In this document: positions 1 through 41,729 of the stretch, in pieces | How the letters are laid out: every line of letters begins with the position of its first letter | Position numbering within the stretch: position 1 is the first letter of the stretch | DNA from: a virus | Strand: one strand, 5' to 3' | Length of the DNA stretch: 41,729 nt | IMG/VR virus record: IMGVR_UViG_3300021478_000011 | Span: 1 to 41,729 of that record | The notes under the pieces: model-generated | Told to the model about the DNA's origin: nothing | The model's input: the letters and a program-made list of their open reading frames with translations, nothing else | Databases searched by the model: none | Program-made: the position numbers and the translations under genes

Positions 1-127
1 CTTCATCGCCGGATGGTTTGCCGCCAAGGGCTGGTTCACCGTGGATCAGGTTCTGTCGGTGCTCAACAGCCCGGTCCTGCTTGGTTTCGCCTCGTCGCTC
101 GTGATGGCCGGCTGGGGCCTGTTCGTT
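1..127. repeat. terminal overlap copy 1 (circular closure)
   Basis: This 127-bp stretch is identical to 41603-41729. It lies wholly inside a coding frame that reads continuously across the join. A length of exactly 127 is a common largest k-mer in short-read assembly, so the simplest reading is a circular contig with a k-mer overlap rather than real terminal repeats. One copy should be removed when circularising. Confidence 0.93.
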
Positions 128-292
128 CACACGCCGGCCAATACGGTAGCGTCCGCCAATGCACTCCCGATGGTTCAGGGGGTCATTACGGCCCCAACCG
201 TCGAGGGAAAGGCGCTGGCCGATTCCATCCCCGAGAAGACCGTGGCTGTTGCTGGAACCTCGGACGCGGCTGCCGTTGCGGCAAAGTCCTGA
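2..292 (+). CDS. holin-like membrane protein, 3' part (gene crosses the circular join)
   Basis: This is the downstream part of the gene that starts at GTG 41547; together they encode about 115 residues. The whole protein has a short polar N-terminus, a first hydrophobic segment at about residues 10-30 (ending AAKGWF), a second at about 43-62 (VLLGFASSLVMAGWGLF), and an Ala/Val-rich soluble tail. Two membrane spans directly after the endolysin fit a class II holin, and the layout recalls the Pam3-gp28 holin family. The holin role is inferred from size, topology and position. Confidence 0.75.
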   Translation, partial: FIAGWFAAKGWFTVDQVLSVLNSPVLLGFASSLVMAGWGLFVHTPANTVASANALPMVQGVITAPTVEGKALADSIPEKTVAVAGTSDAAAVAAKS

Positions 293-295
293 CCC

Positions 296-475
296 ATGTT
301 CCTCGCAATCTTCTATCTCGGGGCCATTTTCGGAGTGCCGATGGGGATTGGCGCTTTTCTCCACAATGACGCTCAGAAAAAGCAGCGGCATCGTCCCAAC
401 TATTGGGAAATTCTCCCACAGGGTGACCCGCCGGTTACGGCGCCGTTTTACGAATCTGGCGGGAGGTACGGTTGA
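296..475 (+). CDS. small one-span membrane protein in lysis region
   Basis: A 59-residue protein starts 3 nt after the preceding stop. Its N-terminus (MFLAIFYLGAIFGVPMGIGAF) is one hydrophobic span or uncleaved signal, followed by a polar, proline-rich tail. It overlaps the next gene at TGATG. It lies among holin-like genes, so a lysis accessory (spanin-like or antiholin) role is possible, but no family was recognised. Confidence 0.6.
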   Translation: MFLAIFYLGAIFGVPMGIGAFLHNDAQKKQRHRPNYWEILPQGDPPVTAPFYESGGRYG

Positions 476-657
476 TGCGGGACCGTTACGTGATTCTTGC
501 CCAAAACCCTGTCAACGACATCATCGTTGCGGTCCATGAGGGGCATGGAGATCATCTTCGCATCGCAGCATTCGCGACCGAGGACGAGGCGGACGATGTG
601 GCTGCAATGATGCCCATGTGCCAGATGTGGCCCTATACGGTCGTGCGGGCTCCGTGA
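475..657 (+). CDS. small hypothetical protein
   Basis: A 60-residue soluble protein. ATG 475 is preferred over TTG 472 because it overlaps the upstream stop by one base and has GGGAGG at 461-466. The sequence alternates beta-like segments (RYVILAQNPVNDIIVAV) with an acidic helix (TEDEADDVAAMM). No family was recognised. It sits between lysis-region membrane genes and probably belongs to the same transcript. Confidence 0.6.
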   Translation: MRDRYVILAQNPVNDIIVAVHEGHGDHLRIAAFATEDEADDVAAMMPMCQMWPYTVVRAP

Positions 658-962
658 GATTGGATCACCATATCTACCACGATCCGGAGTTGATGCTTCT
701 TCTCCGGACCCTAGACCACAGACTGGACCTCATCACAGAAAGGCTCACTCACATGGCTACCGACGCTCAAGTCGCCAAACTCACCGCAGACGTCCAGCGC
801 CTGATCGACGCCATCACGGCGTTCCAGGCGTTCGTCGCCGATGCCATCGCCAAGGCCCAGGGCCAGAGCAATGATCCGGCGATCGACGCCCTCGATGCAT
901 CTGTATCGGCCGAGGCCGACAAGCTCACAGCCGCTGTGACGCCCGTTACTCCTCCTGCCTGA
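654..962 (+). CDS. small coiled-coil protein
   Basis: About 102 residues if started at GTG 654, which overlaps the preceding stop as GTGA. An alternative start is ATG 753, giving 69 residues beginning MATDAQVAKLTADVQRL with an AGAAAGG-like site upstream. The body is a long amphipathic helix with heptad-like spacing, then an Ala-rich tail. Short coiled-coil proteins of this kind are frequent near phage lysis and tail genes. A strong terminator follows 21 bases after the stop, so this is the last gene of its transcript segment. Confidence 0.6.
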   Translation: MRLDHHIYHDPELMLLLRTLDHRLDLITERLTHMATDAQVAKLTADVQRLIDAITAFQAFVADAIAKAQGQSNDPAIDALDASVSAEADKLTAAVTPVTPPA

Positions 963-983
963 CCCTAGCTGGGTGGAGGAGAG

Positions 984-1022
984 ACGGCCCGGCGTTGAGT
1001 GGCCTCATGCCGGGCCGTTTTT
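984..1022 (+). terminator. intrinsic terminator
   Basis: A perfect 10-bp stem (ACGGCCCGGC at 984-993, GCCGGGCCGT at 1009-1018) with a 15-nt loop ends in a run of five T. It lies directly downstream of the gene ending at 962 and would end or attenuate late transcription coming through the lysis genes. Confidence 0.9.
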
Positions 1023-1038
1023 ATGAGGTCCGCATGAG

Positions 1039-1494
1039 ATGGCTACGCCTCAGATTACGTGGACAAATATCATCATCACGGTGGGTGCATTCGCTACGCT
1101 TTTGTCGTTTGGAGCCAGCGTAGTGCAGTACCAACTCGCTGGGCTCGATACCAAAATTACCAGAACCGACCGGGATGCCCTGGACCGCGATGCGGCGGCG
1201 AAGCATGACGACGAAATCCGCGATAGGAGGATAATCAGCAGATTCGAGGGGGTTGACCAAGAACTTCTGCGCCGTGCCGAACTGTTTCTGAGCACGAAGG
1301 AGTTCAAGGAGTTCAAGGATCATATCTATTCGGATAACGTCACCCTGAACAAGAGGCTCGATAGCCTGGAGCAGACCAGGCCGACAGCAGGCGAACTGAA
1401 GGCCGTTGCGGATGGAATGCGAGACACGCTCTCCCGGCTTGAGGAACGCATTCGGTCGCTAGAGAATGCCCCGAGGTCTCCAAAGCCACCGTGA
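1039..1494 (+). CDS. membrane-anchored coiled-coil protein
   Basis: A 151-residue protein with one N-terminal membrane segment (about residues 9-28, IIITVGAFATLLSFGASVV), then a long charged helical region rich in D, R, E and L to the C-terminus. This topology (cytoplasmic tip, one span, periplasmic coiled coil) resembles an inner-membrane spanin, and its position between holin-like genes agrees. No outer-membrane spanin lipoprotein was found nearby, so the assignment is tentative. The start follows a GAGG at 1024-1027. Confidence 0.6.
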   Translation: MATPQITWTNIIITVGAFATLLSFGASVVQYQLAGLDTKITRTDRDALDRDAAAKHDDEIRDRRIISRFEGVDQELLRRAELFLSTKEFKEFKDHIYSDNVTLNKRLDSLEQTRPTAGELKAVADGMRDTLSRLEERIRSLENAPRSPKPP

Positions 1495-1561
1495 TGGAAC
1501 CTTTCCGGGCAGTGTGGTATTCATGTTGTGCCCGCAAGTCCCGCGGGCGGGAGCCATTCCG

Positions 1562-1777
1562 ATGATTGGCCTTGCAATCTCAGTTCTATGGCTACTGATT
1601 GGAATCTTGTGCCTTGCCGGCGTTCTGTGGCTCGTCCTATACGGAATTGAACGATTTATTACGCCGCTTCCTGGAAATCTGAAGGCGGGGATTTGGTTCG
1701 TTTTCCTGCTTCTGTGCATCATCGGGGCACTGACGCTGCTCGCGGGGGGCACGTTTCACGGGCCCGCGCTCCGATAG
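1562..1777 (+). CDS. two-span holin-like membrane protein
   Basis: A 71-residue protein with two strongly hydrophobic segments (residues about 3-28 and 39-60) joined by a short loop (ERFITPLPGNLK). ATG 1562 is preferred over an upstream in-frame ATG at 1466 because a GGGAG lies about 9 nt before it and the upstream extension is not membrane-like and overlaps the previous gene. It is a second holin or antiholin candidate. Function is inferred from topology and location only. Confidence 0.65.
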   Translation: MIGLAISVLWLLIGILCLAGVLWLVLYGIERFITPLPGNLKAGIWFVFLLLCIIGALTLLAGGTFHGPALR

Positions 1778-1838
1778 CCAAGTAGAACCGCTGCAGCCCT
1801 ATCCGCCGCGGCCGCCTGATATCTGCAGGAATTGCTAG

Positions 1839-1967
1839 ATGTTCTGGCTCATGATGCGCCAAGCGGCGATCCAACGGCACTGGTTCTTCAACCAGATGTT
1901 TGAGGGTGGTTGCCCGCGTCGATGGCACTGGCATATGGCGGCAATCCGGTCAGTCTATGGATTTTAG
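1839..1967 (+). CDS. possible 42-residue protein
   Basis: A short frame beginning MFWLMMRQAAIQRHWFF and ending SVYGF, with an AGGA at 1827-1830 eight bases before the ATG. It is rich in W, F, H and R and has no recognised family. It occupies the 314-bp gap between the membrane gene ending at 1777 and the scaffold gene at 2092. The only support is the ribosome-binding site and an uninterrupted frame. Confidence 0.35.
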   Translation: MFWLMMRQAAIQRHWFFNQMFEGGCPRRWHWHMAAIRSVYGF

Positions 1968-1973
1968 CTCGTC

Positions 1974-2002
1974 TTGACGGTCTTACCCCAACAAGTTAAC
2001 CT
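1974..2002 (+). promoter_or_regulatory. candidate promoter for the capsid operon
   Basis: TTGACG (1974-1979), a 17-bp spacer and TAACCT (1997-2002) form a plausible sigma-70-like promoter with a good -35 and a weak -10. Transcription would begin near 2009, so the 5' leader would consist almost entirely of the three hairpins at 2016-2080 followed by the scaffold gene ribosome-binding site. Confidence 0.4.
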
Positions 2003-2015
2003 GAAACGTCGACTT

Positions 2016-2080
2016 GCCACCGTAAGTGGCTGAAACGACTTGCCCCCGTTAGGGGCTCTCGACTGGTGGCCGTAAGTCAC
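2016..2080 (+). promoter_or_regulatory. three tandem hairpins with CGTAA/CGTTA loops
   Basis: Three consecutive 15-nt hairpins each have a 5-bp stem and 5-nt loop: GCCAC-CGTAA-GTGGC at 2016-2030, GCCCC-CGTTA-GGGGC at 2042-2056, and GTGGC-CGTAA-GTCAC at 2066-2080 (one G-U pair). The first two are also preceded by a repeated TGAAACG. The stems differ while loop sequence and length are kept, which points to a selected structure. The array ends one base before the AGGAG of the scaffold gene at 2092, so it should lie in the leader of the capsid operon. Confidence 0.65.
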
Positions 2081-2091
2081 AGGAGCGAAAG

Positions 2092-2832
2092 ATGGCGGGT
2101 GAAGGCGATGAAGAAGAAATCGTCCCAGGGACCGAAAGTGAAGGAACTGCCGGGCAGAGCCCTGAATCAGGGGACGACGAGTCCGAAGTTTCCGCCGAAC
2201 ACACTGACGAAGAAGCCGACGATGGGGAATCGGAAGTAGCTGCCGAGCCGCCTCAAAAGGGCGGCAGTCGGGGCGAGGGCCGAATCCAGCGTCTGGCGAA
2301 CGAAGCCAAGGCGGCGCGCGAGGAAGCGGCAGCCGCACGTAGAGAGGCACAGGAGGCGAGGCGCGAGGCAGCGCAGCGCCAGGAGCAGCAGACCGAAGCG
2401 CAACAGCGCGAGATGCTAGCGCTCATGACGCCCGAGGAAAGGGCCGAATGGCGCATCGGTCAGATGGAGCGGAGACAGGCGCAGGAGCGCCAGCAGGATA
2501 GAACGCAGATCGCGATGATGATGGACAAGACGTCGTATGACGCCAAAGCCGCCATCAGCCCGGTCTTCGCCAAGTACAAGGATGTAGTCGAGGAATTGTT
2601 TCAGAAGCAGTTGGCCCTGGGCCGTCCCGTCGAGCGGGAGGTTCTGCTTCAAAATCATCTCGGCAAGCTCGCGATTGATGGTGCGGGCAAGTCGGGGCAG
2701 GCGAGGCGGCAGGCAGGCAAGCGTGTCGAATCGCAGAGGGTATCGGCCGGCAGCGGCAAGGGGGATGCTCCCTCAAGCCGAGGCAAGGCCGGGGACACAG
2801 CCGAAAACCGGCTGAAGGGCGTCATCATATAG
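2092..2832 (+). CDS. scaffolding protein (putative)
   Basis: A 246-residue protein directly upstream of the major capsid gene. The first 60 residues are very acidic (E/D/S/G rich). A long Ala/Glu/Arg coiled coil follows at about 65-115, then a motif LMTPEERAEW and a basic, glycine/serine-rich C-terminus. An acidic disordered N-terminus, central coiled coil and basic tail immediately before the capsid gene is the usual layout of tailed-phage scaffolds, which direct procapsid assembly and then leave. AGGAG at 2081-2085 supports the start. Confidence 0.8.
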   Translation: MAGEGDEEEIVPGTESEGTAGQSPESGDDESEVSAEHTDEEADDGESEVAAEPPQKGGSRGEGRIQRLANEAKAAREEAAAARREAQEARREAAQRQEQQTEAQQREMLALMTPEERAEWRIGQMERRQAQERQQDRTQIAMMMDKTSYDAKAAISPVFAKYKDVVEELFQKQLALGRPVEREVLLQNHLGKLAIDGAGKSGQARRQAGKRVESQRVSAGSGKGDAPSSRGKAGDTAENRLKGVII

Positions 2833-2873
2833 CGGAGGCCCGGTGGCTCCCGCGCTGAAGCACGAGGGCTGAA

Positions 2874-4238
2874 ATGGCCGGAACAAACGTTGCCTCCCAA
2901 TTTTCTAGCGATATCGTTGCCTACATCGCCGAGAAGACTCTCCCGCTAACCAGGAAGCAACTCGTCGCCTACCAGTTTGGCGACCCGCTGACCCTCCCGA
3001 AAGGTCGAGGGACCACCTACACCGCAACCAGATATCTGCGCATTCCGCTGCCCTATGCGCCCCTCTCCGAGGGTGTCCCGCCAGTCGGCGAGACGATGAC
3101 CATCCAGCAGGTTTCGGCCACTGCCCAGCAGTGGGGCGACAAGGTGACGATCACCGACGTCGCCGAGATGACGATCTACCATCCGTTGTTTCAAAAGGCG
3201 ACCGAACTCGTCGGCCTGCAGGTCGCTGAAACGCTTGAGCGCAACACCTTCAACACGCTCAATTCCGGCACCCAGATCAACTACGTGAACTCCCGGACTG
3301 CGCGGGCCTCTCTGGTGGCCGGCGATGTGCTCAATCCGTTCGAGGTTCAGCGGGCCTACTCGATGCTGTTCAACCTCGGCGCCCCCCGGTACATGGGCGA
3401 CGAGATGACCGACACGAAGCTCGAAGCCGATGCCGGCGGGGCGAAGGCGTCGAACAATCCGCGGCAGATGCCGCACTACACCTCGATTATCCATCCGTTC
3501 GTCGCGGCTGATCTGCGGCAGAACTCGCAGGTCCAGACGGCTTGGTCCTACTCGGACATCAACCGCCTGTACAATTTTGAGGCCGGAGAGTTCAACGGCA
3601 TCCGGTTCTGCGAATCGAACATGGTGCCGTTCTGGACCGGCTTCTTGTCTTCGACGGGCGGCGCAACTTACACTCCAGGAACGTCTGGGGCTCTCGCTGG
3701 ACCGACCTACTACGTTCAGATCACCGGCTCCGACACCCAGAACCAATTCGAGAGCCAAGTCTACGCGATCTCCGGCGCCCAGTCGGTAACCGGTCCTAAC
3801 GGTTCGATCGCGGTCCTGACCCCCTCGACCACCGGCTTCACCTACAACGTCTACATCTCGACCTCATCTGTGATGGCGTCGTCGTCGCTCGGTCTGACGA
3901 CCTCTGGCCCGACCGTTGGCCCATTGGCGGGCAATGCCACGCAGCTTCCGCCGGCCACCTCGGTCGTCATCACCGGCCTTGGCACCGCCCAGCAGCCCCC
4001 GGCGGCCCCCGGCAACGGCCTTACGGTCTATCCGACCTACATCATCGGCCGCGGCGCCTACGGTCAGGTCATGCTGGACGATGCGAAGTTCACCTACCTG
4101 AAAGAGGCCGACAAGTCTGATCCGCTCAATCAGTTGAGGGTGGTCGGCTGGAAGGTGTTCTACGGAACGCTCATTGAAAACCAGCAGTTCTTCATGCGGA
4201 TTGAATCCTTGTCCGCATTCAACGCGACGTTCGGCTGA
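2874..4238 (+). CDS. major capsid protein, N4-gp56 family
   Basis: A 454-residue HK97-fold capsid protein of the N4-gp56 type. The N-terminal half shows the family hallmarks: a regularly spaced start (residues 10-35), RIPLPYAPLSEGVPPVGETMT, and a C-terminal TYIIGRGAYGQVMLDD...VVGWKVFYGT block. Between about residues 258 and 385 there is an insertion rich in S, T, G and P with alternating beta segments (YYVQITGSD, FTYNVYISTSS), likely an Ig- or fibronectin-like surface domain. Without it the length matches the usual 330-400 residues. It follows the scaffold gene and precedes connector genes. Confidence 0.93.
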   Translation: MAGTNVASQFSSDIVAYIAEKTLPLTRKQLVAYQFGDPLTLPKGRGTTYTATRYLRIPLPYAPLSEGVPPVGETMTIQQVSATAQQWGDKVTITDVAEMTIYHPLFQKATELVGLQVAETLERNTFNTLNSGTQINYVNSRTARASLVAGDVLNPFEVQRAYSMLFNLGAPRYMGDEMTDTKLEADAGGAKASNNPRQMPHYTSIIHPFVAADLRQNSQVQTAWSYSDINRLYNFEAGEFNGIRFCESNMVPFWTGFLSSTGGATYTPGTSGALAGPTYYVQITGSDTQNQFESQVYAISGAQSVTGPNGSIAVLTPSTTGFTYNVYISTSSVMASSSLGLTTSGPTVGPLAGNATQLPPATSVVITGLGTAQQPPAAPGNGLTVYPTYIIGRGAYGQVMLDDAKFTYLKEADKSDPLNQLRVVGWKVFYGTLIENQQFFMRIESLSAFNATFG

Positions 4239-4250
4239 TAGAGGCGCAGC

Positions 4251-4544
4251 ATGGCGGTAGGAACGTTAGGAACGTCGACCACATCTGGTCTCGTATCCAT
4301 CAACGGCTGGACGGCATCTACCGCCGTGGCGGACGTTGCAAATGTCGCCGTCCGCATCAAGGACGATCTCAACGTGGCGCATCCGACATGGCCGGGTGCC
4401 TTCATGAAGGACGGCCTTCTGTACTATCCCAATCGGGGCGTGCTGAAGGTCTTGCCGGGCGATTACGTTGGCGTCGATGCCAACGGGTGGCCTGTTCTGG
4501 TTTCCAAGTACTCCATCGCCACTGGTGGATGGACCCACTCCTGA
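4251..4544 (+). CDS. small capsid-associated protein (hypothetical)
   Basis: A 97-residue protein 12 bases after the capsid gene, with beta-rich sequence and the segment LKVLPGDYVGVDANGWPVLVS, which resembles a small barrel. Genes in this slot often encode head decoration or stabilising proteins, but no family was recognised and the role is inferred from position alone. Confidence 0.65.
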   Translation: MAVGTLGTSTTSGLVSINGWTASTAVADVANVAVRIKDDLNVAHPTWPGAFMKDGLLYYPNRGVLKVLPGDYVGVDANGWPVLVSKYSIATGGWTHS

Positions 4545-4554
4545 GAGGACAATC

Positions 4555-5016
4555 ATGGCACCACCCAAAAAGAAGCTCTTCGCCGACGAACAGCCGATTC
4601 TTGACGAAAATCTTCTGACCGATCAGGAGGTCCAGGACCTCTCGACCGAGATCAACGAAGAGATCGCGGACGAACGCAAGGATGCCGCCCGCAAGGCCCT
4701 CAAGGAGAAACTGCGGCGCGAGGCTCGCCAGAGGGAGGGCCTGCTAGAGGCTCAAGAGCGAATTTCGATAGATCTCGCCCCTTACGCCGACCGCATCACC
4801 ATCAACGGTCGGTCGTATCTGCAGGGCCAGACATATACGGTACCGACGTCGCTTGCGATGGTCATGCGAGAGATCATGCAACGCACCTGGGGTCATCAGT
4901 CCGAGATCGACGGCAAGAGCGAGAACTTCTACCGCCGTCAGCGCGGCGCTCGTGTCGTTCCGGTCGGCGAGAACGGTGCTGCGGTCATCAACACCAGCCA
5001 ACTCCTGAGGGCCTGA
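4555..5016 (+). CDS. structural-region hypothetical protein
   Basis: A 153-residue protein. ATG 4555 is chosen over an upstream in-frame ATG (4468) because GAGAGGA lies at 4544-4550 and the upstream start would overlap the preceding gene. The N-terminal half is a charged helix (EEIADERKDAARKALKEKLRREARQ); the C-terminal half has a beta segment around ADRITINGRSYLQGQTYTVP and a conserved-looking MREIMQRTW. It is probably a minor head or connector component. Confidence 0.65.
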   Translation: MAPPKKKLFADEQPILDENLLTDQEVQDLSTEINEEIADERKDAARKALKEKLRREARQREGLLEAQERISIDLAPYADRITINGRSYLQGQTYTVPTSLAMVMREIMQRTWGHQSEIDGKSENFYRRQRGARVVPVGENGAAVINTSQLLRA

Positions 5017-5020
5017 GAAC

Positions 5021-5434
5021 ATGGAACTCGATAAAGAGCCGTCGATCGGCATTTCCTACACGATCGAACTCCCCGGCAAGAAGGCGCTGGTCATGCAGTC
5101 CTTCGTCGGCCGGGACTGCGACGCGAAGGAACTCAATGCCACGCTGGACAAGATCCGGGTGGCATCCGATCGGCAGTTTGCCTTCGGTGCCCTCCAGCAA
5201 TTGAGGCTCCAGCTTGAGCAGGAGCACAAGATCGCCGCCGACCATGCCGGCCGGATGGCTCAGGTGGACGAGAACATCAAGCGGGACTGGGCCAATCGCA
5301 AGGGCGACGTGAAGCTCTCCAAGCGTGAGGAAGAGGCCCAGCAGCAGGCCTACCAGCACTCCGAGGCGTGCAAGGAGCGCATTGCCAAGGTTCGGAAGGA
5401 TATCGCCGAATACGAGGCGATGATCGGAGCGTGA
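5021..5434 (+). CDS. structural-region coiled-coil protein
   Basis: A 137-residue protein. A short N-terminal beta region (IGISYTIELPGKKALVMQSFV) is followed by an almost entirely helical, Q/E/K/A-rich coiled coil to the end. It is packed between other virion genes (4-nt gaps on both sides) and is probably a head-tail or minor structural component; no family was recognised. Confidence 0.65.
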   Translation: MELDKEPSIGISYTIELPGKKALVMQSFVGRDCDAKELNATLDKIRVASDRQFAFGALQQLRLQLEQEHKIAADHAGRMAQVDENIKRDWANRKGDVKLSKREEEAQQQAYQHSEACKERIAKVRKDIAEYEAMIGA

Positions 5435-5438
5435 GAGT

Positions 5439-6179
5439 GTGGCCCTCACCGCAGCACAGATCGTCAATCTGGCAACGCAAATTGCCAAATGCCCTGGTTT
5501 CACTGACCAGGCCCTGCAGTTCCTGAATGCAATCCTTCAGGAACTAGCGCAGAACTACGACTTCAACGTCATCCGCAAGACCTACACGTTCAACTTCTCG
5601 ACCTCTGCTAACGGCAACGGCTATGCGGCCGGCTCAGGACCCAACCTGATGCCGGCCGACTTTTTGCGCCTGCATCGCAACGGGTCGTTCTATTTCATCG
5701 TCCAGGTTCCCTACAAACTGATCGGCGTGACGCAGGAGGAGTTCGACACCTTCGTCCAGCAACCCGGACTGCAGTCATATCCATATCTAGCCTACGTGGA
5801 TGTGACTCAGGTCGCCGGGCAGCAACCGGGGTTATACGTGTGGCCTCCCGCCTCGGGAACCTACCCGGCGACCATTCGCTACAATCCGCAAATGCCGGAT
5901 GTGACCACAGCCGACGTGCCGTGGTTTCCGAATACCGACTACCTCTACACGCGGCTGGCTGGCGAGTTGATGAAGATCACCAACGACGACCGCTGGCAGG
6001 TGTTTCTGGGAGATGCCGATCCTGAGAAGGATCAGACTGGATCTGCGGCCTCGATCCTGCGGTCGTACCTCAAGATGAAGGACGATCCGGAGACCGCAGT
6101 GAAGACTGTGCAGTTGGATCGCAGGCTGTTCAAGCCGAACATTGCACAGGTTAGGAATACCAAACAGATCGGCTGGTAG
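5439..6179 (+). CDS. head-to-tail adaptor (P22 gp4 / T7 gp11-like)
   Basis: A 246-residue protein starting at GTG 5439. The N-terminal helical segment (TDQALQFLNAILQELAQNYDFNVIRKTYTFNF) and the following beta-rich part with LPADFLR-like text (LMPADFLRLHRNGSFYFI) match the general pattern of podoviral adaptor proteins that bind the portal and connect it to the tail nozzle. Position between capsid and nozzle genes agrees. The assignment rests on pattern and order, not on a search. Confidence 0.7.
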   Translation: MALTAAQIVNLATQIAKCPGFTDQALQFLNAILQELAQNYDFNVIRKTYTFNFSTSANGNGYAAGSGPNLMPADFLRLHRNGSFYFIVQVPYKLIGVTQEEFDTFVQQPGLQSYPYLAYVDVTQVAGQQPGLYVWPPASGTYPATIRYNPQMPDVTTADVPWFPNTDYLYTRLAGELMKITNDDRWQVFLGDADPEKDQTGSAASILRSYLKMKDDPETAVKTVQLDRRLFKPNIAQVRNTKQIGW

Positions 6180-6181
6180 CC

Positions 6182-8407
6182 ATGAAGCGTCTTCTTATAG
6201 CCCTCGGTTTTATGTCGGCCCTGATGTCTCCTGCCTATGCGCAGAAGACCAAGGCCGCCATCACGACCGAGATCAACACCAACTTTGCTGACAACAACAC
6301 TGGCGCGATCACACCGGCATTGCTGCGATCAACGACCCTCGATCTTGTCAACTCGTATGTGGATTACAACGGCGCCGGGACATTTACGTGCTCTGCGAAC
6401 AGTTTCGTGTCGTCCGGAACTACGTCGTTGTTCGCCTGCACGCAGCCGTCCTTCTCGTCCTTGAGCGGAATCCTCGGATTGTCTCAGGGCGGAACCAACG
6501 CCAACCTGACAGCCTCTAATGGTGGAATTGTCTATTCAACGGCATCTTCATTTGCCATTCTCCCAGGTACGTCTACTGCCAATCTTTGCCTTCTGAGCGG
6601 ATCATCCAGTGCCCCATCGTGGGGTTCTTGCCCAGGAGGTGGTGGAGGGTCCGGAGTCGTCAATCCCGGAACGTCTGGGCAGTTGACCTACTATGCGGCC
6701 AGCACAAACACGGTTTCCAGTTTGGGCAGCGCGTCGATATCGTCGTCTCCGACATTGACTGGAAACTGGATATTCAGTCCAGCGACAGGGGATGCCCTGG
6801 TTGCGTCTCCCGTGGGAGGCACGACGGCAAAGGGGCTCAACGTAACGCAGACTGGCCCATCTTCCAGCAGCACAGCTGGAATAGTAAATTACAACGCCAT
6901 ATCCGTGACTGACAATTACGGATCTACCGTGATGGGGAATCCGACTAACGCCCTTTCTGTGGCATTGAACTTCGGTGGTTCTAACACCCAAGGAAATCAC
7001 ACTGCATTTGAATCCATTTCATCTCTGACAGCCCCTGCGAGCGTGACCAGCAACGACCGTGATTATGTTGGGGGAACGCTTGTGTTTAGATCTTCATCTT
7101 CCGACAACGGAACAAATACGGGTGCCGGATCGAAGGGGAATGGATTTGGTGCGAACATCGCATGTCAATTGTTCAGTGGAGCAACTAATTATAATGGATG
7201 TGTTGGTGCTGAAATCGACGTAGCAATCGGTACTGGAGCAAGTTCTGCGTCGCGCTTTGGATTGACCTATGTTGCATCTGGAGTTCTCCAGGCAGCGACA
7301 TCAACCAAAGATTCTGCGATAGAGATCGGATCAACTGATATCGGTCAGAGTTGGGCCAACGGAATCATCGTTGGGGGTAATCATGGCGCATTTGGCCTAG
7401 CGACAAATGGAAGTGTTCTAAGTATTGATCCAGGAGGTGGAACTCCTACGATTGCCAATGGTATAGATCTCGTAGGCACAGGTGGGATGACGATCTCCGG
7501 TAATGCCTGGAAATCTCCCGGCGCCCAGATCGATGGCACGGGTTCTCTGACAATATCGTCAAACACAACCTCCAGTCTTTTTACTTCTACACTGGCAGCG
7601 CCTCTTACCATTAGAACAACTGGAGGAGGGAGCACTTCTGCGGTACTCGACAATGGTACAGCATCTCGGGCAACTACATGGGCTTATGCGGACAATGGCA
7701 CAATAAAGTGGTTTGCAGGAAAGCAGACAGATAATAGTTTCATCGTCTTCGATGCTACTAATAGTCATAGTGTTTTCAGCGCCCCCAGCGGGTTGGACAT
7801 TGTGACGATTGCCGGTTCGGGCCACTCGGTAACTCCGTTTCTAAATATAACTTCTCCGGCTACTGGATTACAATTCGGTGGATTCACCGTTATGAAGAAC
7901 GATGGAACATATACATACATCAATGACCCATCCGGGGGACAGAAATTTTTCTTTGGAAATATCAGTGATCCGTCAAGCTATTTTCGCAATACAAATTTTC
8001 TCTTCCAGAAAGATGCGAGTATATCTTATATGGTTTTGACCAGCGGTGGTTTATTTCTTGGTAATGGTATCAACAATACCGTAACACTTATGACTTCTCT
8101 TGCCCCTCCGTTGATCAACACAGGATTTTGCACTGGGGCCACTATTCCGCACGCCAACGGAACTGCTGCATTTGAAATCAATGTCGGATCGTCTGCGTGC
8201 GGAAGCACCGGAACTCTTTCCATAGCGAATGCTACGAACGGGTGGGTGTGCTCGTTCCACAATGTGACAAATCCAGCGACTAATGTGGTTGAGCAGACTG
8301 GTGGGGCAGTGAACACCATAACTCTTACTAACTACGTCAGGACAACCGGGGTTGCTGGAAACTTCACGGCCAGCGACGTCATTCGAGCAAACTGCACAGC
8401 ATACTGA
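6182..8407 (+). CDS. exported-type tail appendage / fibre protein
   Basis: A 741-residue protein that opens with a clear Sec signal peptide (MKRLLIALGFMSALMSPAYAQ, cleavage expected after AYA). The mature part is Ser/Thr/Gly/Asn rich and beta-repetitive, with features common in phage fibres: LSGILGLSQGGTNAN, a poly-Gly linker at about residue 152 and long stretches of short polar repeats. It sits between adaptor and nozzle genes, where tail appendages belong. Base composition is visibly more AT-rich than the flanking genes, suggesting exchange. A signal peptide on a virion protein is unexpected, because assembly occurs in the cytoplasm. Confidence 0.75.
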   Translation: MKRLLIALGFMSALMSPAYAQKTKAAITTEINTNFADNNTGAITPALLRSTTLDLVNSYVDYNGAGTFTCSANSFVSSGTTSLFACTQPSFSSLSGILGLSQGGTNANLTASNGGIVYSTASSFAILPGTSTANLCLLSGSSSAPSWGSCPGGGGGSGVVNPGTSGQLTYYAASTNTVSSLGSASISSSPTLTGNWIFSPATGDALVASPVGGTTAKGLNVTQTGPSSSSTAGIVNYNAISVTDNYGSTVMGNPTNALSVALNFGGSNTQGNHTAFESISSLTAPASVTSNDRDYVGGTLVFRSSSSDNGTNTGAGSKGNGFGANIACQLFSGATNYNGCVGAEIDVAIGTGASSASRFGLTYVASGVLQAATSTKDSAIEIGSTDIGQSWANGIIVGGNHGAFGLATNGSVLSIDPGGGTPTIANGIDLVGTGGMTISGNAWKSPGAQIDGTGSLTISSNTTSSLFTSTLAAPLTIRTTGGGSTSAVLDNGTASRATTWAYADNGTIKWFAGKQTDNSFIVFDATNSHSVFSAPSGLDIVTIAGSGHSVTPFLNITSPATGLQFGGFTVMKNDGTYTYINDPSGGQKFFFGNISDPSSYFRNTNFLFQKDASISYMVLTSGGLFLGNGINNTVTLMTSLAPPLINTGFCTGATIPHANGTAAFEINVGSSACGSTGTLSIANATNGWVCSFHNVTNPATNVVEQTGGAVNTITLTNYVRTTGVAGNFTASDVIRANCTAY

Positions 8408-10111
8408 ATGAGCCTTCGAAACTCGACACCCCTGACCTTCAACCCGCGCGGTCTGTCCGATACGCTGGACGGGTCAACTGTGTTCGCGGGAGCGATGTCG
8501 TCTCTGCAAAATCTCGTTCCGGATCCTTCTACTAGATCATTATGGCAGTGCCGACCGGCGGCGATTAAACTGACGGATTTTACAGCCAGTGGAGGCGCTG
8601 CCACCGACCCATTTAGTTCAGGATTTAGCCCTGGATTTGGTGGGGACGGTGGTCTGTTTCCTGCTCCTCTCGGAAAGATTTCGTGCCTCAAGGTCATTGG
8701 TAACATTGCCTACGGCATGATCGCAACAGGCCTTACTGTCGGTCACGACCAGCCATTTGCGTACAATCTGTCTACCAATACGTTCGGACTCATAACGGGA
8801 ATCACGAGTGCTAACACCCCGTTGAGTCCAGCGAACTCAGGACCTTGGATTCCACCCAAGATGGCTCTCGTGGGGCACGAGCTTCTGGTGACTCATCCAG
8901 GCTACTCCGGAGCGGGAGGGGTTTACTTCGGATGGTTCGATGTTTCCAATCCGTCTGCTATCACATGGAACGGAGGAAACCTGACAGGCCTCGTAACATT
9001 CACGACTGCTCCATCGTGTGTCGAAAACTTCGGCGGTCGCGCCTACTGGATCACCAATCCCCCAACCGGGCAGCCTGCGCTAATCTTCTCTGATGTGTTG
9101 GTTCCCCGCACCGTCACCAATGCAAATCAAGTTCTCACGTTCGATGACAATGTTGCCTTGACTGCGCTTGCACCTCTTCCGCTCAACAATCAGCTCGGCG
9201 GCATCGTTCAGGCCTTGATCGTGTTCAAGGGCGTTCAGAACATGTATCAGGTGACTGGCGATGCGGCGACCAGCAACCTTACCAAGAATGCTCTCAACGT
9301 GGCAACGGGAACGCTGGCGCCCAACTCGATCTCATCAACACCGAAGGGACTTGCATTTATAGCCCCGGATGGGCTTCGCATGATCGACTTCAACGGAAAT
9401 GTTGGAGATCCTGTCGGAACGGACGGTATGGGAAAGACTCTTCCATTTTTCTATGCGGTCGTTCCATCTCGGATGTATGGATCGGCCAATGGTCAAATTT
9501 ATAGAATATCAGTTCAAGATGGATCCCTTCTGAATTCTCCGACAGTCGAGTATTGGTACGACATGACGCGGCAGATATGGTCTGGTCCGCATACTTTTCC
9601 GGCCTCTTGCATCGCGCCATGGAACGGCACATTCATCGTAGCTTCTTTCAATGTCATCAGTTCTCTATGGCAGTCTGACTATGTTCAGACGGCAACGTCT
9701 ACGTTCGTTGAGAACGGCACGCCCATGTCGTTTACCTGGAACACCTGCATGTTGCCGGATACGAACAAGATGTGCGAAAACGCCATGATCGAGACAACGA
9801 TCTACATGGGTCAGGCACCTGGCGGGATATATGCGGTCTATGCCGCAAATCAGAACGGATCAGTTTTTCAGTCTTTAACGATCACAAATACATCGACCGC
9901 GACGGTGTGGGGACAATTCACCTGGGGTCAAGCACTGTGGGGTGGATCGGCAAGTGCTCTGTTCCCACGACGCATCCCATGGGCGGCGCCTATCGTGTTC
10001 AGACGGATGCAGATCGTTGTAGTCGGAACATCATCCAAGGATCTCCGCGTTGGAACGCTTCATCTGAGATACGAGCAGCTTGGATACCTCCAAGAGAGCG
10101 ATGCAGCATGA
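8408..10111 (+). CDS. tail nozzle / stabilisation protein (P22 gp10-like)
   Basis: A 567-residue protein lacking a signal peptide. It starts FNPRGLSDTLDGSTVFAGAMSSLQNLVPDPSTRSLWQCRPA, a start typical of podoviral tail proteins that form the nozzle or DNA stabilisation complex. It continues as repeated beta blades (for example MALVGHELLVTH, GRAYWITNPPTG, GLAFIAPDGLRMID) consistent with a beta-propeller. Location after the adaptor supports the role. Confidence 0.7.
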   Translation: MSLRNSTPLTFNPRGLSDTLDGSTVFAGAMSSLQNLVPDPSTRSLWQCRPAAIKLTDFTASGGAATDPFSSGFSPGFGGDGGLFPAPLGKISCLKVIGNIAYGMIATGLTVGHDQPFAYNLSTNTFGLITGITSANTPLSPANSGPWIPPKMALVGHELLVTHPGYSGAGGVYFGWFDVSNPSAITWNGGNLTGLVTFTTAPSCVENFGGRAYWITNPPTGQPALIFSDVLVPRTVTNANQVLTFDDNVALTALAPLPLNNQLGGIVQALIVFKGVQNMYQVTGDAATSNLTKNALNVATGTLAPNSISSTPKGLAFIAPDGLRMIDFNGNVGDPVGTDGMGKTLPFFYAVVPSRMYGSANGQIYRISVQDGSLLNSPTVEYWYDMTRQIWSGPHTFPASCIAPWNGTFIVASFNVISSLWQSDYVQTATSTFVENGTPMSFTWNTCMLPDTNKMCENAMIETTIYMGQAPGGIYAVYAANQNGSVFQSLTITNTSTATVWGQFTWGQALWGGSASALFPRRIPWAAPIVFRRMQIVVVGTSSKDLRVGTLHLRYEQLGYLQESDAA

Positions 10112-11208
10112 AGAAGATTCTCACTCTACTCGTCTGCCTGATCTCCTCCTCGGCGTGGGCTGGAGTTCCGTGCTCTGTACCGTTTCAATTACAGAACAAC
10201 ACGGTGGCCGATGCCACGCAGGTCATGGCGAACTACAACGCCATCCTGACCTGCCTCAGCAATGCCGCGGCGTCTGGCGCCAACAACGACATCACGTCGC
10301 TGAATGCGCTCTCGACTCCGATAACGCCAGCACAGGGGGGGACTCCCATCTTTGTTGGGGGAATATCAACCGGATCGGGAAATGCACAGATAGTTCCGAC
10401 GGTAGTTCCTTCGGTCTTTTCTCTGTCTGCGGGACGCCTAGTCACATTCTTTGCTGGGTTCAGCAACACGAGTGCGACCACTCTCAACGTGGCTGGGTCC
10501 GGGAACGTCAACATTTTTCGTCGTACCCAACTCGGAATATCCGCCATGGTGGGTGGAGAGATTATTGCCGGGTATCCTGTCACAGTTCAATATGACGGAA
10601 CTCAATTTATATGTATGACATGTGGTCCGTATATGGTCGGAGAGATCCGAGATTTTGCGTCTGGATCTTTAACAGGATTAACGGGATGGACCTTCATTGA
10701 TGGTTCGTGCTTGTCCCGAACGACATATGCCGATCTTTTCTCTCTGATTGGCACTGCTTATGATCCTACTGGATCAACCTGTGATAGCTCTCATTTTGCG
10801 CTTCCGGATGGGCGGGGGCGTGTTCTTGTCGGGTGGGATGATCAAGGCGGTACGCCAGCCAATCGGATTACGCTCGCAGGATCTGGTTGCAATGGAGGAG
10901 TCGTCGGCGGGGCCGGATGCGGATTGCAGAACGTTACGATCGCGCAGAATCAGCTTCCGAACGTAGCTCCAACATTCACGGGAAGTTCTCCCGGCAGTAT
11001 CACGCCGACCACGAATGCCACGGTGATCGTGAACTCGGGTGGCGGACAATTCGGCGCATCTGGTGGGTCCATCGGCACCGGCTCTTTCAATGCGATCACG
11101 TTGCCCAACTCTACAGGGTCTGTTGGTTCGATAAACGGGGGTGTGACACAGATTGTCACGCCGATCCTGCCGCCCCTGCAGATCGTAATCAAAATCATCA
11201 AACTCTAG
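10108..11208 (+). CDS. exported-type tail-collar domain protein
   Basis: A 366-residue protein; ATG 10108 overlaps the upstream stop as ATGA. It begins with a Sec signal peptide (MKKILTLLVCLISSSAWAG). After a Ser/Thr-rich region there is a phage tail-collar domain at about residues 185-265: GEIRDFASG, WTFIDGSCLSRTTYADLF, LPDGRGRVLVGWDDQGG. The C-terminus is Gly/Asn rich and ends in a hydrophobic LPPLQIVIKIIKL, which resembles the end of trimeric collar-fibre proteins. The combination of an export signal with a collar domain is unusual. Confidence 0.8.
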   Translation: MKKILTLLVCLISSSAWAGVPCSVPFQLQNNTVADATQVMANYNAILTCLSNAAASGANNDITSLNALSTPITPAQGGTPIFVGGISTGSGNAQIVPTVVPSVFSLSAGRLVTFFAGFSNTSATTLNVAGSGNVNIFRRTQLGISAMVGGEIIAGYPVTVQYDGTQFICMTCGPYMVGEIRDFASGSLTGLTGWTFIDGSCLSRTTYADLFSLIGTAYDPTGSTCDSSHFALPDGRGRVLVGWDDQGGTPANRITLAGSGCNGGVVGGAGCGLQNVTIAQNQLPNVAPTFTGSSPGSITPTTNATVIVNSGGGQFGASGGSIGTGSFNAITLPNSTGSVGSINGGVTQIVTPILPPLQIVIKIIKL

Positions 11209-11278
11209 AGGAACTTGAGTTTCAATGCGTTAGGACGTAGTGTTCAACCGGGATGTGAGGCATCCCTCGGAGGGTGAC

Positions 11279-11863
11279 ATGCTCAAGAAGTTCCTAGCGG
11301 CATCCGCGGCCGTTCTTGTTGCCGGATCAGTCGCATATGCGGCACAGATCCCGCTGATTACTGGCGCCCAGGACCCATCGCAACTCAATGCGACGATCAA
11401 CAGCGTCATTCAGGCCGTCAATGCTGGCACGGGCCTTGCCGGATATGTCGGTGGCCTTCCGTTGGCTACCACGGGAACGACCATCCAGACGCTCGGGTCG
11501 ATTACCTTGCCGGCCGGGCAACTCAAGAGCGTCGGGCAGGGTGTTCGCATTGTCTGCTACGGCAATGGAACCGCTACCGGGACCAACACCATGACGGTTC
11601 AGGTGGGCACTGCTACGGCCTATGCTGTTGCAGGTGCAGGTACGACGGCGGGGGTCTACCAGACTATCGTGACGGTCTACAAATCTGGGGCAAACACCCA
11701 GCAGATCCTCTCGTCGGGCTCCTTCAACACCACGCTGACGTTGCCGACCATCATTTCGGCCACGCAGACCGACACCGCGGCGATCACCATCACCTGTTCT
11801 GGAACATCCACCACCTCCACCAACTTCACTCTCGACGGCATGTTCGTCACAACTTTGCAATAG
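11279..11863 (+). CDS. exported-type beta-rich appendage protein
   Basis: A 194-residue protein starting at ATG 11279, chosen for the GGAGGG at 11269-11274. The start is a Sec signal peptide (MLKKFLAASAAVLVAGSVAYAAQ). The mature protein contains a short helix (DPSQLNATINSVIQAVN) and then beta-strands typical of small fibre-tip or head-fibre domains (TMTVQVGTATAYAV, TAAITITCSGTS). It is the third signal-bearing gene in the cluster. Function is unknown; a capsid or tail surface protein is likely. Confidence 0.7.
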   Translation: MLKKFLAASAAVLVAGSVAYAAQIPLITGAQDPSQLNATINSVIQAVNAGTGLAGYVGGLPLATTGTTIQTLGSITLPAGQLKSVGQGVRIVCYGNGTATGTNTMTVQVGTATAYAVAGAGTTAGVYQTIVTVYKSGANTQQILSSGSFNTTLTLPTIISATQTDTAAITITCSGTSTTSTNFTLDGMFVTTLQ

Positions 11864-11872
11864 GAGGACTAC

Positions 11873-12154
11873 ATGCACACGTTTTCATGCGCTGTTCAGT
11901 CTGTGGATGTGGAGGAGATCGGCACCGTCCGATTCGATTCCGACCCGAATGACTATGCCATCTGCTGCGTCTACATCGGCGACTACGTGTTGACCTTCGA
12001 CCGCAACGGCATGTCTACGGGCGTGGAGAAGGTCGAGCCGGAGCCGGATCCGGAGGCGGCCCCGGAGCCGACCCCGCATGAGACGGAGAGCGTGGCCCCA
12101 CTCTTTCCCGAGCCAGCCCCTCTCAGCCCGAAGACCCCGGAGCCGAAGCCATGA
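11873..12154 (+). CDS. hypothetical protein with acidic Pro/Glu tail
   Basis: A 93-residue protein with a small beta-like N-terminal domain (about residues 1-55) and a low-complexity tail of repeated PEP, EPE and APxP motifs. AGGAGG lies 8 bases before the start. It overlaps the next gene as ATGA. No family was recognised. Confidence 0.6.
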   Translation: MHTFSCAVQSVDVEEIGTVRFDSDPNDYAICCVYIGDYVLTFDRNGMSTGVEKVEPEPDPEAAPEPTPHETESVAPLFPEPAPLSPKTPEPKP

Positions 12155-12333
12155 AGAACCACTCGCCTTCGGGCAAGAACCAGCGGCCAGAGACGTCGCT
12201 CCACCAGAAGGGGATGCACAACAAGTCCCCCTCGGCGGTGGAGCCTCACCCTAAGGGGGGATCGGTGAATGCCGAGCCGACCCGTTCCAAAGTCGGCGCC
12301 CCGGCTCCCACGATCGGCCCCCGCGCGGCTTGA
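12151..12333 (+). CDS. small basic low-complexity protein
   Basis: A 60-residue K/H/P/S-rich protein starting in an ATGA overlap with the upstream stop. It overlaps the next gene by 65 nt in another frame. Its composition is that of a disordered, nucleic-acid-binding or virion-associated peptide. No family was recognised; the overlap on both sides keeps confidence moderate. Confidence 0.5.
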   Translation: MKNHSPSGKNQRPETSLHQKGMHNKSPSAVEPHPKGGSVNAEPTRSKVGAPAPTIGPRAA

Positions 12334-12784
12334 GTTTGCCTGGGAGGACTTCTCGGCTGTCGCCAAGGAAGTCTTGCCTATGTTTGTGAGCCACTGGAAG
12401 GAGGTTGCGATCAACCACGATCGCGTTCCTCTCGATGTGGATGTGCCGCGGCTTCTCCAGTACGAGCGGATGGGGTGCCTCGGCATTGTCACGGCACGAG
12501 ATGGCAAGAGGATCGTGGGGTACGTTGTGGTCCTGATGGGGCCGCATCTGCATCACGCCTCTACCAAGTGGGGCCAGTTCGACGGGTTCTGGCTGGAGCC
12601 AGAATGGCGGACTGGTCTGGTGGGCTATCGTCTGCTGCAAAATGCGGTCAGAATGGCGAAGGAAAAGGACGTCCAAGTCCTGACTGTCCCTGTCAAGACG
12701 CACTTCGCCAACGGCCGGGTGATGAAACTGTTCGAGCGGCTGGGGTTTTGCGCCGAGGACGTGCTCTATAGCAAGGTGCTCTGA
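12269..12784 (+). CDS. GNAT-like internal virion protein
   Basis: A 171-residue protein with a GNAT acetyltransferase-like core: GIVTARDGKRIVGYVVVLMGPHLH (beta strands), FWLEPEWRTGLVGYRLLQNAVRMA (the acetyl-CoA loop and helix) and FERLGFCAEDVLYSK (C-terminal strand). Podophages of the T7 kind carry such a protein (gp13-like) next to ejection proteins, as here. The start at ATG 12269 has a GGGGGGA at good spacing; an internal ATG at 12380 would truncate the domain. Confidence 0.75.
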   Translation: MPSRPVPKSAPRLPRSAPARLEFAWEDFSAVAKEVLPMFVSHWKEVAINHDRVPLDVDVPRLLQYERMGCLGIVTARDGKRIVGYVVVLMGPHLHHASTKWGQFDGFWLEPEWRTGLVGYRLLQNAVRMAKEKDVQVLTVPVKTHFANGRVMKLFERLGFCAEDVLYSKVL

Positions 12785-13692
12785 TGGGTAGTTTCTTCAA
12801 TCCCCCGGCTGCGAACGTCCAGGCGCCGACACTCCAGACCTATCAGCCGGGCGGGCTCAATCAGGCCGATCCATCGGCCTTGGGCGGGATCTCGAATCTC
12901 GGCAACTTCAACGCTTATGCGAGCCTCAATCCGCAGGTTCAGGGCATTGGGCAGAACCTCGTCAGCGACCCGAATGCGCAGGGTTTCCTTCAGGGTGCCG
13001 GTACGGCGGCGGGTCTTGGTATGGGAGCCGCTGCCAACGCCTTCGGAGAGGGCGGCTTGCTGATGGGGTTGGGCCAGGGGATTGCCAATACGGCCTTTGA
13101 CCCGCAGCAGGCTCTCTACGGTCGGACGGCCCAGCAGACGCAGGACCAGACCCGCGCTGGGCTAGAGGCCCGTGGGGTGGATAATACCCCATACGGTGCA
13201 GGAATCGAGGGTCAGGCGATGAATAACTTCAACATCGACTGGCAGAACCAGCAGTTACAGCGGCAGGCTCTGGGAGGGCAGTCCGCTGGTGCGTTAATCG
13301 GGCAGGGGGCTGGTCTACAGGCGGGTGCTCCGGGACAGTACCTGACGGCCTCCGGGATGCCCTACGCAACCTCTCAGGGGATTGGGCAGGGTCAGCTTGG
13401 AACGCTGGGCCAGTTGGGCCAGTTCGGGAATCAGGGTGCAGCAATACCGCAGCAGCAGATCCAGGACTACCTGTCGTATCTCGGATGGGGCACGGGCGCG
13501 CAGGCCGCCGGCAATCAGGCGCAGAACCAGTTGTTTGCGAGCCAACTCAAGCAGGCCGATATGGCGAGCCAGGAGCAGCAGAGCATGTTTAAGGGACTCG
13601 GACAGTTGGCGGGCGGCATTGCCGGGACTGCGATCGGCGGTCCTGGTGGGGGCACGGTCGGAAGCATGCTCGCCGGCAAGATTTTTGGGTGA
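12784..13692 (+). CDS. internal virion / ejection protein A
   Basis: A 302-residue protein very rich in G, Q, A and N, with a C-terminal glycine-zipper-like hydrophobic segment (LAGGIAGTAIGGPGGG) able to insert in membranes. Three large low-complexity genes in a row after the GNAT-like protein match the ejection-protein block of podoviruses, whose products leave the head with DNA and form a channel through the envelope. It overlaps the preceding stop at TGATG. Confidence 0.65.
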   Translation: MGSFFNPPAANVQAPTLQTYQPGGLNQADPSALGGISNLGNFNAYASLNPQVQGIGQNLVSDPNAQGFLQGAGTAAGLGMGAAANAFGEGGLLMGLGQGIANTAFDPQQALYGRTAQQTQDQTRAGLEARGVDNTPYGAGIEGQAMNNFNIDWQNQQLQRQALGGQSAGALIGQGAGLQAGAPGQYLTASGMPYATSQGIGQGQLGTLGQLGQFGNQGAAIPQQQIQDYLSYLGWGTGAQAAGNQAQNQLFASQLKQADMASQEQQSMFKGLGQLAGGIAGTAIGGPGGGTVGSMLAGKIFG

Positions 13693-13695
13693 TCC

Positions 13696-15237
13696 ATGGC
13701 CTTCTTCAGCCCACTAGGTGCGATCGGGGCCGCTGCCGGCGGCTATATGGACGAGCGACGTCAGCAGAAGTTGGATCAGGACGCCGAAGACCTGCGCATC
13801 GGTCAAGACATCCTTGGCGATGTGTTCAAGGGGTGGCAGATGCCCGGCAGTATGGGCGCCCTCGGAGGCATGGGTCAGCAGGGGCCGCAGGCGCCTCCTC
13901 CCGGAATGGCGTCCCAGCCGCCCCCGCAACCACCCCAGGCGCCTCCTATGCCGCCGCAACAGGCGCAGGCGGGGCCTCCTCCGGGACCACAGGTGGCATC
14001 GGCGGGGCCTCCAGCGTTTCCTTCACCGGGTCCGCAATTTGACCGTTTCGGTTCTTGGGCCAATGTTGCTCCGATCGTTCCCCGTGGGGTGCAGACGGTG
14101 CCGGGTCAGATGATCCGACCGCCACCGCAGCAGTTTGGACCCCCGCAACCCCCGCAGGAGCCACCTCAGCCCCCACCCGGGCCTCCCCAAGCTCCCCAGC
14201 AGCAGATGCCGCCGCAGGCTCGTGCGCCTATGCCCCCGCAGCAGCCGCAGCAGAGGCAGGGGGTTCAGTTCGATCAGCAGGGACGTCCGACGTTCGATCT
14301 GCCGACTCTCGTAAACCGCATCAATCAAGTCAGGCCGAATGCAACGCCAAGACAGTTTGCGGCCGCGATGAAGGCGGGTCTTCCTTTTCTCAACGAGGAG
14401 GGAAAGATCCAAGGGATGCAGATGCGTCAGTACATGCAGGAGCAGGGGCTCTCCATGCGTGAGATTCTCCTACAAATGCAGGTTCGCAAAGAGGGACGGC
14501 AGGAAACGGCTCAAGATGAAAAGAAGGCAGCCGTTGAGAAGATCGGAGATGCCATCATCGCTGGGGATCAGCCTCCGACTCTGACCGGATTGTATCGTGA
14601 CCGCGCAGCAATTCAGTCGTATCTGGCAGACAAGAAGTATTCTCTGTCGAAGGCTCAACAGGAATGGAACGTTGCCCAAAAGCAGATCGGATCTCTCAAC
14701 TCGCAACGGATGATCCAGTTTGCGGGAACGGCCAAGAGCGTCGTGAATACCCTTGATGAGGTGAAAAGCCTCTCCGAGGAGATGGAACTGTCAGGAATTC
14801 CGCTGCTGAATAAGGCGGAATTGATGGCGTATACCCAGACACAGGGCAACACACCCAACGGGAAGTTGGCTGGTCGCTACATTGCGGCTGTCAATACGCT
14901 GAAGTCAGAGTTTGCCAATCTTGAGAACGGCGGATACGCACCAACTGAGGAAGTCTGGAAACTCGCCAACAAGCAGATTGACGAGAACTTCGGCGTCAAG
15001 CAATTGGGATCAAGGCTAGACGAGATCCGGCGCCTGATCGGCTTCCGCATTCAGGCCATTCCGAACCTTGAAACGCTCGGCGGCGCTTCTGCCAATCGCT
15101 ACACGGGACAACAGGGGTCTCCCTTGGTTCCTCCTGCTCCAGGTGGAGGTGGGCAGCAGACATCCCCGGCAAGAGTAGAGCAAAACGGCCACATCTATGA
15201 GCGACAGCAGGACGGCTCTTACAAGCCGGTCAACTGA
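13696..15237 (+). CDS. internal virion / ejection protein B
   Basis: A 513-residue protein. It has a short hydrophobic, Gly-rich N-terminus (GAIGAAAGGYMDERRQQKLDQD), a long Pro/Gln-rich disordered region (about residues 55-195, many PPQ and QPP repeats), and a helical C-terminal half. The helical part carries coiled-coil segments (YSLSKAQQEWNVAQKQI). It is placed between two other candidate ejection proteins and shares a TGATG overlap with the next gene. Confidence 0.65.
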   Translation: MAFFSPLGAIGAAAGGYMDERRQQKLDQDAEDLRIGQDILGDVFKGWQMPGSMGALGGMGQQGPQAPPPGMASQPPPQPPQAPPMPPQQAQAGPPPGPQVASAGPPAFPSPGPQFDRFGSWANVAPIVPRGVQTVPGQMIRPPPQQFGPPQPPQEPPQPPPGPPQAPQQQMPPQARAPMPPQQPQQRQGVQFDQQGRPTFDLPTLVNRINQVRPNATPRQFAAAMKAGLPFLNEEGKIQGMQMRQYMQEQGLSMREILLQMQVRKEGRQETAQDEKKAAVEKIGDAIIAGDQPPTLTGLYRDRAAIQSYLADKKYSLSKAQQEWNVAQKQIGSLNSQRMIQFAGTAKSVVNTLDEVKSLSEEMELSGIPLLNKAELMAYTQTQGNTPNGKLAGRYIAAVNTLKSEFANLENGGYAPTEEVWKLANKQIDENFGVKQLGSRLDEIRRLIGFRIQAIPNLETLGGASANRYTGQQGSPLVPPAPGGGGQQTSPARVEQNGHIYERQQDGSYKPVN

Positions 15238-16829
15238 TGGCTGATGCACCCCCGTTCGATCCCAACAGACCGTTCAAGGCGGTGGAGGCACCACCGTTTG
15301 ATCCGAACAAGCCGTTCAAGGCGGTGGAGGCGGCGCCTCCCATGTCTGCGGGAGATCAGGCGGCCGACATCGCAAAGTCTGGCGGCGTCGGTCTGGTCAA
15401 GGGCACGATCGGACTTGCTGGTCAGCCAGCCGACTACGGCCCTCAGAGCAAGGCGGTCGGCGGATGGCTCGGAGACAAGCTCGGGATTTCCCCCGAGACG
15501 CAATCGAAGATCGGGACTGGTTTTGACTTGGCGAGGCAAACCGGAGTCCTTGGCCCGATTGCGGCTCTCGGCACGCATACGCCTGGGTCGGAGACAATCC
15601 GCCGCGGCGTCGAATCTCAGGCCGGGCCTCTGTACGAGCCCAAGACGCGCGCCGGTCGCTATACCGAGACCGCCGCTGGATTCGTACCAACTGCTTTACT
15701 CGGCCCCGGTGGAGTTGCGCGCCGAATCGCAACTCAGGCTGTAGTCCCTGGAATCGCTAGCGAGGCGGCTGGCGAAGCGACCGCAGGAACAAAATACGAG
15801 CCATATGCGCGCACAGCAGCAGCCATTGCTGGCGGACTACCGTTCGGCCGATGGAGGCAGCAGCCTGCTCGACCCAACGCTCCCGCTCCCATCTCCGAGG
15901 AACTCCACGCCGCTTCTAATGCTCAATACAAGCAGGTTCGCGATATGGACCTGCGCCTCAAAACATCTCCCATCTCCGGGATTGCCGATGCTGCCGAAAA
16001 CAAGATCACCCGCGACGGGCTTACTCGCAACAATTCTCCTCTCACTTACGCGGTTATCGATCGTCTCAAGGATCTTCGGAGGGCGCCCTCTGGGGCGTTT
16101 GTTAGCGGGAGTGATTTTGAGGCATCTCTGCAAGAGCTTCGTCAGGCTGCATTTAAGGGCGAGGGCAAGGCGGCTTGGGACACGATCGAGGAACTCAACA
16201 AATACCTCAAAGACATTCCTGCTTCTCACGTAATTCAGGGGGATGCTAAGGCGGCATCTGCGCTGTTCGACCAAGCGCGCGGAAACTGGGCGGCGATGAA
16301 GCGGCTCGACATGCTTGGTGGGAAGCTTGATTTGGGGGATCTCAACGCCGCGACCGCTCACTCTGGGATGAACAAGGACAACGCGATCCGACAGGCGGTC
16401 AAACAACTGATCCGCCCGAACAAGTACGGGGATACGCTTGCGGAAAAGCATGGATTCTCCAAGCGAGAGATCGCAGCCATGAATGAGATAGCGCGTGGAA
16501 CGGCCCCTATCAACACACTGCGCTACATCGGCAATCTTCTGGGAGGAGGCGGCGGGCTCGGTCAGCTTTTGCTTGGAGCTGGAAGCATGGCGGCGGGATA
16601 CGAGACAGGGCATCCCGAACTGATGGGGCTTGGATTCCTCGGATACGGGGCACGGAAAGCGTCTGGTGCGCTCACGGCGCGGCAAGGCCGTCGCCTCATG
16701 GAGGAGGTTGGCCGGCGATCGCCAGAAGGACAGAATGTTCCGATGCAACCGGCACAGCCTAGCGATGCGGGGCAACTTCTTGGAGTGGCGGGATTGCGCG
16801 GTCTTTCCGGCTACGGCGGTCCTCAGTGA
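15237..16829 (+). CDS. internal virion / ejection protein C
   Basis: A 530-residue protein. The N-terminus contains a perfect two-copy, 14-residue repeat (residues 4-17 and 18-31, APPFDPN[RK]PFKAVE). A Gly-rich membrane-active-looking region follows (GVGLVKGTIGLAGQPADYG). The rest is helical with another Gly/Leu hydrophobic stretch near residue 430 (NLLGGGGGLGQLLLGAGSM). It completes the probable ejection block and overlaps the next gene by GTGA. Confidence 0.65.
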   Translation: MADAPPFDPNRPFKAVEAPPFDPNKPFKAVEAAPPMSAGDQAADIAKSGGVGLVKGTIGLAGQPADYGPQSKAVGGWLGDKLGISPETQSKIGTGFDLARQTGVLGPIAALGTHTPGSETIRRGVESQAGPLYEPKTRAGRYTETAAGFVPTALLGPGGVARRIATQAVVPGIASEAAGEATAGTKYEPYARTAAAIAGGLPFGRWRQQPARPNAPAPISEELHAASNAQYKQVRDMDLRLKTSPISGIADAAENKITRDGLTRNNSPLTYAVIDRLKDLRRAPSGAFVSGSDFEASLQELRQAAFKGEGKAAWDTIEELNKYLKDIPASHVIQGDAKAASALFDQARGNWAAMKRLDMLGGKLDLGDLNAATAHSGMNKDNAIRQAVKQLIRPNKYGDTLAEKHGFSKREIAAMNEIARGTAPINTLRYIGNLLGGGGGLGQLLLGAGSMAAGYETGHPELMGLGFLGYGARKASGALTARQGRRLMEEVGRRSPEGQNVPMQPAQPSDAGQLLGVAGLRGLSGYGGPQ

Positions 16830-17017
16830 AGGCAACCAAGCCCTCGGTCGACTACAGCCGCGGCCACCGGGACAGCCACTGCGGCAAGATGGACTCGGCG
16901 GACACCGGATACTGCGAGCACTTCATTGAGCGCGGCCAGAAGGATGGGGCCTGTAGCGAGGTGCAGGGAACGATCGGACGGGGCATGTGGTGTCGTAAAT
17001 ACGAGGCTGCAAAGTGA
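16826..17017 (+). CDS. four-cysteine HiPIP-like small protein
   Basis: A 63-residue protein starting at GTG 16826. Cysteines at 19, 30, 43 and 56 lie in HCG, YCEHF, ACSEVQGTI and MWCRKY contexts. The C-terminal half matches the end of high-potential iron-sulfur proteins (C..V.G.I...WC), but the usual first CxxC is replaced by C-x10-C. It may bind Fe-S or zinc. It is translationally coupled to the ATP-grasp gene (GTGA overlap), so the two may act together. Confidence 0.7.
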   Translation: MKATKPSVDYSRGHRDSHCGKMDSADTGYCEHFIERGQKDGACSEVQGTIGRGMWCRKYEAAK

Positions 17018-18402
17018 ACCTGCTCATCATCGACGGAAAGAACGCTAACGGCCTCGACTACGCCATGCGGGCAAAGCGAGACGGGCACGATGTTCGCTGG
17101 TGCTTCCCGGAGAACGAGCGCAACCGCAACATCGGCAAGGGCCTAGTCAACGTCGTCCATGACCCCCTGCCGTCGCTGCGCTGGGCCGATCTGGTCTTCC
17201 TCGCCGACAACACCCGCGGGCTGTCCTACACCGATCAGCTGCGCAAGATGGGCGGCAACGTAGTCGGGCCGACGATCGAGACCGCCAATTGGGAACTCGA
17301 CCGGACCCTCGGCATGGAAATGTTCGACATGCACGGGATCGACGTGCCGGAGTACGAGGAGTTCACCTCGTTCGACAAGGCGATTGCCTACGTCAAGAAG
17401 CACGATCGGCCGTTCGTATCGAAGCCCTCGGGCGATGCCGACAAGGCGTTGAGCTACGTCGCCAAGTCGCCGGCAGATCTGGTCTACATGCTCGAAAGAT
17501 GGTCGAAGTCATCCAAGCTCAAGCCCCCGTTCATCCTGCAGGAGAAGATCGATGGCATTGAAATGGCAGTGGGTGGATGGTTTGGACCTGCAGGGTTCAA
17601 CAAGGGGTGGCTGGAGAATTGGGAGTTCAAGAAGCTCTGCAACGGTGACCTTGGCTGCGCTACAGGTGAGCAGGGCACCGTGTTACGCTACGTGGCCAAG
17701 TCCAAACTTGCAAAGCAGGTCCTTGCTCCATTTGAGGATGCCCTTCTTGACGCTAATTACACCGGATACATCGACGTCAACTGTATCATCGACAAGCGCG
17801 GGCAGCCCTGGCCGTTAGAGTTCACCATGCGGCCGGGCTGGCCGACGTTCAACATCCAGCAGGAGCTACACGAGGGCGACTGCGTGCAGTGGCTCGCCGA
17901 CTTGGCGGACGGTGTAGACTCCGACAATGTGAAGATGGACGAGGTTGCGATCGGCGTCGTCATGTCGATCCCGGACTATCCCTACAGCCACATCACGCGC
18001 AAGGAAGTCACTGGCATCCCGGTCTATGGGATAGACGAGGACCTGCAGCCGCACGTTCATCAGTGCGAGATGATGGCCGGCGAGGCTCCGGACCAGGAGA
18101 CGCTGAAGCCTGTTCCGATGCCGGTCACGGCTGGCGACTACATCCTTGTCATGAGCGGGACGGGCGAGACGGTGAAGGCTGCGAAGGATCTGGTCTATCG
18201 TCGCATCAAGAAAATATCCATTCCAAATTCTCCCATGTATCGCACTGACATAGGCGACCGTCTGGCAAAGCAGTTACCTGAACTCCAGGCCAATGGCTAC
18301 GCAACCGGCATGGAGTTCAGGTCTGCTCCGAAGCCCGTCGAGAAGCGAGAACCAGAGCCGAAGGGCGAGAAGATCGGCAACCTAGAAATTATCTACGTGT
18401 GA
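17014..18402 (+). CDS. PurD-like ATP-grasp ligase
   Basis: A 462-residue protein with the order of GAR synthetase (PurD). There is an N-terminal pre-ATP-grasp domain (MNLLIIDGKNANGLDYAMRAK; ADLVFLADN; GGNVVGPT). The ATP-grasp follows (PFVSKPSGDADK at 133-144; FILQEKIDGIEMAVGGWF at 173-190; GYIDVNCIIDKRGQPWPLEF with E269; RPGWP). The PurD-like C-terminal domain includes VMSGTGETVKAAKDLVYRRIKKI and MYRTDIGDRL. The PurD EFN metal-binding triplet is EFT here, so the substrate may differ. It is the last gene of the late strand, tail-to-tail with 18382-19074. Confidence 0.8.
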   Translation: MNLLIIDGKNANGLDYAMRAKRDGHDVRWCFPENERNRNIGKGLVNVVHDPLPSLRWADLVFLADNTRGLSYTDQLRKMGGNVVGPTIETANWELDRTLGMEMFDMHGIDVPEYEEFTSFDKAIAYVKKHDRPFVSKPSGDADKALSYVAKSPADLVYMLERWSKSSKLKPPFILQEKIDGIEMAVGGWFGPAGFNKGWLENWEFKKLCNGDLGCATGEQGTVLRYVAKSKLAKQVLAPFEDALLDANYTGYIDVNCIIDKRGQPWPLEFTMRPGWPTFNIQQELHEGDCVQWLADLADGVDSDNVKMDEVAIGVVMSIPDYPYSHITRKEVTGIPVYGIDEDLQPHVHQCEMMAGEAPDQETLKPVPMPVTAGDYILVMSGTGETVKAAKDLVYRRIKKISIPNSPMYRTDIGDRLAKQLPELQANGYATGMEFRSAPKPVEKREPEPKGEKIGNLEIIYV

Positions 18403-19074
18403 TCCAGCCAACTGGCAGCGATCATCCTGCGTCGGGCCGGTGCAGCGCGGCGCGTGCCAGAGCAGATAGCCGGCTAGAATCGCAAGGATCGCAAGCAATC
18501 CGGGCAGACCAGCGCCCACAGTCGGTCCTGGCGTTGCCACTATATCCGCTCCCATGTGTGTGACGGTCAGGAATGCCTGCGTCTCGTATTGGTGATCGCT
18601 GTCCTGCAGATAGAAGACGCCAGTCGCGCTAACACCTGAAGTGTACGGCGCCCATGTTGTGAGGCCATCTTGAGATCCGGGAAGCCAATTCCACGGCGGC
18701 AATGTCTCCTGAATGTAGTGCGTCTGCGCTTGGATGATCTCGGTGCTTCCATCGGCATTGTTAAGCCACTCGGTGTTGCCGAAGTTGTTGAAGGCACCAA
18801 TATCGACGGTCACGCCGTTGATTGTCAGTGTCGCGCCTGTGACTGCATGCGTGTAGCAATTGCAGTCGGTTCCGGTCCATGTCACAAGGAACGGAAGGCC
18901 GCCGAGATTAGCAAAATTAGTGCCAAAATAGCCGTTATTGTCATAACCAAAAGTGCTAGGTCCCGTATCTGCTCCAGCAGGCGCATTTATAAATCCTTGT
19001 ACGTACATCGTGTCGGCTTTTGCCGGGACGAGGATCAGCAGAACAACGGAAAGACATGCAGCGATGCGTATCAT
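18382..19074 (-). CDS. secreted protein with GxGLPG C-terminal anchor
   Basis: A 230-residue protein with a Sec signal peptide (MIRIAACLSVVLLILVPAKAD), a beta-rich mature domain (FGYDNNGYFGTNFANLGGLPF; TGATLTINGVTVDIG), then TPGPTVGAGLPGLLAILAI followed by LAGYLLWHAPR. That last block is a Gly/Pro motif, hydrophobic span and basic residues, as in exosortase-type or GAGLPG-tailed proteins common in Bradyrhizobium. It would sit at the envelope of the infected cell, perhaps altering the surface. It ends 21 bp inside the convergent ATP-grasp gene. Confidence 0.75.
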   Translation of the reverse strand: MIRIAACLSVVLLILVPAKADTMYVQGFINAPAGADTGPSTFGYDNNGYFGTNFANLGGLPFLVTWTGTDCNCYTHAVTGATLTINGVTVDIGAFNNFGNTEWLNNADGSTEIIQAQTHYIQETLPPWNWLPGSQDGLTTWAPYTSGVSATGVFYLQDSDHQYETQAFLTVTHMGADIVATPGPTVGAGLPGLLAILAILAGYLLWHAPRCTGPTQDDRCQLAGSHVDNF

Positions 19075-19325
19075 GGTGCCTCACATGTGACCTTGACGCC
19101 GCTATGCCAGCCGACGCTCACGACCTTGGCGCCGAGTGTCACTGCGCAATGGCGGGTCAGTTCCTCTTGGTATATCTCATTTTTGATTGCCTGCGCCGCG
19201 AAAAAGGCAATGATCTTCTCGACCTCGATTAATGCCTCTGCTTCGATCTTGAACGCATAAAGATCGGTGTCGTCCTTATTGACTGGGCATTTTGCCCGCA
19301 CCTCGACCTCATAGATGCACCTCAT
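19071..19325 (-). CDS. minimal T-fold-like protein (QueF/FolE-like), putative
   Basis: An 84-residue protein whose predicted order is beta-beta-helix-helix-beta-beta, the tunnelling-fold layout. Local motifs resemble purine or pterin T-fold enzymes: KCPVNKDDTD (residues 12-21; QueF has a catalytic CPV followed by an Asp), IEVEKI (33-38), YQEELT (52-57; compare QERLT in FolE and the purine-anchoring Glu of QueF) and WHSGV (73-77). It overlaps the DpdA-like gene by 4 nt. The family match is an inference by eye; it is far smaller than QueF or FolE and would need to oligomerise. Confidence 0.55.
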   Translation of the reverse strand: MRCIYEVEVRAKCPVNKDDTDLYAFKIEAEALIEVEKIIAFFAAQAIKNEIYQEELTRHCAVTLGAKVVSVGWHSGVKVTCEAP

Positions 19326-19921
19326 TCGAGCAACTCCCCCTGGTGATGCCGATCGCGCACTGCCTCGCGCATGTGCGTATATCGCGCGAGCCCTGAGCCA
19401 TCGGCTGAATTGACGCCTAGCTTGTCAAAATGGGACCAGCGGTCGCCGTGGTTGACCCGGCCGACATGGGTCCATTTTCCCAGTGCTTGCGCGGCCTGGA
19501 TGATGTGTGTGGAATGTTGCGAGCACTTCCAGTTGGTCGATCCGCCGATAAACACCGCTGCAATATCATCCCATGGTATCGGCAGATGCTCCTGACCATC
19601 CTGACAGGCGAGCGCCAATTTCCAGCCCTGCAGTCGGCCCTTCCAGTGCTCAAATACTTCAAGCGTTCGCCGAGCTGACCCAACCACGTCTGGCACCGTC
19701 ACGAACAGGCATCGCGCACGATTGACGGCCTCGCGCTCAAGCAGAGACATGAACGAGGCTTCCTGCCAGCCGGGCGAAAACCGGCCATTGTCGATGCCGA
19801 ACGGGCGGGATGGATCGCGCAGCCGATAGCGCGTCAGCGGCGTAAGCAACTGCCCGACCTCGCAGCCGAGTTCTGCCGCGCAGGCGGCCAGATCCTGACC
19901 ATTGTCGAGAAGGGCGATCAC
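19322..19921 (-). CDS. DpdA-like / TGT-like DNA 7-deazaguanine transglycosylase, putative
   Basis: A 199-residue protein from GTG 19921, chosen because it overlaps the upstream stop as GTGA and has GGAGAGG 6-7 nt before it. Longer in-frame starts overlap the neighbouring gene by 130 nt. Motifs typical of phage TGT-like DpdA proteins are FGIDNG (Asp44), CLFVTVPDVV (Asp78), CQDG (Asp108), FIGGSTNWK (124-132), HVGRVN (152-157) and SADGSG (Asp174). The enzyme class exchanges guanine for a 7-deazaguanine base in DNA (tRNA for cellular TGT), protecting phage DNA from restriction. It is shorter than full TGTs. Confidence 0.62.
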   Translation of the reverse strand: MIALLDNGQDLAACAAELGCEVGQLLTPLTRYRLRDPSRPFGIDNGRFSPGWQEASFMSLLEREAVNRARCLFVTVPDVVGSARRTLEVFEHWKGRLQGWKLALACQDGQEHLPIPWDDIAAVFIGGSTNWKCSQHSTHIIQAAQALGKWTHVGRVNHGDRWSHFDKLGVNSADGSGLARYTHMREAVRDRHHQGELLE

Positions 19922-20226
19922 GGTCGCCTCTCCACAGAGGCGATGGCGCGGGCGGTCATGATTGCAGCCCAGCAGCACCACATGTCGTATTCCTGTCCAG
20001 CGCCAAGTTTCTCTAAAGCGTCGTATGGCTCCGTTCCGTACCTGGGCCACCGATCCGTGCGGTAAGTGGCGATGTGATTGCCGCCGACCATCACCAGATT
20101 GAGCGCCGCGAGCAACTGGTCGTGCTGGGCGCGGAGGCGGGCGATCTCGTCGGCGGCTTCATCCCTTTGGCGAAGCGCATCGTTCGAACTGCACGGCATC
20201 CGCAGCCGCTCCACAATGTCCATCAT
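19918..20226 (-). CDS. small protein with DIVERL coiled-coil start, copy 2
   Basis: A 102-residue protein. Its first 45 residues (DIVERLRM..., DEAADEIARLRAQHDQLLAALN) closely resemble those of the adjacent 20223-20432 product, so the pair arose by duplication. This kind of N-terminus is widespread in small early phage genes (Ea22/Ead-like). The C-terminal half (GQEYDMWCCWAAIMTARAIA) differs. The start overlaps the upstream stop as ATGA. Confidence 0.65.
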   Translation of the reverse strand: MMDIVERLRMPCSSNDALRQRDEAADEIARLRAQHDQLLAALNLVMVGGNHIATYRTDRWPRYGTEPYDALEKLGAGQEYDMWCCWAAIMTARAIASVERRP

Positions 20227-20432
20227 GACTTCTCCTCCGCGGCGGCAATGGCGGCACGGGCGAGTTCCCCTAGTCGGCTCATTCCCTTGTCTCTGTTGGC
20301 TATTTCCTTCAGCGCCGCGAGCAGCTCGTCGCGCTGGGCGCGGAGACGCATGATCTCGTCGGCGGCATCGCCGCGCACGGCCCAGGAATGAGCGTCCCCG
20401 AATGTTTCTAATCGCTCTACGATGTCAGTCAT
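20223..20432 (-). CDS. small protein with DIVERL coiled-coil start, copy 1
   Basis: A 69-residue, mostly helical protein (MTDIVERLETFGDAHSW, then DAADEIMRLRAQRDELLAAL). It is a paralogue of the next gene in the operon. It is coupled to the RecT-like gene upstream and to its paralogue downstream by 4-nt overlaps. Function unknown. Confidence 0.65.
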   Translation of the reverse strand: MTDIVERLETFGDAHSWAVRGDAADEIMRLRAQRDELLAALKEIANRDKGMSRLGELARAAIAAAEEKS

Positions 20433-21523
20433 GCGCCGGCCCTGTCCATCAGAGAGCGTAACTCTTCCCCAATGGAAAGAAGTGCCTTCTGCTTATCCAC
20501 ATCAAGCCTCCGATAGAAAACCATAAAGACCTTGTTGCCGCGCTTTGCTGCCTCGCGCGCCTCCTCCTGAAGTGAAAGTACCTTGGGCGCCCCCGCCTCG
20601 GCATCATGTGGGGCATGGTCGGTGGCGGAAGCGCCCTCAGTATCCGCCGCATGGGCCGGGTGGCTATGCGGCGTATCAACAACGGCAGGCTCGCGTTGCC
20701 ATGCGCGAAATTCCGCGACGAGAAATCCCCATTTTCGCATGGCCGCGTCATTGGTTGCCAATTCTTTTCTGCTTTTGATCGCGCATCGCGCGCGCACATA
20801 TTCAGCAGCAGTTCCAGTATTCCATTTTTCAGTTTCCGCCAGAAACTTAATGAATGCAGGATCGCTGCATAGCACGCCCGCCTGCTTGACCGGTCCGAGT
20901 TTGTCCCAGTCCGTCTCAGGCTCAGGGGCGTCGTCCCAGATTTCCACAGGTGGTTCTGGGCGCGCTTGAACAGCCTTGATCAATTCTTCCCCGCGGCGCT
21001 CGCCCCATTGCTCGATCACCTCCTCGGCAGGTCGAGCATTGGGGATTGTCTCAACGTCCGTCTCATCGAGGAATCCGAGCCCGCAGATCGAAAGCGTGGC
21101 GCGGCGCTTCGCCTTTGTCTCTGCCTTCATGATTGCGTTAGCCAGCGCCTCGCCGCGAAGACCTACCAGCGATACTGCACCCTTAGCCATGTCAGTGCGG
21201 CCTGACTTGTCCTGCACCTTTACGGTTACAATCGTAAGTCCCTCGTGCGCGGCCTCTGTCATATCAAGAACGGAGACGCCATGTTTTTTGCGGAGTTGGT
21301 CAGTTGCATCTTTGCGCGCATACAGGACCTCCTTTCCACCAAGCATGATGAACTCGAATGGCTTGGTCAAAGGATTGAGCCCAAGACTTTCGCACACTGC
21401 GGTATAGAACTGAGACTTCTCAAGAGGATTCAGGCGAGACGTGTCACCCTTGACTATCAGTCTCTCCATGAGTTCATGGACTCTTTCTGGCGCAATCGTC
21501 GGCAGGTTGCTCTGGTCGTTCAT
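20429..21523 (-). CDS. RecT-like single-strand annealing protein, putative
   Basis: A 364-residue protein. The N-terminal 190 residues look like a phage recombinase or annealing protein: LNPLEKSQFYTAVCESLGLNPLTKPFEFI, KEVLYARKDATDQLRKKHG, and AIMKAETKAKRRATLSICGLGFLDE, followed by ETIPNA. The C-terminal half is variable, acidic and Pro/His rich, as seen in accessory tails that bind SSB. Such proteins pair single strands during phage recombination and replication. No partner exonuclease was recognised nearby. Confidence 0.65.
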   Translation of the reverse strand: MNDQSNLPTIAPERVHELMERLIVKGDTSRLNPLEKSQFYTAVCESLGLNPLTKPFEFIMLGGKEVLYARKDATDQLRKKHGVSVLDMTEAAHEGLTIVTVKVQDKSGRTDMAKGAVSLVGLRGEALANAIMKAETKAKRRATLSICGLGFLDETDVETIPNARPAEEVIEQWGERRGEELIKAVQARPEPPVEIWDDAPEPETDWDKLGPVKQAGVLCSDPAFIKFLAETEKWNTGTAAEYVRARCAIKSRKELATNDAAMRKWGFLVAEFRAWQREPAVVDTPHSHPAHAADTEGASATDHAPHDAEAGAPKVLSLQEEAREAAKRGNKVFMVFYRRLDVDKQKALLSIGEELRSLMDRAGA

Positions 21524-21756
21524 GGAAACTCCTTGCCGCTATCGAGGACCCAACCGTCGCGGCGTTCCTCGTCGTAGTCGAGCTCGACATCGAGGTTCTC
21601 ACGCAACGCCTGCTGGATCGATGGACGACTCCGCGCGATGGCGGCTTCCGTGTCAGCTACGATGCGAGACATGGCGGCATACATCTCAGCGCGCTCGCTT
21701 GCCTCAAGTGCAAGCCGCTCATCGCGCAACCGTTCTATGTTGGATTTGAAACTCAT
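21520..21756 (-). CDS. small helical hypothetical protein
   Basis: A 78-residue protein from ATG 21756, preferred over an in-frame ATG at 21789 because it makes an ATGA overlap with the upstream stop and has a GAGG at good distance. It is almost all helical and charged (NIERLRDERLALEASERAEM) with an acidic C-terminus (LDVELDYDEERRDGW). Function unknown; its coupling to the RecT-like gene suggests a recombination-related or early role. Confidence 0.6.
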   Translation of the reverse strand: MSFKSNIERLRDERLALEASERAEMYAAMSRIVADTEAAIARSRPSIQQALRENLDVELDYDEERRDGWVLDSGKEFP

Positions 21757-22031
21757 GTTGGCATCCTCGTCTTGTTCGTAGAGGCCCAAGTCGCCATCAG
21801 TTCGGCCAGTTCGGCCGGCGATGTCGGCTTTGCGTCGCCGATGATGTCTTTCGCCACGCCCATCAGATCGAGATAGCGCAGCATGTCGATTGAGTTTGCG
21901 ACATATTCCCGATCTGTCGGCTTGGACGGCTGAACCGTTTGGGACAACTCGTATATCGCGTCCTCCACATGGTCGATGGGGACAACGCGCGGTCGCGGCT
22001 TCGGGGCGAATTCACTGACAGGATCATTCAT
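21753..22031 (-). CDS. small hypothetical early protein
   Basis: A 92-residue protein beginning MNDPVSEFAPKPRPRVVP, with a helical C-terminal part (SIDMLRYLDLMGVAKDII and ELAELMATWAS). Its start overlaps the upstream stop by 8 nt (ATGAATGA). No family was recognised. Confidence 0.6.
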   Translation of the reverse strand: MNDPVSEFAPKPRPRVVPIDHVEDAIYELSQTVQPSKPTDREYVANSIDMLRYLDLMGVAKDIIGDAKPTSPAELAELMATWASTNKTRMPT

Positions 22032-22209
22032 AGTCTTTCTCCATCATTTGTCGGTCGCGCCATTCCTCGTAAGCCTGATCCGGATCGCGTCCATGCACCG
22101 GGCACCATTTATCGAGAATTAGCTCGGGCGGATCGATATCGGTCGAACGCACGTGCGACATGCGGCATGTGCAACTGGCCTTGCTGTCATCCTCTGACTG
22201 CTTGCTCAT
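22024..22209 (-). CDS. small putative zinc-binding protein
   Basis: A 61-residue protein from ATG 22209 (ATGA overlap with the upstream stop). It carries CTCRMSH near residue 13 and WCPVHGRD near residue 35, a Cys/His arrangement that could hold one metal ion. The tail is acidic. Function unknown. Confidence 0.55.
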   Translation of the reverse strand: MSKQSEDDSKASCTCRMSHVRSTDIDPPELILDKWCPVHGRDPDQAYEEWRDRQMMEKDYE

Positions 22210-22370
22210 GCGAGCACCCATGCCTTGTCACACCACTCGGCCGCCGCGGCGAGCGTCGCAAAGGTTTTCAAAAACTGCGGGCCTTTGTAAACGCCCCAAC
22301 CTGTGGAGCCGCGATGAATGCAGAAGGCTCCACAACGATAGAAACCGGCGCGGACGCGGACTGCGCTCAT
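22206..22370 (-). CDS. small hypothetical protein
   Basis: A 54-residue protein from ATG 22370, which overlaps the stop of the 31-residue gene upstream as ATGA. An earlier in-frame ATG (22412) lies inside that gene. The sequence (RVRAGFYRCGAFCIHRGSTG; FATLAAAAEWCDKAW) is compact with three to four Cys. Function unknown. Confidence 0.55.
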   Translation of the reverse strand: MSAVRVRAGFYRCGAFCIHRGSTGWGVYKGPQFLKTFATLAAAAEWCDKAWVLA

Positions 22371-22462
22371 GCGAGCACCAATACGAGCCCGATGAACAAC
22401 ATCAGCGCGCAAGCTGCGGCCAGGTCGGAAGCCTCTTGGTCTAGGAATTTCATCATTGCCAT
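22367..22462 (-). CDS. 31-residue membrane peptide, first gene of the leftward operon
   Basis: A tiny gene: MAMMKFLDQEASDLAAACAL then MLFIGLVLVLA. It has a hydrophobic C-terminal helix, an AAGGGG Shine-Dalgarno-like site just upstream and an ATGA overlap with the following gene. It lies first behind the divergent promoter region. A small membrane-active early peptide or a coupling leader are both possible. Confidence 0.5.
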   Translation of the reverse strand: MAMMKFLDQEASDLAAACALMLFIGLVLVLA

Positions 22463-22496
22463 GCCCCTTGTGTTTGCGTTCTATGTGTGCAATACA

Positions 22497-22529
22497 TCTG
22501 AAGCACGTTTAACTACACCTGTCAACAGG
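22497..22529 (-). promoter_or_regulatory. leftward promoter overlapped by a palindromic operator
   Basis: On the minus strand a perfect TTGACA (22525-22520) is separated by 17 bp from a weak TTCAGA (22502-22497). The -35 lies inside the palindrome CCTGT-CA-ACAGG (22518-22529), which extends with further matched pairs to about 18 bp. It is between the divergent leftward operon and the ribbon-helix-helix gene at 22536, so it is a natural operator for that regulator. Confidence 0.55.
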
Positions 22530-22535
22530 CGTCTC

Positions 22536-22700
22536 ATGAAAAAAGATACCCCGTTCAGTCTGCGGATGCCGGCATCCCTCAAGAGCGCCCTCGGGCGGGA
22601 GGCGAAAGAGGACCAGCGTTCAATCGCCTCGCTGATCATCAAGGTGCTCACCGACCGGTACAAACAGGACCCGTACAAAGAGCGCGAGGCGGCCGAGTGA
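22536..22700 (+). CDS. Arc/CopG-like ribbon-helix-helix regulator
   Basis: A 54-residue protein with the ribbon-helix-helix pattern: a DNA-binding strand TPFSLRMPASL (residues 5-15), helix A (KSALGREAKEDQ) and helix B (SIASLIIKVLTDRYKQ). It would bind DNA as a dimer. The palindrome at 22518-22529, six bases upstream and over the divergent -35, is its likely operator, so it may repress both directions. A longer in-frame extension upstream (to 21939) is antisense to the leftward genes and is rejected. Confidence 0.8.
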   Translation: MKKDTPFSLRMPASLKSALGREAKEDQRSIASLIIKVLTDRYKQDPYKEREAAE

Positions 22701-23095
22701 CCATCCCCCGCGTCGACGTCTCCGAGCAACCCTTCCGGCCGGCAATCGAGACTGTGCTGGACCTTCCGGTGGCCCCCTCGGTCAACGAAACCCGCAAGGT
22801 GCATCTGGCCGGCTTGCGCAAACTCGCCGAGTGGAAGCGGCAGGCTGGCATGGGCCTGATGGCAAACGGCCAGTATCGCGCGGCGCTCAAGGATGTTCCC
22901 CGGTTCGAGATCGAGATCATTCTCAACGAGAAGACATGTCGCCTCGACGCTGACAATGTTCTAAAGAATACAATAGATTATCTCAGAGAGTTAAAGTTGA
23001 TTGTGAACGACGCCCCGAAGAACATGCGAAGCCTCCTCGTGCGCTGGGGCGAGGCCCCCAAAGGTATGCGGGTAATCATAAGGCCATGCGAATGA
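22697..23095 (+). CDS. rusA: RusA-family Holliday junction resolvase
   Basis: A 132-residue protein starting at GTG 22697 (GTGA overlap). The RusA pattern is visible: an N-terminal LDLPVAPSVNETRKVH, a middle strand (RFEIEIILNEKTCR), then the acidic motif LDADNVLKNTIDYLRELKLIVND, in which the conserved Asp residues coordinate the catalytic metal. RusA cuts four-way junctions made during recombination and replication, consistent with the RecT-like protein in the opposite operon. Length is normal for the family (about 120-140). Confidence 0.85.
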   Translation: MTIPRVDVSEQPFRPAIETVLDLPVAPSVNETRKVHLAGLRKLAEWKRQAGMGLMANGQYRAALKDVPRFEIEIILNEKTCRLDADNVLKNTIDYLRELKLIVNDAPKNMRSLLVRWGEAPKGMRVIIRPCE

Positions 23096-23820
23096 ATCCT
23101 CGTACCATTGGATGGTTTTCTTGCGGTGCGGCGTCCGCCGTTGCGGTGAAGTTGACCGGCGCGCATCCGGTTTACTGTGAGACTGGTGCAGAGCATCCCG
23201 ACAACGCGCGCTTCCTTGCTGATTGCGAACGCTGGTTTGGCCGCCCGGTCGAGCGCCTGCGTTCGCAGCAATATTCCGACACATGGGACGTTTGGACGAA
23301 GCGCCGTTATCTCGCCGGCATCGATGGAGCGCCATGCACCGTCGCGCTCAAGGTCATTCCTCGCCTTGAGTTCCAACGTGCAAACGATATTCATGTGTTT
23401 GGCTACACCGCGGACGCTGCCGATGTCGAGCGCGCCGATCGCCTTCGCGCCAACTATCCAGAATTGACGATCATAACGCCGTTGATCTATCGCGGGTTGA
23501 TGAAGACCGCTTGTCTGGACATCGTGCAACGTGCCGGTATTGCTCTGCCGCCAATGTATGCCATGGGCTTCCAAAACAACAACTGCATTCCGTGCGTCAA
23601 GGCGACTTCGCCAGCCTATTGGGCGTTGATCCGCAAGAGTTTCCCAGATCAGTTCGCTCGCATGGCAATGCTATCGCGCGACCTCGATGTGCGGCTCTGT
23701 CGGATCGATGGCGAACGCGCGTTCATCGATGAAATCCCGATGGATCATCCGATAACCAATCCGATCCAGCCATCTTGCGACTTCCTCTGCCACATCGCCG
23801 AACTGGATATGGCCCCATGA
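23092..23820 (+). CDS. PP-loop (PAPS-reductase-like) ATPase family protein
   Basis: A 242-residue protein from ATG 23092, preferred over 23086 for its ATGA overlap and an AAGG 8 nt upstream. The N-terminus IGWFSCGAASAVAVKL (residues 6-21) is a PP-loop variant, followed by VYCETGAEHPDNARFLADCERWFG, a layout seen in phage PAPS-reductase/DndC-like proteins. Later Cys pairs (NNCIPCVKATSP) may hold a metal or Fe-S. The substrate is unknown; sulfur transfer or a nucleotide-activating step is possible. Confidence 0.75.
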   Translation: MNPRTIGWFSCGAASAVAVKLTGAHPVYCETGAEHPDNARFLADCERWFGRPVERLRSQQYSDTWDVWTKRRYLAGIDGAPCTVALKVIPRLEFQRANDIHVFGYTADAADVERADRLRANYPELTIITPLIYRGLMKTACLDIVQRAGIALPPMYAMGFQNNNCIPCVKATSPAYWALIRKSFPDQFARMAMLSRDLDVRLCRIDGERAFIDEIPMDHPITNPIQPSCDFLCHIAELDMAP

Positions 23821-24332
23821 CATTCTGGACCGACGAGCGTGTGCTCGAATTGCGCGCCCACTTCGCTGCCGGGCTCACTGGTACCCAGATCATGACTATC
23901 ATGGGCGCGGTATCCCGCAACGCAATCATAGGCAAGCTGAGCCGGCTCGGGCTGCACCGCGATCTCGGATGGGTCGCCAGGAAGGCCAGAGCGCCCCGTA
24001 CAGCGAGTAGAAAGGTTTCCGGCTCCAGGAGTGCACCCATGCCAGAAGACGCACCAGTGCCCTCCCCTGCCCCTCCTGCGCCCATCGCAGTCCCTGACCC
24101 TTGCCCGCTGCTCGAGCTGGACAACTGGCGCTGCCGGTATCCTATCTCGCCCGAAGATGAACCGTACGTGTTCTGTGGTGCCCGCGAAGCCGACTTGTGG
24201 CGTGGGGTACCATACTGCCGCAAGCATTCCCGTATCGCGTATGACCGGCGGGGAGACCGAAAGCCGAATCCGGACAGGGGATTTTCGCTCGCACCTCTAG
24301 TTCCTGTTGCAGAACCGTCGCGTTCTGAGTAG
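23817..24332 (+). CDS. GcrA-like cell-cycle regulator
   Basis: A 171-residue protein from ATG 23817 (ATGA overlap). The N-terminus FWTDERVLELRAHFAAGLTGTQIMTIMG...VSRNAIIGKLSRLGL (residues 3-45) is the GcrA DNA-binding helix-turn-helix. The C-terminus has the matching W-R-C-x-YPI...FCG...PYCRKHSRIAY block. GcrA is an alphaproteobacterial regulator that works with sigma-70 at CcrM-methylated promoters. A phage copy could steer host cell-cycle or early phage transcription. The middle is a Pro/Ala-rich linker. Confidence 0.85.
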   Translation: MTFWTDERVLELRAHFAAGLTGTQIMTIMGAVSRNAIIGKLSRLGLHRDLGWVARKARAPRTASRKVSGSRSAPMPEDAPVPSPAPPAPIAVPDPCPLLELDNWRCRYPISPEDEPYVFCGAREADLWRGVPYCRKHSRIAYDRRGDRKPNPDRGFSLAPLVPVAEPSRSE

Positions 24333-24378
24333 ATTGTTCCAGCGCGGCATCGGGTAGCTCCCGATTCCCATTAAGGGC

Positions 24379-24412
24379 TCGTCCGCTCCTGGTCTCACAC
24401 AGGAGCGGACGA
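24379..24412 (+). promoter_or_regulatory. 13-bp perfect hairpin without T-tract
   Basis: TCGTCCGCTCCTG at 24379-24391 pairs perfectly with CAGGAGCGGACGA at 24400-24412 around an 8-nt loop. It lies in the 109-bp gap between the GcrA gene and the next gene. No run of T follows, so it is either an atypical terminator, an RNA-stability or processing element, or a protein-binding site in the leader of the gene at 24442. Confidence 0.6.
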
Positions 24413-24441
24413 CGTCCTGCCCTCCAGCCCGGTGAGACGGG

Positions 24442-25044
24442 ATGTACACCCAAATCCTTCGCGAACTCATTGCGGCCGGATTATCCGGAGACGCACTCGT
24501 CTCTGCGTTTGAACGCATAGAGGCTTCAACCAAAGCAAAAACAAGCGCGGAACGCACAGAAAAATGGCGCGCGAATCGTGTGACGAGTGACGTCACATCG
24601 TCACCAAAACGACCTCGCCGCACCCCCTCTAAGGTTCCCCCTATAACCCCCTTAAACACTCCCCAAGGTTCCGAACCTTCGGTTCGGCCGGCTGCGCCGG
24701 CGCTCGAACCCGAATTTGAAATCTTCGGGGAAGACCCGAAAGCTAAACTTTTCAGGCTCGGAAAGACCGTTCTGGCAAGCTTCGGCGTCGCCGAAAAACG
24801 CATGGGGCCGTTGATTGGACAGTGGCTCAAAACACGCGCCGATCCAGTCGGATTGCTCGCAGCAATCCAGTTTGCCCGCGACCAGAACGTCGCCGAGCCA
24901 GTTTCCTACATTTCAACCCTAATCAACGGAAAACACAATGGAAACGCCAAAACAAACCTCGTTGACCTCGCAGGAAAACTTGCCGACGAACTACGGCGCG
25001 CAGAGCATGCGGCAGGCTTTGGCCGAAAGGCTCATGCCCTCTGA
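24442..25044 (+). CDS. putative replication-associated protein
   Basis: A 200-residue protein with a helical N-terminus (MYTQILRELIAAGLSGDALVSAF), a basic Pro/Thr/Ser linker with a KWRANRVTSDVTSSPK segment, and a helical C-terminus (MGPLIGQWLKTRADPVGLLAAI). This domain order recalls lambda O/P-like or DnaT-like initiators in alphaproteobacterial phages, and no other initiator was found. The assignment is weak. Its last 107 bases overlap the next gene in another frame. Confidence 0.5.
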   Translation: MYTQILRELIAAGLSGDALVSAFERIEASTKAKTSAERTEKWRANRVTSDVTSSPKRPRRTPSKVPPITPLNTPQGSEPSVRPAAPALEPEFEIFGEDPKAKLFRLGKTVLASFGVAEKRMGPLIGQWLKTRADPVGLLAAIQFARDQNVAEPVSYISTLINGKHNGNAKTNLVDLAGKLADELRRAEHAAGFGRKAHAL

Positions 25045-25573
25045 GGGAATGGACGCCGTCCAACGTCTGCTTTCCTGCTATCCACACTCCGTGCGCAGCG
25101 AGGCTACCGGAGGGTATCTTGGAGCCCTCGCCGCGGTCCTCTGCGATTATCCGAAATCTATCGCGCTCAACTGCTGCGATCCTCGCAAAGGCGTCGCGCG
25201 GGAAACTAAATTCTTGCCTACCGTCAACGACATAGTCGTTTTTTGCGAGCGCGAGATCAAAAGCATGCGGAACATCGTTGACCGCGACGACCGCGAGAAA
25301 TCTATCCTCGCCGGCATGCAGGCCCGGCGTGAAGCATTCGAAAGCGGGGAACCTGCCGAGGAGCGCAAGGCCTTCATCGCCAAGCGCCGGGAGGAACTCG
25401 GAGCCAATTGGGGTATCAACACCGGAAAGCCCCGACCCCCGACGCGCGAAGAGGCGCGCGAGGTCCTGATCGCCCAGATCGGCCAGGAAGCATTCGATGC
25501 GCTGCCCGATACCGGCATCCGTACCGACGACTGGCAGAAACTCCGCGCCCCGCCCTTGGATGCGCCCCAATGA
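24938..25573 (+). CDS. phage hypothetical protein next to replication gene
   Basis: Up to 211 residues from ATG 24938; a shorter start at ATG 25007 or 25034 is possible, since the first start overlaps the previous gene by 107 nt without a good ribosome-binding site. The recognisable body is AVQRLLSCYPHS...YLGALAAVLCDYPK, followed by CDPRKGVARETKFLPTVNDI and a helical, charged second half. It resembles proteins often found beside replication genes in Rhizobiales phages. Function unknown. Confidence 0.65.
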   Translation: METPKQTSLTSQENLPTNYGAQSMRQALAERLMPSEGMDAVQRLLSCYPHSVRSEATGGYLGALAAVLCDYPKSIALNCCDPRKGVARETKFLPTVNDIVVFCEREIKSMRNIVDRDDREKSILAGMQARREAFESGEPAEERKAFIAKRREELGANWGINTGKPRPPTREEAREVLIAQIGQEAFDALPDTGIRTDDWQKLRAPPLDAPQ

Positions 25574-25797
25574 TCCCGCAGACGCGCGCGATCTACTGCC
25601 CCGATTGCGATCTATCCATCCCCATCGAATCCGTTGTCGATGGCGCCGAGGACGTCTGCCGGCGCCGAGACTGCTACCTCCGCTCGCCCATCGCCCGCAA
25701 TCGCCTCTGCACCCGTCTCGCCGCCGAGGCCGACCTGCTCGCCGAGCGCGATATGGCCGTCACCGACCTGATGGCCCAGGGCTTCCGCCGTGGATGA
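25570..25797 (+). CDS. small zinc-finger-like protein
   Basis: A 75-residue protein from ATG 25570 (ATGA overlap). The first third has CPDCDLSIPIESVV and DVCRRRDC, a four-cysteine pattern suited to one zinc. The rest is a charged helix (RLAAEADLLAERDMAVTDLM). An upstream in-frame ATG at 25408 lies inside the previous gene and is rejected. Confidence 0.65.
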   Translation: MIPQTRAIYCPDCDLSIPIESVVDGAEDVCRRRDCYLRSPIARNRLCTRLAAEADLLAERDMAVTDLMAQGFRRG

Positions 25798-25798
25798 C

Positions 25799-25885
25799 AT
25801 GACCAAAATCTACCTCGCCGCGTTCCTCTACGCCTTCGTTATCGGATACTTCGCATCCCGCATCGCACACTGGCTTTCGCGATAG
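25799..25885 (+). CDS. 28-residue membrane peptide
   Basis: A short frame, MTKIYLAAFLYAFVIGYFAS then RIAHWLSR, is one hydrophobic helix with a basic amphipathic C-terminus. It starts one base after the upstream stop region, so it is likely read by coupled translation. The gap from 25886 to 25938 to the convergent gene shows no clear terminator. Confidence 0.45.
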   Translation: MTKIYLAAFLYAFVIGYFASRIAHWLSR

Positions 25886-25938
25886 GAACCCCGTGGATGC
25901 GTCTTCTCGGACCCCTATGTCGGACAGTGCCAAAAGAT

Positions 25939-26178
25939 TTAAATTGATGGGTGGACTTCTAATGGCGTTACAGAGGCATCCTGTTGTCCACGGACGGAAT
26001 ACGTGCCGTGAAACCTGTACATGGACAGCAACCGTTCCAGGGTACCGGTCACGCGCGAATGTCCTGCCGCCAAGTGCTGGCACTGGCGTACCGTAAGGCC
26101 CAACAGCATGGCGGTTTCCCGTGACGCTGTTTTGAGATTGAGTCGCGCCAGCGTATCGAGGTACTCTTGCGTATTCAT
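25939..26178 (-). CDS. small helix-turn-helix regulator
   Basis: A 79-residue protein: MNTQEYLDTLARLNL, then a helix-turn-helix-like stretch TASRETAMLLGLTVRQCQHLAAGHSRV (residues 17-44), then a helix and a variable tail. It fits a Cro- or excisionase-like DNA-binding protein. Its leader has CAGGAG near the start plus a GC-rich hairpin and a CGAGAGGA element further upstream. Confidence 0.65.
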   Translation of the reverse strand: MNTQEYLDTLARLNLKTASRETAMLLGLTVRQCQHLAAGHSRVTGTLERLLSMYRFHGTYSVRGQQDASVTPLEVHPSI

Positions 26179-26203
26179 CGTGTGCTCCTGTGGGTGTCCT
26201 CTC

Positions 26204-26261
26204 GGGCCCTGTAGGGGCCCCGGTGATAGGGGCCCGGCAGGACGGCAATCCTCCGGGCCCC
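26204..26261 (-). promoter_or_regulatory. two GC-rich hairpins between small leftward genes
   Basis: The outer hairpin at 26229-26261 pairs GGGGCCCGG with CCGGGCCCC and AGGA with TCCT around a 6-nt loop (13 bp, one bulged base). The second at 26204-26220 pairs GGGCCC with GGGCCC around a 5-nt loop and abuts CGAGAGGA on the minus strand. Together they fill the gap between the genes at 26269 and 26178 and could attenuate or protect the leftward mRNA. Confidence 0.6.
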
Positions 26262-26268
26262 GATTGTT

Positions 26269-26499
26269 TCAAGCCGCCCTATGCGAGCGAGCCCGCACAT
26301 TGGCACCCGGCTGGCAAGCCGCGATGAAGCGTTCGCGATTGAATAGAGGATTATCGCACTCGAACGTATAGGCAAGCGCACTAACCGTTTGGTTCCACTG
26401 GGCGTTACGTTGCTCGTAAACATCGTTTTGCAGTGGATATGCACGCTGCATAGTACGTGCGATAGCCTCGAAATGTCGCTGTTGGAACATGATGGACAT
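26269..26499 (-). CDS. small hypothetical protein
   Basis: A 76-residue protein (MSIMFQQRHFEAIARTMQRA, then QWNQTVSALAYTFECDNPLF). The pattern of a polar helix followed by an FxxxRFxxAC end is common among small phage proteins of this class. The leader contains AACGAGAGGA 11 nt before ATG 26499. Function unknown. Confidence 0.6.
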   Translation of the reverse strand: MSIMFQQRHFEAIARTMQRAYPLQNDVYEQRNAQWNQTVSALAYTFECDNPLFNRERFIAACQPGANVRARSHRAA

Positions 26500-26540
26500 G
26501 GTGGTCAGGGTCCTCTCGTTTCCTGCGGCAGCAGGTCGGC

Positions 26541-26588
26541 TTGATTGCCGTTCATGTGCCCCCGCAGAGGCACATGGGCTGCAATCAA
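26541..26588 (-). promoter_or_regulatory. 48-base two-stage hairpin over a stop codon
   Basis: Two nested 8-bp stems: TTGATTGC (26541-26548) with GCAATCAA (26581-26588), and CATGTGCC (26553-26560) with GGCACATG (26569-26576). Symmetric 4-nt internal loops separate them and the apical loop is 8 nt. The structure covers the stop codon of the gene at 26585-26884 on the minus strand and precedes the next gene. It may be an intercistronic mRNA element or a site for a dimeric protein. Confidence 0.6.
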
Positions 26589-26884
26589 TCGGCGTCCAAG
26601 TTGATCATTCGGATTTCAAATCGCGCCGCCCACTCCATACCGGGCGCGGCCATGAATTGCGGCGCAATCTCTTCCGCCTCGCCGCGCGTCGCAACAAAGT
26701 CAGGGTAGCAATCACCCAACGAACCGTCATGATCGTAGTAGTCAATGACGTAGGCAATCCGCGCGTTATCGAAGGTGACAACATGGTCGCTTGCGGCGCA
26801 CCATACGCACCATTCACCGCGAAGCTTGCGCGCGTAGTAGTTACGGTCGAAGGTGGCAAGACATTCAGCTTGTTCGCGGGTCAT
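26585..26884 (-). CDS. small hypothetical protein
   Basis: A 99-residue protein from ATG 26884. This start is chosen over a 26995 start because AACGAGAGGA lies 8 nt upstream and the longer form is unusually Cys-rich and overlaps the promoter. The sequence (MTREQAECLATFDRNYYARK; WCVWCAASDHVVTFDNARI; IDYYDHDGSLG) looks like a compact alpha/beta fold. No family was recognised. Confidence 0.6.
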   Translation of the reverse strand: MTREQAECLATFDRNYYARKLRGEWCVWCAASDHVVTFDNARIAYVIDYYDHDGSLGDCYPDFVATRGEAEEIAPQFMAAPGMEWAARFEIRMINLDAD

Positions 26885-26927
26885 TGTCAGGTTCCTCTCG
26901 TTCCGCCCGGGCATCGGGCATACACAA

Positions 26928-26955
26928 ACCATAGCGCAACCATTGCACATGACAA
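26928..26955 (-). promoter_or_regulatory. candidate sigma-70-like leftward promoter
   Basis: On the minus strand TTGTCA (26955-26950), a 16-bp spacer and TATGGT (26933-26928) make a fair promoter about 45 bp upstream of the gene starting at 26884. It would drive the three small leftward genes down to 25939. Confidence 0.45.
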
Positions 26956-27097
26956 CCGGACAAATCCGGAAAGAACAGCACAAATCCGCACACAACGGTG
27001 CGCAGGTACGTCACGCTGTATCTTTCAGCGGAGAATGCGATGGATCAGTAAGAAAGAGGCTCTCCAATGAAGGAAGAAAGCATCAGCTCTGAACGGA

Positions 27098-27304
27098 TCA
27101 GAACGTCGCCTTCCCAGGATTAGCCTTCCGTCTCGCAATCGCCCATGCCCGAGCCGCCGCTACCTGCCGAGCACGGCCCTCAACGGTCGTCGCGCCCGTG
27201 CTCAATCCAGCATGCAACCGACACCGCTTCCGCCCAGGGACAACATACTTTCGGCAGGGCGCGCTTCCTGATCGGGTGAACGCTTCGCATCGGATGGTAC
27301 CAAT
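27098..27304 (-). CDS. HGGxSTG-type small basic protein with probable ATT start
   Basis: An open frame of up to 83 codons (27349-27098) carries the hallmark CEAFTRSGSAPCRKYVV...RKRCRLHAGLSTG and EGRARQVAAARAWA. This is the HGGxSTG family (HAGLSTG here), common next to terminase or packaging genes. The frame has no ATG, GTG or TTG ahead of the motif. ATT at 27304-27302 has a GGGAGAAGG Shine-Dalgarno about 5-8 nt upstream and would give 68 residues. It overlaps the 27202 gene in another frame. Basic and Cys/His containing, it may bind nucleic acid. Confidence 0.55.
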   Translation of the reverse strand: MGTIRCEAFTRSGSAPCRKYVVPGRKRCRLHAGLSTGATTVEGRARQVAAARAWAIARRKANPGKATF

Positions 27305-27546
27305 AGCGCCTTCTCCCGCATCATCTCTAACAACCGATCCAATGCCTTGTCAGCCCGGATCGCTCGCAAACTCAATGCATCAGCCCGCAGCTGCGCGTTA
27401 ATCGCTACTGCCGCCGCCATTGTCTGCGCACGCAGCAATGATCCGTTCTCAACGTCTAGTTCAAGGGCCAAAATCAGAGATAAACGGTCTATCGCGGCCT
27501 CTGTCAAGACACTGAGTTTGCCCGCTAATCTCTCCGATGGTTCCAT
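27202..27546 (-). CDS. hypothetical helical protein, possible small terminase
   Basis: A 114-residue protein from ATG 27546; a longer frame reaches ATG 27684 but its extra N-terminus looks non-coding. It is almost entirely helical (LAGKLSVLTEAAIDRLSLIL; RAQTMAAAVAINAQLRADALSLR; DKALDRLLEMMREKALL). Repeated short helices of this kind and an HGGxSTG-type neighbour would suit a small terminase subunit, otherwise unassigned in this genome. The evidence is weak and the strand is opposite to the large subunit. Confidence 0.45.
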   Translation of the reverse strand: MEPSERLAGKLSVLTEAAIDRLSLILALELDVENGSLLRAQTMAAAVAINAQLRADALSLRAIRADKALDRLLEMMREKALLVPSDAKRSPDQEARPAESMLSLGGSGVGCMLD

Positions 27547-27841
27547 GTGAAACAAGTAACTCCATGGAGTGGAAAAGAACTTTACGTTCGTAAAGGTTTC
27601 GATTGCCGCACGCTGTAATCCGGACAGTCTAACCTCTCGGCCTCTGCTACTGAGACAGATGCGCTCACATGAGAACATCCTCACATATCAACCACTTAGC
27701 ACGCTCGGCAGCCACTGCATCCCGCTCGGGAAGACCATGGGAAGACCGAGCACCCATCAGACTACATCAAAACCAAACTCGGGGAACCCCCCCTCCCCGG
27801 ACGGGGGTCGTAGAAATTGCAGACCACCCATCGCAAGTTTT

Positions 27842-28009
27842 TCAAGTTTCAGAATTTTGCACCTCTGCGACGAGTTTTGTTGCCATTCTGCGTGCTGCGG
27901 CTTTTGAGGTGCTTGGGGCTAGGCCGAGGCGTTTGAGGCGGGCGCGTTTGGCGACGTTTGGTGGCACCCACCAAGGAACGTGTTTTTTGTGAGGGAAGGA
28001 AGGACGCAT
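27842..28009 (-). CDS. small basic protein
   Basis: A 55-residue protein (MRPSFPHKKHVPWWVPPNVA, then KRARLKRLGLAPSTSKAAAR), very rich in K and R and ending in a short helix. It may bind nucleic acid. It lies between the helical gene ending near 27546 and the zinc-ribbon gene; 27547-27841 has only a weak 30-codon frame (27665-27757) and a GC-rich stretch near 27779. Confidence 0.5.
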   Translation of the reverse strand: MRPSFPHKKHVPWWVPPNVAKRARLKRLGLAPSTSKAAARRMATKLVAEVQNSET

Positions 28010-28128
28010 GCTGTATCCGTAGTTCTTTGTCAGAGAAATCCCTCGCCCGCGTTCACATGAAAACTTGCTTTTGTCAAATGTGTAATGAAATCAATGGGGA
28101 TTTGTTCGGTAGGCGCACAAATTGGAGT

Positions 28129-28296
28129 TCACGGTCTGGTCTGCTTGATGATTGGGTCGCGAGTTCCGCATTTGGAGCAATAGAGGCGGGGCATTCGCGA
28201 GCCTCTGGCTGGGACGGCGATTCTGGCTTGGTGGCCGCATTTTTCGCAACGGACTGAGAGGCGGAGGATTTGAGCGAAGGGGATTGTGTTTGTCAT
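28129..28296 (-). CDS. two-CxxC zinc-ribbon protein
   Basis: A 55-residue protein with CEKC at 17-20 and CSKC at 40-43 separated by a beta-like stretch (GHQARIAVPARGSRMPRLY), the typical zinc-ribbon arrangement. It may contact nucleic acid or RNA polymerase. The 119 bp upstream to 28128 (toward 28009) hold no further gene; a TTGACA on the minus strand lacks a good -10. Confidence 0.65.
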   Translation of the reverse strand: MTNTIPFAQILRLSVRCEKCGHQARIAVPARGSRMPRLYCSKCGTRDPIIKQTRP

Positions 28297-28303
28297 TGTC
28301 TGT

Positions 28304-28411
28304 CTAAACGTCGAGGCCGAGGGCCAGTATTATTGCACCTATCATCAGGTATGTGATGGAGGCGATGATGGCGAGGGCGATAGCGATGCTGATTACGGTT
28401 AGGATTGTCAT
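28304..28411 (-). CDS. 35-residue membrane peptide
   Basis: A short frame, MTILTVISIAIALAIIASIT then YLMIGAIILALGLDV, is almost wholly hydrophobic. It begins in an ATGA overlap with the stop of the YodC-like gene, so it is probably translated. It could be a small membrane effector of the host envelope. Confidence 0.55.
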   Translation of the reverse strand: MTILTVISIAIALAIIASITYLMIGAIILALGLDV

Positions 28412-28611
28412 TTGAGGAAGCGCACGACGTCGGCGGTGAATTGGGTGGAGGTGTTGACGACGGAGATGGTATCAATGTGAAATCCGCCGCTCTCCATGGT
28501 TCCATTGTTGAACCAGATGCAAGACGCGACTGGTTCTTCCACCTTGGCGACGGTCATGGGTGGTCCGCCCGATTTCAGCTGGACGACATTGCCTCGTTTG
28601 ATGTCGCTCAT
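28408..28611 (-). CDS. YodC / DUF2158-family protein
   Basis: A 67-residue protein from ATG 28611, which overlaps the upstream stop as ATGA. The start SDIKRGNVVQLKSGGPPMTV followed by CIWFNNG matches the YodC/DUF2158 pattern (GDVVxLKSGGPxMTV...CxWF), a small SH3-like fold frequent in phages and bacteria. Its molecular role is unknown. Confidence 0.75.
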   Translation of the reverse strand: MSDIKRGNVVQLKSGGPPMTVAKVEEPVASCIWFNNGTMESGGFHIDTISVVNTSTQFTADVVRFLK

Positions 28612-29036
28612 ACGGGCTGGTCCTTGAGGCGCTTCTTGCGCGCTTCGCTCTCGCGGGAGGATGCGATCTTGGCGGCGATCGGGCCCTTGCGGGATGTAGG
28701 CTTGGGGTCCTTGGCTGGGGCGGTGGACATCTTGCGGGATTTCTTCATTTTCCTTCTCCATTCTCCGCACCATGAGCGTGCGTATGTTCTAGGCCAGAAG
28801 CACGGTTCGTCTCCGGACTCTTCCCATGAGTTGAACTCTTTTTCTTGTTGCGTGCCATCCGCAGATTGCCACGAGATCATTGTTAGATGCTTGAGGATTT
28901 CAAGTCCGTGGACCGGAATGGTGGGGGGGGCGTTGCGGAGGCAGTCGCCCTCCCGGTCCTCCTCGGCGTAGAGCTTGAGTTCTCCCTTTTCCCAGAAGTA
29001 GCATGTGCTGCATTTTTCTCCCCTGGGGCCAGACAC
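28608..29036 (-). CDS. Cys-rich HiPIP-like protein with basic tail
   Basis: A 142-residue protein starting at GTG 29036. The N-terminal 92 residues have cysteines at 9, 12, 32, 79 and 90 (KCSTCYFW, GDCLRNAPPT, PCFWPRTY, SWCGEW), a spacing like iron-sulfur or zinc domains of the HiPIP-like phage group. The C-terminal 50 residues are K/R/S/P rich and disordered. Function unknown. Confidence 0.6.
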   Translation of the reverse strand: MSGPRGEKCSTCYFWEKGELKLYAEEDREGDCLRNAPPTIPVHGLEILKHLTMISWQSADGTQQEKEFNSWEESGDEPCFWPRTYARSWCGEWRRKMKKSRKMSTAPAKDPKPTSRKGPIAAKIASSRESEARKKRLKDQPV

Positions 29037-29037
29037 A

Positions 29038-29205
29038 TCATTTTACCTTGATGCAGATGATTTGGTATTTGCTGACGGACTGGTCGTTGATGAGTTCTCC
29101 TGCGGAGATGCAGGCGGCCTTGGTTGGGAAGCCTGCGACCACGACTGGGGGCAGCGTGATGGTTGAGGTTGCGAGAAGGACGAGGGTCCAGATCACCATT
29201 GCCAT
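29038..29205 (-). CDS. small secreted protein
   Basis: A 55-residue protein with a signal peptide-like start (MAMVIWTLVLLATSTITLPP) and a short mature part containing two Cys (AACISAGELIND, YQIICIKVK). An AGGAGC lies just upstream. It overlaps the helix-turn-helix gene by 13 nt. It probably acts in the periplasm or membrane. Confidence 0.55.
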   Translation of the reverse strand: MAMVIWTLVLLATSTITLPPVVVAGFPTKAACISAGELINDQSVSKYQIICIKVK

Positions 29206-29444
29206 GCTCCTTTGCTTGCCATCAGCCCGGAACAGATCAGGCGGTAGCGTTTCCAGGCGCGCGATCCCAGGGGCTTTCCGTTGTGATCATATCCCTGCTC
29301 GAATAGTGCTATGGTGGAGAGGGAGTAGCCGGTCGCCTTGCTCAACTCCTTGCGGGTGAGCTTGGCGATGTTCTTGCGCCAGAACTTCGCCCGTGCCGCC
29401 TCCGCGGCGTCCAGACTCGGCAGGTTGATCACAGTGGGCTGCAT
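29193..29444 (-). CDS. Cro/CI-like helix-turn-helix protein
   Basis: An 83-residue protein with a helix-turn-helix of the XRE kind: NIAKLTRKELSKATGYSLSTIALFEQG (residues 25-51), then WKRYRLICSGL. It lies at the divergence point with the rightward late strand, so it is a natural candidate to control the promoter at 29463-29492 and its own. It is too short for a full lambda-type repressor. Confidence 0.7.
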   Translation of the reverse strand: MQPTVINLPSLDAAEAARAKFWRKNIAKLTRKELSKATGYSLSTIALFEQGYDHNGKPLGSRAWKRYRLICSGLMASKGAWQW

Positions 29445-29450
29445 CTGCCA

Positions 29451-29499
29451 AGATTGGTTGTTTTGCCAGTTTCTGTCAATGTGTTGTAGGATTGCAACA
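29451..29499. promoter_or_regulatory. divergent promoter region with inverted repeat
   Basis: Rightward: TTGCCA (29463-29468), 18-bp spacer, TAGGAT (29487-29492); the start point would fall at or next to ATG 29499, giving a leaderless mRNA. The inverted repeat TGTTG (29482-29486) and CAACA (29495-29499) brackets the -10. Leftward: TTGACA (29479-29474), 17 bp and CAATCT (29456-29451), also close to its start codon at 29444. The helix-turn-helix product of 29193-29444 is the likely binding protein. Confidence 0.5.
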
Positions 29500-29702
29500 T
29501 GCCGTGGACCGACGCGCAGTCATCGATGATCGACAGCTACGACTACGATGCGGACATGAAGGTGTTGCACGTGAAATTCCATTCGGGGGCGATTCACAGC
29601 CTGCAGGGTGTCCCGCCGGAGAAGGCGGCGGAGTTTGCGGCGGCGCCGAGCAAGGGTAAGTTCTTCCACACGAATCTGCGCGATCAGCACAGGGCGTTGT
29701 GA
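29499..29702 (+). CDS. KTSC-domain protein
   Basis: A 67-residue protein matching the KTSC domain pattern: SSMIDSYDYDADMKVLHVKFHSGAIHSLQGVPPEKAAEF, then the signature SKGKFFHTNLRDQH. KTSC domains are small and often occur alone in phages; the role is unknown. It is the first rightward gene after the divergent promoter. Confidence 0.8.
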   Translation: MPWTDAQSSMIDSYDYDADMKVLHVKFHSGAIHSLQGVPPEKAAEFAAAPSKGKFFHTNLRDQHRAL

Positions 29703-30106
29703 TGGCTGACGATCTTCCTCCGATTCCCAAGCAGAACGCACCCTACGTCGCACCGGGGGATCACATCTATAACACTCCATTATCCCCTGATGAGGAGAAG
29801 GCGTTTCAGTCGTGGGTTTCCGACAACAACATCCCGTTCGATCCCAAGGAACCCGTCTCCGACTACGATATGCGCGGGTTCTATCAGGCGTACCAGGCGA
29901 AGGACCCAAGGGCTCGGCGTGCTCTCAATGCCAACGATGCCACCATGCACTTCCCGGACTACTGGAAGACGCCCTACCATCAGTCGTTCTCCAACGAGAG
30001 CCAATGGGCAGTTCCCTACGCTCCGAAGTGGAACGACATGGATCAACTGGTCGATCAGGCGGGGAATGTCGTGTTTGACGAGAGACGAAAGATCTTTCCC
30101 AAATGA
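29702..30106 (+). CDS. conserved phage protein of unknown function
   Basis: A 134-residue protein; ATG 29702 overlaps the upstream stop by one base (TGATG). It contains LSPDEEKAFQSWVSDNNIPFDP, DYDMRGFYQAYQAKDPRARR, HFPDYWKTPYHQSFSNESQWA and LVDQAGNVVFDE, a set of motifs seen in a widespread but uncharacterised phage family near packaging genes. Probably packaging- or virion-related. Confidence 0.7.
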   Translation: MADDLPPIPKQNAPYVAPGDHIYNTPLSPDEEKAFQSWVSDNNIPFDPKEPVSDYDMRGFYQAYQAKDPRARRALNANDATMHFPDYWKTPYHQSFSNESQWAVPYAPKWNDMDQLVDQAGNVVFDERRKIFPK

Positions 30107-30498
30107 CCCGGCCTAGTGGACAGAGTTGCGCTAACTGCGACTACTACGTGACGCCGCAGGGCGAGTGCTGCCGCTATGGGCCTACCGATATCTCAGGGAT
30201 AGGTCCATGGCCTGTGGTGGACAAGAACGACTGGTGCCCGCTGTGGAACGTGACGCCGGCAAGCCTGATCGTTGCGGGTCCACAGGGGGATGTGGGGCCA
30301 ATGGGACCGCAAGGACCGGGAGGTCCTGTGGGCGCTTCGGGTGCGGACGCTCCGCATTGGAATGCTTCGGTCTCGGGCGCGCTGCCGAGCGGCGGCAACA
30401 ATGGAGACTTCTGGATCAGGCAGGACTCGGGAACCATCACACTCTATCTTAAGCAGAACGGGACATGGGCATCGATGATGAGTTGGGCGACGCCATGA
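30103..30498 (+). CDS. Cys-rich plus collagen-like repeat protein
   Basis: A 131-residue protein in three parts. Residues 1-48 have a HiPIP-like Cys pattern (C9, C12, C22/C23, C45; SCANCDYY, NDWCPLW). Residues 59-82 are eight uninterrupted G-X-Y triplets (GPQGDVGPMGPQ...). The C-terminal part (WIRQDSGTITLYLKQNGTW) resembles a short fibre module. It overlaps the preceding gene by 4 nt. It may be a small trimeric virion spike. Confidence 0.65.
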   Translation: MTRPSGQSCANCDYYVTPQGECCRYGPTDISGIGPWPVVDKNDWCPLWNVTPASLIVAGPQGDVGPMGPQGPGGPVGASGADAPHWNASVSGALPSGGNNGDFWIRQDSGTITLYLKQNGTWASMMSWATP

Positions 30499-30542
30499 TG
30501 GAGACTTACGAAGAGATTCATGACGACCCGGTGGGCGAATGA
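30495..30542 (+). CDS. 15-codon minigene before the terminase gene
   Basis: ATG 30495 overlaps the upstream stop, and the frame MMETYEEIHDDPVGE ends at a TGA that overlaps the terminase ATG (ATGA at 30539). It therefore links two genes by two overlaps and may only carry ribosomes to the terminase start. No independent function is claimed. Confidence 0.4.
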   Translation: MMETYEEIHDDPVGE

Positions 30543-32509
30543 GTAGCGCCAGAGAAGAAGTTCTCTTCAAACTCGCCGACAACCTGTTGCTGGCGCACCA
30601 GACCCTGTTTGCCGGCCGTCACCCGCAGGCCACCCCGGACATGCACTGGCGCATGATCTCGGACTTCCACAGTTCCCATCCCCGCATTTGCACCCAGGCA
30701 TTCCGCGGTGCAGCAAAGTCCTCCATCGGAGAGGAGGGCATCGTTATAGGCGCGGCGTACAGGATGTTCAGGAATTGTTTGATCTTAGGTGACACTGAGG
30801 ATCGGGCGATCGACAGGCTGCGCGCCATCAAACATGAGTTCGAGACCAACGAAGGCCTGGAGGCGATGTTCGGGTCGCTCAAGGGCGCGGTATGGCAGCA
30901 GACCAAGATCGTGCTGTCGAATGGGGTGGTGATCCAGGCGTATGGGCGGGATCAGGCACTGCGCGGCTGTAAGCATCATGACCTCCGGCCCGACTTCTGC
31001 TTCGGCGACGACATCGAGAACGAGGAGTCGTGCGCCGACGAGGCGAAGATCTCCAATACGATGAAGTGGCTCCTCGCCGTCGTCATACCGGCGCTCGATA
31101 TCAACTACCGCATGCGTATCAACGGTACACCATTACATCCCCGCGCCATGATCTGCCAGATCGCCGAGGACAGGACGTGGGTGTCTAGAATCTATCCGAT
31201 CGAATACCTCGACGCCGAGACCGGGGAGCGAAAGGCAACCTGGGAAGCCCGGTATCCGCTCAAATGGATCGATGAGAAGCGCCAGTCATACGAGCGGCAC
31301 GGATACTTCAATCACTTCGCCCAGGAGTACCTGTGTAAGGCCGAGGATCCGCAGTCCAAGGTCTTCACCAAGACAATGTTTAATGTGGAGCCCACCGTTC
31401 GCACCTGGCAGCCGGTCTATGCCATGTTCGATCCGGCCCGGACCAAGAAAGATACATCCGCAACTACCGGATATGCCGCATGGTCGTGGATCAACCGCCG
31501 CATGATCGTGTGGGAGGCGCGCGCCCTCCTCGCCATGCCCGACGAGATCGTCAGCGAGATATTCAGGGTCGATGAGGAATATCGTCCCATCGTCACGGGA
31601 GTTGAGCTTGATGGCCTCGAAGAGTTCCTGATGCAGCCGCTAAGACAGGAGCAACTCCGGCGCGGCTACGCCGTCCCCATCCGGGGCATGCGGGCACCCA
31701 AGGGCAAACTGGACTTCATCAAAGGTCTTCAACCCTTCTTCAAGGCCAAGGAGATCATCCTCGCCAAGAACTGCCCCGACCTCGTGGCGCAGTTCCTGAG
31801 TTTTCCGAACGGGCGCATCGACGTGCCGAACGCATTGGCATACGCGCTCATGCTCCGGCCCGGCCAGCCGATCTACGACGGCTTCCAGAACCAGCACATC
31901 GTGGAAGACCTGCCGATGGTGGCCCGGCAGCCCTGCTATCTCGCTGTGAATGCCACAGGCGGATGCACGACGGCGGCGCTGTTGCAGATGGTCGATGGCG
32001 GCCTTCTGATCCTCGCCGACTGGGTGCGAGAGGGAGATCCGGGCTCGAACCTGGACACCATCATGCGCGAATCAACGCTCGCAGGACATGGCAGGGTCAA
32101 GCTGTTCGCCCCGCCCCGCCACTTCACGCCATATGATCTCATTGGGCTGCGCGCGGCAGCGCGCGCCATCCCTACCGAACTCGGCCGCGGCGGACAGGAG
32201 CATGCCGGCCGGGAGGAACTGCGCGGCCTGATGGCAAGGCTCACCAAGGGCCGCCCGATGATTCAGGTCTCGACAGCTGCAAGATGGACCCTCAATGCGT
32301 TGAGCGGCGGCTACTGCCGCGAGGTCACCAGATCCGGCCAACTCACCGATCAGGCGATCGAAGGCCCCTACCGAACCCTGATGGAAGGCATCGAGAGTTT
32401 GGCGTCTCTCACGAAGTCGATTACTCTGCGCGATGACGACGACATCCGGTACGACTACACGCCGGACGGACGCAGGTTCATATCATCAAGGGTGGCAGGA
32501 CATGGCTAG
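30539..32509 (+). CDS. terminase large subunit
   Basis: A 656-residue DNA-packaging motor. The ATPase region shows an adapted Walker A (QAFRGAAKSS, residues 53-62) and Walker B (FCFGDDIE, 153-160). Nuclease-like acidic motifs follow in the second half (MFDPARTKKD, GVELDG, DVPNALAYAL). Length is slightly above the usual 450-620, through a C-terminal extension after about residue 450 (LAVNATGGCTTAALLQMVDG). Its start overlaps the preceding minigene. It precedes the portal gene as in most tailed phages. Confidence 0.92.
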   Translation: MSSAREEVLFKLADNLLLAHQTLFAGRHPQATPDMHWRMISDFHSSHPRICTQAFRGAAKSSIGEEGIVIGAAYRMFRNCLILGDTEDRAIDRLRAIKHEFETNEGLEAMFGSLKGAVWQQTKIVLSNGVVIQAYGRDQALRGCKHHDLRPDFCFGDDIENEESCADEAKISNTMKWLLAVVIPALDINYRMRINGTPLHPRAMICQIAEDRTWVSRIYPIEYLDAETGERKATWEARYPLKWIDEKRQSYERHGYFNHFAQEYLCKAEDPQSKVFTKTMFNVEPTVRTWQPVYAMFDPARTKKDTSATTGYAAWSWINRRMIVWEARALLAMPDEIVSEIFRVDEEYRPIVTGVELDGLEEFLMQPLRQEQLRRGYAVPIRGMRAPKGKLDFIKGLQPFFKAKEIILAKNCPDLVAQFLSFPNGRIDVPNALAYALMLRPGQPIYDGFQNQHIVEDLPMVARQPCYLAVNATGGCTTAALLQMVDGGLLILADWVREGDPGSNLDTIMRESTLAGHGRVKLFAPPRHFTPYDLIGLRAAARAIPTELGRGGQEHAGREELRGLMARLTKGRPMIQVSTAARWTLNALSGGYCREVTRSGQLTDQAIEGPYRTLMEGIESLASLTKSITLRDDDDIRYDYTPDGRRFISSRVAGHG

Positions 32510-32729
32510 CAACGGGTCGTCTCGCTGGAATGGAAATTATGGCGATAGCGAATCTTCCCGGAGAAAGTCCTACGGAACCTCGGGGTGGGGAAACGTGAAG
32601 ACACCGATGCCAATCAATCGTTATGGCGCGGATGTTGCTCTTCCCAAGGAGGTAAGGGATCGGGGAGGCAGCGCATCTTCGGACAAATCCGTTTTTGATT
32701 TGCAAGGAGATTGGAAGGCGAGGAAGTAG
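32502..32729 (+). CDS. small hypothetical protein between terminase and portal
   Basis: A 75-residue protein from ATG 32502, overlapping the terminase stop by 8 nt. It is S/R/G/Y rich and probably disordered (SSRWNGNYGDSESSRRKSYG) with a short helical end. An in-frame ATG at 32433 lies within the terminase gene and is rejected. Function unknown. Confidence 0.6.
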   Translation: MASNGSSRWNGNYGDSESSRRKSYGTSGWGNVKTPMPINRYGADVALPKEVRDRGGSASSDKSVFDLQGDWKARK

Positions 32730-32732
32730 AAA

Positions 32733-34910
32733 ATGGCTGACGAGGACGACATTCGCGACGAGGATGATGGCGAGGAGGAAAAGCGTTCCGATAAGCGCGA
32801 CCGCGACTTCTCCAAGAACGCCTCGGTCAAGAAAGATCTGTTGGACTGCTACAAGGACGTCGCCGAAGGCTTCCAGGACCAGTGGAACCGCGCCAACGAC
32901 CAGATGGACTACTGGGATATCTACAATTCCAGGCTGACGTCGAAGCAGTTCTACTCGGGCAATTCCCGCATCTTCATCCCGATCGTCAAGAACGCGGTCG
33001 ATGCCCGCAAGACCCGGTTTACCAACCAGATCTTCCCGCAGTCGGGTCGCTACGTCGAATGCACCTCCACGGACGGCACCCGGCCCTCCGCCATCACGGC
33101 GCTGCTGGAGCACTACGTCCGCAAGGCCAAGCTGCGCACCCAGGTCATGCCGGCATTGGTCCGTGCCGGCGACGTCTCGGGACAATATAATGTGTATGTC
33201 TCGTGGGTGACCCGAGAGCGCCACGTCACCTTCCGCACCAAGACCATGCCGAAGATCGAAGGCACCGAGATCGACAATCCGGTCGCCGAGGAGATCGATG
33301 ACATCAAGCACGAGGAGATCGAGGACGGCCATCCTGAGGTCGAGGTGATCGCCGATTCCGACATCCTCGTCCTGCCGCAGACCGCCGACTGCATGGAGGA
33401 GGCGCTGGCAGAAGGTGGATCGGTGACGGTCCTGCGCCGATGGAGCAAGGCCAAGATCAAGAAGATGATCGATGACGGCGCAATCCGGAAGGACGAGGGC
33501 GACATGTTGATGGACGCCCTGCAGAAGAAGTCCCCGCCCGAGGTCATCAACGCCGACAAGAAGATGGTCGATGCCGCCGGCATCAAGGGCGATGGCAAGA
33601 AGCACGCGCTGGTCTACGAGACATACAAGATGATGAAGGTCCCCGGCCACGAGGACCGGCGCCTGTGCCAGATCTACTTCGGTGGCGAGAAGCAAATCCT
33701 AGGTTGCCACCTCAACCCCCTCTGGTGCGACAAATTGCCACTCCTGTCCGTTCCTGTGGATAAGGTCGCTGGAGCCTTCAAGGGAAGGTCGAAGATCGAG
33801 GCCGTCGCCGATCTTCAATACGCCGCCAACGATGCCGTCAACATGGCGTGGGACAGTGCGGCCTATGCGCTCCTTCCGATCGTGATGACCGATCCGGAGA
33901 AGAATCCGCGCGTCGGATCGATGGTGCTGTCCATGGCCGCAGTGTGGGAAACATCGCCAAAAGACACTTCATTCGCCACCATGCCGCATGTCTGGGAAAA
34001 GGGGTTCGAGCTGGTCAATGCCTGCAAGTCGGAGGTGTCGCAGACGCTATCTGTGTCTCCGGCGGCGATTACGCAGGGCGTGTCGTCCTCGCTCAAATCA
34101 AAGCCCAATCAGGCCATGGTGGCGCAGGAGCAGCAGATCGACATCCTGACGACCGCAGATGCCGTGACCGTGCTGGAAGAGGGCATTCTCACGCCCATGC
34201 TCAACCTGTTCCTCGAACTCGATCATCAGTACCGTGACGAGGAGATCACCGTTCGCCAGTTCGGCGAGATGGGCCTGCGCGCCGGAATGGAGGAAATCCC
34301 GCCCGTGCAGATGGAGCACCGCTACGTGTTTCGCTGGTTCGGGGTAGAGCAGGCACGAAGCGCACAGCAGATTCAGCAGCAGATCGCCGGCATGAACGTC
34401 ATTCGGGGAATCCCCCCGCAGCAACTCAATGGCTATCAGGTCAACCTCGTCCCGATCATCACCCAACTGGTGGAAAACACCTTCGGGCCAAGACTCGCGC
34501 CGCTGATCTTCGTCTCCCCCGAGCAGCAACTCCCGGTCCCGGCAGATCAGGAAAACGCCATGCTCGGCGAAGGCTACGAGGTGCCGGTTCACAAGATGGA
34601 CGACGACAAGCAGCATATTCAGGCTCACCAGCAGGCGCTGCAGATGATGCAGATGCAAGGGGAGACCAAGAATGCCAAGAAATTCCTCGCCCACGTCTGG
34701 CAGCACATCCAGCAAGCCCAGGCCAAGCAGCAAGCCGCCATGCAGGCTCAGCAAGGAGCACCTGGCGTCCCTGGAGGGGCTGGTCCTGGTGTTGCAGGAA
34801 GCCCGCGAGTGGGCGCTCAACCCGGAGGGCCCCGCACCCAAGGCCCGCCAGGAATGATCCATCAGGACCAGATGCGCGATCCAAGCGTGATGCCTCGTAA
34901 GGTTGGGTAA
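32733..34910 (+). CDS. portal protein
   Basis: A 725-residue protein with the podoviral portal layout: an acidic N-terminus, a WNRANDQMDYWDIYNSRLTSK start of the wing, FIPIVKNAVDARKTRFTNQIFP, a stem region with VMSMAAVW-like helices and KSKPNQAMVAQEQQIDILTTAD, and a Gln/Ala-rich C-terminus that may form the barrel. It forms the dodecameric DNA gate of the head and follows the terminase gene. Large size suits the N4-like type. Confidence 0.9.
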   Translation: MADEDDIRDEDDGEEEKRSDKRDRDFSKNASVKKDLLDCYKDVAEGFQDQWNRANDQMDYWDIYNSRLTSKQFYSGNSRIFIPIVKNAVDARKTRFTNQIFPQSGRYVECTSTDGTRPSAITALLEHYVRKAKLRTQVMPALVRAGDVSGQYNVYVSWVTRERHVTFRTKTMPKIEGTEIDNPVAEEIDDIKHEEIEDGHPEVEVIADSDILVLPQTADCMEEALAEGGSVTVLRRWSKAKIKKMIDDGAIRKDEGDMLMDALQKKSPPEVINADKKMVDAAGIKGDGKKHALVYETYKMMKVPGHEDRRLCQIYFGGEKQILGCHLNPLWCDKLPLLSVPVDKVAGAFKGRSKIEAVADLQYAANDAVNMAWDSAAYALLPIVMTDPEKNPRVGSMVLSMAAVWETSPKDTSFATMPHVWEKGFELVNACKSEVSQTLSVSPAAITQGVSSSLKSKPNQAMVAQEQQIDILTTADAVTVLEEGILTPMLNLFLELDHQYRDEEITVRQFGEMGLRAGMEEIPPVQMEHRYVFRWFGVEQARSAQQIQQQIAGMNVIRGIPPQQLNGYQVNLVPIITQLVENTFGPRLAPLIFVSPEQQLPVPADQENAMLGEGYEVPVHKMDDDKQHIQAHQQALQMMQMQGETKNAKKFLAHVWQHIQQAQAKQQAAMQAQQGAPGVPGGAGPGVAGSPRVGAQPGGPRTQGPPGMIHQDQMRDPSVMPRKVG

Positions 34911-34943
34911 ACTGGGGTAAACTGGAAAAGATTGGGAGTTTAC
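34907..34943 (+). promoter_or_regulatory. alternative hairpin before a signal-peptide gene
   Basis: GTAAACT occurs twice in tandem (34907-34913 and 34917-34923) and its inverse AGTTTAC lies at 34937-34943, four bases before ATG 34947. Either upstream copy can pair with it. The GGGAG ribosome-binding site (34934-34938) partly enters the stem, so translation of the gene at 34947 could be modulated. The first repeat contains the portal stop codon. Confidence 0.45.
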
Positions 34944-34946
34944 GCA

Positions 34947-35141
34947 ATGAAGCAGATGCTTTGGATGGCCCTGGGGGCCCTGATCTGCGCCGCGGTAGGC
35001 GCCGCAATCGCGCAGTCGCCGCAGGGGCCGAACGTCATCCCCGGCTGTGTCTACAACGCCACGCCGCCGACGCTCTCCGATAAGCAGCAGACCACGCTGC
35101 AATGTGACGTCAACGGAAAGCTCAAGGTGACCACCTCGTGA
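34947..35141 (+). CDS. small exported-type protein with PTLSDKQ motif
   Basis: A 64-residue protein from ATG 34947. The start is a Sec signal (MKQMLWMALGALICAAVGAA, then IAQS). The mature part contains PPTLSDKQQTTLQCDVNGKLKV, a motif shared with the next gene and like the TLxDGQxxxLQxDxxGxLKV found in phage surface proteins. It is the first of a run of such genes. Confidence 0.65.
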   Translation: MKQMLWMALGALICAAVGAAIAQSPQGPNVIPGCVYNATPPTLSDKQQTTLQCDVNGKLKVTTS

Positions 35142-35395
35142 GGCGCGGCATCATCATATGGACCGTTCTCGTCTCGACGGCAGCCATCGCTCAGGTCGGG
35201 CCGTCCGAGATCTGGGGCATGATCTACAATCTGGTCGCGCCGACGCTCTCCGATAAGCAGATCACGACGTGGCAATCGACTTCTGACGGCCACGCTGCCG
35301 TCACGGGCCTCACACCGTTGGCTCCCTGTGGAAGCGGTGTCGCCGATCTCTCGGCGGGATGTTCAATCACCGTCTTGATGAGGCTCGGATCATGA
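35138..35395 (+). CDS. small exported-type protein, paralogue of the previous
   Basis: An 85-residue protein from GTG 35138 (GTGA overlap). A Sec signal (MRRGIIIWTVLVSTAAIAQ) is followed by APTLSDKQITTWQSTSDGHAAVTG, the same motif as its neighbour, and a short tail with two Cys. The two genes look like a tandem duplication that diverged. Confidence 0.6.
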   Translation: MRRGIIIWTVLVSTAAIAQVGPSEIWGMIYNLVAPTLSDKQITTWQSTSDGHAAVTGLTPLAPCGSGVADLSAGCSITVLMRLGS

Positions 35396-36411
35396 AGCGC
35401 CATATCGCCTACCTCACCGCCGGATTCCTGATCGCCCTGGGTGGGTGGGCATGGGCCGACTACAACTTTACGGAAGGCTCGGGAAAGGTTGCCTTCGCGT
35501 TTACCTGCTTCACCACCAAGGTCTGCGGCACCGCTACGCTGGTCAATAGCGCGGGAGCGGAAGCCGGCGTTGCCGCGCTGCCCTTGCAGGTTTCCGTCGC
35601 TAATACCGCCGCCAATGGCACGGCGATGCTGATGACAGGGACGGGTGGAACGTTCCCGTCAACGCAATCCGGCACATGGACGGTTCAACCGGGAAATACG
35701 CCAAATACGACGCCGTGGCTGCAGATCATTCGCGATGCGGCTGGAAATTCGCGCGGTGCGAACGTCAACGCCTCGAACCAGCTCAGCGTCAGTTGCGACA
35801 ACGGCTGCTCGGCCTCGTCCAGCATCACCGGCTGGGCCGGTGGAACTCTCGGTGCGATGGCAAACTACGGAACGTCGCCAGGAGCCGTTCTGGTCCCCGG
35901 AGTTAACGCCAACGTCACGGCAAGTGCCCTTCCATCCGGTGCGGCCACGTCATCGAATCAATCAACGATGATTTCGTCTCTCTCAACGATCGCGACAAAC
36001 ACGGGCGCTGCGATTCCGGCCGGTACAGCCAACATCGGAAACGTCGGGCAGATCAGTGCGTATCCGACTTCCGCCGTCCCCATCACGGCTAGTGGTACGG
36101 GGACCACGACAACGGCATCAGCCACGCTTGCCGCGTCGGCCGGAGGTCTATTCACCTACATGTGCTCGCTCTCCGTTCGCTCAAACGCGACTGCAGCCGC
36201 ACAGGGCCACATCACGATGACTGGTCTCACAACAAACTTCGCATACGCTCACTGGACGGCCCCAGTCGCTTCCGGGATAGGCATCACCGAGATGATCTAT
36301 TCGCCATGCGTTAAATCCAGCGCGACGAACACGGCAATTGTTGTGACGAGCCCGACGATTGGAGCGGGCGGCGACGTGACCGTGAATTTGTCAGGCTATC
36401 AGGGCAACTAA
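35392..36411 (+). CDS. exported-type beta-rich appendage protein
   Basis: A 339-residue protein from ATG 35392 (ATGA overlap). A Sec signal (MKRHIAYLTAGFLIALGGWAWAD) precedes a Ser/Thr/Asn/Gly-rich, beta-repetitive mature region (AAGNSRGANVNASNQLSV; SGTGTTTTASATLAASAG) with paired cysteines at several points. It is likely a surface appendage. Function is inferred from composition and neighbours. Confidence 0.65.
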   Translation: MKRHIAYLTAGFLIALGGWAWADYNFTEGSGKVAFAFTCFTTKVCGTATLVNSAGAEAGVAALPLQVSVANTAANGTAMLMTGTGGTFPSTQSGTWTVQPGNTPNTTPWLQIIRDAAGNSRGANVNASNQLSVSCDNGCSASSSITGWAGGTLGAMANYGTSPGAVLVPGVNANVTASALPSGAATSSNQSTMISSLSTIATNTGAAIPAGTANIGNVGQISAYPTSAVPITASGTGTTTTASATLAASAGGLFTYMCSLSVRSNATAAAQGHITMTGLTTNFAYAHWTAPVASGIGITEMIYSPCVKSSATNTAIVVTSPTIGAGGDVTVNLSGYQGN

Positions 36412-36450
36412 CCAGATGCGCGTTGTGCCGGCTTGGGGATATAAGCTCTG

Positions 36451-37200
36451 ATGCTGAAGATTCCGCGTAGAAGATTGGTATTCGGAGCGGCCACAACTGC
36501 GGCCTACGCGGCTCTGTCAAAAGACGCTGGCGCTTTCTGGCAATCGAGGGACAGCAATTATGACCAGAGCGTAGGTGGATCTCCACCAGCAGCTATTGTC
36601 TTCGTGGATAGCGTCGGGACTGGAAGTTCAAACGGTACGGATGTAACCTCTGCCACGATTAACAGCACTGGCGCAAATTTTCTTGTTGCTGCGGTTGCAG
36701 ATTTTGGAGGCGGCACGTTAGGGACTGTAAGCGACAGCAAGAGCAATTCTTGGAATCCACTTACAACATTTGTCGATGGGACAAATCTATCTCGTGTCAA
36801 GGTATCTTGGTCGAAGCCAACTACGGTTGGGTCTGGGCATACAGCTAGCTATACAGGAACACAGCCGGCCATTGGCTTTGCGGCATTTAGCAATGTCAAC
36901 GCTACGCCTTTTGATACTGAAGTTGGCACATCAGGAACAGCCTCAAATCCGTCAGCCGGATCAATAACGCCAAGTGCAAGTGGGGCCTTGTTAATTGCTT
37001 CTACGGGTTGCCTGCCAAACGGTACTGCTCCAACACCAGATTCAGGTTTTACTATAATAGCTTCTCTCAATGCAACCGCTAATAATTTTGGATTTGGCAT
37101 GGCATATTTGATTGAAACGACTATTGTTGCTAAAAACCCAACATGGACGATTTCAATAGGAAATCCGTGGGCGGCAACAAATGACTCGTTCAAAAACTGA
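36451..37200 (+). CDS. exported-type jelly-roll-like protein with Tat-like start
   Basis: A 249-residue protein. The N-terminus MLKIPRRRLVFGAATTAAYA has an RRR followed by a hydrophobic stretch, resembling a Tat signal. The mature part (STGANFLVAAVADFGGGTLG, SDSKSNSWNPLTTF, SRVKVSWSKPTTVGSGHT) looks like a beta-sandwich common in environmental phage and alphaproteobacterial proteins. No good ribosome-binding site was seen. The region 36451-40487 is visibly richer in A/T than the late genes nearby. Confidence 0.6.
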   Translation: MLKIPRRRLVFGAATTAAYAALSKDAGAFWQSRDSNYDQSVGGSPPAAIVFVDSVGTGSSNGTDVTSATINSTGANFLVAAVADFGGGTLGTVSDSKSNSWNPLTTFVDGTNLSRVKVSWSKPTTVGSGHTASYTGTQPAIGFAAFSNVNATPFDTEVGTSGTASNPSAGSITPSASGALLIASTGCLPNGTAPTPDSGFTIIASLNATANNFGFGMAYLIETTIVAKNPTWTISIGNPWAATNDSFKN

Positions 37201-38440
37201 CTTATCAATAGTCATTCTCCTTCCGGTTTCTGCTCTTCTGCTTGCAGGCTGGACGCACGGTCATGGTGCTACGACCTATGACGGAATCGTAGCAACTCGC
37301 GGATCGGCTCCGAGTGTACAAGATTCTCACACTCAGGTCATGAGTCGTGTAGCTAGCTTCACTCGCAGCGCCGTAACACAAATCAAGATAATTACCCCAA
37401 ACTGGTACGCTGGTGAAAATACGCCGGGAGCCACGGCGACGCTCACGGCCAGCATTGAGTATCCCGTTGGAGTCTGTACTCAACTCAAATGGTCTACCGC
37501 GACATCCGTTACTGTGTCGGACGGTGGACAGGTCACATCAGACTACGCGACCCTCAGCATTCCGACCAATACGCAATTCTGGATCAGAGAGTACATGACG
37601 AACGCCAGCGGCGTTCCTGTTGATGCTTATCAAGGCCAGAACCTAGCCTTGGGGGATGCTCTGATCCTAGGAAACTCAGGAGTAGTAGATCAGACTGTTT
37701 CATGTGGAACCGTGACGGATGGAGGAACTTTCGAAAGCCTTGCCCCACTGGCGATCATTGCACCCATCACGGCTCCATCTGTCTGCATTCTTGGCGACAG
37801 CATCGCGCTCGGCGTTGATAATGCCCATACACCTAACTCGACCGGAGACAGTGGCGCAATCGCTCCATCAATAGCGCCGTCTTTCGGCTACAGCAATATG
37901 GGAGTCAACGGAGATACGGCATCGACATTTGCTAGTACCTTAAATACCAACCGGAGAGCAGTCCTGTCATATTGTTCTCACCTTATCGTGGAGTACGGCA
38001 CAAACGATTTTTCCTTTGGTGGAAGTAGTGTCGCCCAACTGCAGACCGATTTGACGACGATATACGGCTTCGCACCTGTGGGAACAGTAACTTTCCAGAC
38101 AACTCTTTTTCCGCGAACTTGTTCTACGGATAGCTGGGCTACGACAACAAATCAGTCTCCGGAAGGAACGGGTTCGTGCAATCTCTCCAGCAATTTTGAG
38201 AGCAAGCGAGCAACTTTCGACGCTGCACTTATCGGAGGTACGTTTGGACCTAATGGAGGATTTTTCGACCCTGACTCTGTTGTTGGGACAGGTACAAACA
38301 ACAGCCTATGGAGGGCTGGAGCTGGTTTTCCTACGTGCAATCCATGGACGGATGATGGCGTCCATCCCAATACATGCTCGTACTATACGGTTCTACAAAG
38401 CAGTGGATACATCGATCTGAGCAGGATACACAGACCATGA
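37181..38440 (+). CDS. exported-type SGNH/GDSL esterase
   Basis: A 419-residue protein with a signal-like N-terminus (residues 8-25) followed by AGWTHGHG. The C-terminal half is an SGNH hydrolase: block I CILGDSIALG (nucleophile Ser207), block II GVNGDTAS (241-248), block III EYGTNDF (271-277, Asn275) and block V DDGVHPN (391-397, Asp392 and His395). Such enzymes de-esterify surface polysaccharides, and the adjacent tailspike is a partner. The N-terminal region (about 50-195) is beta-rich and may attach it to a virion or the cell surface. Confidence 0.8.
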   Translation: MTRSKTDLSIVILLPVSALLLAGWTHGHGATTYDGIVATRGSAPSVQDSHTQVMSRVASFTRSAVTQIKIITPNWYAGENTPGATATLTASIEYPVGVCTQLKWSTATSVTVSDGGQVTSDYATLSIPTNTQFWIREYMTNASGVPVDAYQGQNLALGDALILGNSGVVDQTVSCGTVTDGGTFESLAPLAIIAPITAPSVCILGDSIALGVDNAHTPNSTGDSGAIAPSIAPSFGYSNMGVNGDTASTFASTLNTNRRAVLSYCSHLIVEYGTNDFSFGGSSVAQLQTDLTTIYGFAPVGTVTFQTTLFPRTCSTDSWATTTNQSPEGTGSCNLSSNFESKRATFDAALIGGTFGPNGGFFDPDSVVGTGTNNSLWRAGAGFPTCNPWTDDGVHPNTCSYYTVLQSSGYIDLSRIHRP

Positions 38441-38586
38441 ACAGAAGAATATTTCTGCTCCTTCTTTCGTTCACGACACTTTCGGCGTGGACGCACGGTG
38501 GTGGTCAGGTCCCAGGAACCAACGTCGTGGATGACAACGGAGTACTCGTTGTCGATGACAGCGCAGTTCAGGTGGTGACATCATGA
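38437..38586 (+). CDS. 49-residue exported-type peptide
   Basis: A short protein from ATG 38437 (ATGA overlap): MNRRIFLLLLSFTTLSAWTHGGG then VPGTNVVDDNGVLVVDDSAV. The signal-like start with AWTHG resembles that of the esterase before it (GWTHG). The mature part is about 30 residues of repeated VVDD. It overlaps both neighbours and may be a small linker or chaperone-like piece. Confidence 0.5.
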   Translation: MNRRIFLLLLSFTTLSAWTHGGGQVPGTNVVDDNGVLVVDDSAVQVVTS

Positions 38587-40487
38587 CGGTCATATTTGAA
38601 AGCGTGCAGTTTCTTTCTGGACTGTCTGATGGGTCCACAAAGCGAACAATGACGCAGCGCACAGGTGAGATTTTCAATGTCAAGGATTACGGAGCGAAGG
38701 GTGATGGGTCTACGAACGATGCCGCAGCAATTACGGCTGCTGTCACGGCGATGTACGCGGCAAACGGAGGAATCGTCTTCTTTCCTCCTGGGGCATACAG
38801 AGTAAACAGCACTGTAGATATTTCTAACAACACTACACAAAGAACAGGTGGAATTATCACCGGATCGGGTCGGAATGCTACTACTATAACAGGAAGCCTG
38901 GGAAACGGATTTATATTCAGTGTTACGGATGGGACTGGCGCCCCTGAAGAAATATCGAATTTGAGTTTGAGTAATGGCAGCACTGTAATCGGAACAGGCG
39001 CTCTGATTTATAATAATAGCAATGGCGGTAGAATTATTAATTGCAACTTTTCAGGAATGACATGTATATTGATGCCGTCTAATATCTTTAATTGTCAAAT
39101 AGAGAATTGTACTTTCGGGAATAACATTGATGTAACTACGGGTACCGCTGGAACATTTGGAATTGCTGGAGGTGCGTGCAATATATTTGGGTGCCGAGAC
39201 ACAGGTTCATTTCAAGCAGGCATTCAGCTTGGCGGTGGCGAGCCATGTATTGTATCGGGAAATTCAAACGAGAACTGCACAGTCGGTCTTGTCGCCGGCA
39301 TGAATACGGGCTGGGCCAGTTCATGCACGGTCTCGGGAAATGTCCTGACGGTTGGTGGAAATCTTGGGTCCACCTCCGCGACCACACAATTCAGCGTTGG
39401 TTCCGAAATCTTCATGAAGGGCCTGACGACGACGGCGGACTGGGGAACATCTCCACTCGATGCTGGAATTTGCCACATAACCGGCCTAGGAACGGGGACT
39501 GGATACGCAGGAACGTATACGATTAGTCGGTCCGCTACTATATCCTCGCCGGTCCCATGTTTGAGCCGATCTTTGGCTACAATCGCGGGTGCGATGATTT
39601 CAGGTTATGGAACTGAAGCATGCTATTATTGTATCTTTGTCGTGAGTGCTGCGGCATGCGTCTTCGAGGCTTCTGGAGGTAGCGGAACTCCGTTAGAGTG
39701 CGTTGATGCTTTTGGTAATTTAGGGTTTACAGCAAATTCATCCTTCTACATTTATGATGCTCAATCATGCTCGTTTATCGGATGCACCAATAACGCTAAC
39801 GGATATAATGCTGGTTTCTATTTTGATCCGAATAAGACTCCAATATGTTCGTTGATAAGCTGCAGCAGCGGGAAGGCTGTGGATGTTGTTACAGGAAACT
39901 CGTCCACCATTAGTCTTGCTGCTGGAAATTCCAGTAATGCTGGAACTATCTTGAATGTTGTCTCCATTACCACAGGCGGGTCTGGTTCTAGTGTTATAGG
40001 CATTGGCATGAAGGTGACCGGATCAGGAGTGTCAGCCAATACTGTCATCACCGGGAATCATGTTAGCGATGGGACGCTGACGGGTGCAGGATTAACTGGA
40101 ACCTACAGAGTAAACAATTCTCAGCTTGTTACAGGAAATGCGATCACGATTCATGGTGGAGATGATTACATACTGCCGTCTACGAATTCAGGAAAAACGG
40201 GGGTCGAGTTATTCAATACCGTTCCGCAAAATATACCGGCCGCGTATACGTCGGGGCTGAACAGTCTCGGACGAACCTACGCAAGCCTGCCGGGGAATGT
40301 TGGATCGAACAGCAATATTCAGGTGGTGGACGGCATGGAGTATTCTATCACGGACGGGTTAGCCGCCAACTGTGGCGATAGTTCATGCACGACATGGGGA
40401 ACGGATGTAACCGGAGGGGGAGGCGCCCTTCACCTTCAGGTGAGATATAATGCTTCCGCGGCGAAATGGAGACTTACGGGAAAATAG
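38583..40487 (+). CDS. beta-helix tailspike (pectate-lyase-like)
   Basis: A 634-residue protein without a signal peptide. Residues 30-75 carry FNVKDYGAKGDGSTNDAAAITAAV...GGIVFFPPGAYRV, the start of pectate-lyase-type right-handed beta-helices. Many short beta coils follow with NxxNGGRIINCNF-like turns, as in phage depolymerase tailspikes. The C-terminus (DDYILPSTNSGKTGVELFN; VRYNASAAKWRLTGK) looks like a trimerisation or receptor tip. It would bind and perhaps cleave a host surface polysaccharide, working with the esterase upstream. Confidence 0.82.
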   Translation: MTVIFESVQFLSGLSDGSTKRTMTQRTGEIFNVKDYGAKGDGSTNDAAAITAAVTAMYAANGGIVFFPPGAYRVNSTVDISNNTTQRTGGIITGSGRNATTITGSLGNGFIFSVTDGTGAPEEISNLSLSNGSTVIGTGALIYNNSNGGRIINCNFSGMTCILMPSNIFNCQIENCTFGNNIDVTTGTAGTFGIAGGACNIFGCRDTGSFQAGIQLGGGEPCIVSGNSNENCTVGLVAGMNTGWASSCTVSGNVLTVGGNLGSTSATTQFSVGSEIFMKGLTTTADWGTSPLDAGICHITGLGTGTGYAGTYTISRSATISSPVPCLSRSLATIAGAMISGYGTEACYYCIFVVSAAACVFEASGGSGTPLECVDAFGNLGFTANSSFYIYDAQSCSFIGCTNNANGYNAGFYFDPNKTPICSLISCSSGKAVDVVTGNSSTISLAAGNSSNAGTILNVVSITTGGSGSSVIGIGMKVTGSGVSANTVITGNHVSDGTLTGAGLTGTYRVNNSQLVTGNAITIHGGDDYILPSTNSGKTGVELFNTVPQNIPAAYTSGLNSLGRTYASLPGNVGSNSNIQVVDGMEYSITDGLAANCGDSSCTTWGTDVTGGGGALHLQVRYNASAAKWRLTGK

Positions 40488-40497
40488 GAGGCCACAC

Positions 40498-40632
40498 ATG
40501 AGCGACTGGCACGAGCATTGGTCCTTTTCCAGAGGCTGGCAGATGCGGCGGCGTGACTTGTGCAGAAAATGGGAGTACCGCAATATGACGCCTGAAGAGG
40601 AGGCGGATCTGCTCTCAGCAGAGGCATGGTGA
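40498..40632 (+). CDS. small basic protein before endolysin
   Basis: A 44-residue protein from ATG 40498, supported by AGGAGG 6 nt upstream. It is rich in W, R and E (DWHEHWSFSRGWQMRRRDLC) with an acidic C-terminus. An upstream in-frame ATG at 40450 lies in the tailspike gene and is rejected. Function unknown. Confidence 0.55.
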   Translation: MSDWHEHWSFSRGWQMRRRDLCRKWEYRNMTPEEEADLLSAEAW

Positions 40633-40633
40633 A

Positions 40634-41545
40634 ATGGCCTACACCTTCGACCAGACCAAAGCTGGTTACGCAAAGCTCTGGGACCAGGCAAAACTATCCC
40701 ATCCGGCGCAGGCGCAGGCACAGGCGCAGCGCATCTTAGCCTCCCGTGCCACTCTGACACAGGTTGAGCAGGAGACGGGTGTTCCGTGGTTCATGGTTGG
40801 AGCGCTTCTCTACCGCGAGAGCGATCTCGACTTTGGCACCTATCTCGGAAACGGCCAGAGCCTCAAGCGTGTGACGACAGTCGTCCCGGCTGGTCGAGGC
40901 CCATTTTCCTCGTTTGTTGATGGCGCGGTTGACGCGATCAAACTGGAGGGAATGTACAAGATCGGGCCATGGACTCTGGAACTAATCCTGTACTGGACCG
41001 AGAGGTTCAATGGACAGGGCTACTTTGGTCACGGTAACAGCCCCTACCTTTGGTCGTGGACCGATCAGTATATTTCTGGCAAGTTCGTCGCAGATCATGT
41101 TTACGATCCGAATGTCGTAGACGTTCAAGGGGGATGCGCAGCGATCCTCATGTCCCTCTTCAGCATCGACGCCTCGCTGATGCCCCCCAGGATCGCCGCA
41201 GGAGCACCGCCAGTGGCAACCACCCCGACGACTACGGTACCAGTTCCGGCAGGAATCGATCTCGCCCAGATCACCAAGACCCTTGAGACGGTGGTCAGTT
41301 TCCTGCCCACGATCGCGATGTTCTTCCCGCCCTTGGCGGTCGCCGTCCCGTTCGTCCCGGTGATCGAGGGGGTGTTGAAGCTGATCGAGGACCTGGAGTC
41401 GGCCCCGCACGACCCGCAGGCAATCATTGCCATCATCGTGAAACACCTCCAGGACATGCAGACCAACGTCAAGGCGACTGGTGTCCAGATGCAGCAGGTA
41501 CAGTCGGCCCAGACCCCTGGTGGCTCGACCACCACTGGAGGCTGA
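40634..41545 (+). CDS. endolysin (lysozyme-like) with hydrophobic C-terminal domain
   Basis: A 303-residue protein. The N-terminal 170 residues resemble a phage lysozyme/transglycosylase-like endolysin: PWFMVGALLYRESDLDFGTYLGNG with a candidate catalytic Glu62, VPAGRGPFSSFVDGAVDA, ERFNGQGYFGHGNSPYLWS, GKFVADHVYDPN. After a Pro/Thr linker, residues about 215-265 form a hydrophobic stretch (FLPTIAMFFPPLAVAVPFVP) and then a helix, so the enzyme may be membrane-associated. It lies just before the holin-like gene. Confidence 0.78.
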   Translation: MAYTFDQTKAGYAKLWDQAKLSHPAQAQAQAQRILASRATLTQVEQETGVPWFMVGALLYRESDLDFGTYLGNGQSLKRVTTVVPAGRGPFSSFVDGAVDAIKLEGMYKIGPWTLELILYWTERFNGQGYFGHGNSPYLWSWTDQYISGKFVADHVYDPNVVDVQGGCAAILMSLFSIDASLMPPRIAAGAPPVATTPTTTVPVPAGIDLAQITKTLETVVSFLPTIAMFFPPLAVAVPFVPVIEGVLKLIEDLESAPHDPQAIIAIIVKHLQDMQTNVKATGVQMQQVQSAQTPGGSTTTGG

Positions 41546-41546
41546 T

Positions 41547-41729
41547 GTGACTACCGACCAAGCGAAAAGCATGGTCCGCTGGTTCGTCAACACGTTCGGC
41601 AGCTTCATCGCCGGATGGTTTGCCGCCAAGGGCTGGTTCACCGTGGATCAGGTTCTGTCGGTGCTCAACAGCCCGGTCCTGCTTGGTTTCGCCTCGTCGC
41701 TCGTGATGGCCGGCTGGGGCCTGTTCGTT
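41547..41729 (+). CDS. holin-like membrane protein, 5' part (gene crosses the circular join)
   Basis: The GTG start at 41547 has GGAGG five bases upstream (41537-41541) and lies one base after the endolysin stop. The first residues are MTTDQAKSMVRWFVNTFGSF followed by the first membrane segment. The frame runs off the window end and continues unchanged at position 2, ending at 292 (about 115 residues in all). A later in-frame ATG at 41571 would remove eight residues. Confidence 0.75.
   Translation, partial: MTTDQAKSMVRWFVNTFGSFIAGWFAAKGWFTVDQVLSVLNSPVLLGFASSLVMAGWGLFV
41603..41729. repeat. terminal overlap copy 2 (circular closure)
   Basis: Identical to bases 1-127 over its whole length and in the same reading frame of the holin-like gene. 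See copy 1; this shows the contig is circular or terminally redundant. Confidence 0.93.

Follow-up and report, generated by a model that had tools for sequence, protein, structure and literature searches.

The closest described systems are phages that carry DpdA. In CAjan, deletion of dpdA abolishes all modification (PMC6884629). Carrying DpdA by itself does not ensure that DNA is modified, since no modification is seen in Mycobacterium phage Orion, whose singleton DpdA has no pathway genes with it; the DpdA-only phages were the most numerous group in the 2019 survey, which described their modification as hard to predict (PMC6884629). Phages with DpdA and a QueF or QueF-Like (QueF-L) of normal size are already known (PMC6884629, PMC7472734); in Dp-1 and HVTV-1, QueF-L was predicted by HHpred, but mainly preQ1 is made (PMC6884629). 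The DNA of Pantoea phage MED16 contains dADG, only a DpdA is known there, and the route to dADG is open (PMC8306585). YhhQ is a preQ0 transporter with experimental support (PMC5372724), and QueF and QueF-L have catalytic Cys and Asp residues, with Cys55 and Cys21, respectively, as the nucleophiles (PMC5485725).

The window analyzed here, meaning the whole stretch of DNA at its full length, is a 41,729-base IMG/VR virus record containing a two-gene unit of 851 nt (Table 1). Both open reading frames and their overlap lie where the initial annotation had placed them, and the motifs it had listed for the 199-residue protein (FGIDNG, PDVV, FIGGSTNWK, HVGRVN, SADG) and the 84-residue protein (CPVN...D, QEELT, HSGV) are all present. 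The frames are taken as real genes because both are kept in relatives at about 70% amino acid identity under purifying selection (pN of about 0.2 and pS of 0.63 to 0.81 against relatives). A longer GTG start for the first gene exists at 20050; homologues begin at the 199-residue position. Adjacency or overlap of the two genes is also seen in relatives, for example, in loci L020, L022, L048, and L057.

Table 1. Positions of the gene pair, its neighbors in the window, and selected related loci
Locus	Feature	Position	Strand	Size or basis
Window	Compact DpdA-type guanine transglycosylase (putative)	19322-19921	-	199 aa, GTG start at 19921
Window	T-fold protein, QueF/QueF-L superfamily (proposed)	19071-19325	-	84 aa
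Window	ATGA 4-nt overlap joining the 199-aa and 84-aa genes	19322-19325	-	sequence
Window	102-aa gene upstream, 4-nt overlap with DpdA gene, shared operon	19918-20226	-	sequence
Window	Series of genes with 4-nt overlaps, both pair genes included	20226-18382	-	
Window	Small gene related to the 102-aa gene	20223-20432	-	
Window	Gene with a 4-nt overlap with the 84-aa gene	18382-19074	-	230 aa
Window	PurD-like ATP-grasp gene	17014-18402	+	
Window	Gene matching major head protein PHROG 1357	2874-4238	+	
Window	Gene matching major head protein PHROG 21712	15237-16829	+	
L270, Rhizobium phage RHph_X2_30	DUF165 transporter, 84-aa family member, MED16-type DpdA	5221-6920		
L103	Cytosine-C5-methyltransferase-like gene near compact DpdA	5607-7409		
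L012, ReqiPine5	PAPS-reductase family gene near compact DpdA	8589-9506		
L016, Erythrobacter phage R6L	PAPS-reductase family gene near compact DpdA	7343-8386		
L131, Micromonospora andamanensis	Frame matching Vut_1 and compact DpdA profiles	4407-5303		
L010, Escherichia phages phiG7 and SHIN8	Split compact DpdA gene	7878-8216, 8195-8524		

Around the pair, the 102-residue gene has no pathway homologue and no relative beside other DpdA loci, and nothing in these comparisons points to a modification role for it; it is related by profile to the small gene next to it, perhaps through tandem duplication. The 230-residue protein has a signal-like N terminus, a GLPGLLAILAILAG membrane segment near the C terminus, and a PEP-CTERM-like look, and it matches no family. 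The PurD-like protein (TIGR00877, E = 6e-27; GARS_A and GARS_C above the Pfam cutoffs) closes a plus-strand gene run and is odd phage cargo, and two separate genes each match a major head protein PHROG. Comparison of the terminase for host or taxonomy gave only distant matches. A profile scan of the window for Vut/YhhQ, QueC, QueD, QueE, FolE, QueF, and other DpdAs found nothing further at E values of up to 1 in this possibly incomplete record, in agreement with the earlier remark that no other queuosine or preQ0 genes were seen here.

The 199-residue protein belongs to PHROG 15826 (E = 3e-33), which is labeled "unknown function"; Pfam and NCBIfam have no model for it, and annotations in isolated phages call the family members hypothetical or, in many actinophages, DpdA-like tRNA-guanine transglycosylase. 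At least 572 relatives were found by a pattern scan of viral contigs, and bacterial and archaeal genomes contributed 40 loci. In a 90-sequence alignment, conservation is complete or reaches at least 90% at D44, N45, PD77-78, QDG107-109, GG126-127, K132, H152, GR154-155, N157, and D174, so the motifs are not a product of chance, and the two predicted catalytic Asp residues, D44 (at least 90%) and D174 (invariant), are aligned with those of the MED16-type DpdA. The AlphaFold2 model (mean pLDDT 95.7) is an eight-stranded barrel, the short last strand counted, and thus the expected (beta/alpha)8 barrel with an Asp pair was obtained. This fold match is not specific by itself, because a Foldseek search returned many TIM barrels, with TGT among them and others scoring equally; in a viral structure library, the model matches phage queuine tRNA-ribosyltransferases.

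Single-sequence PDB searches with both proteins yielded nothing useful, and a profile of compact DpdA against PDB sequences gave only chance matches. In profile-profile comparisons, where each P value is that of a single comparison, compact DpdA aligned with the MED16-type DpdA over 194 columns (P = 9e-8), with both Asp motifs and the His in register, and with phage DpdA1 (P = 1.6e-5), while the controls QueE, QueC, and FolE gave about 0.05 or worse; the MED16-type DpdA and DpdA1 were linked at P = 1e-11. Direct comparison with one bacterial TGT was not significant, and identity with DpdA2 was rejected (P = 0.58, 464 versus 199 residues, no detectable similarity), so superfamily membership rests on the links to the MED16-type DpdA and DpdA1. 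These profiles and the predicted structure place the 199-residue protein in the DpdA/TGT superfamily as a compact member.

The 84-residue protein is modeled by AlphaFold2 (pLDDT 90.4) as a T-fold with the beta-beta-helix-helix-beta-beta order that had been read from its sequence. In a PDB fold search, the top seven matches were archaeosine synthase QueF-Like chains with TM scores of 0.79 to 0.82 (best match 5jyx, TM 0.82, E = 9e-6), followed by GTP cyclohydrolase I and then QueF, and the likeness to QueF and FolE suggested earlier is thereby recovered, with QueF-L first. A 17-member profile of the family likewise ranks the 5jyx QueF-L first among 177,635 PDB sequences (E = 0.0036), and comparison of profiles gave 6e-6 for actinophage/bacterial QueF, 2e-4 for QueF, 1e-3 for FolE, and 0.07 for QueD. 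FolE and QueD were rejected as identities on these weaker values, and a separate QueD gene lies beside the family in L048, L055 to L057, and L081. The protein has no match over the curated cutoff of the Pfam QueF model (PF14489), and Pfam and NCBIfam searches gave nothing useful. Using tblastn with the window's sequence, no relative was found in isolated phages; another seed yielded one true relative, in Rhizobium phage RHph_X2_30, and Vibrio matches at E = 0.6 were taken as chance. Intermediate forms are the product of actinophage gene Aoka gp39, which occupies the corresponding position, and its relative in the Nocardia locus L107, which barely exceeds the Pfam QueF cutoff (27.4 versus 27.3 bits).

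Residues C13, P14, D21, Y23, V35, E36, Q53, E54, V68, G72, and H74 are invariant over the 17 members. In a joint alignment with QueF and QueF-L, C13 coincides with their nucleophilic Cys and D21 with the Asp that acts as acid, and the VE and QE pairs of the family coincide with the VE/IE and HE pairs of those enzymes, the VE and HE pairs being the substrate-binding ones in QueF structures. The NADPH motif E(S/L)K(S/A)xK(L/Y) is gone, with VEKI, VEDI, and similar sequences replacing ESKSLK in the members shown, and QueF-L likewise is without this NADPH-associated stretch. From this alignment and the model, we propose that the 84-residue protein belongs to the QueF/QueF-L T-fold superfamily and acts on the nitrile of preQ0. 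The initial annotation had it reducing or altering the base, and it is alteration that the QueF-L-like character without an NADPH motif favors, with reduction less well supported.

Genomic context is the strongest evidence for a modification unit. When loci were retrieved with the 84-residue family alone, all 30 distinct ones had a DpdA of either of two subfamilies within 700 bp; of the 36 distinct loci of this family overall, 24 have compact DpdA as the partner and 12 have the MED16 type. The type of partner switches even inside the clade nearest the window, where L143 carries a protein 76% identical to the window's 84-residue one and yet has a MED16-type DpdA. That a single T-fold family accompanies DpdAs of two distant families is an argument for their doing the same job. 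In a blind clustering of neighbors at 120 nonredundant loci of the 199-residue family, the three most frequent adjacent clusters were QueC (24), YhhQ-type Vut_1 (14), and the 84-residue family (11), and the neighbors QueC, PTPS/QueD, and Vut_1 were confirmed by Pfam. Among viral loci, a same-strand pathway gene lies within 400 bp of 46 of 69 anchors, compared with none of 344 control genes from the same contigs; the blind clustering is the cleaner test, because the QueC, Vut, and 84-residue profiles used in this count were refined partly with such neighbors. The gene orders include DpdA-84aa-Vut, DpdA-84aa-QueD, and QueC-DpdA, with Vut-QueF-DpdA in actinophages, and roughly half of all compact DpdA loci lack a recognizable partner nearby.

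Several of the related loci have features of their own. In RHph_X2_30, the transporter, the 84-residue family member, and the MED16-type DpdA occupy three to four adjacent genes that carry no annotation as a modification system. Cytosine-C5-methyltransferase-like genes near compact DpdA, as in L103, occur in 18 loci, 12 of them on genome contigs, mostly from bacterial genomes, and a PAPS-reductase family gene is found near compact DpdA in two unrelated phages. The M. andamanensis frame that matches both Vut_1 and compact DpdA is either a fusion or a frame artifact. In phiG7 and SHIN8, a frameshift splits the compact DpdA gene, which sits between the genes for the sliding clamp and the DNA polymerase; CAjan, although related to these phages, has no such gene and was rejected as a sufficiency test for compact DpdA. 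Full DpdA1 and preQ0 genes coexist with compact DpdA in Arthrobacter phage Sonali (L013) and Vibrio phage R29Z (L011), and hence two transglycosylases may work on one genome.

We consider it probable that the two genes form a minimal unit for 7-deazaguanine modification of phage DNA, in which compact DpdA inserts preQ0 and the 84-residue protein acts in a QueF-L-like manner, giving dG+. The barrel with its Asp pair, the T-fold, and the QueF-L match support the compact unit first suggested for this locus, and homology to the MED16-type DpdA, from a phage with dADG in its DNA (PMC8306585), agrees with the operon context. Compact DpdA would be a trimmed TGT-type barrel that exchanges guanine in phage DNA for preQ0, with D174 as the nucleophile and D44 as the acid/base. 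The host would supply preQ0, by synthesis there or by import, since the window carries no preQ0 pathway gene; related phages carry a YhhQ-type transporter or single Que enzymes instead. The 84-residue protein would then act on preQ0, most probably after its incorporation into DNA as dPreQ0: C13 would attack the nitrile and generate a thioimide, with D21 giving a proton and E36 and E54 holding the base. Attack by another nucleophile, for which ammonia is the likeliest candidate, would yield the amidine dG+. The missing NADPH motif favors ammonia and dG+; since predictions of this kind went wrong for Dp-1 and HVTV-1, dPreQ1 and dADG are candidate products as well. The expected effect would be resistance to host restriction enzymes.

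The same unit with a reductase of QueF function as its second member, and dPreQ1 as its base, is an unlikely reading: Dp-1 and HVTV-1, with their predicted QueF-L, carry dPreQ1 (PMC6884629), and QueF is in the same superfamily and next-best by profile, but the ESKSLK stretch, lacking in QueF-L too, is replaced in all members shown, and both PDB fold and profile favor QueF-L. Somewhat less likely still, the 84-residue protein would hydrate the nitrile to an amide and so produce dADG. We know of no T-fold nitrile hydratase, and the MED16 region examined (18 to 36 kb) has no member of the 84-residue family; on the other side, water can attack a thioimide, the family pairs with MED16-type DpdA in the 12 loci counted above, and dADG occurs in MED16 and in Salmonella phage 7-11, where nothing beyond a DpdA is known, so that some unknown phage or host enzyme makes it (PMC8306585, PMC6884629). 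Quite improbable is a role of the pair in tRNA modification, in which a small phage TGT and a QueF-like partner would alter the Q/G+ state of tRNA from the host or the phage. The TGT-type fold would suit this, as would archaeal QueF-L, which works on preQ0-tRNA (PMC5485725); however, the 90-sequence alignment holds no conserved Cys set for the TGT zinc site (C-x-C-x2-C...H), the protein ends about 25 residues past D174, with almost nothing after the nucleophile motif, and its nearest homologues are DpdAs from phages with modified DNA. Equally doubtful is a catalytically altered accessory role for compact DpdA, for example, as a hydrolase that removes bases or as a partner subunit. Such a role would account for its presence in Sonali, R29Z, and phiG7 beside full DpdA1 and the preQ0 pathway, but every motif residue is conserved and no other DpdA is seen in most loci, among them the window.

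Returning to the preferred reading, a QueF-L-like modification unit, such a pair would probably let the virus hide its DNA from host defenses with a host precursor, and as a two-gene unit, it makes the base, the order of steps, and protection from restriction directly testable. As far as the literature and libraries searched show, what is new is a widespread subfamily of compact DpdAs, distinct from the others, an 84-residue branch of the QueF superfamily missed by Pfam and NCBIfam, and the tight pairing of this branch with DpdA. Among the Dpd proteins, DpdL is a 7-carboxy-7-deazaguanine decarboxylase, and Cui et al. reportedly described the DpdA subfamilies DpdA3 and DpdA4 in 2023; compact DpdA or the 84-residue family may already be named among the subfamilies of that year. 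The novelty claimed for the locus holds for the compact, unannotated form and the pairing, but not for the principle of DpdA with QueF or QueF-L, which was known (PMC6884629). Because Pfam and NCBIfam are blind to both families, many modified phage genomes may be scored as unmodified. More tentatively, the 84-residue family might be a new T-fold branch acting on dPreQ0 in duplex DNA with at least two DpdA subfamilies, whose product (an amidine, an amide, or a new derivative) would be the missing last step in some DpdA-only phages. If so, it would be the smallest QueF-type enzyme known to us and the first shown to use DNA.

Compared with known systems, compact DpdA is without the zinc-binding C-terminal part of tRNA-TGT. 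DpdA2 of Vibrio phage nt-1 shares with it the TGT superfamily, a phage setting, and Que genes, but differs in its length of 464 residues and in the undetectable similarity. DpdA1 (9g/CAjan; PHROG 887) has the same order of motifs (DSG/DNG, GD/PD, H/QDG, IGG, HGFG/HxGR, SxDS/SxDG) and adjacent Que genes, but it has about 296 to 318 residues, belongs to another PHROG, and lacks direct BLAST similarity. The MED16-type DpdA (Pantoea phage MED16 gp38) aligns with the full length of compact DpdA, with DNGaFS, PDv, and SxDST..AR motifs, and pairs too with the 84-residue family and YhhQ, but it is larger (about 222 to 261 residues) and forms a separate family by profile. The actinophage DpdA-like tRNA-guanine transglycosylases (Majeke gp54, Aoka gp40, and Sonali gp81; PHROG 15826) belong to the same family as the 199-residue protein, and Vut_1 adjoins DpdA in Majeke and Aoka, with QueF in Aoka; their identity is 33 to 36%, and their QueF is recognizable, at 104 to 109 residues, and not of the 84-residue form. 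The QueF-Like of P. calidifontis (5jyx/5k0p) resembles the 84-residue protein in its T-fold (TM 0.82), in its catalytic Cys and Asp, and in having no NADPH motif, whereas it has 109 residues, about 20% identity, and HE at the place of QE, and the 84-residue family has in H74 an additional invariant His.
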